Notes under the pieces: generated by a model | Databases searched by the model: none | What the model was told of the DNA's origin: nothing | What the model saw: only the letters and a program-made list of their open reading frames with translations | Shown: positions 1 to 39,335 of the stretch, in pieces | Numbering within the stretch: position 1 is the first letter of the stretch | How the letters are laid out: the number at the start of each line of letters is the position of its first letter | Made by a program: the position numbers and the translations under genes | From: Bacteroidales bacterium | GTDB taxonomy: Bacteria > Bacteroidota > Bacteroidia > Bacteroidales > JAIPAP01 | Direction of reading: 5' to 3' | Length of the DNA stretch: 39,335 bases | Assembly: GCA_021740045.1 (NCBI GenBank) | Contig: JAIPAP010000030.1 | Coordinates: forward strand, 1 to 39,335

Positions 1-23
1 GGACTACCATATTCCGGAGATCC

Positions 24-191
24 CTAAAACAACCCCTCCACCACCTCATCATCCGCAATGTTCGGTATGGTAACTTTTAGGCGGGGTTCGGCTTCCATAG
101 CCCGGTTAATGGCAAAGATGGCGCCATCGTTGCGGGCCCAGCTGCGGCGGGCAATGCCGTTGTTGACATCCCACATTTTTTTATAGTCCAC
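24..191 (-). pseudogene. unidentified C-terminal gene remnant
   Basis: A minus-strand frame runs from a stop at 24-26 back to an in-frame TAA just upstream of 191. The possible starts are GTG at 191 and ATG at 176, giving about 50-55 residues. The peptide contains MWDVNNGIARRSWARNDGAI and ends IADDEVVEGLF. It is GC-rich and protein-like, unlike the AT-rich DNA that follows at 192-677. It looks like the tail of a larger protein whose 5' part has been lost, but I cannot name the family. It could instead be a genuine short gene. I infer a remnant because there is no recognisable start context and the coding-like composition ends abruptly. Confidence 0.35.
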
Positions 192-677
192 TTGGATTTA
201 TACAAACTTATGATTAATTTAGCCATAAATTACTTGTTTAAGACTGTCTCCGCTTATCCCACGCTATTTGACGAATGTTGGATGCTCAGAAGACAGAAAT
301 AATTTAACAGTATTTTAAACACCACTATAGCGGATATAAAATACTGCTAACATAAATAAAACATCATGTATCAAGCCTGCCATTACCGCTTGTTTTATTT
401 CCTTGATCCAAAGGAGTTGAAGGATTATTCGCGCTTTTTTGTCACTAGTTTTGTCACTACCCTGAATTTTTTTCAAAAAAACGGTCACATTTTTCAGTTT
501 TTGAAACTACAATATAGGAGCAAATTATTTTTAATAACATGGAAGGCGCTTATATATGAACCCAAAATTTAAATTAAAAGTAAAAGGAGGTATTGCTTAT
601 GCTTGTGAAAATATAATTCCAGTTAGCTCGAAGAGCATATTATGGTCTGAAACATTTGTTTATCAAATATTTTTATT
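192..677. other. AT-rich gene-poor stretch
   Basis: These 486 bases contain no convincing gene. A 68-codon plus-strand frame at 366-572 has no recognisable motif and a Phe/Leu/Lys-rich composition typical of translated AT-rich DNA. A short direct repeat (ttttgtcacta, ttttgtcacta) lies near 437-461. A strong Shine-Dalgarno-like sequence at 584-590 precedes only a five-codon frame, listed separately. Confidence 0.5.
584..616 (+). other. strong Shine-Dalgarno with five-codon ORF
   Basis: The sequence aaggagg (584-590) lies eight bases before an ATG at 599. That frame encodes only MLVKI before TAA at 614-616. The next real gene starts 61 bases later. Strong SD sites are uncommon in this window, so this may be a leader peptide for the downstream gene or the surviving start of a decayed gene. 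Function is not established. Confidence 0.25.
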
Positions 678-1535
678 ATGAAAAAAATTAAGTTACTAAT
701 AATAGGATTAAGCATATTCACAATATTCATTAATGCTAATATCAATGGTCAACCATACGAGCCGGTATTAAAGAGTGATTCTACTTCCTGGGATATTGGA
801 CATCAAGAGTTATATGGAATACAAATGCATGATTTATACACTGTTGATTCGTTTAGCGGAGAATACCAATTGATGAAAGAAGTTTTATTTGAAGACACCC
901 TTAATGGAGGATGGTTACATGAAATAACCGGTACCGGTGAGTTATGGTACAAATCGCCCGATGGCCAAGAGGAAAGGCTACTCATGCGTATGGATTTGGA
1001 AATTGGTGATGAATTTGAATTACAACCTGGTATGACTAGCACTGTAGAGGATATTTATTACACCAATGAACGAAAACATATTCAATTTGAAATCAATTCC
1101 AACAGATGGAATGAAAAGCTAACATTTATTGAAGGTGTTTTTCCGAATGTATTTTCTTTTAGCTCTTCAGGTGATTTTGATTGGTATTATTGCACTTGTA
1201 AGTATAATGATGGTAATCTTGTATATGTTAATAACAATCCGGCATTTGACGGATGTGAACCTGATCCAACCGGCTTGACACAAGTTAAATATAAAGACTC
1301 GGACTTTTGCCGAGTATCAGATGGAAACATTTTAATAATTGATCCGGGAGCTATTATTGGTAATATTTCTGTTCTGTCCATAGTTGATTTACATGGAAGG
1401 GTATTAGTACATAAAAACCTACGTATGTTAGCTGATTACACGCTTCATTTAAACCACCTTTCTAATGGGTTATACATAGTTAAGTTAACTCAGAACAATC
1501 AAACTTTATCAAAAAAGATACTTATTAACCATTAA
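678..1535 (+). CDS. T9SS sorting-domain secreted protein
   Basis: The 285-residue protein starts with a clear Sec signal peptide (basic MKKIK, a hydrophobic stretch to about residue 22, then NGQPYEP). The C-terminal 70 residues or so form a type A T9SS sorting domain: a beta-rich segment with IVDLHGRVL, then LSNGLYIVKLTQNNQTLSKKILINH. The usual YPNP entry motif is absent; IIDPGAIIGNISV occupies its place. The passenger (about 25-210) is Trp- and acid-rich with no recognised catalytic motif. The protein should be exported through the Sec and type IX systems and attached to or released from the cell surface. It is the first of four same-strand T9SS cargo genes and is followed after 10 bases by a related gene. 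The specific function is unknown. Confidence 0.8.
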   Translation: MKKIKLLIIGLSIFTIFINANINGQPYEPVLKSDSTSWDIGHQELYGIQMHDLYTVDSFSGEYQLMKEVLFEDTLNGGWLHEITGTGELWYKSPDGQEERLLMRMDLEIGDEFELQPGMTSTVEDIYYTNERKHIQFEINSNRWNEKLTFIEGVFPNVFSFSSSGDFDWYYCTCKYNDGNLVYVNNNPAFDGCEPDPTGLTQVKYKDSDFCRVSDGNILIIDPGAIIGNISVLSIVDLHGRVLVHKNLRMLADYTLHLNHLSNGLYIVKLTQNNQTLSKKILINH

Positions 1536-1545
1536 AAACATAATT

Positions 1546-2505
1546 ATGAAACAATCATTTTTTCTTCTAACCATAATTTTGCTTCTCATTCAATCTAACG
1601 TATGGACACAGCAGTATTTACCATTACCCGATTCCAATGCCGCCTGGGTTGTTGAAGAAAGCGCGAACATGGAAACATTTTTTCATAAATATACGTATGA
1701 TGATGAAAACAAGGATACACTGATCAACAGGGAAAATTATCAAAAAGTATATTTAACATATGATGATGTCAATTATATCTATTCAGGTGCAATCCGCAAT
1801 ACAAGCAATGGTATAATACATTATGTTCCGCCCTTTGATAGCGTGGAACGTTTAATGTACGACTTTACGAAAGAAAGCGGCGACACCATATTCAATGCAT
1901 CATTCTGCTATTGGGAGGATTACATAGGCAGCTTTGATATGGTTGTTGACACGGTTGTGTATATTCAATCTGGGCCTTATACCCTTAAGGCATTACTGCT
2001 TTCTTGTATAGAACCTTATCCCCCGTATTACAATGGCAACGGTATGGCATGGGTAGAAGGTATCGGCAGCCTGAACGGGGGATTATTGCATACCCATTAT
2101 TGCGGACTGAATCTTATTAACCTTAAGTGTATGAATGCAAACGATACTATTTGGTATTCTCCAGCCTTTAATTCGGGTTGTTTCTTTTCCTATAGTAGCA
2201 TCGAACTAACGTATGAATCAGGAACATGTGATCTTCCTGTCGGGATGGAAGAAAACTTATCAACAGCAGACTTAGCAATCTACCCCAATCCCGTAAAGGA
2301 TTTTATCAAGATATCCAATATTCCGAAAGTAGATTTTATAATTAGGATTGTGAATCCCCTCGGAGAAACTGTATTTAATGAATCGTATGCTGATGATGGT
2401 CAAGACCAAATCATGATTAATTGTAGCTTAGAGCCGGGACTGTATATTATTCGCATAGAATCACAAGAAAATAAATTGTTGACTAAAAAAATAATTGTAA
2501 ATTAA
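1546..2505 (+). CDS. T9SS sorting-domain secreted protein
   Basis: This 319-residue protein has a signal peptide (MKQSFFLLTIILLLIQSNVWTQ) and a typical C-terminal sorting domain: LAIYPNPVKDFIKI, then IVNPLGETVFNE, then EPGLYIIRIESQENKLLTKKIIVN. The passenger contains GDTIFNASF and WVEGIGSLNGGLLH. Together with a late Cys-containing segment, these mark a family of Bacteroidetes surface proteins also represented here by the gene at 18113-19036 (WIEGLGSVHGPLF). It starts 10 bases after the preceding cargo gene, so the two are probably cotranscribed. No enzyme motif is visible. Export and anchoring are well supported; the biological role is not. Confidence 0.85.
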   Translation: MKQSFFLLTIILLLIQSNVWTQQYLPLPDSNAAWVVEESANMETFFHKYTYDDENKDTLINRENYQKVYLTYDDVNYIYSGAIRNTSNGIIHYVPPFDSVERLMYDFTKESGDTIFNASFCYWEDYIGSFDMVVDTVVYIQSGPYTLKALLLSCIEPYPPYYNGNGMAWVEGIGSLNGGLLHTHYCGLNLINLKCMNANDTIWYSPAFNSGCFFSYSSIELTYESGTCDLPVGMEENLSTADLAIYPNPVKDFIKISNIPKVDFIIRIVNPLGETVFNESYADDGQDQIMINCSLEPGLYIIRIESQENKLLTKKIIVN

Positions 2506-2568
2506 CACCTAAAAGCAATTAACTGCTATCGATACCATATGATTAATGTAAACCCCAAAAGACTGAAT

Positions 2569-3150
2569 ATGAAAATTTTTTTAATGCTGCTAATATTAAT
2601 TTGCATAGGCTTGGTAGGAGGCACTTTTGCTCAAACCAAGCCTGATGGAAGTACCCTCCCTAACGATTATTCACTTAATAAGCGAGTTGATATCCAAACC
2701 AATGATACTTTAGAGGAGGGCATCGAACTTCAAAACCATGCCTATCCAATTAAGGTAGAAGAACGTTATGATAAATCCGGTTCCCGCTATTTAGAATATA
2801 CGTTCGCCGGTATTAACAACAGTGCCTTTGCTGTTACACCGTCTTATATTGAGGGTGATGTGAGAATACAGTTTGATAGCAATACAACTTTTGAGCCGGG
2901 GAGGCAATTATATATAGGATACTATCCTACCCTCCATTATTTTACGGCATTTTATTACCTGGAAAATACAATAGGTCAAAATAGCATAGAAGTGTATGAC
3001 ATGAGCGGAACCCGTATCAAGAGGCGTACCCTATCGGATAAGCGGAATGAATTGGTATTCGATACCGGGAACTGGAAGGCCGGCATGTATGTGATCAAGC
3101 TTACTTCGGGTAACAAGGTGATCGATTCCCGAAAGCTAAGTATACAATAA
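2569..3150 (+). CDS. small T9SS sorting-domain secreted protein
   Basis: The reading frame is open from an ATG at 2539, but the signal peptide begins at the ATG at 2569 (MKIFLMLLILICIGLVGGTFAQ), so I place the start there. The mature protein is only about 170 residues. The C-terminal part (SIEVYDMSGTRIKRR, then WKAGMYVIKLTSGNKVIDSR) is a T9SS sorting domain that lacks YPNP. The passenger has no recognised fold and includes YIEGDVRIQFDS and QLYIGYYPTLHYF. The last 150 bases or so are visibly richer in GC than the rest of the gene. It follows the previous cargo gene by 63 bases and is followed by a probable promoter for the next gene. Confidence 0.75.
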   Translation: MKIFLMLLILICIGLVGGTFAQTKPDGSTLPNDYSLNKRVDIQTNDTLEEGIELQNHAYPIKVEERYDKSGSRYLEYTFAGINNSAFAVTPSYIEGDVRIQFDSNTTFEPGRQLYIGYYPTLHYFTAFYYLENTIGQNSIEVYDMSGTRIKRRTLSDKRNELVFDTGNWKAGMYVIKLTSGNKVIDSRKLSIQ

Positions 3151-3156
3151 ATCAGG

Positions 3157-3188
3157 CTTGTATTAATGAATCGTATTTGGTAATTTTG
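3157..3188 (+). promoter_or_regulatory. putative Bacteroidetes promoter
   Basis: A -7-like element TAATTTTG (3181-3188) fits the Bacteroidetes consensus TAnnTTTG. It lies 20 bases after CTTG (3157-3160), a one-mismatch form of the -33 TTTG box. Transcription would start near 3195 and read into the gene at 3273, with the hairpin at 3208-3256 in the 5' UTR. No experimental support is available. Confidence 0.5.
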
Positions 3189-3207
3189 ATGTAATTAATT
3201 TAAAAAC

Positions 3208-3256
3208 CTTCTTCTGTTTCCCCTTTACCACTTCTGGGAAGGGGGAATAGAAGAAG
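3208..3256 (+). other. 5' UTR hairpin before T9SS gene
   Basis: The arms cttcttctgtttcccc (3208-3223) and ggggaatagaagaag (3242-3256) pair almost completely, forming a long stem between the putative promoter and the ATG at 3273. There is no T-run after it on the plus strand, so a simple intrinsic terminator is unlikely. An mRNA-stability or translational element is possible. Confidence 0.4.
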
Positions 3257-3272
3257 AATAAATTCAAGAAAT

Positions 3273-4901
3273 ATGAGATTACGCACGTTAATAATGATTG
3301 TTTTGCTGGGCATTGGCCACCTGCTTCCCGCCCAGGAAAAAGACTCCATATGGGAACAGGTTTATCATGAAGGATGGTACGTTACCCCTCTGGATCTAAC
3401 CGAATGTTATGATAAAGGCTATATGGTTTCAGGTAGAATAGCCCCTTACAATTACCAGCCTTATTGGACATGGTTGATTAAAACCGATGTAAACGGTGAA
3501 TTGCTGTGGGAAAAGAAAATTGGAGATGGGCAGGATAAGTACGGATGTACTTCAATAAAACAGCTGGATGATGGAGGATATATATTATTTGGCGGTACTA
3601 CCTATGTGGAAAAAACCAATCATGATCCTTTTGTAATAAAGCTTAATGCCTGCTGGGAAAAGGAATGGTGTCGCATTTACCATGTTCAGGATCAATTTGA
3701 TGCTACTAGAGATATTTTTCCTATGAAAGACGGGGGCTATCTAGCCTATGCTCCGTTATACGGGGATAATATTCCTGAAGATCGAATTGTCATGTTAAAA
3801 CTTGATTCACTGGGAGAATTGGAATGGACAAAAGTGTATTATGACAGCATCCCACGTACTTTTAACGAAACTGGGGTGCGCGGTATTAAATCAAAAATTA
3901 ATGATTCATATATTTTTACGGGATGGACCGGTTATGAAGATAAACCAGGTTCCAATTTGTATTGGAATAAACCATTTTGGTTTTCCATAGATAAAAAGGG
4001 AAACGAAGAATGGTATGAGATCCTATTTAAAAGTGATTCAGTTACTTGCGAGGCAGATCAATCAATTGAGGATCAGTATGGGAATATCTACGGTATAGGG
4101 AATAGGCAATTTAAGGGTCACGCTGAATATACACAGGCCATGTTCAAACTTAATAAAAAAGGAGAATATCAATATTATAAATCTATTTTCGATACAACTC
4201 CGCAAGGTTATGCACATTCAATTAACCTTTTAACAGATACAACACTAATCATAGGTGGGGCATGGTCCAATACTGATGGTAGTACCCATGGCGGTGTTAT
4301 CAGAACCGATACAATGGGGAATGTATTGAATTATGAAATTTTAAGCGATTGGAATAGCCCGGGCCAAATTATCAGGACTTTTGATGGTAAGGCTTTAGCG
4401 GCTTCCTCAATTTCAATGAATAATAAGGAAAACAAGGGAATTTACCTTCATAAATTCAACGCCCACCTGGAATATGATTCGGTGTACACCCAGCCTTTCG
4501 AATACGATTACCTGTGCGATGAACCCATCCCCTCGGATACCATGGATTTGTGCGATTGTATTATTACAGATGTTGAGGAGATAAAACCGGGGAAAACCCA
4601 ACAGAAACTAAAGCTATACCCCAACCCGGCACAGGATGAACTTAATATCACCCTTCCCGAAAGCATCACCGGGCAATACAAAATGGGCAGCATGAATGCC
4701 CGCCATACCGATTATCGCTATAAAGACAAGGCGGTCATCAAGATCTATGACATCCACGGCCATACCGTGAAGCAAGCCAAAACCGTAAGCGGGCAGGAAG
4801 AAATGCACCTTAACATCTCCGCTTTAAGCGCCGGCATCTATATGGTAGCCCTGGAGGTGGATGATAAATATATGGCCAGGGGTAAGTTTGTGAAGAAATA
4901 A
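3273..4901 (+). CDS. beta-propeller-like T9SS secreted protein
   Basis: The 542-residue protein has a signal peptide (MRLRTLIMIVLLGIGHLLPAQ). The passenger contains repeated blade-like units of the type DDGGYILFGGT...FVIKLNACWEKEW, WLIKTDVNGELLWEK and VMLKLDSLGELEWTK. This pattern is common in Bacteroidetes secreted proteins predicted to form beta-propellers. The C-terminus is a T9SS sorting domain (LKLYPNPAQDELNITL, then IKIYDIHGHTVKQ, then LSAGIYMVALEV, ending GKFVKK). An unusual polar insertion of about 18 residues (near YKMGSMNARHTDYRYKDK) sits inside the sorting domain. The DNA for the sorting domain is markedly more GC-rich than the passenger. Likely a surface or secreted binding or structural protein; ligand unknown. 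Confidence 0.85.
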   Translation: MRLRTLIMIVLLGIGHLLPAQEKDSIWEQVYHEGWYVTPLDLTECYDKGYMVSGRIAPYNYQPYWTWLIKTDVNGELLWEKKIGDGQDKYGCTSIKQLDDGGYILFGGTTYVEKTNHDPFVIKLNACWEKEWCRIYHVQDQFDATRDIFPMKDGGYLAYAPLYGDNIPEDRIVMLKLDSLGELEWTKVYYDSIPRTFNETGVRGIKSKINDSYIFTGWTGYEDKPGSNLYWNKPFWFSIDKKGNEEWYEILFKSDSVTCEADQSIEDQYGNIYGIGNRQFKGHAEYTQAMFKLNKKGEYQYYKSIFDTTPQGYAHSINLLTDTTLIIGGAWSNTDGSTHGGVIRTDTMGNVLNYEILSDWNSPGQIIRTFDGKALAASSISMNNKENKGIYLHKFNAHLEYDSVYTQPFEYDYLCDEPIPSDTMDLCDCIITDVEEIKPGKTQQKLKLYPNPAQDELNITLPESITGQYKMGSMNARHTDYRYKDKAVIKIYDIHGHTVKQAKTVSGQEEMHLNISALSAGIYMVALEVDDKYMARGKFVKK

Positions 4902-4918
4902 ATCAATAAGTGATGAAG

Positions 4919-5033
4919 GGTTTCCAACCCCTTCGGGGATTTGAAACCCATGCGTTGCAATAATGGGTTTCTGTGGAGCGAGGTTTCAAATCCCTGAATC
5001 TGTGCCTTTAGGCCAGGTGAAGGGTTGGAAACC
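4919..5033. repeat. long interrupted inverted repeat
   Basis: The left arm (4919-4948: ggtttccaacccc, then ggggatttgaaacc) is complementary to the right arm in two blocks, 4982-4994 (ggtttcaaatccc) and 5019-5033 (gaagggttggaaacc). The right arm is split by 24 extra bases (4995-5018) that contain an imperfect palindrome around gcctttaggc. It resembles a non-coding interspersed hairpin element. The stretch 4902-5401 as a whole carries no gene, only this and the smaller repeats listed next. Confidence 0.7.
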
Positions 5034-5056
5034 TTAAGCCCCGCTAAGTGTCGAGC

Positions 5057-5127
5057 TGGCGTGGATTTGTATTCCATGCCATAAACCCGTGAGCAGATTA
5101 TAAATTGATCGGATTACAAATCCGCTC
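5057..5127. repeat. degenerate REP-like pair
   Basis: The sequence gtggatttgtattccatgcc (5061-5080) is a diverged copy of the gcggatttgtaatccgtgcc element found intact at 12271-12290 and 12409-12426. The partner ggattacaaatccgctc (5111-5127) is the inverted unit. Its left flank gagc (5091-5094) is separated from ggatt by 16 extra bases, so the palindrome gagcggatt...aatccgctc is interrupted. Confidence 0.6.
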
Positions 5128-5199
5128 AAGCAAGATGGCGGCTATCCAACAGGAATAAACGTTTATAGCGCTTTGCGGAAATTCGCGGGTAATTCGCGT

Positions 5200-5217
5200 A
5201 TCCGATAGTTATCGGAT
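5200..5217. repeat. short palindrome ATCCGATA-GT-TATCGGAT
   Basis: Perfect 8-bp arms with a two-base centre. Related palindromes (CCGAT/ATCGG core) occur at 19104-19115 and 39251-39270, all intergenic. Confidence 0.65.
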
Positions 5218-5344
5218 TAGCGGACTACACCAGAGCTTATCGCTAAAGGGATGGTTGGCGCGCGTTTAAAGCGAATTGCACAAAAGATAAGTAAATGCAC
5301 TAACCCATCGGTTGGCAGCGGCTTAACGCGTGCCCGGTATATTT

Positions 5345-5367
5345 TCTCGTTTGTAACGAGATTTTTT
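5345..5367 (+). terminator. hairpin with T-run
   Basis: A 7-bp stem (tctcgtt / aacgaga, 5345-5351 and 5355-5361) with a three-base loop is followed by six T residues (5362-5367), the form of an intrinsic terminator on the plus strand. It is 440 bases from the nearest plus-strand gene, so it may instead be another repeat hairpin. The converging minus-strand hemG gene would not get a T-run from it. Confidence 0.4.
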
Positions 5368-5401
5368 AATCCAAAATTAAAAATTTCCTATGCCTTGGGC
5401 T

Positions 5402-6784
5402 TTAGGCTAATTTGCTAATCTCCTGCGCCACCTCATACCCCTGCTTTATCCGGTCGGCCATGCCGATGCCGTCGCGCAGGTTGCCGGCAATGATAAGGCC
5501 GGGATATTGCTGTTGTGTTTTTTTTACTGCTTCCAATCGTTCCAGGCTACCGGCGCCGTATTGCGGAATGGCATATTCATACCGGAAAATACGGAGAATA
5601 TCGGGATTGAAACTGTCGAGTTTAAGCATCTCTTTAACTTCTTTTTCAACAATTTGGGTTAGCTCTTCATCCGTGAGCTTTGCCATATCAGGTTTACGAT
5701 AGCCACCGGTAAAAACGGAGATCATAGCGCCACCTTCGGGAGCCCGGTTTTTAAGAAAAGAAGAAAGAAACAAAGCCCCCAGGATTTGCCGGTTCTCTTT
5801 GGAAGGTACCAAACCACCAAAGGCATTCAGTTCCATACCTCCCCAATTTTTAAATCCCAGTGACATCTCTGCAACACGGGCATATTTCAGGTTGTTAATC
5901 GCATGGATCAATTCCTTGGAAACAAATGGTAAAATCCCGGGGATCTCATAAGAGCCGGTAGCTGATACAACCTGCCTGCTTTTTAAATGAATTTTTTCTT
6001 TTTGTTTATTTCTATAGCTTACCTCATACCCATCTTCCGATGGATTTACGGTAACATCACCGGCATTCAGGATAATGTTTTCCTCACCAATGGCATCAAC
6101 AAGAGCATGTATAAGATTTTCCAATCCGCCTTTGACGGAAAACACATCACGGGTGGCTTTTTGTTCCCGTTCATCTTTAGGTTCTTTTCTTTTCTTAATG
6201 GCGCCACCAATGAAACTCCCGTAGTTCTGCTCAAGATTATACAGTTTGGGAAGCGCATATTTTGGGATCAGGTAATCAGGATCCCCGGCGTAGATTCCTA
6301 GAATAAAGGGATCAACGGCATAATCGAGAAAGCTTTGCCCCATCCTGCGTTTTACCATTCCCGATAAGGGCTCATGGGGATTATCGCCGGGTTTGCGGAA
6401 GGGCTCACCCAAAAGCTTTATTTTATCGGAAAAAGAAAACAGTGGTGTGGTAACGCCCTCAATCAGGCCTGAAGGTAAGGCATGCCATTGACCATCTTTC
6501 CAGATCAATCTTCTTTTAGCTTCTTCATCGGCAATTTCCAGTTCGCATGCATCGCCCAGCGCTTCAAATAATTCTTTTACTTCGGGATGTGATAATACGG
6601 CTGTGTTAGGGCCGGCTTCATAGGTAAAACCTTCTTCCTTAAAAGTTTGAATAACTCCCCCCGGACGATTGCTTTTTTCAATAATCCTGAAGTTGATACC
6701 GGCTTTTTTAAGGTAAAATCCGATGACCAGCCCCGTTAAGCCCCCTCCGATTACTATTGCCTGATAGTTATCATTTGCTTCCAT
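5402..6784 (-). CDS. hemG: protoporphyrinogen oxidase
   Basis: FAD-dependent oxygen-type protoporphyrinogen oxidase (HemY/PPOX family, often called hemG in Bacteroidetes), oxidising protoporphyrinogen IX to protoporphyrin IX before iron insertion. The FAD-binding GGGLTG is at residues 13-18 and EKSNRPGG follows near 36-43. The C-terminal FAD-contact region reads GLIIAGNLRDGIGMADRIKQGYEVA. Length (460 residues) is normal. I chose the ATG at 6784, one base after the hemN stop. An in-frame ATG at 6814 would overlap hemN and add ten polar residues before the beta-alpha-beta fold. It is last in a minus-strand operon after hemN, whose product is its substrate. A coproporphyrinogen-oxidising role cannot be excluded by sequence alone. 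Confidence 0.9.
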   Translation of the reverse strand: MEANDNYQAIVIGGGLTGLVIGFYLKKAGINFRIIEKSNRPGGVIQTFKEEGFTYEAGPNTAVLSHPEVKELFEALGDACELEIADEEAKRRLIWKDGQWHALPSGLIEGVTTPLFSFSDKIKLLGEPFRKPGDNPHEPLSGMVKRRMGQSFLDYAVDPFILGIYAGDPDYLIPKYALPKLYNLEQNYGSFIGGAIKKRKEPKDEREQKATRDVFSVKGGLENLIHALVDAIGEENIILNAGDVTVNPSEDGYEVSYRNKQKEKIHLKSRQVVSATGSYEIPGILPFVSKELIHAINNLKYARVAEMSLGFKNWGGMELNAFGGLVPSKENRQILGALFLSSFLKNRAPEGGAMISVFTGGYRKPDMAKLTDEELTQIVEKEVKEMLKLDSFNPDILRIFRYEYAIPQYGAGSLERLEAVKKTQQQYPGLIIAGNLRDGIGMADRIKQGYEVAQEISKLA

Positions 6785-6785
6785 G

Positions 6786-8159
6786 TTAAATCGATTTGGA
6801 GAATTTTTGCTCATTGGCTTTGATAATGGGATCGAATGATGCCGCTATATTCCGTATTACAAAGCGTCCATTACCTTTTACGGTTAAACCATCATCATTC
6901 AGGGTGATCAAACCATCCGCTTCAAATTCCTGGAGTTGCTCCTGGTTTTGAGCTATTATAGCTTTTAAAGCAGTTATCTTCGCATTTAAACGTTCTGCAA
7001 TGGTTTCCCATGAAAGATACTGGTTACACATGATCTCATTGATCACTTCTCTAATAACAATCTGCTCTGGCTTGAGTTCATATCCTTTTTCCACTGCAAA
7101 TTCATCATTCGTCATTGCCGCTATGTATTTTTTTACATCCTTGGTATTTTGGATATAGGCCGAATACAACTGGCTTATGGATGAAGTTCCAAAAGCGTAA
7201 ACTTGCCCGGTGGTTTCACGTGTGCAGTAACCCTGGAAATTCCGGTGCAACATTTTGTTTTCCAAAGCTCTGCTCAGCTCGTCATCCGGTTTAGCATAAT
7301 GATCGAGGCCTATGGGAACATAGCCGGCTTTTGTCATGATCTCATAACCGGCCTCGAACATCTGGAGCTTGGCTTCGGCATCGGGAAGGCCATATTCCTC
7401 CAGTTTTCGCTGCGTTTTTTTAAACCAGGGAACATGCGCATAGGAAAAGGTTACCAGGCGATCGGGTTCCAGTTTTGCAGCCTGGGTGATGGTTTCCTTG
7501 AAACTTTCAACAGTTTGTAAGGGCAAGCCGTAAATAAAATCCAGGTTGATGCCGGCATTGCTGTTGTTCCGGATATAGGTCATCAAATCCTCCACATGAA
7601 TGGCCGGTTCACTGCGGTTTACCGCTTTCAACACATCCTGCCTGAAATCCTGTATGCCAAAACTAAAGCGATTGAATTTCAGGTTTATTAGCTCATCAAG
7701 GTAGTCCCAGGTAAGATAAGCCGGGCTGCATTCCATGGCAATTTCCGGTTCATCAATAAATTGGAATTCCTTATAAATCAGCTCCATAATGGATTTGATA
7801 ATCTCTATGGGAAGTGAATTGGGCGTACCACCTCCCCAATGAATTTGCGATACCTTCCGGTTTTTGTCCAGCAATTCACTCACCATCCTGATCTCTTTTT
7901 TCAAGGCTTCGGTATAATCGGTGATCAATTGATTATTACGGGTGATGGTGGTGTTGCATCCGCAATAAAAACAAAGCTTGGGGCAAAAAGGTATGTGTAT
8001 GTATAGTGAAATATTTTCAGGCTTTTTCTGGTTCGATTCTATCAGAATACGCCGGTAATCCTCACCGTTAATGTTTTCATGGAAGAAATTGGCCGGCGGA
8101 TAGCTGGTATAGCGGGGTACTGCCGTATTATATTTTTCCAGTATGTTCCGTTCTATCAT
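6786..8159 (-). CDS. hemN: oxygen-independent coproporphyrinogen III oxidase
   Basis: Radical SAM enzyme that decarboxylates two propionates of coproporphyrinogen III to give protoporphyrinogen IX. The cluster motif CPKLCFYCGC has C59, C63, C66 and the extra C68 typical of true HemN. HWGGGTPNSL near 107-116 is the SAM-binding glycine motif. The N-terminal YTSYPPANFF is the HemN family start, and the C-terminal domain has LTVKGNGRFVIRNIA. The length of 457 residues is standard, so this is HemN rather than the shorter HemW. Its start codon overlaps the MFS stop by one base (TAATG) and its stop is one base before hemG, so the genes are translationally coupled. Confidence 0.95.
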   Translation of the reverse strand: MIERNILEKYNTAVPRYTSYPPANFFHENINGEDYRRILIESNQKKPENISLYIHIPFCPKLCFYCGCNTTITRNNQLITDYTEALKKEIRMVSELLDKNRKVSQIHWGGGTPNSLPIEIIKSIMELIYKEFQFIDEPEIAMECSPAYLTWDYLDELINLKFNRFSFGIQDFRQDVLKAVNRSEPAIHVEDLMTYIRNNSNAGINLDFIYGLPLQTVESFKETITQAAKLEPDRLVTFSYAHVPWFKKTQRKLEEYGLPDAEAKLQMFEAGYEIMTKAGYVPIGLDHYAKPDDELSRALENKMLHRNFQGYCTRETTGQVYAFGTSSISQLYSAYIQNTKDVKKYIAAMTNDEFAVEKGYELKPEQIVIREVINEIMCNQYLSWETIAERLNAKITALKAIIAQNQEQLQEFEADGLITLNDDGLTVKGNGRFVIRNIAASFDPIIKANEQKFSKSI

Positions 8160-9361
8160 TATGTTCTTAGTTTTTCATTATAAAATACCATAACAGCCAA
8201 AATTACGATGGCAGCCATAACGATCTCGAGCATGAATAATCCGGTGTAACCAATGCTGTCGGCAATCTTACCGCTCGATACGGCGATGATCAGGCTGCTT
8301 AAATGGACGAGCACAATTTGTATGGTAAAATCGGTTCCTTCACGCCCGGCCCTTACAATATCCATTGATATGGTGTAAACGCCAACCGACGACATTGCGT
8401 AAGCACTCCAAAGCAAAGCTACTCCTATGTAGATACGGGTCAAACCATCGGGGGATTGGCTTAGCCAGAAAAAATAGGTGGCTGCCAGTAAGCCGGCAAC
8501 TGCAAAAGTGATGAGACTGTTACGCCTACCGATTTTTCGAATGATCACACCACCCAGCAAGGCGCTTAAAGCCCCTATGGCTGTTCCGAAAATTCCCGAT
8601 ATAAAGCCAATGTCCTTCACCGTATATTCCAGGTCGACCAGAAAGGGCTTGAGCATGGTGAGTACGCCTATCATGCCCGAGTAATAAAGCGCCAATAGAA
8701 CTACCCTTTTCCCTATACCGGGCTGTTTGAAAAACAGGAGAATATCATTCATGCTAATGGCTTTACCCGATTTTTCACTTACTACTTTCCGGTCGAGCCG
8801 GAAGAGACGCAGGGGAATCAGGGCAATGATCACAAACCCAGCAAGGGCGGTTAAAAGCAATTGCCAGCCCCAGTAGTGATAAATGATCAGCAATAAGCCG
8901 CTTCCAACCAAAGTGCCCAGGAAATTTCCGGCTGATTGCATACTGTTTCCCAGGCTGCGTTCTTCCTTTTTTAAACTCAGAATGGCGAAGGCATCGGTGG
9001 CTATATCCTGCGTAGCCGAGGCTACAAAGGCGATTACCATAAGTACGATAATGAGGGTAAAATCGGTATCCAGATCCAGGAAGCCTATGCTTACAATGAC
9101 CACCGCATAGAACAGCTCGGAAAAAATAACCCATCGCCGGTATTTCAGCCTTGTTGGGCTGGTTTTATCCACCAAGGGCGCCCATAGGAATTTAATGATC
9201 CAGGGAAGCTTTACCAATTGTAGATAACCGATAGCTTCCAGTGAATACATCTCCTGGCGCATGATAACGGGAACTACTGTTGAAAAGAAGCTCATCGGTA
9301 TCGACTGCGCCAGGTAAAGGCTTAGAAGTGTGCCGTATTTTTGGTATTCCTTTTTGATCAT
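8159..9361 (-). CDS. AmpG/RhtX-like MFS permease
   Basis: The 400-residue integral membrane protein has about 12 hydrophobic segments. The N-terminal signature (LYLAQSIPMSFFSTVVPVIMR, SLEAIGYLQLVKLPWIIKFLWAPLVD) and ATQDIATDAFAI are those of the MFS branch holding AmpG muropeptide permeases and the RhtX/FptX siderophore permeases. Transport into the cytoplasm by proton symport is expected. The gene starts three bases after the TonB receptor stop and overlaps hemN, so an outer-membrane receptor and inner-membrane permease are paired as in FptA/FptX. The context favours a siderophore or porphyrin substrate over muropeptides; this is inference. Confidence 0.85.
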   Translation of the reverse strand: MIKKEYQKYGTLLSLYLAQSIPMSFFSTVVPVIMRQEMYSLEAIGYLQLVKLPWIIKFLWAPLVDKTSPTRLKYRRWVIFSELFYAVVIVSIGFLDLDTDFTLIIVLMVIAFVASATQDIATDAFAILSLKKEERSLGNSMQSAGNFLGTLVGSGLLLIIYHYWGWQLLLTALAGFVIIALIPLRLFRLDRKVVSEKSGKAISMNDILLFFKQPGIGKRVVLLALYYSGMIGVLTMLKPFLVDLEYTVKDIGFISGIFGTAIGALSALLGGVIIRKIGRRNSLITFAVAGLLAATYFFWLSQSPDGLTRIYIGVALLWSAYAMSSVGVYTISMDIVRAGREGTDFTIQIVLVHLSSLIIAVSSGKIADSIGYTGLFMLEIVMAAIVILAVMVFYNEKLRT

Positions 9362-9364
9362 TGA

Positions 9365-11476
9365 TTAGAGGCTTGCCGAGACAAAGATGCCAAAGCGAGC
9401 CGGTCTCCCCTTTTGTATGTATTGGTTTCCAAGCGCTTCAAAATAAAAGGCTGCATGTTCGGCATCCAGCAGGTTTTTCCCCCAGGCGCCTACATTCACC
9501 CAACGTGTGCTTAGCGTTACCTTACTGTTGAGCAGGCCATAATAATCCTGGGCGGTTGTATTGGCCTCGTCCCAGTAATGCTTACCAATGCCCTGGTAAT
9601 TCAGGTTAAGCTTAATATTGTCGATAACTTTGGATGAAAAAATAAATTTATAATTACCCCCAACGCTAAAAGTAGTCTCGGGAATATATGGAATACGGTT
9701 TCTGCTGAAATCGGTTTCTTCGTCTTCCTGGTATTCAACAAAACGGGCGTCGGTATAACCAAAGCTGGCGTATGCTTGCAAATGAGGCGCCGGTATGGCC
9801 GAAAGTTCCAATTCCATTCCCTTGCTTTCGGAACGGCCGGCGTTTTTCAGCATGGAGCCTTGGCCACTGGGAACCGGTTGGTAGATCTGCTGGTCTTTCC
9901 AATCGATGTAAAACAGCGAAAAATTGGCCATAAGCCTCTTATCCATCCATTTGCTCTTAACCCCGGTTTCATAGTTCCAGCTCTTCTCCGGATCAAATGT
10001 GCGGTCTTGCTCCCGTTCAAAAGTGGAATTAAAGCCACCGGTTTTATAGCCTTTCGATACGGTGACATAAGTGCTTAAATCCTCCTTGATTTCATAACCG
10101 ACAGATGCTTTAGGAAGCACTTCAAAGAAATCCAGGCCATTGTTAAATTCCGTATTCGGTATGGTTTTCTCGCCCATGATCACATCATAATGATAATCGA
10201 GGCGGGCATTTTCGTAATCCACCCGCATACCGGCTGTAAATGACAGCTTATCAATCAGTACGTTAGTCCAGGTTGATTGGTGAAAGGCTGCGGCTCCCCA
10301 GGTTGTTTGATCATAATTCTTGACTTTGGTTGTCGGACCGGGCAAACCGAAAGCAGCAATACCATCTTCACCAAAATCAACATCCACTATCTTGTCGGCA
10401 TATTGAGCAAAGCCAAACAGGCCGGTTATGGCTTTATAATTGCCCTTTTTATGTTGCACGTTAAATTCCTGGGAGAGCATATGCTGCTGTTGATCTTGTT
10501 TTACAAATAGCAGGGAAGCCGGGGTAAAATCCTGGTCGATTTCCTGTAAACCATCCAGGTACTGATGACTGGTAATGGATTTAAAAACCATGTTATCACC
10601 TGAATAGATCAGTTTGAAATTATTGGAGATCATATCGCGATTGTAGGAGCTATACCGGTCATAATTTACAGGGTTGGAAGTTTGTTGCTCCTCACCCATA
10701 ACAGCATATGGATACCCTCCCTGTTCACTGATCTCAATATTCATGGTGTATTCGCCTTCCCAGCGGTTTCCGGGATTATAGACCAGGCGAACTCGCCCGC
10801 TGTATGATTCCATTTCATCTACTGCTTCACCGGTATAGGCATTATCGAAGTAACCGCCATGATTCACAAACAGGCCATCTACGCCAAGGCTTAGGTGTTC
10901 GCCCAGGGGTTGATCATGACCGATTTGGGTTTTCAGGTGGCTATAATTGCCGGTATATACAGCAACATCCGTCTTTCGCTGCGGACCGGGTTTTTCCGTA
11001 TAAACATTAATGATACCTCCCATAGTATTACGGCCATATAAAGTTCCCTGGGGACCCCGTAATACTTCTATGCGCTCCACATCAAAAAACTCGAAATTAA
11101 AAGCCGCTTTTTCAAAATAGGGAACTCCATCAACATAAAGCCCTACCGAGGGAGAATTTATACGTGATCCTATGCCCCTGATATAAATAGGAGAAGTAAG
11201 CTTGGAACCGTAATCCGGCATAAATAAATTGGGAACTCTCGAACTAAGCTCGGTGGCCGAGGATAGTTCTTCATTTTGAATTTGCTTGGCTTCCAGGGTT
11301 GATGCAGAAGCCGAAAGCTCTTGTAATCCTGTGTTTTCCTTTGAGGAACGGATGTCAACTTCGTCGAGTTGCATCATGGGCAGTTGGGTGCTGTCAGCCA
11401 CCTTAAGTACTTGTTGTGCCTGTAGTTGCATTGCAGAAAACACTGCAATGAATATCAAAATACGCTTTGCTTTCAT
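9365..11476 (-). CDS. TonB-dependent outer-membrane receptor
   Basis: The 703-residue receptor has a signal peptide (MKAKRILIFIAVFSAMQLQAQ) and a TonB-box-like LDEVDIRSS near 37-45. The plug domain carries SPIYIRGIGSR, GLYVDGVPYF and VERIEVLRGPQGTLYGRNTMGG, followed by a 22-strand barrel with VSKGYKTGGFNSTF. It lacks the N-terminal carboxypeptidase-like domain of SusC proteins, so it belongs to the siderophore/heme/vitamin type. The final residues (IFVSASL) lack the usual terminal aromatic. It is followed after three bases by an MFS permease and then hemN and hemG, suggesting import of an iron chelate or tetrapyrrole. No HRAM-type heme-ligand motif is obvious, so the substrate is open. Confidence 0.9.
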   Translation of the reverse strand: MKAKRILIFIAVFSAMQLQAQQVLKVADSTQLPMMQLDEVDIRSSKENTGLQELSASASTLEAKQIQNEELSSATELSSRVPNLFMPDYGSKLTSPIYIRGIGSRINSPSVGLYVDGVPYFEKAAFNFEFFDVERIEVLRGPQGTLYGRNTMGGIINVYTEKPGPQRKTDVAVYTGNYSHLKTQIGHDQPLGEHLSLGVDGLFVNHGGYFDNAYTGEAVDEMESYSGRVRLVYNPGNRWEGEYTMNIEISEQGGYPYAVMGEEQQTSNPVNYDRYSSYNRDMISNNFKLIYSGDNMVFKSITSHQYLDGLQEIDQDFTPASLLFVKQDQQQHMLSQEFNVQHKKGNYKAITGLFGFAQYADKIVDVDFGEDGIAAFGLPGPTTKVKNYDQTTWGAAAFHQSTWTNVLIDKLSFTAGMRVDYENARLDYHYDVIMGEKTIPNTEFNNGLDFFEVLPKASVGYEIKEDLSTYVTVSKGYKTGGFNSTFEREQDRTFDPEKSWNYETGVKSKWMDKRLMANFSLFYIDWKDQQIYQPVPSGQGSMLKNAGRSESKGMELELSAIPAPHLQAYASFGYTDARFVEYQEDEETDFSRNRIPYIPETTFSVGGNYKFIFSSKVIDNIKLNLNYQGIGKHYWDEANTTAQDYYGLLNSKVTLSTRWVNVGAWGKNLLDAEHAAFYFEALGNQYIQKGRPARFGIFVSASL

Positions 11477-11552
11477 GGTACTGTGATTAAATTTAGAATA
11501 AATGCTTAATAACCAGGAATTGAATCCTTAATTTGAAATAAAGAATGATGAC

Positions 11553-11915
11553 CTAAGCAAAGGGTGGAGGACGGCTGAATAATTCATAAACAAGTGGCGA
11601 AAAAATACAATGATCCTTCCGCAACCATTTTTTCCATTTGGAATATGTTGTAATTGGAATCTCTACCGTGCCAGGCAGAAATCCGGTTGAAGCTATATCA
11701 TTTTGGTTGTCAGAATTGTTACCGGAAAGTATAAAGGTGTGAACTATTCCTGAAGAGGAAGCTTCTTCTACCTGTATGGTTCGGTTTTCTTCTTCATGAT
11801 CTGCATCGGAAAAGAAATCCTGCTTCATGCTGAAATTAACCAGCATGTAGGTCAGGTAGATACCTGCCAGGATTAAATAAGGAATATGTGATGCAAATAA
11901 TCCAAATGAAAACAT
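11553..11915 (-). CDS. small membrane protein upstream of TonB receptor
   Basis: A 120-residue protein with one N-terminal membrane helix (about residues 8-28, IPYLILAGIYLTYMLVNFSM). An acidic, polar, probably periplasmic stretch follows, then a C-terminal hydrophobic/aromatic patch ending LFSRPPPFA. It lies 76 bases upstream of the TonB receptor on the same strand and probably leads the operon. Small one-helix proteins with proline-rich tails often precede TonB receptors in Bacteroidetes, but I cannot assign this one to a named family. It may be an accessory factor for uptake. Starts at ATG 11915, two bases after the stop of the 21-codon leader ORF. Confidence 0.6.
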   Translation of the reverse strand: MFSFGLFASHIPYLILAGIYLTYMLVNFSMKQDFFSDADHEEENRTIQVEEASSSGIVHTFILSGNNSDNQNDIASTGFLPGTVEIPITTYSKWKKWLRKDHCIFSPLVYELFSRPPPFA

Positions 11916-11917
11916 TA

Positions 11918-11983
11918 CTAACTCTTTCTTTTAGGATTTTTAAGGAACCAGCCCTTTTCAACCCGTTTTTTCTGATTAATCAT
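11918..11983 (-). CDS. possible 21-residue leader peptide
   Basis: A strong Shine-Dalgarno (agaggag directly before ATG at 11983) opens a 21-codon frame, MINQKKRVEKGWFLKNPKRKS, ending TAG at 11918. Only two bases (TA) separate it from the next ATG at 11915. The peptide is highly basic with no membrane helix. The close coupling suggests a leader that delivers ribosomes to the downstream small membrane protein, or a real micro-protein. It has no recognised homologue in my knowledge. Confidence 0.4.
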   Translation of the reverse strand: MINQKKRVEKGWFLKNPKRKS

Positions 11984-12264
11984 CTCCTCTATAAAATCAA
12001 ATAATCCACTATTTGTTTTCCGATTAACAGCACAAATATCAAAAAATTCTTATATAGATTTATATATATGTAATGATTCGATTTGTAGCATCTTTTGAAT
12101 TAGCTGAAAATAAGAAGGTTTGAAGTAGTGAGACGTTTTAATTTATAGGGCTTCTAAATTAAAGGGGTGAGGAAATCTGGGATAAGAACCTATAAAACCC
12201 AAAGGTTTTTAGAAAATACATTGTTGGCAGTTTTTTCTCCTCTCACCTTGCTCCATGCCCGCTG

Positions 12265-12333
12265 GCTCGCGCGGATTTGTAATCCGTGCCTGTTACCCAG
12301 TAAGATGAATTTTTTACTACTGTTTTTGCAGGT
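12265..12333. repeat. REP-like direct repeat, copy A
   Basis: A 69-base unit starting gctcgcgcggatttgtaatc and ending tttttgcaggt; copy B is at 12401-12469. The head contains the imperfect palindrome gcggatt-tgt-aatccgt. Such palindromic units are widespread between genes in Bacteroidetes and in other phyla are mobilised by RAYT/Y1 transposases; no such gene is present here. Confidence 0.75.
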
Positions 12334-12341
12334 TGTATAGA

Positions 12342-12364
12342 GGAGCGGATTGCAAATCCGCTCC
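12342..12364. repeat. REP-like palindrome
   Basis: Ten-base arms ggagcggatt / aatccgctcc surround gca. It lies between direct copies A and B, in inverted orientation relative to their heads, so each A plus palindrome could fold as a long hairpin. Confidence 0.75.
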
Positions 12365-12400
12365 AGCTGAGGTGTTGGTAGCACTCCGGCAAACCAGCCT

Positions 12401-12469
12401 GCTCGCGCGGATTTGTAATCCGTGCCTGCTTACCCGCTAAGATGATTTTTTACTAATGTTTTTGCAGGT
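12401..12469. repeat. REP-like direct repeat, copy B
   Basis: Near-identical to copy A over the full 69 bases, with a few substitutions and compensating single-base indels (for example gcttacccgct against gttacccagt). Its spacing from copy A, 136 bases start to start, suggests a tandem duplication or adjacent insertions. Confidence 0.75.
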
Positions 12470-12557
12470 GACAATTAGCGTTGAGAATATATTATTGCCT
12501 TTATAGTAAACCTTTCGTTAAATCGTTTGTAATTTTAGAAACAGAATTAAGCGATGA

Positions 12558-12794
12558 ATGATCATGACAAAAAAAGAAGAAGGCATTAAAAATAAGATCA
12601 CCAAGGCCGATGAGTTAATCAAAAACGACCAGTGGGGTGAAGCTATCAATATATTGAATGAAGTGTTGGAAGAGGATAAAGACAATAAACAAGCAAAGGT
12701 GAAGAAAGATCAGGCTGAGCAGATCATGAAATTCCGCAACAGTGATATTTATGCCTGCACCAATTTGCACATGGACCCGTGGCTGGATGAATGA
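12558..12794 (+). CDS. small TPR-like acidic protein
   Basis: A 78-residue soluble protein. Residues 12-48 form two amphipathic helices (ITKADELIKNDQWGEAINIL, NEVLEEDKDNKQAKVKKDQA) matching a single tetratricopeptide-like unit. The tail FRNSDIYACTNLHMDPWLDE is distinctive and, as I recall, is seen at the end of other short Bacteroidetes proteins. No signal peptide or membrane segment. ATG at 12564 is an alternative start. It stands alone on the plus strand, 197 bases before pncA. Function unknown; a small adaptor or protein-interaction role is a guess. Confidence 0.6.
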   Translation: MIMTKKEEGIKNKITKADELIKNDQWGEAINILNEVLEEDKDNKQAKVKKDQAEQIMKFRNSDIYACTNLHMDPWLDE

Positions 12795-12991
12795 ACTGCT
12801 AAATCTTAAATAAAACTTGCAAAAATGGATGTATTGTTAATTGGTCAATTAGTTAATTTGTTTATTAGTGGTAATTACGGTGTTTTAATACAAATCAACC
12901 AATTAACAAATCAACCGATTAACTATTTCCAATTAAACAATTCCCCTATTCTCTTTCTTTAATTAACAGGAAGATAAAAAGGAGGTGTGTT

Positions 12992-13603
12992 ATGACTGCA
13001 TTATTATTAGTTGATATTCAATATGATTTTCTACCGGGAGGTGCACTTGAAGTAAAACAAGGTGATAAAGTTATTCCGGTAGCCAACAAGTTGGTTAACA
13101 AGTTTGAATTGGTTGTTGCTACACAGGATTGGCATCCGGAAAATCATGGCAGTTTTGCATCGAATCATGCCAATAAGAAGCCCTTGGATGTAATCGACCT
13201 TTATGGCCTGGAACAAATCCTTTGGCCCGATCACTGTGTACAAGAAACCAATGGGGCGCAAATTGCAAAAGACCTTAATACCAAACCGGTTGAAGCTATC
13301 TTCCGGAAAGGTATGGAACCCGAAATTGATACGTACAGTGGATTTTTTGATAACGGCCACAAAAAAGACACAGGACTTGATGCTTACCTGAAAAGTAAAA
13401 AAGTAGACAAGGTTTTCATCGTAGGCTTGGCTGCGGATTTCTGTGTAAAAGAAACGGCTACTGATGCCATAGACCTGGGTTATCAAACCATTGTGGTTCA
13501 GGATGGAACCTATGCCGTGCAGGGGCAGGAAGGTTTTGACAAAACCAAAAAGGAACTCCGGGAAAAAGGGGTGGAGTTTAAACACTCGGATGAATTGACA
13601 TAA
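12992..13603 (+). CDS. pncA: nicotinamidase
   Basis: Isochorismatase-fold amidohydrolase that converts nicotinamide to nicotinate for NAD salvage. The catalytic triad is visible: D8 (LLLVDIQYDF), K106 (FRKGMEP) and C151 (AADFCVKET). Metal ligands D46, H48 and H52 lie in TQDWHPENHGSF and H81 in WPDHC. Length (203 residues) is typical, and the protein is cytosolic. The start is firmly set by one of the best ribosome-binding sites in the window (aaaaaggaggt at 12976-12986, five bases before the ATG). The preceding intergenic DNA is full of aattaac/gttaatt motifs that could pair, without a clear operator. It is likely a single-gene unit, ending in a hairpin at 13620-13665. Confidence 0.95.
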   Translation: MTALLLVDIQYDFLPGGALEVKQGDKVIPVANKLVNKFELVVATQDWHPENHGSFASNHANKKPLDVIDLYGLEQILWPDHCVQETNGAQIAKDLNTKPVEAIFRKGMEPEIDTYSGFFDNGHKKDTGLDAYLKSKKVDKVFIVGLAADFCVKETATDAIDLGYQTIVVQDGTYAVQGQEGFDKTKKELREKGVEFKHSDELT

Positions 13604-13619
13604 GATATTACTCCGGAGC

Positions 13620-13665
13620 TACGGGTTGCGTGTTCTTTAATCAAACCCGAAATGCGCAACCCGTA
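13620..13665 (+). terminator. hairpin after pncA
   Basis: The arms tacgggttgcg (13620-13630) and cgcaacccgta (13655-13665) are perfectly complementary over 11 bases with a 24-base loop. There is no T-run after the stem, so this is either a weak or factor-assisted terminator or an mRNA-end stabiliser. Confidence 0.45.
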
Positions 13666-13807
13666 AACCACACCATTTCTTGCAAAGCTGAAGGTATTTT
13701 AAAACCTTCATGCCAATAAAAGGACTTTGTCGCTATTTCAACTTTTTCCCATTGTGCTTGTTAGATTGGATGCAACATGAAAATCATAATTTAAAAAGAA
13801 AACAAGC

Positions 13808-15112
13808 ATGAGTGAAACCAGCACAGAGAAATTTCCTTTAATTTCTACCAATGACCTAAAAGCGCAACTTCAAAATCCGGAATTAAGCATAATCGACATC
13901 CGGTCTACGGCAGCCTATAATGGATGGAGGTTCAATGGTGAAACCCGCAGCGGTCACATTAAAGGTGCTAAAAGCCTGCCCCTGTCCTGGACGCAGTATT
14001 GGGATTTGCCGGATATATTGGATTCCAAGGAAATTATGCCCCATAAACCCGTGGTTATTTATGGGTATAATCTTGAAGATGCTCTCAGGATGGCGAATTT
14101 CATGGATACTGCGGGCTATAAAAATATTAAGCTTTTTAATCAATTTATGAATGAATGGGCAGGCAATCCTGAATTACCACTGGAAAAACTTTCCCGCTAT
14201 ACACAACTTGTCTATCCCCAATGGGTAAAGCAACTTATTGATGGCAAAAACCCGCCTGAATACGATAATGGGGAAAATTATGTCATATGTCATCCCCACT
14301 ACGGTTACATAAAAGATTATGAAGTTGGTCATATTCCGGGTGCCATACCCCTCGATACCAATTCGCTTGAATCGACTGAAACCTGGAATAGAAGGTCGCC
14401 TGAAGAATTAAAGGAAACGCTCGAAAAGCATGGAATTCGTCATGATACAACGGTTGTATTGTACGGTCGTTTTTCCTTTCCTAAAAATGAAGATCCTTAT
14501 CCGGGAAGGAATGCGGGTCATTTGGCAGCTATGCGTTGTGCCATGATCATGCTTTATGCCGGCGTAAAAGATGTTCGTATCCTCAACGGTGGTCTTCGTG
14601 CATGGGAAGATGCCGGTTACCCGGTAACCCAGGAAGAAACCAAACCTGCACCGGTTGATGATTTCGGAATGAAAATTCCTGCCCATCCTGAAATCATTGT
14701 CGATACGCCCAAGGCTAAGGAAATGCTGGCTTCACAAGATGCTGATCTGGTTAGCGTGAGAAGTTGGGATGAGTTCATTGGTAAGGTAAGCGGTTATAAT
14801 TATATCGAAAAGAAAGGCCGTATACCCGGTGCGGTTTTCGGGAATTGCGGAAGTGATGCCTATCACATGGAAAACTACCGTAATGCCGACCATACCATGC
14901 GCGAATACCAGGAAGTTGAAGCCAACTGGCGCGAAATGGGGTTAACACCCGAAAAACACCTGGCTTTTTATTGTGGGACCGGTTGGCGTGGCAGCGAAGC
15001 TTTTATGAATGCCTACATGATGGGCTGGCCAAAGATTTCAGTGTATGACGGTGGTTGGTTTGAGTGGTCCGGGGATCCCAATAATCCCATTGGAACGGGT
15101 GAGCCCGAATAA
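13808..15112 (+). CDS. triple-rhodanese sulfurtransferase
   Basis: A 434-residue protein with three consecutive rhodanese domains (about 8-125, 130-275 and 295-425), each with a DIRS/IPGA-type entry motif. Only the third has an active-site loop with cysteine, YCGTGWRGSE (C389). The first two have tyrosine at the equivalent spot (VVIYGYN, VVLYGRF) and are probably structural or regulatory. GHIKGA, GHIPGAIPLD and GRIPGAVFGN are the conserved second motifs. No signal peptide, so cytoplasmic. It should transfer sulfane sulfur from thiosulfate or a persulfide to an acceptor such as cyanide or a thiol protein. It stands alone, 204 bases after pncA, with the same orientation. Confidence 0.88.
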   Translation: MSETSTEKFPLISTNDLKAQLQNPELSIIDIRSTAAYNGWRFNGETRSGHIKGAKSLPLSWTQYWDLPDILDSKEIMPHKPVVIYGYNLEDALRMANFMDTAGYKNIKLFNQFMNEWAGNPELPLEKLSRYTQLVYPQWVKQLIDGKNPPEYDNGENYVICHPHYGYIKDYEVGHIPGAIPLDTNSLESTETWNRRSPEELKETLEKHGIRHDTTVVLYGRFSFPKNEDPYPGRNAGHLAAMRCAMIMLYAGVKDVRILNGGLRAWEDAGYPVTQEETKPAPVDDFGMKIPAHPEIIVDTPKAKEMLASQDADLVSVRSWDEFIGKVSGYNYIEKKGRIPGAVFGNCGSDAYHMENYRNADHTMREYQEVEANWREMGLTPEKHLAFYCGTGWRGSEAFMNAYMMGWPKISVYDGGWFEWSGDPNNPIGTGEPE

Positions 15113-15356
15113 GCGGGTAGTTGTTGAATGAACTGCATGCAATAATCCAAAAAGCAGGGATAGGCATAGAGCCTGGAGCTAAAAGCATAGAAGCTGCCGT
15201 ATCCCAAGTTCTTAAATCTATGCCCTTTGTTCTGTTCCCTTAGCTTTCCCTCCTTGGCCCTGCGCCTTACAGTACTTTGGAAGATGCAAGACGAACCAAC
15301 CATGCAACTTGTGGCAGTTTATAAGGCTATTACCGCATAGGTTGATCCCCTTTCCA

Positions 15357-15364
15357 TACCTTTG
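15357..15364 (+). promoter_or_regulatory. putative -7 promoter element TACCTTTG
   Basis: An exact match to the Bacteroidetes -7 consensus TAnnTTTG, 27 bases before the TonB receptor ATG at 15392. No good TTTG box is present at the expected -33 position. The rest of the 279-base intergenic region contains no cobalamin-riboswitch B12 box that I can find. Confidence 0.55.
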
Positions 15365-15391
15365 CGCCATTTTTAACCAAAATGACAAAAT

Positions 15392-17449
15392 ATGACTGAT
15401 TATAAGAATTTTAAAACATCCGGCAAGCTGGCCTTCCGGCGCTGGTCACGCAGAAAATACGGTGCCTTCAAAACCATGGGACAGCAAGTTATTATTGCCA
15501 CGGCTGTGTTGGCTTTTTCACTGGTATTTGAAGCAAAAACGGCCAAAGCCCAGGTTGACACCGCCCAGATCACACAGGAGTACGATATGGATGAAGTGGT
15601 GATCAGCGGGGAGCGATCGCCGGTGCTGTTTTCCCGACTGGCAAGGATTGTTACGGTATTGGAAAAAGAAGAGATTGAGCAAGCACCTGTACAGGATGTT
15701 AACGGCCTGCTGGAATATGTGCTCAACCTCGACATCCGCCAGCGGGGTAATCACGGCGTTCAGGCCGATATCTCCATGAGAGGCGGAACCTTTGATCAAA
15801 CCCTTGTTCTTCTTAACGGCATCAATATTAGCGATCCACAAACCGGCCACCACAACCTCAACCTCCCTGTCGTTCTCCAGTATGTTCATCGCATTGAAGT
15901 ATTAAAAGGGCCTGCATCCCGCATATTTGGGGTGAATGCCTTTAATGGTGCCATCAATATCATTACGAATGTTGATAAGCAGCAGTCGGCTGGTGTTGCC
16001 TTATCTGGCGGTGAATATGGTTTTATGAAGGGAATGGCTTCGGCCAATATTAAAACTGGTAATTTCAGACATCTTGTAGCAGCTTCCCATAAACGATCCG
16101 ATGGTTATTTGCAGGACAAAGAATTGAACAATACCGATTTTGAGAACACCAATTTTTTCTACCACGGTAAAGTGGCTGCATGGGAAGGTGAATTGGAGAT
16201 GCAAGCCGGATACAATGATAAAACCTTTGGCGCCAATAGTTTTTATACGCCTGCCTATCCCAACCAATTTGAGGCAACCAATACTACTTTTGCTTCCCTG
16301 GGGTATAATTTGGGCTTTGAGAATTTTGACCTTCGCCCGGTGGTCTATTACCGCCGTCACCAGGACCGTTTTGAGCTGTTTCGCAATAACCCTCCAGCCT
16401 GGTACAGTAATCATAATCATCATCTTACCGATGTGTGGGGAGCTAACATTAATGGCATTGTAAACCCGGGTTTTGGCCAGCTAGCCTTGGGAGTAAACTA
16501 TCGCAATGAGCACATCTACAGCAATGTGCTGGGTGAGGAAATGCAGGAACATAAAGCTGTCCCCGGCCAAGAAGCCAAATTCACCAGGGAGGATAACCGT
16601 AATACAACCAGTATTAACCTGGAGTATTCTTTAAATTGGAACAATTTTCATATTGCTACCGGTGCTATGGCCACCGGCTACTCCGAAACCGGCAACGCAC
16701 GAATCTATCCCGGATTAGAAGCCAATTATAACATTTTCCGGGGCCTTCATGCCTTCGGTTCCTACAATGAAGCCATGCGCCTGCCCACCTATACCGATTT
16801 GTATTACGAAGGTCCTACTAACATTGGCAATCCCCACCTAAAACCGGAAGAGTCCAACACCCTGGAAGCCGGTTTAAAATACCTCGATGGGGTGCAGCGA
16901 ATCCAGCTTGGGGTTTTCCAGCGCAAGGGCAAAAACATTATCGATTGGGTAAAGGAAACCGAGGAAGAAAAATGGAAGCCCCGCAACCTCACCGAAGTGG
17001 ATGCTACCGGCATTGACTTTTCATGGGAGGTCAGCCCACAAGAGATTATGGAAATCATTCCGGTGAATCGTTTACGGGTTGCCTATTCTTATGTGGATAT
17101 GGAGAAATCCGCTGAAAATCTTATCTCCCGTTATGTGCTGGATAATTTAAAGCACAAACTGGCCATCAACCTGAATCATACAATCATCGGAAAATTGCAT
17201 GCTTCATGGGGTATTACCTACCAGGACCGGGCAGGGGGATTTATCCGCTATAAAGACGGCTCTTATGGGGAAGAAACAGCCTATGAACCATTCTGGCTGG
17301 CAGACGCCCGCCTGAGCTGGCAAGAATCCCATTGGAAGGCCTATGTGGAAGCCTCCAACATATTTGATAAGTTTTATTATGACCATGGTAATGTCCCTCA
17401 GCCCGGCCGGTGGATACGGGTAGGAGGGAGTTATGAAGTGCGATGGTGA
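15392..17449 (+). CDS. BtuB-like TonB-dependent receptor
   Basis: A 685-residue outer-membrane receptor. It begins with an unusually long basic leader (FRRWSRRKYGAFKTMGQQ) before the hydrophobic signal core, ending near AKAQ (about residue 54). A TonB-box-like MDEVVISGERSP follows. The plug has SMRGGTFDQTLVLLNGINIS and IEVLKGPASRIFGVNAFNGAINI, then a BtuB/CirA-type barrel with GSYNEAMRLPTYTDLYYEGP and the C-terminal WIRVGGSYEVRW ending in an aromatic. The RRWSRR leader recurs in some Bacteroidetes TonB receptors of corrinoid or metal type, as I recall. The substrate is uncertain: there is no neighbouring permease or riboswitch. It is transcribed alone from the TACCTTTG promoter. Confidence 0.88.
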   Translation: MTDYKNFKTSGKLAFRRWSRRKYGAFKTMGQQVIIATAVLAFSLVFEAKTAKAQVDTAQITQEYDMDEVVISGERSPVLFSRLARIVTVLEKEEIEQAPVQDVNGLLEYVLNLDIRQRGNHGVQADISMRGGTFDQTLVLLNGINISDPQTGHHNLNLPVVLQYVHRIEVLKGPASRIFGVNAFNGAINIITNVDKQQSAGVALSGGEYGFMKGMASANIKTGNFRHLVAASHKRSDGYLQDKELNNTDFENTNFFYHGKVAAWEGELEMQAGYNDKTFGANSFYTPAYPNQFEATNTTFASLGYNLGFENFDLRPVVYYRRHQDRFELFRNNPPAWYSNHNHHLTDVWGANINGIVNPGFGQLALGVNYRNEHIYSNVLGEEMQEHKAVPGQEAKFTREDNRNTTSINLEYSLNWNNFHIATGAMATGYSETGNARIYPGLEANYNIFRGLHAFGSYNEAMRLPTYTDLYYEGPTNIGNPHLKPEESNTLEAGLKYLDGVQRIQLGVFQRKGKNIIDWVKETEEEKWKPRNLTEVDATGIDFSWEVSPQEIMEIIPVNRLRVAYSYVDMEKSAENLISRYVLDNLKHKLAINLNHTIIGKLHASWGITYQDRAGGFIRYKDGSYGEETAYEPFWLADARLSWQESHWKAYVEASNIFDKFYYDHGNVPQPGRWIRVGGSYEVRW

Positions 17450-17890
17450 AATTTGTTTTTTTGATGTAAACATGATTGTCATGTCTCTAACCCTTTCAGG
17501 GTGATGGAAATGGCTTTGCATTATACCCAGGGCGATGCCCTGGGCTTTGTTCTTTAAGCCTTTCAGGCTTTTGGGGCAACATTATGTGATCATGTATGAA
17601 ATTTCATACAAAATTAAAACCTGGTAAAATCAAGATCAGGTCTTTTTGGAAGTTCTTCCAGGGATATTAATGCAACTCTATAATGAAGGGATTCTACTGG
17701 GGAATTCATCATAGTTTTAGAGCAAAATATTCATCAGGCTAAAAGTTTGCAATAATCAAGCACGGGCAATGCTCTAGAGCATAAAAGGCATTTGAAAACA
17801 GCCCGAAGGCCTGATAGATCAAAGCCCAGGGCGACGCCCTGGGTTTAGGTAGAGACCGTCAATAATCAGGCTGAAAGCCTGAGAGATTGT
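17450..17890. repeat. palindromic intergenic repeat island
   Basis: Gene-free. Contains the palindrome cccagggcgatgccctggg (17526-17544) followed by an agcctttcaggct hairpin. The same pair occurs in opposite orientation at 17825-17843 (cccagggcgacgccctggg) with gcccgaaggcctg and caggctgaaagcctg hairpins on either side. Smaller hairpins (ccctttcaggg at 17491-17501) and decayed versions (near 17765-17785) fill the interval. The two oriented copies could fold into one large structure. Similar units are common between genes in Bacteroidetes. Confidence 0.75.
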
Positions 17891-17954
17891 TTACCAATTC
17901 CAATTTTTCAATCTTCAATCCGGTATTGAAAATGCCCTTCTACATATTCACTTC

Positions 17955-17986
17955 TTTGTAAATAAGCAAGAGAATGCTTACCTTTG
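17955..17986 (+). promoter_or_regulatory. Bacteroidetes consensus promoter
   Basis: TTTG (17955-17958), a 20-base spacer and TACCTTTG (17979-17986) together match the -33/-7 consensus of the Bacteroidetes primary sigma factor. Predicted transcription start near 17993 leaves a 5' UTR of about 120 bases before the T9SS gene. This is the best complete promoter in the window. Confidence 0.75.
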
Positions 17987-18112
17987 AAAAAAGGTGAGAT
18001 TATGAACTTCATCGAAACCTAGAAACCAAAATATCAATACCAGCTGAAGTTCCATCTTATTTGATTCTTTCAGTGGAAGAGAGTACAAATGATTATGAAT
18101 CTCTTAAAAACG

Positions 18113-19036
18113 ATGAAAATGAAAAAAATATTGACATTATTATTGATTATGGCTGGGTTGAGCGCTTTTGCTCAGCAGACATCGGTCTTTGTTAATCCCG
18201 AAGCGAAATGGAACGTTGCAGCTACCTATCCCAATGCCAATCCTCAAAATCCCAATTTTGTCGAAACCTCTACATTGGTATATGGCTATTTGGGAGATAC
18301 TCTTATTAACAATCAACTGTGGTTAAAAATATATTCCACACCGGATTCTGCTTTTTTGGAAAATCATACTTATCTTGGAAATATCCGGGAGGGGAATGAG
18401 CGAATTTTATTCATGAATGCAGAAGCTCAAATTGATACCGTTTATGATTTCAATTTGAGTATAGGTGATTCAGTATTTTATGAATTCGAAACAGGTCAGG
18501 CGCAATACCTGGAAATTCAACATGTAGACAGCATTATTATTAAAGGCGAATACCATAAAAGGTTCCATTTTCAAATTCCCGATTTTCCCCCTTTGGAATT
18601 GGATGAGGTATGGATAGAAGGCCTGGGAAGTGTTCATGGTCCGCTGTTTCCTGCAAATCCACAGTTGTTTTCATCCGAGGTTCCTGATTCCACCAATTTA
18701 ACCTGTTTTGAACTCGAGCAGGCAATGTATTGGAATAATCCCTTTTATGAGCAATGCTATATCAGCATTATTTTATCTGCTCCCAATTTCGCCGGAAATA
18801 GTTTTAAAATCTATCCCAACCCGGTAGAAAAGAGGTTACGAATAGAATTTCAAGATGATAAGGAGGTTAATGGTAGGCTTTATATTTATGATTTTACCGG
18901 AAAAATAGTTTATAGTAGCGTATTGAACAAGGAGAGGTTTCAATATGTGAACACCTCACTTTTAAAGCAAGGGATCTATCTATTGGAGATCAATACTGGA
19001 TCAACACTTTACCGGAACAAGCTTATCAAGAGGTAG
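18113..19036 (+). CDS. T9SS sorting-domain secreted protein
   Basis: The frame is open from 18089, but the signal peptide starts at MKMKKILTLLLIMAGLSAFAQ, so ATG 18113 (or 18119) is the likely start; about 307 residues. The passenger has LGNIREGNERILFM, FNLSIGDSVFYEF and VWIEGLGSVHGPLFPANP, placing it in the same secreted family as the gene at 1546-2505. The C-terminus is a type A sorting domain (FKIYPNPVEKRLRIEF, IYDFTGKIVYSS, LLKQGIYLLEINTGS, ending NKLIKR). It has its own strong promoter at 17955-17986 and stands away from the other T9SS genes. Function unknown; surface exposure is well supported. Confidence 0.85.
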   Translation: MKMKKILTLLLIMAGLSAFAQQTSVFVNPEAKWNVAATYPNANPQNPNFVETSTLVYGYLGDTLINNQLWLKIYSTPDSAFLENHTYLGNIREGNERILFMNAEAQIDTVYDFNLSIGDSVFYEFETGQAQYLEIQHVDSIIIKGEYHKRFHFQIPDFPPLELDEVWIEGLGSVHGPLFPANPQLFSSEVPDSTNLTCFELEQAMYWNNPFYEQCYISIILSAPNFAGNSFKIYPNPVEKRLRIEFQDDKEVNGRLYIYDFTGKIVYSSVLNKERFQYVNTSLLKQGIYLLEINTGSTLYRNKLIKR

Positions 19037-19063
19037 CCGTTTATAAATTGGAAAGTATGTTTT

Positions 19064-19124
19064 GCCACGAATGCACGAATGATTTGTTTTGAATTCGTGC
19101 ATTCGATAATTATCGGATCGTGGC
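19064..19124. terminator. bidirectional hairpin with inserted palindrome
   Basis: The left arm gccacgaatgcacgaat (19064-19080) is complementary to attcgtgcattcg (19093-19105) plus tggc (19121-19124). The right arm is interrupted by 15 bases (19106-19120) that with the flank form the palindrome CGATAATTATCG (19104-19115). The hairpin sits between converging genes, ends 13 bases from the argJ stop and is flanked by T/A-rich DNA, so it probably ends transcription from both sides. Confidence 0.65.
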
Positions 19125-19136
19125 TTGTTTTCTCAT

Positions 19137-20375
19137 TTACGTGGTATAAACCGAATTAAACATCACATAATCATTGGTGATGTCGGAGCCCCAACCCACT
19201 GCCTGGGCGCGGCCTTGATTCATTTCCATCAAAACCCGCAGGTGTGATTCGCGCAGGAGTTTCTTCATGTGATTTCGGTCAAATTCTTTGGGCGTACCTC
19301 TTTCCAATACTTGAATCAGGTAATCTTCGTCGCCAAGGTATAAGTTAACCGATGACATATCGAAATTCACCCCGGCATTTCCGGCTGCCATAACAATACG
19401 TCCCCAATTGGGGTCGCGGCCAAACATGGCGGTTTTTACCAGCAGCGAATCGGAAATGGCTCGTACCAGTTTGCGGGCCACCTTCTCCGATTTGGCTTTG
19501 GTTACCTGGTATTCGATAAACTTGGAAGCGCCCTCACCATCGGAAATGATCAATTTTGCCAAATGGATCATCAATTCCTGAAGGTGGGCTTCAAATATTT
19601 TAAAGTTGGGGTCATTCACCGAAGTGATTTCATCATTTTCGGCCATGCCATTGGCCAGCACTGCCACCATGTCGTTGGTAGAAGTATCGCCATCAACGGT
19701 GATCATGTTGAATGACTTATCAACACAACGCTTAACCGTTTTATCCAGCAACTTCTTCTCAATAGCCACATCGGTAACGATAAACGCCAGCATGGTACCC
19801 ATATTCGGATGGATCATCCCGGAGCCTTTGGCAATGCCGGCCATGCTTACTTTGTCGCCATCCAGGTAAAAGCTTAGATGACCTTCTTTGGCAAAAGTGT
19901 CGGTGGTTAAGATGGCATTGGCGGCAAAGGTGCCGGCTTTTGTAGAAGATGAGAGTTTTACCACGTTTTCCTTGATGCCTTCAACGATATCTTCCGTAGG
20001 GAAAGGCTCACCGATCACGCCGGTTGAAGCCACCAGCACCAGCTCCTTATCGATCTTGAGCTGTTCAGCCAAGGTTTCGGCCATGGCTACAGCGCCGTCA
20101 TAGCCTTGCTGTCCGGTACCGGCATTGGCATTGCCGGCATTGATCACAATGGCTTGTGCACGGTTATCGGCAATATGCTTTTTGCATAGCTTAATGGGTT
20201 CGGCCACCAGATCGTTTTTTGTAAAAACCGCAGAAGCATTGCAGGGCTTTTCGGAATAGATAATGGCCATATCGCGACGCATGGATTTAATACCGGTGTG
20301 TGCGCCCCAACATTCAATCCCTTTTACATCGGTGATGTTATTGACAATATTGTTGCTGTTTACTTGTGTTTTCAT
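19137..20375 (-). CDS. argJ: glutamate N-acetyltransferase ArgJ
   Basis: Ornithine acetyltransferase that moves the acetyl group from N-acetylornithine to glutamate; bifunctional forms also make N-acetylglutamate from acetyl-CoA. The self-cleavage site is visible in [15 protein letters not shown]194 should become the N-terminal nucleophile of the beta chain, with G193 in place of the common alanine. [19 protein letters not shown] and the C-terminal [18 protein letters not shown] are family hallmarks. Length (412 residues) is normal. It is the last gene of the argB-argD-argC-argJ operon, 21 bases after argC. Its presence implies the acetylated cyclic pathway rather than the succinylated route known in some Bacteroidetes. 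Confidence 0.95.
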
Positions 20376-20396
20376 CTGTTTGATTTTTGGTTTTAA

Positions 20397-21428
20397 CTAA
20401 GGTCTTAACGGAATGATATCCAAGCCCAATCCTTCATCCATTCCAAGCATCAGGTTCATGTTCTGAATGGCCTGCCCTGAGGCTCCCCTCACCAAATTAT
20501 CGATGGCGGAGAATGCCATAATGTTCCCGGTACGTTCATCGAATAACGGAAAAATATCAATGTAATTGGTGCCGCGGATATTTTTAATCTCCGGATTCGT
20601 GGTTGAAAGCCGTATAAACGGCTCGTTGCTATAATGCTGATCATATAAATTGTTCAAATCTCCCTGGGTGATCTGTTTGTTGGGTCTGGCATACACCGAA
20701 GTCAGTATGCCACGATCAACCGGCAGCAGGTGAGGGGTGAACTGAACCGTGGTTTCCGTTTCCCCATATTGCGATAAAATTTCCTGAATTTCAATGGTAT
20801 GCCGGTGTGTTTTAACGCCATAGGCCTTAAAATTCTCATTCACATTGGAATAATGTGTAACCACCTTGGCTTTTACCCCGGCGCCGGTTACCCCGGTTTT
20901 GGAATCGAATATGAGATGCTTCGGATCAACCAGTTTTTCTTTAACCAAAGGAGCGGCAGCTACGATGGCCCCTGTTGGGAAACAGCCCGGGTTTGCTACC
21001 AATTTGGCCTTTTTGATGGTTTTTCTGAAAAGCTCAGGTATGCCATATACAGCCTGAGCAAAACCTTCTGGGTAACTATGGGGCTTATCGTACCAAGCTT
21101 CATAAACGTTCTTGGAGGAGAGCCGAAAATCACCCGAGAGATCCACTATCTTAATGCTCTCACCAGCCAGTTCTTTTACATAATCCATTGAAACCCCATG
21201 TGGTAAGGCGAGGAAAACCAAATCAGGATTCACTTCTTTGATTTGCTTGGCCGATTTAAGCGTAACATCTACTATTCCCTCGAATTGCGGATGAATGTCC
21301 GACAAGCGCTTCCCTTCGTAAGTTTCACTGGTTATTATCGATATTTCCACCTCGGGATGATGGTGAAGCAAACGTACCAGCTCGGAACCGGTGTAGCCTG
21401 TTGCACCTATGATGCCTATTTTATGCAT
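20397..21428 (-). CDS. argC: N-acetyl-gamma-glutamyl-phosphate reductase
   Basis: NADPH-dependent reductase of N-acetylglutamyl phosphate to the semialdehyde, third step of arginine synthesis. The N-terminal Rossmann motif IGIIGATGYTGSELVRLL (residues 4-21) binds NADPH. The catalytic cysteine C149 lies in ANPGCFPTG, and HRHTIEI and LLPVDRGILTSVYA are also family motifs. Length is 343 residues. The start overlaps the end of argD by eight bases (ATGCATAA), indicating translational coupling. Confidence 0.96.
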   Translation of the reverse strand: MHKIGIIGATGYTGSELVRLLHHHPEVEISIITSETYEGKRLSDIHPQFEGIVDVTLKSAKQIKEVNPDLVFLALPHGVSMDYVKELAGESIKIVDLSGDFRLSSKNVYEAWYDKPHSYPEGFAQAVYGIPELFRKTIKKAKLVANPGCFPTGAIVAAAPLVKEKLVDPKHLIFDSKTGVTGAGVKAKVVTHYSNVNENFKAYGVKTHRHTIEIQEILSQYGETETTVQFTPHLLPVDRGILTSVYARPNKQITQGDLNNLYDQHYSNEPFIRLSTTNPEIKNIRGTNYIDIFPLFDERTGNIMAFSAIDNLVRGASGQAIQNMNLMLGMDEGLGLDIIPLRP

Positions 21429-22611
21429 TTTCTTTTATCTTTTTTGCTGATTTAAACATGATTTCAATAACCTTCTCCATATCATCGTATGAAATGTTTA
21501 ACGGTGGTACGATGCGTAATACGTTTTCGGCTGTTGCATTGGCCAATATGCCATTATGCATCATTTCCTCCACCAAAGGCTTGGTTTCCATGTCGAACTC
21601 AAAGCCAAGCATCAGCCCAAGCCCCCTGATCTCTTTTATTCCAATAGATCCAGGATTTTTTTCGCGGACTTTTTTGATGAACCATTCACCTTTTTCCTTA
21701 GCCTGATCAATAAGGCCCTCTTCTTCGATGGCTTCGATAGCTGCCAATGATGCGGCAGTAGCCAAAGCATTTCCGCCAAAAGTGGTTCCATGATCACCGG
21801 GTTTCATAATGCGGGCCACCTTTTCTTTGGTCAGTATTGCACTGATGGGAACTCCGGAACCCAGCGCTTTGGCAGAGGTGAGGATATCGGGCTGAACACC
21901 AAAACCTTCCTTGGCAAAAAAATGACCGGTCCGTCCGATTCCACACTGGATCTCATCAAAGATCAAAAGGATGTTATGCTCATTGCACAATTTCCGCAGT
22001 TGTTTGATGAACTCCACTTCGGCTACCACAACACCTCCTTCGCCCTGAACAGGCTCCACGATGATCGCGGCCGTTTGAGCGGAAACTGTTTCGCGGACAG
22101 CCTCAATATTATTAAAAGGTAAAATCTTAAATCCCGTGGGAATGGGTTCGAACCCTTCCTGCATGGATGATTTTCCGGTGGCTATGGTAGCGAGGGTCCG
22201 TCCGTGGAAGCATCCTTCAAAAGATATGACTTCCCCACCTCGATTGTGGGTGTGAGCGTATTTCCGGGCAATTTTGATGGCCCCTTCATTGGCTTCGGCA
22301 CCGCTGTTGCCAAAAAACACCCTTGGCAGGCCCGATAGTTTTGCCAGTTTCTCTGATAATTTGGCCTGTGGTTCGGTCAGGTAAAAGTTCGACACATGGA
22401 TCAACTTTTCTGCCTGGTCTTTTATGGCCTTTACAACTTTTGGATGACTGTGACCCAAGCTGTTCACCGCAATACCCGCCATAGCATCGATGTATTCCTT
22501 GCCATTGCTGTCCCACACCCTGGAGCCTTTTCCTTTTACAATGGTTAAAGGAAACCGCTTAAAGGTGGGTAAGTAATGCTTTTCGTCAATTTTTTGATAA
22601 TCAGGATTCAT
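21421..22611 (-). CDS. argD: acetylornithine aminotransferase
   Basis: PLP-dependent class III aminotransferase forming N-acetylornithine from the semialdehyde. GNSGAEANEGAIKIARKYA (101-119) binds the cofactor phosphate, FDEIQCGIGRTG contains the cofactor-contacting aspartate, and K248 in SAKALGSGVPIS should form the Schiff base. Length (396 residues) matches ArgD. It could also serve as succinyl-diaminopimelate aminotransferase, as many ArgD enzymes do, but the operon fixes its main role in arginine synthesis. It starts two bases after the argB stop and overlaps argC. Confidence 0.95.
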   Translation of the reverse strand: MNPDYQKIDEKHYLPTFKRFPLTIVKGKGSRVWDSNGKEYIDAMAGIAVNSLGHSHPKVVKAIKDQAEKLIHVSNFYLTEPQAKLSEKLAKLSGLPRVFFGNSGAEANEGAIKIARKYAHTHNRGGEVISFEGCFHGRTLATIATGKSSMQEGFEPIPTGFKILPFNNIEAVRETVSAQTAAIIVEPVQGEGGVVVAEVEFIKQLRKLCNEHNILLIFDEIQCGIGRTGHFFAKEGFGVQPDILTSAKALGSGVPISAILTKEKVARIMKPGDHGTTFGGNALATAASLAAIEAIEEEGLIDQAKEKGEWFIKKVREKNPGSIGIKEIRGLGLMLGFEFDMETKPLVEEMMHNGILANATAENVLRIVPPLNISYDDMEKVIEIMFKSAKKIKENA

Positions 22612-22613
22612 GG

Positions 22614-23441
22614 TTATAAAGTTATTTTTGTTGCAAATGAATACTGTTTCTTTTCAATTACTTCAGTTAAAAGCTCCGGCTTGGTACCGTTTGTAATGAT
22701 GGCGCTTTTTGCACCCAGTTCCAGGGCTACCTTGCAGGCTTCTGTTTTGGGGATCATGCCCCCTTTGATGGTTGTTCCCGTTAAATCATCGAGTTTCTGC
22801 AATGTGATGGATTGGATCAATGATTTTTCATCGTCCGGGTTTTTCATTAAACCATCCACATCCGTTAATAAAACAAACTGTGAAGCATTGAGCTTGCCGG
22901 CCAAAAAGCCGGCAAACATATCGGCGTTCACATTATAATCAATTCCTTCCTTGCTCCAGGCTACCGAGGTAATGACGGGTAAATAACCGTTTTCGAGTAA
23001 GGTAAAGATCAATGAAGTATCTACTTCCACCACATCGCCCACCTGTCCGATGTCGGTCTTTTTTCCGGTTTCATCTACAAAGTAACGCTTAATGGCCTGG
23101 GCTATTTTTCCATCCTTACCGGAAAGGCCCACAGCCTTCCCGCCCAGCTTATTGATCAAACGGATAAGCCGGCTGTTGACCTCACCTTTAAGCGCCATTT
23201 CAATATATTTCATGGCCTCAGGTGTGGTTTTTCGATGGCCCCCCACAAACTCGGTATCGATACCGGCACGCTCAAGGTTTTCCTTTATAAAAGGGCCGCC
23301 CCCATGCACCAGCACTATCCTGAATCCCTTATCTGAAAGCTGTATAACCTTCTTTAAGAGGTGTTCCGTAAGCTGATCATTAAGCATGGCATTGCCGCCA
23401 TATTTTATTAAAACCAAGTCTCCCTCGTCATTTCTAACCAT
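22614..23441 (-). CDS. argB: acetylglutamate kinase
   Basis: Phosphorylates N-acetylglutamate with ATP, the committed step of the cyclic pathway. The amino-acid kinase motifs are LIKYGGNAM (K13), VLVHGGGPFI, VGGHRKTTPEAM and the late GGMIPKTEACKVALELGA. There is no long N-terminal extension helix of the arginine-inhibited hexameric type, so feedback inhibition cannot be assumed. First gene of the operon. The start is an ATG at 23441 with no clear SD, divergent from the lipoprotein gene, so the 141 bases between them should hold both promoters. I found no exact promoter consensus or ArgR-type box there. Confidence 0.94.
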   Translation of the reverse strand: MVRNDEGDLVLIKYGGNAMLNDQLTEHLLKKVIQLSDKGFRIVLVHGGGPFIKENLERAGIDTEFVGGHRKTTPEAMKYIEMALKGEVNSRLIRLINKLGGKAVGLSGKDGKIAQAIKRYFVDETGKKTDIGQVGDVVEVDTSLIFTLLENGYLPVITSVAWSKEGIDYNVNADMFAGFLAGKLNASQFVLLTDVDGLMKNPDDEKSLIQSITLQKLDDLTGTTIKGGMIPKTEACKVALELGAKSAIITNGTKPELLTEVIEKKQYSFATKITL

Positions 23442-23582
23442 AACAGTGTTTTCTAACTAACACAGAATACCGATCATTGTTCTCAAACAGCTTATCATGA
23501 AAGAATACTTATCATAAACAAATATTTTTACGCAACTTTTTTATCCCTTTGAACATTATATTATAAAGGAAGGGAGGTGAAT

Positions 23583-24107
23583 ATGAAAAGCTTACTACAA
23601 TATATCATAGTCATTCTTGTTGTCGGAGGTATTATAAGCTGTTCGGATGAGCCAACGCTAAACCTGGATGAAGAATTGCTCACCGGTGTAAAACATGCCC
23701 CCGGACTAATCAGTGATTTACGTGAAGAATCTAAGGATAAGGTGGTTATCGGAAACCATTCGTACGTTCTCAAAGCTTATTTATGGCGCGATTTTATGCC
23801 TGTCAATCCTCCTGATGGTAAACCTTTGATTTCTATAAATACCTTGGTAAACCAGGATTCGGCCGCGATACCCAGTGAAATAGAAATGAAACAGCAATAT
23901 GTGATATATAATGACTCCTTATGGGTAACCGATTATACGAATGAAGTGAGTAACGATCCTGAATATGAACTGGAAAGGATCTCCCGTAGCGGTCCGAAAT
24001 GGGGACCCAATGTAAAAGTTGATGTCATCAGTAAGATCAATAATGTAGATACCCGCAAAACATATCTTTTAATTGTTGAAGACCAGAATATCGAGCGGGT
24101 TGAATAG
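23583..24107 (+). CDS. lipoprotein of unknown function
   Basis: A 174-residue predicted lipoprotein. The signal sequence ends in the lipobox GGIISC, with C20 as the lipidation site followed by SDE. The start at ATG 23583 is set by a strong ribosome-binding site (agggagg at 23571-23577); GTG 23577 in frame is less likely. The mature part is beta-rich with YLWRDFMPVNPPDGKPL, QQYVIYNDSLWVTDYTNE and GPKWGPNVKVDVISKI, consistent with one immunoglobulin-like sandwich, as seen in other short Bacteroidetes lipoproteins. It diverges from the arginine operon and converges on satD, with no functional link visible. Confidence 0.75.
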   Translation: MKSLLQYIIVILVVGGIISCSDEPTLNLDEELLTGVKHAPGLISDLREESKDKVVIGNHSYVLKAYLWRDFMPVNPPDGKPLISINTLVNQDSAAIPSEIEMKQQYVIYNDSLWVTDYTNEVSNDPEYELERISRSGPKWGPNVKVDVISKINNVDTRKTYLLIVEDQNIERVE

Positions 24108-24209
24108 TAGTACACATTTGGCTCGAATCAATAAAATCTAAAAAAAGGTTCTTAAAATATTTTATCCCGGAAAATCAATACAATAAGAAAATTGAACAAA
24201 ACATGGTTA

Positions 24210-24854
24210 TCAATCAAATTTTTCATGGGCTATGGATTGAATTAACTTTTTAAGGGTAAAGTACTCTTTCATTCGCAGGGTCTTTTCTTTGCGCCATGTG
24301 CTTGATGCATCCTTCCCAACTAGTTTGGCAACCTGCTTGTAATCTTTATATTCTATAAAAGCCGAAATAATTTCATAATCCTTCCTACCCCAATGAGATA
24401 TAAATGAGTGATAAATGAGAAACAGGTCGTTTAAATAATATTGAAGTTTATCATTATCAAGTAAAACCAAATAGTTTTGATTTTGGCTTTTCAGTTTTTT
24501 AAGGTTTTCTCTTGTTTCAATAAGGCCTCCACCCATCATCTCATAAGCAATTTGCTTATTAATGGATGTATCTATTTTTCCGTAATTCAGTACGTATCTC
24601 AATTCAAAATTCAGTTTTTTCTTGATACGGTATTCCTCAATCTTAAAAATCATTTCTATTCCGTCTTGCAAAGATTTAACTATGCTCTGAAATTCATCAC
24701 CTAAGGTGATGGTCATAGGAGAAAGAAACCTGTTTTTATGTTGGACGGTTGTTTCCTCAACAAGGTTCTTAAATCCTTGCATGAGATTATAACCTTCTTT
24801 TTTACGGCTTCCCACAATATCGGCCATCAGAATGTAATAGTTACCTGGGTGCAT
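24210..24854 (-). CDS. SatD family protein
   Basis: A 214-residue AT-rich gene. The N-terminus LMADIVGSRKKEG and the motif TITLGDEFQSIV (about 48-59) mark the SatD family. Its acidic residues (D in ADIVGSR and GDEFQ) recall the metal-binding core of nucleotide cyclase/GGDEF-type folds, although cyclase activity has not been shown as far as I know. The C-terminal 50 residues (YKDYKQVAKLVGKDASSTWRK) look like a helix-turn-helix, so DNA binding is possible. Two palindromes lie directly upstream of the start at 24862-24897 and could be its operators. No partner gene follows it. The family is linked to stress and phage-response contexts in some bacteria, but that is not shown here. Confidence 0.75.
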   Translation of the reverse strand: MHPGNYYILMADIVGSRKKEGYNLMQGFKNLVEETTVQHKNRFLSPMTITLGDEFQSIVKSLQDGIEMIFKIEEYRIKKKLNFELRYVLNYGKIDTSINKQIAYEMMGGGLIETRENLKKLKSQNQNYLVLLDNDKLQYYLNDLFLIYHSFISHWGRKDYEIISAFIEYKDYKQVAKLVGKDASSTWRKEKTLRMKEYFTLKKLIQSIAHEKFD

Positions 24855-24861
24855 ATTAGAT

Positions 24862-24876
24862 TGTAATTAAATTACA
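24862..24876. promoter_or_regulatory. operator-like palindrome upstream of satD
   Basis: TGTAATT-A-AATTACA is a perfect palindrome with 7-base arms, eight bases before the satD start codon. A second palindrome follows at 24883-24897. The position and spacing suit a repressor site, possibly for SatD itself through its HTH-like tail. Confidence 0.4.
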
Positions 24877-24882
24877 AAAAAT

Positions 24883-24897
24883 ATATTGTTGCAATAT
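24883..24897. promoter_or_regulatory. second operator-like palindrome
   Basis: ATATTG-TTG-CAATAT, with 6-base arms and a 3-base centre, centred 21 bases from the first palindrome (about two helical turns). In such AT-rich DNA a chance palindrome is possible. Confidence 0.35.
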
Positions 24898-25076
24898 TAA
24901 TACAAAATATCAATAATTGCAAGTATTTAACAAAATTTCATAATCTGATTAAGGAAATTACCGTTATGTCTTCCATCCGACAAACTCAAAGCTTTTATAC
25001 ATAAACCATTTACGGTGGTAACTGTTTCAATGATGTATTTCAAGCAATGTTAATCAAATTAAAAAAAGTAACAGAA

Positions 25077-25655
25077 ATGGAATTGACGTTTTCTCTTTTT
25101 TACGGCTCAGTGCGCAGTGCCCGCCAAGGAATTAAAGCTGCACGTTATATGGAAAACAAACTGAAAGAGCGTGGTCATAAAGTGCATTTTATTGATGCGC
25201 TGGACGCACAACTGCCATTACTCGACAAAATGTATAAAGAGTATGAACCGGGACAGGCCCCGCAAAATATGGAGCAAATAGCCCGGAAATTACTTGAGTC
25301 CGATGGCATTCTTTTGGTTTCCGGGGAATACAATCATAGTGTTCCACCGGCGCTCAAAAATATGCTCGATCATTTTCAATCGGAGTATATGTTTAAGCCC
25401 AGCGCCATAGCTGCTTATTCGGCAGGTCGTTTTGGGGGTGTGAGGGTGGCTATGCATTTGCGCGCCTTACTGGCAGAGTTGGGTATGCCCAGTATATCCT
25501 CTTTATTACCATTTCCTAAAGTTCAGGATAATTTCGATGAAGAGGGCAATCCACAGGCATCATTCATCGATAAATCGGCTAACCGCTTTTTGGATGAGTT
25601 CGAGTGGTATGCCAAAGCCCTCAAAAGACAACGACAGGAAGGAACTCCGTTTTAA
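25077..25655 (+). CDS. NAD(P)H-dependent FMN reductase
   Basis: Flavodoxin-fold reductase of about 192 residues. FYGSVRSARQGIKAARYM near the N-terminus is the FMN phosphate loop, and VSGEYNHSVPPALKNMLDHF is the family signature for flavin and dimer contacts. YSAGRFGGVRVAMHLRALLAELGMP completes the match. I start at ATG 25077 (MELTFSLF), which aligns with the family; ATG 25047 would add ten residues. It likely reduces flavin, quinone or azo-type substrates with NADPH. It lies 20 bases before the GH15 gene and may be cotranscribed, possibly to use reducing power from the glucose dehydrogenase downstream (inference). Confidence 0.88.
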   Translation: MELTFSLFYGSVRSARQGIKAARYMENKLKERGHKVHFIDALDAQLPLLDKMYKEYEPGQAPQNMEQIARKLLESDGILLVSGEYNHSVPPALKNMLDHFQSEYMFKPSAIAAYSAGRFGGVRVAMHLRALLAELGMPSISSLLPFPKVQDNFDEEGNPQASFIDKSANRFLDEFEWYAKALKRQRQEGTPF

Positions 25656-25675
25656 AATGATAAAATCCATTGCTT

Positions 25676-27502
25676 ATGTCGTATCAGCCCATTGAAAATT
25701 ATGCCATGATCGGTAACATGCGGTCGGTTGCTCTTGTTGGAATTAATGGATCAATCGATTGGTTTTGCTTTCCGCATTTCGATTCACCCAGTGTGTTTGC
25801 TTCCATCCTTGATGATAAGAAAGGTGGCTATTTTAGTTTATCACCGGCAAAGGGTAACTTTAAGACCAAGCAGTCGTATTGGCCCGATACCAACGTACTG
25901 ATTACCCGGTATTATATGGCGGAGGGTATTGTGGAGGTAACGGATTACATGCCGGTGGGTGATGATATCAACACAGAGTATGATTACCGCATTGTACGCC
26001 GGGTAAAAGGAGTGCACGGAAAAGTGAAAATGCGCATGGAATGCCTCCCGGCCTTCAATTATGCCCGCGATGATCACGAGGTGTTGATCTCGGAAAAAGG
26101 AGCTGTGTTCGATTCCAACGATTTGAACCTAGGCCTTGCCAGCACGGTTCCGGTGAAAAAAGAAGGAAATATGGCAGCAGCCGAATTTGAGCTCGAAGAT
26201 GAACAAACGGCGGTTTTTGTTCTCCATAAAGTCGATGATAAAACATGTGCCATAAGCTTTTCGGAAGAGCAAGCTGACAGGCGCTTCAGGAATACTATCA
26301 ACTTTTGGCGAAGCTGGCTTGCCAAATCGAATTATAAAGGCCGGTGGCGCGAGATGGTCAACCGCTCGGCGCTCATCTTAAAAATGCTCACTTTTGAACC
26401 TACCGGCGCTATTGTGGCTGCTCCTACCTGTAGCTTGCCCGAAGGTGTGGGAGGCGAACGCAATTGGGATTACCGCTATACATGGATACGTGATGCAGCT
26501 TTTACAGTTTATGCTTTTATGCGAATCGGGTTTACCGGGGAAGCTGCCCGTTTTATGGACTGGATCGTGCATCGCTGCATGGAATCGGATAAAGAAGGCG
26601 TGTTGCAAATTATGTATGGCATTGATGGCCGGCATGAGCTTACCGAAGAAACCCTTGATCATCTGGAGGGCTATATGCGATCGAAACCGGTACGCATTGG
26701 GAACGAAGCCTATGATCAGTTACAGCTCGATATATACGGTGAATTAATGGATTCGGTTTATCTGTTCAATAAACATGGTAATCCGATATCCTATGAAACC
26801 TGGAAAAATCTGACCAAGCCTATAGAATGGGTTGTGCATAACTGGAAAACCAAGGACGAAGGAATATGGGAAGTACGCAGCGGCCGGCAGCATTTTGTTT
26901 ATTCCAAAATGATGTGCTGGGTAGCCCTCGACCGTGCCATCCGCCTTGCGGAAAAACGCTCTTTCCCTGCCAATCTCGATCGCTGGCGTGTAACCCGCGA
27001 TGATATCTATATGGATATCATCAACAACGGTTGGAATGAGGAAAAAGAAGCTTTTGTGCAGTACTATGGCAGCAAAACCCTGGATGCGTCCAACCTGATG
27101 ATGCCGTTGGTTTTCTTCCTCTCACCGGTAGATCCGCTGATGCTGAAAACCCTGGATGCAACACTGAAACGCCCCAAAGATGGTGGATTGGTCACCAACA
27201 GTTTGGTATACCGGTATAACACCATGGAATCGTCGGATGGGTTGAGTGGGCCGGAGGGAACGTTTAACATTTGTACGTTTTGGCTGGTTGAAGCTTTAAC
27301 CCGGGCCGGAAAATATGATCCGGAAAAGCTAGAGGAAGCCCGCCTGATCTTTGAACAAATGATCGGCTATTCGAACCATGTGGGGATGTATTCGGAGGAA
27401 ATCGGGATAAGTGGCGAAGCCCTGGGCAATACCCCGCAAGCTTTTACCCACCTGGCTTTGATCAGCTCGGCTTATAACCTCGATAAGGCGCTGGGCGGAT
27501 AA
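25676..27502 (+). CDS. GH15 family glucosidase or trehalase
   Basis: A 608-residue glycoside hydrolase family 15 protein without a signal peptide. The N-terminal beta-sandwich (about 1-220) begins [20 protein letters not shown], as in cytoplasmic GH15 trehalases and glucoamylases. The (alpha/alpha)6 barrel follows, with [18 protein letters not shown] (260-277), KDEGIWEVR (393-401; E398 or E395 as general acid) and YSEEIGISG (572-580; likely base). It releases glucose from trehalose or short alpha-glucans. The family alone does not separate trehalase from glucoamylase. I chose ATG 25676; TTG 25670 in frame is unlikely. The next gene encodes glucose 1-dehydrogenase, so the product glucose is probably oxidised directly. 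Confidence 0.88.
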
Positions 27503-27535
27503 TGCCATCGAACAAAAAAATCAAAAAGAAGCTTT

Positions 27536-28351
27536 ATGGAACCAAAATGTTATGATCGTTTAAAGGGACAGCCGGCGATAGTGACCGGCGCTAACTCGGG
27601 CATCGGAAAGGCTGTGGCAGTGCAACTGGCAAAGGAAGGCGCTAAAGTTGTCGTTAATTACATCGGTAATGAAGAAGCTACCAAAGAGGTGATCAGCGAG
27701 ATCAGGGATTTTGGAGGCGAAGTGATGGCCTATAAAGCTGATGTGAGCAAAGAAGAGGAAGTCGTGGCCATGTTTCGTAAAACCATTGAAACCTATGGTA
27801 CGGTTCATATATTGGTGAATAATGCCGGCATACAAAAAGATGCAGCCATCGACGAGATGAGCCTGGAGGAATGGCAAAAGGTTATCAACGTTAACCTGAC
27901 AGGACAATTTCTTTGCTCCCGTGAAGCTATAAAGGAATTCAAGCGTAGGGGGATCGATGAACATATTTCGAATTCGGCCGGAAAGATCATTTGCATGAGT
28001 TCGGTGCATGATGTGATCCCCTGGGCCGGGCATGCCAATTATGCGGCTTCAAAAGGGGGCATTATGCTGTTGATGAAATCGATGGCGCAGGAAGTGGCGC
28101 CTGAAAAGATTCGCATTAACAGCATTGGCCCCGGCGCCATTAAAACCCCTATTAATGAATCGGCTTGGTCCACAACCGAGGCAGAACAAAAACTATTGAA
28201 ATTGATCCCGCAAAACAGGGTAGGGGAGCCTGCCGATATTGCCCGGGCGGCCGTATGGCTGGTTTCCGATGAATCGGAATATGTCAACGGCGTTACCCTT
28301 TATGTTGATGGAGGCATGACACTTTACCCGGGTTTTGCTACCGGGGGGTGA
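27536..28351 (+). CDS. glucose 1-dehydrogenase (SDR)
   Basis: A 271-residue classical short-chain dehydrogenase. The NAD(P)-binding TGANSGIG is at 17-24 and NNAG at 95-98; the catalytic S156, Y169 and K173 lie in MSSVHDV and HANYAASKGG. SSVHDVIPWAGHANYAASKGG and the end VDGGMTLYPGFATGG closely match Bacillus-type glucose 1-dehydrogenases, which oxidise beta-D-glucose to gluconolactone. It lies 33 bases after the GH15 gene in the same direction. The pair suggests a route from trehalose or alpha-glucan to gluconate that avoids glucose phosphorylation and yields NAD(P)H, which the upstream FMN reductase could use. Confidence 0.88.
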   Translation: MEPKCYDRLKGQPAIVTGANSGIGKAVAVQLAKEGAKVVVNYIGNEEATKEVISEIRDFGGEVMAYKADVSKEEEVVAMFRKTIETYGTVHILVNNAGIQKDAAIDEMSLEEWQKVINVNLTGQFLCSREAIKEFKRRGIDEHISNSAGKIICMSSVHDVIPWAGHANYAASKGGIMLLMKSMAQEVAPEKIRINSIGPGAIKTPINESAWSTTEAEQKLLKLIPQNRVGEPADIARAAVWLVSDESEYVNGVTLYVDGGMTLYPGFATGG

Positions 28352-28416
28352 AGTATTTTAGTGTTTATGAACAGTCTGGTTTACCCGACGCCAATGAAAT
28401 AAGTATAAAAATATCT

Positions 28417-28424
28417 TACTTTTG
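28417..28424 (+). promoter_or_regulatory. putative -7 promoter element TACTTTTG
   Basis: Exact TAnnTTTG match about 40 bases before the probable TTG start of the ABC ATPase gene. No clear -33 TTTG is at the right distance. Transcription would begin near 28431. Confidence 0.45.
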
Positions 28425-28463
28425 ACATTCAAAAATTACTGACTATTACAAACCGGAATAATA

Positions 28464-29363
28464 TTGTACAGTCTAAGGATCATCAGGGCAAAGGATTTAA
28501 CCAAATTCTACGGGCAAACCGTCGGGGTAAACGAAATTTCCTTCGAAGTAGATAAGGGTGAACTGTTTGGTTTCCTTGGTCCAAATGGCGCCGGTAAAAC
28601 CACAACCATTCGCCTGTTGCTCGACTTGCTGCGACCAACTTCGGGACTTATTAAAATTTTTGGTGAAAATATTAAAACCAATTCCCTTGAGATAAGAAAA
28701 AGAATAGGTTATCTCCCGGGAGAGTTTTCAGCCTATCATCATTTAACCGGGTATGAGTTTTTGAGATTATTATCTAAGCTTCGGAATGATTCGTTTGATC
28801 CGGGTTTGGAATTGTTCGACCGGTTTGAACTATCGCAAAAAGATCTTTATAAAAAGATCAAGGAACTATCACATGGTACACTTCAAAAGCTGGGCATTAT
28901 TCAGTCTTTAATGCATCAACCCGAATTGCTTATTCTTGATGAACCTACCACTGGCCTCGATCCATTGATGAAAGAAGTATTTTATGAATTGATGCTGGAG
29001 AAACAGCAAAACGGCACCACCGTTTTCTTTTCGTCTCATAACCTTGATGAGGTGGAAAAACTGTGCGAACGGGTAGCTATTATCCGCAAAGGTGAGATTG
29101 TTGGATTGGAATATGTTAGCACCCTCAAAGCCAAGGCGGGACAAAATATCGAAATACAATTGAAAGAACCGATGGAGAAATTGGAGCTACCCAACGCCAC
29201 TTTGATTGATAATAATGAAAACACATACCGGTTCAGGGTTACGGGCAAATGGCCCCCTGTGCTCAAGAAGTTATCGGAATTGCCGGTAGCGGAAATTTCC
29301 ATTACCCGGCCCGATTTGGAAGATTTGTTTATGGATTATTACCGCGAAAAAACACAGCAATAA
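28464..29363 (+). CDS. ABC transporter ATP-binding protein
   Basis: About 299 residues. Walker A GPNGAGKT (39-46), signature LSHGTLQKLG (135-144; a degenerate form of LSGGQ), Walker B LLILDEPTTGLDP (155-167) and the H-loop SSHNLDEVEKLCERV are all present. The C-terminal domain of about 80 residues is of the kind seen in ABC-2 exporters. There is no ATG or GTG near the start: the frame opens after a TGA at 28440-28442, and TTG 28464 is the best start, placing AKDLTKFYG at a normal distance. The permease gene follows after one base. Likely drives an exporter of drug, lipid or peptide; substrate unknown. Confidence 0.9.
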   Translation: MYSLRIIRAKDLTKFYGQTVGVNEISFEVDKGELFGFLGPNGAGKTTTIRLLLDLLRPTSGLIKIFGENIKTNSLEIRKRIGYLPGEFSAYHHLTGYEFLRLLSKLRNDSFDPGLELFDRFELSQKDLYKKIKELSHGTLQKLGIIQSLMHQPELLILDEPTTGLDPLMKEVFYELMLEKQQNGTTVFFSSHNLDEVEKLCERVAIIRKGEIVGLEYVSTLKAKAGQNIEIQLKEPMEKLELPNATLIDNNENTYRFRVTGKWPPVLKKLSELPVAEISITRPDLEDLFMDYYREKTQQ

Positions 29364-29364
29364 A

Positions 29365-30165
29365 ATGTCGTATTACAAGTTGATCTGGAAAAGCAACCTG
29401 GGTTTTACCATTTTTGGGATGATCTTCATCACTTTTTTTCAGTTTCTGATCCTATACCTGGTAACCACTTTCGATACCCAAGCTATCCTGGTTTCGGTGT
29501 TGAAACAAATGCCACCGCCAATGCGGGCTTTTCTCGATCAAAGCTTTTTCAGCCTGCTTACCTTTAACGGCGCAGCGGCTTTTGGATTTAATCATCCGTT
29601 GGTGTTGGCGTTGCTGGCCATTATTGCCATAAGCATTCCCGTAAGGCATATTTCGCGCGAGATTGAAAACGGCACTCTCGAAATGCTGCTTTCCCATCCG
29701 TTTTCACGTAAAAGGCTGGTTTTAAAACTGTGGACTTCTTCGGTTTTTATCCTGGGAATCATCATTTTGGTTTCCTTTTTCGGATCTATTGCGGCCATTG
29801 AAATTTTTCATGAATTAAGTAATGAGGTTTTCATCAAGATCCTCATCATTGCCTTCAACCTGTGGCTACTTTTTATCCTGATTATGAGTTACACCCTTTT
29901 TATCGCCTCTGTTTCAAGGGGAGGTGGCTTTTCAGGCAGCCTCAGTGCCATGATCACCTTCATTTTCTACCTGTTATTCTTCCTTGGTGAATTATGGGTT
30001 GTGATGAAACCCACCCTGCCATTCAACATCTTTAACTATTTCCAGCCGCAAAAGATTATGCTGGGGCAGGCTGATTATTGGAGAGATGGGGGAGTGCTAC
30101 TGGCAACTGGAGCAATCATGCTCATAATTACACTGTTTAAGTTTCAAAGAAGAGATATTCCATAA
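29365..30165 (+). CDS. ABC-2 type transporter permease
   Basis: A 266-residue membrane protein with six predicted helices (for example IFGMIFITFFQFLILYLV, LVLALLAIIAISIPV and the final LLATGAIMLIITLF). The cytoplasmic motif ISREIENGTLEMLLSHPFSRKRLVLKL is the coupling region typical of ABC-2 permeases (NatB/Nos-type). It starts one base after the ATPase stop, so the two form one transporter, probably as a dimer of each. A strong terminator follows directly at 30167-30194, closing a two-gene operon. Confidence 0.88.
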   Translation: MSYYKLIWKSNLGFTIFGMIFITFFQFLILYLVTTFDTQAILVSVLKQMPPPMRAFLDQSFFSLLTFNGAAAFGFNHPLVLALLAIIAISIPVRHISREIENGTLEMLLSHPFSRKRLVLKLWTSSVFILGIIILVSFFGSIAAIEIFHELSNEVFIKILIIAFNLWLLFILIMSYTLFIASVSRGGGFSGSLSAMITFIFYLLFFLGELWVVMKPTLPFNIFNYFQPQKIMLGQADYWRDGGVLLATGAIMLIITLFKFQRRDIP

Positions 30166-30166
30166 A

Positions 30167-30194
30167 AAAGCCGGAAGCAGAACTTCCGGCTTTT
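30167..30194 (+). terminator. intrinsic terminator
   Basis: The stem gccggaag / cttccggc with a 5-base loop is flanked by AAAA before and TTTT after (30167-30194), directly behind the ABC permease stop. By symmetry it may also act on the converging T9SS gene. Confidence 0.85.
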
Positions 30195-30223
30195 CATCGA
30201 ATAAACCTGGAGTTGCTCATTAT

Positions 30224-32494
30224 TTATTTAATGAACTTTTTTCGATGATCGATCTCTTCATTAAACACTTTAATGAAGTAAACGCCTGGCTTGAGATTGC
30301 TTACGTCTATACGATTGGTACGCTCATCGGCGTATTCCTCTGATATGAGCAATTCACCTTTGGTGTTATAGATTTCGACATTAGCTGAATTCACTTCATC
30401 ATTAAGCTCAAGGTTCAGGCGGTTTCCTTTAACCGGGTTGGGGTAAAGCTTAAAGCTACCATCCGCTACAGGATCATCGCTTAAACCAAGGGATTGGCTA
30501 CTATGCACGCTAAATGGACTCAACGAAGTGAGTGATTCAGCAGTCAATGCAAAGGTGCCTCTTGTGGTTGACTGAGCCGCACCAGAAGCAGCCACATTCC
30601 ATGTACCGTTCATATAGTGTGAAATGTAGCATTCAGTACGGTCGAATCCGTTAACTTCTGCCTGGCTCATCCATTCAAGCTGTGCGTCAAGCTCAATATT
30701 CGATGACAATTCGGAGGTAATGTAATAGGTGTGGTCTACAACAGCTTCGGTTTCGCTTATATCGCCTCCACCATAGCCGTTGGCATACACATTATTCTCA
30801 GCGCTTACACCGAACTTACCGCTTGCCGCTCCACTTGCTTGTGCAAGCGTTACAGGGCAATATGACAGATCGGTACCTACCGGATATATTACTGCAGAAC
30901 CTCCTGCATCAACATTCATCATCAAGCTTCCTTCGCCAGAGGTCATTACAAAGTTGTTTTCGCTTTGACCACTTATGCTGGCATTGGCCATAATGTGCAG
31001 ATCGTTACTTTGGATGCTTAGCTTACCTTCATCGAGCATCAATTCAGATGAAACATAAGCTTCGGAGCCAAGCTTCACATAACCATCGCCACCTATATCG
31101 ATGGTAAGTTCATCAAAGGTGTTACCATCCGAATTAAAGGTAAGTTCACCTGATACAGATGAATCGGTATTTACCGTAATATCGGCATCTTCATCCGATT
31201 CAATGGAGCCGTTTACATCAGCGGCAATATCACCTTTGATCATCAGGTGATTGCTGTTCAGGGTCAATGAACCGTTCTCGAGGGTAAGGTTACCCATAAC
31301 TTCTACTTCGGAGCCAAGTTCTACATGCCCCTCATTACCAATGTTTACAGTTAGGTTATTCACAGTTTCGGCATCCGACTTAAACTTGAGTTCGCCCGAA
31401 ACACTTGAACCCGTATTAACCGTAATATCGGCATCTTCATCCGATTCAATGGAACCGTTTACATCAGCAGCAATATCACCTTCAATCATCAGGTGGTTAC
31501 CATCCAGCATGCATGAACCGTTTTGAAGATTAAGGTATGCTTTAACGCTAACGTCTGAGTCCAGTTTAACATGTCCTTCATTATCAATATCCACTTCCAG
31601 GGTATCCACTTCTTCCGAACCGGATTCGAATCGTAGCTCGCCACTTACCGTTGCAGCAGTCATGACCTTAATACCTGATTCATCATCACCTTTAATGGTA
31701 CCGCTACCACTGGCTGCAATATCTCCACTGATCATCAGGTCATAGCCATTCAACGAAAGCTTACCCTGTTCCAGTGTAAGGGTTCCGTTCACCATTGCAT
31801 CGGATTGAAGTTTAGCTTCAGCAGATGATGAATTTAACATCACCTTAAGGTCGGTAAGTCCCGAACCGGAAACAACAACGCCCAGATCGGAATCTTCTCC
31901 TACCACAATTACTGAATAAGCATTTGCACCGATAAATGCTCCTCCTTCGAGGGAGAAGTCACCCGCTTCGACTTTAACTGTGCTCTCGCTTTGTAGCTCA
32001 AGTGAACCGCCTGTATCCATTATAAGATTACCGGCCATCAGGTAAAGGGTGTCCTTAACCTCAATAGTGGATTTAACCAATAGGTCAACTTTAGAGTTGA
32101 TGTAATTTCCACATACCAGTTCACCGGTAAACAGCGTAATGGCTGTTTCACCATAGGTGATGGCTTTAACATCAATGTTTCCGCTACCACCCAGGGTTCC
32201 TTTGGTCATAACCAAGCTGTTCGCTGAGCCTTCCAGCGATCCGTTTACATCCAACAAGGTAAATGTCCCGTTGAATTCTACATCAGTGTCCATAGTAACC
32301 ATAATATCACTCGGGATAACCACGGTATCGGTAGTTACTGTCGTTGGTGGAGCTGTGCCACCCCAGGTAGCTGAACTAGTCCAGTTACCGGAAACAACAG
32401 CTACAAAAGTATCGCCCTTAACATTGGCTGCAAAACTTAAAAATATTGCAAGCAATGCTATAATTTTCGTTAATTGTAATTTTGTACGTTTCAT
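30224..32494 (-). CDS. repeat-rich T9SS surface protein
   Basis: About 756 residues starting at ATG 32494 (MKRTKLQLTKIIALLAIFLS); an ATG at 32506 adds four residues. After the signal peptide comes a short domain with VSGNWTSSATWGGTAPP, common at the head of Bacteroidetes beta-helix proteins. Residues about 218-535 contain four copies of an 82-residue repeat (NEGHVxLxSxV, LTLENGSLTLNSNHLMI, GDIAADVNGSIESDEDADIT, VSGELxFxS), highly acidic and probably a right-handed beta-solenoid. The C-terminus is a T9SS sorting domain (FKLYPNPVKGNRLNLEL, IYNTKGELLISEE, LKPGVYFIKVFNEEIDHRKKFIK). A surface adhesin or structural role is likely. It converges on the ABC genes. Confidence 0.85.
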   Translation of the reverse strand: MKRTKLQLTKIIALLAIFLSFAANVKGDTFVAVVSGNWTSSATWGGTAPPTTVTTDTVVIPSDIMVTMDTDVEFNGTFTLLDVNGSLEGSANSLVMTKGTLGGSGNIDVKAITYGETAITLFTGELVCGNYINSKVDLLVKSTIEVKDTLYLMAGNLIMDTGGSLELQSESTVKVEAGDFSLEGGAFIGANAYSVIVVGEDSDLGVVVSGSGLTDLKVMLNSSSAEAKLQSDAMVNGTLTLEQGKLSLNGYDLMISGDIAASGSGTIKGDDESGIKVMTAATVSGELRFESGSEEVDTLEVDIDNEGHVKLDSDVSVKAYLNLQNGSCMLDGNHLMIEGDIAADVNGSIESDEDADITVNTGSSVSGELKFKSDAETVNNLTVNIGNEGHVELGSEVEVMGNLTLENGSLTLNSNHLMIKGDIAADVNGSIESDEDADITVNTDSSVSGELTFNSDGNTFDELTIDIGGDGYVKLGSEAYVSSELMLDEGKLSIQSNDLHIMANASISGQSENNFVMTSGEGSLMMNVDAGGSAVIYPVGTDLSYCPVTLAQASGAASGKFGVSAENNVYANGYGGGDISETEAVVDHTYYITSELSSNIELDAQLEWMSQAEVNGFDRTECYISHYMNGTWNVAASGAAQSTTRGTFALTAESLTSLSPFSVHSSQSLGLSDDPVADGSFKLYPNPVKGNRLNLELNDEVNSANVEIYNTKGELLISEEYADERTNRIDVSNLKPGVYFIKVFNEEIDHRKKFIK
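30902..31855 (-). repeat. 246-base intragenic tandem repeat
   Basis: Four units, each 82 codons. R2 (31361-31606) and R3 (31115-31360) are close at DNA level; for example accgtaatatcggcatcttc followed by atccgattcaatgga recurs near 31179 and 31419. R1 is more diverged and R4 is decayed. Such identity suggests recent duplication or gene conversion and a risk of collapse in assembly. Confidence 0.8.
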
Positions 32495-32945
32495 AAGCCT
32501 AATCATTTTTAGTTTCTACAATCTATTTTCTTACTAACCAATTAACCCCATAATTTTAATTTATGGAATCAATCATCTTGCTTCATGATGAGTAGTGAAA
32601 AATAAATACCGACCAGGTTTGCCAACGGGAGTTATGAAGATACTTTCTAAATAATAGAGAATGAATTTCAATGATTTGATAAATTGGGTAGAAAACCGGG
32701 TGTCTAATGTTACTATTTGGAATTATTTTAAATTGTTGAGATTGGTCAACAAATGTTCAACAAAAATACACAATCAATAAACCACCGATATTCCTTGTTC
32801 TGATCAAGCGCAGAAACTGAAGTATAAGATTGAACAGCTCAATATTTCTATAAAAGATTTAGGAACAATAAAATAAGGAGCATAGAAGCAGCTAATGGTA
32901 TGTCTGCATTCTATACTCCTTTTTATCGTAAATCCTCTTGCCAGC
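32495..32945. other. intergenic region between two T9SS genes
   Basis: These 451 bases carry no gene. They hold the hairpin behind the large T9SS gene (listed) and AT-rich DNA that should contain the promoter of the smaller one. A minus-strand TATTTTTG (32761-32768) fits TAnnTTTG but is some 260 bases from the start and lacks a -33 box. Confidence 0.5.
32866..32920 (-). terminator. hairpin after the 2017-residue gene
   Basis: The arms near 32876-32891 (aggagcatagaagcag) and 32904-32920 (ctgcattctatactcct) pair with one bulge and a mismatch. On the minus strand the stem is followed by a T-rich run (ttattttattg). On the plus strand it is followed by TTTT, so it may act in both directions. Confidence 0.6.
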
Positions 32946-35900
32946 CTATTGCACCACTAGCTTTGCTCTAATGCGTGAGCCGCCATTTTCAATTTCCAGG
33001 ATATAAGTACCGGGATTGAAAAGGGAAACATCCAATTCATACCTCTGTGTATTAAGCCCATCTTCGAAGATAAGGGCCTTGCCGCTGGCATGATATAGTT
33101 TTACGCTATTCATGGATTTCGATGAACTGATGTAAACCTTATCACTTGCAGGATTTGGGAAGATGTTGACCTGGTGATCCTTTTCTTCCTGTCCCGTTAT
33201 GCTCATACTAACCTTCGCAATGCTGTATATGCCGTCTCCTTCAGGGTAAGTATTGCCGGTGTAAGCATTATGTATGGTTTTTAAACGGTGGTTTAGCTCA
33301 ATAAGCTTTCCGTTGCGCTCCATAGCAAGCTTGATGGGGTGGCCAGGTTGATAACCCTTTCCATCAATCAGGGTGCTGAAAGCCGGTAACTCGTTGGTTT
33401 CCCAGTTGCCTGATGTGATCTCAACAGAGCCAACCACTTTGTCTCCCTCTAAGGCCAGGATTCTATCACCGGCTTCAATACCCTTGCCCGGGTCAATGTA
33501 AATGGAATACACCGGATCGGCCGGGTTGCCGATGGAGTTAGCTGATGGCAGAGATTTGCCGGGTTGGTAACCTTTAGTGTTTCCGGGATAGACCAGTTCT
33601 CCGCTACCGATCATGCGCACCAGGTAGCCTTCACCCGGCAGGGCATCGCCAATATTGTTGATCCAGTTGGGTCCCACTTTTTGAATGGAGTTCCCGTTGT
33701 CATTGCGGATCAGTTCCAGGCTGTCGCCGATAATGGTTTCAAAGGCATTCATGGCATTCATGCCGGTTTTCGGAAGATAACCGGCAAAGCTGTAACCATA
33801 CTCCAGGTTGATAGGCGTTGTGGGAGCTATCACTTCACCCTCCATAATCAGCGTATCCGGGGCATCCATATGGAAAAGGTACCCTTGGGTGGACACCCAG
33901 TCACCGATGTTGTTCACCCAATTGGGCCCGATCTTTTGCAAGGTGTTGCCGCTTTGCGATCTTACCATATCCAGGTTATCCAGCACATCCGGCAGCAGGT
34001 CCATAAGGTCGGGATTGAAAGGAACAATGTAGGAGGAAACAAAGCTGTAGTTGTCTTCCAGTGGAATGGTTTGGTTGCCATAGGGAATTTCGCATAGGAC
34101 ATTGGAAGGCTCGGATTCTTCCCCGCTCTCAAATATCTGGGTAACATAATAACAATACTCCTCGCCGCCTTCCAGGTTTTCATCGGTGTAGGAAATGGCT
34201 TCTATTCCTTCAGCAATTTGGGTCCCGTCGGCATAAAAAACATTGTACGTGGGGTCATACTGGCTTGCGCTGAATTCCAGTTCAATGATGCTATACGGCC
34301 CGTCTGACGGCGGGAAAACCGGTTCCACCCAGGCATCGCCATTGGGATCGAGGAAGTTGAGATTGAATTGGCTTACTTCCATCATTTCACTTTCATCCCA
34401 GCCTTTGAATGAAGCTGCATTGCCCGGTGTGTAGCCGTCGCCGGTGGTGAGTTCACTAAAAGCGGGCATGTCGTTTTCGTATTGATTTTCCGGTGTGCAC
34501 ACCTGGGTTAATGTAAAGGCGCCCACCATTAAGTCACCATCGAAAACAGCCACCTCATCACCGGCCACCATATCAGCATCATCGATGCTTGCATGGGCCA
34601 GGAAAATAGTCCATATGGGGCCACCGGTACCACCCACAAAATCAAAATGATTGATGCGTGAATTTTCCAGGTAAGGTTCCCAAACCAAGGTCAAGGCCTG
34701 TACTTCACGTTCGATGTGCGTAAGTTCAGGGGCAACAATTTCTGTGGGCGTGGCACATTCAATGTTGGAGGAGTCGGATAGCGTGCCATTCTCCATCATT
34801 TGCCTGATGTAATAGCAGTATTCCTGGCCTCCTTCCAGGCCGGTATCGGTATACATGGTTCCTTGTAAATTTTCAGCCACCAGGGTTCCATCTGCATAAT
34901 ACACGTTGAAAGTAGGTTCATAAGGGTCACCACCAAACGAAAGACCTACCAAGCTATACTGCCCATCACCTTCCGGAAAAACAGGCTGTGTCCAGGCGTC
35001 GCCATATGGATCAGCATAATTGACTCCAATGCTGTTGTATATACTCCCTGTTTCTTCCTGGTAAGCTTTAAATATTACCGGATTGCCGGGTGTGTAACCA
35101 TCTCCATTTATCAAGGTGCTCCAGGCAAGAAGATCATTTTCAAATTGATTTTCGGGGGTGCATATTTGATCCAGTGTGAAGCCGCCTACCAAAAGGTTGC
35201 CATCAAACACACCAACTTCATCACCCGGTATCATATCCTCTTCATTGATAAGGGCTTCGTAGATGTAAATTGTCCATACCGGATCGCCGCCCTGTCCATA
35301 TACTTCCCAATAACCTACTCGTTTACCGCCAATGGGTTGCCAGGTTAACGCAACTGAACCGGGACCGGGTGTTGCCGATAAAAGCGTTGGAGCAGGATTA
35401 ATCGGCTCAAGTGCAAAATCCAAAACAGTAGTTTCACCCGGTAATATCTCCACACCCGTTTGGGTTTGTATCTCATACGAATAACTGCCTACCGCAGTTA
35501 CAGCGTAGGTTCCGATGGGAACATCCTCTATCATATAACTACCATCCTCCCCGGTAATGGCAGTCATTTGCAGACTATCGATCGTAACCTGCACGCCTTC
35601 GAGTGGTTCATTGGTTATGGCATCGGTAACTGTGCCCATCAATGTTCCAAAAGGTGGAGGAAGAACGGCACACTCAATATTGGACGAATCGGATTCGGTG
35701 CCGTTTTCCAATAGTTGGGTAATATAATAGCAGTGCTCTCCATACGGATATTCAATACTATCGGTATAAGTGGTTCCATACACATTTTCGGCTATCAGGC
35801 CTTCATCCATCTTATAAATATTGAAAGACGGTTCGTAAGAAAGATCAGTAAAGTCAAGCTCCACTATACTGTATGTGCCGTCGCCCTCCGGGAAATAAGG

Positions 35901-38900
35901 TTCGGTCCAGGCATCTCCGTATGGATCGAGATAGGTCACATTCACACCTTCATAAACCGTATATTCGCTGTCATCAAAGCCCTTAAAGATCACCTCATGG
36001 CCGGGTGTGTAGCCGGGACCGGTGGTCAGTTCAGTCCAGGCGACCAGGTCATTTTCCATTTGGTTTTCATGGGTGCAAACCTGATCAAGGCAAAAATATC
36101 CCACCAGCACATCATCATCAAAACAACCCAGTTCATCGCCTATCACCATATCTTCTTCATTAATGGTTGCACCGGCAATAAAAATCGTGTAGGATGGTGG
36201 TGCCCCGTTGGGATGCACATACCAGTAGCCTGTGCGGCCTCCTCCAATGGGTTCCCAGCTAAGGTTAAACACACCCACCCCGGGTTCTATTGGAAAAAGC
36301 GTAGGCGCCATGTATTCCGGCTCAAGGGTGAAATTAACTGTGATCGTGTCTCCTGCCTCTACCTCGACTTCGGGTACTAAGCCGGGATCATAACCGTCAG
36401 CTTCACACCAAAAATCCCAAATACCGGGGGGAGCAAAATCTATAATATATTCACCGTTTTCATCCGTTGATACAGCAAATGCTGCTCCGACGATACCCAC
36501 AAGCGCACCGGCAATAGGCTCGGAAGTGACGGAATCGGTAACTGTGCCGACAATTATTCCTGGTTGCTGGGGCAGGGGTGTAGCACATGCAACACCTGAG
36601 GGATTGGATATCATCCCGTTCCCGAGATTTTGCTTTACATAATAGCAGTATTCGGTTCCTGGTGTCAACTGAGTATCGGTATAGGTACTGCCTTCAACAG
36701 CTTCTTCCACCAGTGTTCCGTCTTCATAATAAATATTGAAGCTGGGAATATAATCCGCTATGTACTCCATAGTTACCAGGCTGTATTCGCCGTCATCTTC
36801 GGGGAAGATGGGTTCGGTCCAGGCATCACCATAGGGATCGAGGAAGTTGATCTCATATTCGGCCACTTCAATGCCGTTGCTTTGATCCCAGGCTTTAAAC
36901 GTTGCCTGATTGCCGGGTGTATAACCCGGTTCTCCGGGTCCTATCATATCTACAGCCAAAAGTGTATTTTCAAACTGATTTTCGGGTGTGCAGACCTGTG
37001 TCAGATCAAAGGCTCCCACAAGCAGATCGCCGTCGAACACCCCAAGTTCATCGCCTTCAACCATATCCTCCCCATTAATCGATGCATGGGCAATAAATAT
37101 CGACCAGGATTCATAACCTCCATTACCATATTCAAATTCCCAATGATCCAAATCACCGGCACCAATGGCTTGCCAGGTCAGTGTGATTTCCTCTGTGCCG
37201 GGAACGGCTTCAAGTAAGGAAGGAGACTTTACGGCTAAAGCAAAATCGACAACAGTGGTATCGCCCACATTGATGCCCATGTCTTGCGTTGATGATACAA
37301 ATCCATGATAGGAGGCTTCGATTTGATAAATGCCGGTTTCGAGGCTGTCGATCATATAGTGCCCGCTGGAATCGGTGGTGGTGATAAAATCTTCCTCCAG
37401 TATTTCCACGGTTGCCCCTTCAACCGGCCCGGAAGTTTCTTCATTGGTAACAGTGCCTTCAACAACGCCATACGTCGGCGGTAATACCGTGGCACACTCG
37501 ATATTGGAAGAACCGGATTCCATGCCGTTTTCAAGGATTTGGGTTACATAGTAACAATACGCTGTTCCCGGATCAAGGCCAGTGTCGGTGTAGCTTGTCC
37601 CTTCAACCGGGCCTTCTATCAAGGTTCCGTCTTCATAATATACATTAAAGGTCGGGGTATAATCTTTTGTAAATTCAAGGGAGACCAGGCTGTATTGACC
37701 GTCGCCCTCAGGGAATAAAGCTTCCGTCCAGGCATCACCATAGGGATCGCTAAAGGAAATTTCAAATTCATCGGCTTCAATCCCCAGGCTTTTATCATAA
37801 GCCCTGAAAAAAACCGGATTTCCGGGCGTATATCCTCCTATGCCCTGGGGAGGATCCAAGGCCCCATAAGCCATTAATTCGTTGTCGAAGGCATTTTCCG
37901 GGGTGCACACCTGGGTTAGTGTGAGGGTTCCCACTAATAGATCTTCGTCGAATATCCCGATTTGATCCCCGGCAACCATGTCGGCACCATTCATTGTAGC
38001 TTCTTCAAAATAGATAGTCCAATAGTTATAATTGCCGCCATATTCGAATTGATAATAGTTTTCGATGCCTGCATTTACCGGCTGCCAGTTCAGGGTTACC
38101 TGCTCCGGGCCTGGAATGGCTTCCAGCAATTCAGGGGATTTGGGTTCCATGAATGCATCCATAATCGTTGTTTGTCCGGCAATAATTTCTATAGAAGAGG
38201 GTGGGGGAGAAATGAAAAAAGGATGAGATAAACTCACCGAATAAATTCCCGGGGGGATGCTATCGATCTCAAAGCTACCAGCAGCGTCGGTAGTGTCGGT
38301 CAGGTTTGCATATCCAATATCCACGATGACCCCTTCGATGGGTTCATTGTTTTCGATGTTCTTTACGGTTCCGGCTAAGGTTCCGGTAGGATTGCCGGAG
38401 GTGAATGCCAGGCTCACTATGCTATATTGACCATCGCCAGGTGGAAAGAAGGGATCATCCCAGGCATCGCCGTATGGATTGTAGTAGGTTGCTTGAAATT
38501 CGACATACTCCGTGGCTTCACTGTCGTCCCAAGCCCTGAAGCTTACCGGGTTACCCTCGGAGTAACCGGGTTCTCCGTTGCATTTTACCGTCAATGCCCA
38601 GAGGTCGTTTTCAAATTGATTCTCGGGGGTGCAAACCTGGGTTAGATCAAATTCTCCCACCAATACATCACCGTCAAAAACACCAATCTCATCATCGGCT
38701 ACCAAGTCGTTACCGTTAATAGTTGCCCCGGAAATGAATATACCCCACATGGTGCAGGCACAATTGCAATAACCTTCATAAAAATGGTCATTGCGATTGC
38801 CTTGCGTGGGTTCCCAATACAGCTTAAGGTTTTCCTTGTTGAAGCCTGCTTCTTGTATCGGGTCTCCATTCGGGGATAACAATTCAGGAAGTTCCTGTTT

Positions 38901-38999
38901 TTGTGATTTTTGTTGATGGTTGGTTTCTGTGTTGACCTGTCCAAAAAGCATGGAGGTTCCCCACATGACCAGTGCGAAAAGTAATGCTGTTGTTCTCAT
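32946..38999 (-). CDS. giant modular T9SS surface protein
   Basis: A 2017-residue protein with a signal peptide (MRTTALLFALVMWGTSMLFG). Residues 84-1577 hold six copies of a module of about 115 residues (about 84-200, 327-443, 632-746, 936-1051, 1242-1355, 1462-1577). The motifs are INGEDMVxGDExGVFDGD, LxQVCTPENQFEN, GYTPGN and DPYGDAWTEPxFPEGDGQYS. A decayed seventh lies at 1829-1933. In copies 2-6 the module sits between the first half (VTLNWQP) and the second half (FNVYYEDGTL...TYTDTGL...YCYYVTQ...SNIECA) of a fibronectin-III-like domain. Carboxypeptidase-regulatory-like domains lie at about 207-285, 510-590, 813-893 and 1117-1198. Two NIGDW-type repeats (1645-1712, 1732-1798) precede the sorting domain (VNIFPNPASDKVYI to the end). 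Likely a large cell-surface adhesin or binding protein. Confidence 0.88.
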   Translation of the reverse strand: MRTTALLFALVMWGTSMLFGQVNTETNHQQKSQKQELPELLSPNGDPIQEAGFNKENLKLYWEPTQGNRNDHFYEGYCNCACTMWGIFISGATINGNDLVADDEIGVFDGDVLVGEFDLTQVCTPENQFENDLWALTVKCNGEPGYSEGNPVSFRAWDDSEATEYVEFQATYYNPYGDAWDDPFFPPGDGQYSIVSLAFTSGNPTGTLAGTVKNIENNEPIEGVIVDIGYANLTDTTDAAGSFEIDSIPPGIYSVSLSHPFFISPPPSSIEIIAGQTTIMDAFMEPKSPELLEAIPGPEQVTLNWQPVNAGIENYYQFEYGGNYNYWTIYFEEATMNGADMVAGDQIGIFDEDLLVGTLTLTQVCTPENAFDNELMAYGALDPPQGIGGYTPGNPVFFRAYDKSLGIEADEFEISFSDPYGDAWTEALFPEGDGQYSLVSLEFTKDYTPTFNVYYEDGTLIEGPVEGTSYTDTGLDPGTAYCYYVTQILENGMESGSSNIECATVLPPTYGVVEGTVTNEETSGPVEGATVEILEEDFITTTDSSGHYMIDSLETGIYQIEASYHGFVSSTQDMGINVGDTTVVDFALAVKSPSLLEAVPGTEEITLTWQAIGAGDLDHWEFEYGNGGYESWSIFIAHASINGEDMVEGDELGVFDGDLLVGAFDLTQVCTPENQFENTLLAVDMIGPGEPGYTPGNQATFKAWDQSNGIEVAEYEINFLDPYGDAWTEPIFPEDDGEYSLVTMEYIADYIPSFNIYYEDGTLVEEAVEGSTYTDTQLTPGTEYCYYVKQNLGNGMISNPSGVACATPLPQQPGIIVGTVTDSVTSEPIAGALVGIVGAAFAVSTDENGEYIIDFAPPGIWDFWCEADGYDPGLVPEVEVEAGDTITVNFTLEPEYMAPTLFPIEPGVGVFNLSWEPIGGGRTGYWYVHPNGAPPSYTIFIAGATINEEDMVIGDELGCFDDDVLVGYFCLDQVCTHENQMENDLVAWTELTTGPGYTPGHEVIFKGFDDSEYTVYEGVNVTYLDPYGDAWTEPYFPEGDGTYSIVELDFTDLSYEPSFNIYKMDEGLIAENVYGTTYTDSIEYPYGEHCYYITQLLENGTESDSSNIECAVLPPPFGTLMGTVTDAITNEPLEGVQVTIDSLQMTAITGEDGSYMIEDVPIGTYAVTAVGSYSYEIQTQTGVEILPGETTVLDFALEPINPAPTLLSATPGPGSVALTWQPIGGKRVGYWEVYGQGGDPVWTIYIYEALINEEDMIPGDEVGVFDGNLLVGGFTLDQICTPENQFENDLLAWSTLINGDGYTPGNPVIFKAYQEETGSIYNSIGVNYADPYGDAWTQPVFPEGDGQYSLVGLSFGGDPYEPTFNVYYADGTLVAENLQGTMYTDTGLEGGQEYCYYIRQMMENGTLSDSSNIECATPTEIVAPELTHIEREVQALTLVWEPYLENSRINHFDFVGGTGGPIWTIFLAHASIDDADMVAGDEVAVFDGDLMVGAFTLTQVCTPENQYENDMPAFSELTTGDGYTPGNAASFKGWDESEMMEVSQFNLNFLDPNGDAWVEPVFPPSDGPYSIIELEFSASQYDPTYNVFYADGTQIAEGIEAISYTDENLEGGEEYCYYVTQIFESGEESEPSNVLCEIPYGNQTIPLEDNYSFVSSYIVPFNPDLMDLLPDVLDNLDMVRSQSGNTLQKIGPNWVNNIGDWVSTQGYLFHMDAPDTLIMEGEVIAPTTPINLEYGYSFAGYLPKTGMNAMNAFETIIGDSLELIRNDNGNSIQKVGPNWINNIGDALPGEGYLVRMIGSGELVYPGNTKGYQPGKSLPSANSIGNPADPVYSIYIDPGKGIEAGDRILALEGDKVVGSVEITSGNWETNELPAFSTLIDGKGYQPGHPIKLAMERNGKLIELNHRLKTIHNAYTGNTYPEGDGIYSIAKVSMSITGQEEKDHQVNIFPNPASDKVYISSSKSMNSVKLYHASGKALIFEDGLNTQRYELDVSLFNPGTYILEIENGGSRIRAKLVVQ
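34269..38750 (-). repeat. 915-base intragenic super-repeat
   Basis: Equivalent points in module copies 2, 3, 4 and 5 are spaced 305, 304 and 306 residues apart (about 915 bases), with a shorter 220-residue step to copy 6, which lacks the carboxypeptidase-like domain. DNA words such as ttttcgggggtgca and caggcatcaccatagggatc recur in diverged form at each copy. Confidence 0.8.
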
Positions 39000-39335
39000 G
39001 GCAAATGGTTTTAATATTGAATTTGGCTACTTTAATTCGCTAATACAAGCCCTAAAGGTAATAATAATTAATGAAAATATGGAATTTAAGGCGATATTTT
39101 TTTGTTAAATCCATTAGATTCCAGTGGGGATGGGATTTTTATGAGTTTTTAATTTGTTTTAGTGCATTGGATTATCACCGTAGGCAGGTTGGATATTTTA
39201 AATCACTGTTGTCCGGGAAAAATGCATTTAGCAAGGAGATTCCTCGCTTCATGCCGATTATCATCGGCATAAAGCTCGGAATGACAAGTTGTTATGGTTC
39301 TGGGAAGGGGGGCTGGGGGAGTGCGGCGCTCAGCG
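39000..39335. other. upstream region of giant T9SS gene
   Basis: No gene is visible in these 336 bases. On the minus strand TACCTTTAG (39052-39060) resembles the -7 promoter element with one mismatch and could drive the 2017-residue gene. The right part holds a repeat with an inserted palindrome, listed separately. The last bases are GC-rich and may enter another feature beyond the window. Confidence 0.45.
39241..39286. repeat. intergenic repeat split by a palindrome
   Basis: The flanks ttcctcgcttc (ending 39250) and gctcggaatgac (from 39274) together form a word frequent in bacterial intergenic DNA. They are separated by 23 bases containing the palindrome atgccgat-tatc-atcggcat (39251-39270). 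Confidence 0.55.

Follow-up and report, generated by a model that had tools for sequence, protein, structure and literature searches.

The 39,335-nucleotide stretch of Bacteroidales DNA analysed here (the window) contains an open reading frame at 32946-38999 on the minus strand, which encodes a large secreted surface protein of 2017 amino acids from a Bacteroidales-type bacterium. Five of its fibronectin type III (FN3)-like domains carry a module in the loop joining strand B to strand C, and structural prediction supports closure of the two flanks around the module as a single sandwich, with which natural empty and deleted forms of the host domain agree. We consider it probable that this protein is a type IX secretion system (T9SS) cargo of FN3-like beads in which the B-C loop is a docking slot, that modules have repeatedly moved between free and nested positions, and that the module is most likely a binding domain for attachment.

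Seven module copies were located, six of them long and a seventh, short one near the C-terminus. From the unit alignment, copies 2-6 are arranged as FN3 first half, module and FN3 second half, giving five nested copies; this is the layout put forward in an earlier sequence-only reading of the window, which described FN3-like halves parted by a module. All features lie on the minus strand. Unit 1 opens with a stretch resembling an FN3 first half (38793-38852, residues 50-69; found by the unit alignment and missed by the FN3a profile), after which copy 1 (38394-38792, residues 70-202; unit alignment) leads straight into linker 1 (38145-38381, residues 207-285; Pfam PF13620 and alignment) with no FN3 second half. 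Unit 2 comprises strands A-B (38070-38138, residues 288-310; host profile), nested copy 2 (37662-38063, residues 313-446; alignment), strands C-G (37485-37661, residues 447-505) and linker 2 (37227-37469, residues 511-591; Pfam, best stretch 513-588). The same order is found in unit 3, with strands A-B at 37158-37226 (residues 592-614), copy 3 at 36753-37151 (residues 617-749; alignment), strands C-G at 36576-36752 (residues 750-808) and linker 3 at 36312-36557 (residues 815-896; Pfam and alignment), and in unit 4, with strands A-B at 36240-36311 (residues 897-920), copy 4 at 35838-36233 (residues 923-1054; alignment), strands C-G at 35661-35837 (residues 1055-1113) and linker 4 at 35397-35645 (residues 1119-1201; Pfam and alignment). 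Units 5 and 6 lack a linker, and the second half of the former directly abuts the first half of the latter. Unit 5 consists of strands A-B (35325-35396, residues 1202-1225), copy 5 (34926-35318, residues 1228-1358; alignment) and strands C-G (34746-34922, residues 1360-1418), all three being included in a unit model, and unit 6 of strands A-B (34665-34736, residues 1422-1445), copy 6 (34263-34658, residues 1448-1579; modelled alone) and strands C-G (34083-34259, residues 1581-1639). There follow an unnamed double repeat (33579-34076, residues 1642-1807), for which no match was found in Pfam or NCBIfam (33579-34073), the short copy 7 without surrounding FN3 (33195-33515, residues 1829-1935; alignment), and a T9SS type A sorting tail (32952-33164, residues 1946-2016; PF18962, 47.2 bits against a cut-off of 27, and TIGR04183 of NCBIfam, 38.4 bits against 23).

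The Q[VI]CT motif begins at residues 121, 363, 668, 973, 1278 and 1499 of the six long copies. The 305-residue super-repeat with a carboxypeptidase-like linker proposed in that earlier reading therefore describes copies 2 to 5, which are spaced by 305 residues three times, and not the whole array, the other two spacings being 242 and 221; its linker is present after units 1-4 and missing from units 5 and 6. These linkers are ordinary members of CarboxypepD_reg (PF13620; 193 bits against a cut-off of 32.3, four stretches) and lie outside the nested unit. The cysteine that had been noted in all six good copies is indeed there, at residues 123, 365, 670, 975, 1280 and 1501.

The model of unit 5 (residues 1203-1419) has a pLDDT of 92.0 and a pTM of only 0.68. 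A second aligner paired 76-85 of its residues with solved structures of single FN3 domains, and in all 50 rows shown of the structural comparison the pairing ran from model residue 1 to 214-217; the best match had a Z-score of 12.6 and an rmsd of 1.8. Since only both flanks together (approximately 25 and 63 residues) can supply the roughly 80 aligned residues, the halves are predicted to pack as one sandwich matching single FN3 domains end to end, as had been suggested. Plain Foldseek with the whole unit also placed FN3 pairs on top, at an rmsd of 17-26 and a TM of about 0.25, which is unusable as a superposition. Given this and the pTM, we base the FN3 match on the second aligner and on natural forms of the host. 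One such form is found in a related genome, MAG15, where the same host FN3 occurs intact with an empty site, beside filled copies, and aligns through the insertion site to the consensus FN3 4u3h (E 0.0078).

Although alike in fold, the host differs from FN3 as defined by PF00041 in the interruption after strand B, where approximately 135 residues precede strand C, in two conserved cysteines in its second half, and in its sequence, the Pfam fn3 score for the whole protein being 20.1 bits and thus below the cut-off of 25. The Pfam scan of the empty MAG15 host returned no families, and some of the first halves matched the profile poorly (E up to 0.09). Because of the score, we call the host FN3-like by fold and do not file it under PF00041. 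It is very improbable that the flanks instead stay apart as half-domains or combine with those of adjacent units. The abutting halves of units 5 and 6, and the presence of one half only in unit 1 and in a unit of genome G467, would fit such an arrangement, but the single-chain model with its FN3 matches speaks against it, linker domains keep the halves of neighbouring units 2-4 apart, and pairing between neighbours was rejected on account of the intact empty host in MAG15.

Across two genomes, the module sits in 29 of the 35 strong host halves. Two hosts in one MAG15 protein hold Cleaved_Adhesin-type inserts, the one scanned being PF07675 (E 2.9e-9), and are 73-84% identical to module-bearing hosts. 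The B-C loop of the host FN3 would be a docking slot, and the sequences show the host in the related genome either empty or filled with a Cleaved_Adhesin-type domain. A complete nested unit was also found in G726, from another family of the order. An unrelated 133-residue insert was seen in G726, and the window's own genome has another FN3 subtype with a different inserted domain. A host tree was built from 34 of the 35 hosts, a truncated remnant with no first half being left out. Perhaps, and here we are tentative, T9SS proteins of Bacteroidales generally use the B-C loop of FN3 as a slot for cassettes, and unrelated binding domains (the module, Cleaved_Adhesin, the domain in the other FN3 subtype and the 133-residue insert) are swapped into and out of conserved hosts through recombination among a genome's many paralogous copies; adhesins would diversify in this way, and the module would be a new fold family.

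MAG15 also contains the module in free tandem arrays, in which its edges coincide with those of the nested copies, and long modules form tandem runs, with up to four in a row, at a distance from the sorting tail. Tree topology suggests repeated movement of modules between the slot and free tandem arrays. A tree of 58 rows was built without the short modules, three rows of G013 and the long-branch rows L055_65 and L062_561. Its well supported branches can be reconciled only with three or more changes between the free and nested states, and one free module of MAG15 groups as sister to six nested modules (100/98). A serious competing account, to which we give somewhat less than even weight, is that the nested state arose once and that gene conversion among modules within a genome, rather than repeated insertion or swapping, explains the lack of a single nested clade. 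The likeness of the host second halves in two genomes (a mean column identity of 73% over 10 rows, with two invariant cysteines) and the complete nested unit in G726 are consistent with a single origin, and a single nested clade was not rejected on the full 49 rows (p 0.074). However, it was rejected on a quick tree without five long-branch rows (p 0.0076), and the forced changes and the sister placement in the 58-row tree also argue for repeated movement.

No family in Pfam-A or NCBIfam scored above its cut-off with the module and none describes it, in keeping with the initial impression that it had no named family; distant relatives (nine sequences in Pfam, four in NCBIfam) likewise gave nothing above cut-off. 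PF07675 was not matched by the seven window modules (E up to 10) or by 24 modules (E up to 1). Matches to PDZ_2 (E 0.0038), Imm6 (E 0.0029) and OmpL47 (E 0.0058) involved one member each and were taken as chance. Of 395 genomes sampled across the phylum, 33 contain distant relatives; module matches per genome in these surveys are at-least values, with at most 10-11 candidates scored in each. The model of copy 6 alone has a pLDDT of 93.3, and its search of the PDB gave no confident match, with nothing under a Foldseek E of 0.07 or over a Z of 5.9. Transthyretin-like and prealbumin-like sandwiches were frequent among the weak matches (transthyretin, Z 4.2-4.7; the extracellular domain of PepT2, Z 5.6), a level that may reflect merely a common arrangement. 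As a sequence relative 6xi3 was rejected: its E of 0.0035 covered 36 columns with no stretch passing alone, and it was absent with a broader profile. In a viral library the module matched a crAss-like phage protein (E 5e-3), a marine virus protein of 136 amino acids (E 0.029, TM 0.52) and baculovirus enhancins (E 0.029-0.47). Among titles and the beginnings of abstracts we found no description of the module or of its nesting.

Free copies elsewhere begin approximately 13 residues earlier, at HFxFxGG, and the module is therefore about 130 residues long; the long module recognized from the letters was real, and its size of about 115 too small. Its acidic motifs, reported as invariant, proved not strictly so. 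GDExGVFDGD varies in copy 2 (GDQ and FDED), copy 4 (FDDD) and copy 5 (FDGN), and DPYGDAW reads NPYGDAW in copy 1 and DPNGDAW in copy 6 and is absent from copy 7. That the module binds a metal or ligand with these motifs as a putative site, the idea of the sequence-only reading, seems to us unlikely. Among 22 aligned close modules D34 and D40 are invariant and P105-G107, preceded by D or N, is conserved, and D34 is nearly invariant in the distant set too; against a site stand the differences at several acidic positions among the window copies and DPYGDAW, which is not common to the distant relatives aligned. The GD....F turn is, unlike DPYGDAW, nearly common to these relatives, so that this older motif may be structural; for the conserved acidic turn a structural role is as likely as a functional one. 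By pattern, and taking copy 1 of the window as free, the QVC cysteine is present in 25 of the 29 nested long modules and in 19 of the 31 free ones; a second cysteine, in K-C-W/Y, is present in 2 of 29 and 20 of 31, respectively. Since the two do not strictly co-occur, we claim no disulfide pair.

A domain nested in FN3 has a precedent. According to a figure legend (PMC5542538), Porphyromonas gingivalis HagA has Cleaved_Adhesin domains within FN3 domains, and on the strength of that legend the HagA/gingipain haemagglutinin region resembles the present protein as a T9SS protein with repeated FN3 enclosing another domain. In MAG15 the host described here itself holds a PF07675-type domain in two places; unlike HagA, our module has neither a Pfam match nor a confident fold match. 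Cleaved_Adhesin proteins have been linked to haemagglutination and haem binding (PMC11500903).

By analogy, adhesion would be the likeliest function. The protein would be a T9SS cargo strung together from FN3-like beads, and five of these would bear an autonomous, mostly beta module in the B-C loop, with CarboxypepD_reg domains as spacers behind units 1-4. The loop would be a docking slot, empty or filled with differing domains, and the module a binding domain shown outwards by FN3, as in gingipain/HagA adhesins, the protein serving attachment to a polymer, a particle or other cells. No structural relative among the fold matches indicates that the module itself mediates adhesion, and the short form, because it adjoins the sorting tail, suggests another role. 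The module might thus be structural or export-related and not ligand-binding, its old place being beside the double repeat and T9SS tail and its presence inside FN3 only lengthening or stiffening the bead chain, which we regard as rather doubtful. The short form lies between double repeat and sorting tail in 19 proteins of the window's genome, the present one included (in three of these, more than 200 residues after the double repeat); two further fragments at contig ends have short form plus tail, and distant relatives outside the order also adjoin a double repeat-like stretch. Yet the long modules occur in their tandem runs away from the tail, and their slot is also used by an adhesin domain, both of which speak against this reading.

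A widespread domain without a family name, present in secreted proteins of Bacteroidota, now has clear edges and a confident model. Hosts that occur in nature empty, filled, filled otherwise or with a deletion show that one FN3 loop takes whole domains, by which a rule of adhesin evolution becomes testable, and protein designers are offered a naturally used insertion site in FN3.

The minus-strand open reading frame 32946–38999 encodes a protein of 2017 amino acids, in which a Pfam scan revealed four stretches of CarboxypepD_reg (PF13620; 193 bits), a Por_Secre_tail at residues 1946–2016 (47.2 bits, against a cut-off of 27) and a sub-threshold fn3 match (20.1 versus 25). The region of the QVCTPEN-bearing module was covered by no Pfam family, in agreement with the sequence-only reading, which had recognised no named family there. 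Copies of the Q[VI]CT motif begin at residues 121, 363, 668, 973, 1278 and 1499. The resulting spacings are 242, 305, 305, 305 and 221, so that the 305-residue period proposed earlier occurs only three times; the N-terminal edge then assigned to the module also requires correction. Alignment of the units gave the order FN3 first half, module and FN3 second half in units 2–6, with unit 1 lacking the second half and the CarboxypepD_reg linker restricted to units 1–4. The seventh copy (residues 1829–1935) is shorter and has no FN3 around it.

The structure of one unit (residues 1203–1419) was predicted with a mean pLDDT of 92.0 and a pTM of 0.68. The underlying alignment had 23 rows, of which 10 were whole units and 13 were free modules, drawn from this window and other loci. 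Plain Foldseek placed FN3-domain pairs on top with poor superposition (rmsd 17–26, TM about 0.25). A second aligner matched 76–85 residues in 50/50 of the matches listed, the model range starting at 1 and ending at 214–217 and the partner being one continuous FN3 per chain. Among these were 5z06_A (Z 12.6, rmsd 1.8, 80 residues) and the 92-residue FN3 of 7jgt (Z 11.7, 78 residues). The FN3 match can have no source other than the two flanks (about 25 + 63 residues). The model thus bears out the proposal that the module is nested inside FN3, the predicted unit matching single FN3 domains through its flanks.

Strong second halves of the FN3 host (E under 1e-8) numbered 35, with 14 in the window's own genome and 21 in the related genome MAG15. 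The module is held by 29 of these (11 and 18, respectively); the other six comprise two with a Cleaved_Adhesin-type insert and one each that is empty, a deletion, a short loop or a truncated remnant. A 3885-amino-acid MAG15 frame carries the module in six hosts and inserts of 161–163 residues in two. One of these inserts matches Cleaved_Adhesin (PF07675; E 2.9e-9, 37.6 bits versus 21.4) and the second is nearly identical to it in sequence; hosts with the module and hosts with this insert are 73–84% identical. An unrelated 133-residue insert lies between the halves of a host-like FN3 in genome G726 (L174 on contig C19, residues 576–708). Judging from sequence, another FN3 subtype ('GYNVYRDG') in two own-genome loci (L057 on C105, L151 on C147) appears to hold a different domain (WIHWDDGTN...) at the corresponding place, for which the Pfam scan gave no match.

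An empty site was found in a 727-amino-acid MAG15 frame (L146, records JAEINX...), where a filled host is followed by an intact one and the beginning of another filled one. The intact host has 4 residues at the site, versus 137 in the preceding host, and aligns through it to the consensus FN3 4u3h (E 0.0078). Two deletion forms retain one module edge: the last strand in own-genome contig C125 (1039-amino-acid frame, about 505–607) and the first residues in genome G447. Locus L074 has 33 residues at the insertion site. Free modules also occur, four of them arranged in tandem within one MAG15 protein (469–596, 601–729, 734–862 and 868–996) with edges identical to those of nested copies; in G013, a genome of the same order, modules alternate with whole FN3s and there is no nesting.

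Module matches numbered 45 in the own genome (E up to 0.01) and 138 in MAG15 (E up to 1e-4), the latter an exceptional amplification of a single domain in a 4.2-Mb genome. Counting the own genome, the module was present in 3/41 relatives' genomes, 16/393 of the order, and 12/395 (close profile) or 33/395 (broad profile) of the phylum. One of the 16, G492, seems to be MAG15 itself, given identical contig coordinates. The sole match in genome MAG14 (L106) may be a misbinned contig, because it lies on only 3117 bases and is very close to a MAG15 protein. Among seven more genomes of the order that carry the module, a search for the host (E up to 1e-6) succeeded in three: the nested unit is complete in G726, whereas G467 shows just the module and second half, and G447 the deletion form.

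In the best tree of 49 modules (46 long ones and three from G013) nested copies did not form one clade; the single-clade test gave p 0.074, and p 0.0076 without five long-branch rows. The best 58-row tree required six changes between nested and free, at least three forced by well supported branches. In it, window copy 1 falls into one group with the 11 nested modules of the own genome (98/99), and six nested modules have a free MAG15 module as their sister (100/98). Hosts of the own genome share a mean identity of 50.3% and those of MAG15 one of 66.6%, while comparison across the two genomes gave 51.6%; for nested modules the corresponding values were 51.6%, 56.1% and 47.7%. These trees and identities do not distinguish between repeated insertion, swapping and gene conversion.

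Modelled alone (132 amino acids of copy 6, 22-row alignment), the module is predicted to form eight strands and one short helix (pLDDT 93.3, pTM 0.87). Foldseek against the PDB gave no match under E 0.07, and VIA-align 2 on the 1000 best reached a highest Z of 5.9, which does not by itself demonstrate a new fold. Compared with a viral library, the model gave weak matches in fold to one crAss-like phage protein, one marine virus protein and a number of baculovirus enhancins. Residues D34, D40, V45, G46, T55, N58, N62, G75, Y76, G79, P105, G107, A109, F115, P116, G120, Y122 and S123 are invariant in 22 close modules; once distant relatives are included (16 rows), only G46, G75 and G79 remain so, with D34 and F39 nearly so. 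From this conservation, the GD....F turn is old and DPYGDAW is a property of the close family. The invariance first ascribed to the acidic motifs also requires correction.

Since the protein ends in a type IX secretion (T9SS) sorting tail, a domain with an established role in export, it is predicted to be exported by that system. Two more window proteins carry such tails, at 30224–32506 (-) and 18089–19036 (+); one, of 760 amino acids, is internally repetitive and, apart from the tail, shows no clear Pfam domain. Amino-acid (arginine-type) biosynthesis genes occupy 19137–23441 (-), namely ArgJ family, semialdehyde dehydrogenase, class-III aminotransferase and amino acid kinase.

The exported chain would consist of FN3 beads and CarboxypepD_reg domains, from which, on the model, nested modules would project outwards. 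Because the slot is common to the module and Cleaved_Adhesin, we infer by analogy that the module most likely functions in adhesion; in P. gingivalis, proteins with Cleaved_Adhesin have been connected with haemagglutination and the binding of haem (PMC11500903). The main rival is a role in export or assembly, which is based on the C-terminal block. There an unnamed double repeat ('NYSFVSSY...VGPNW[VI]NNIGD...EGYL...'; 33579–34076 (-), residues 1642–1807) precedes a short module (33195–33515 (-)) and the T9SS tail, and this block recurs in 19 own-genome proteins (the window's and 18 others, L055–L070). The double repeat occurs some 40 times across the own genome and has no match in Pfam or NCBIfam; in other members of the phylum, distant modules are followed by a related stretch. 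The adhesion reading, drawn from the shared slot, also takes account of HagA of P. gingivalis, for which a figure legend places Cleaved_Adhesin inside FN3 (PMC5542538). The nesting described here is a variant of that known kind; what is new is an FN3 slot whose tenants are interchangeable, together with an unnamed, widespread domain.
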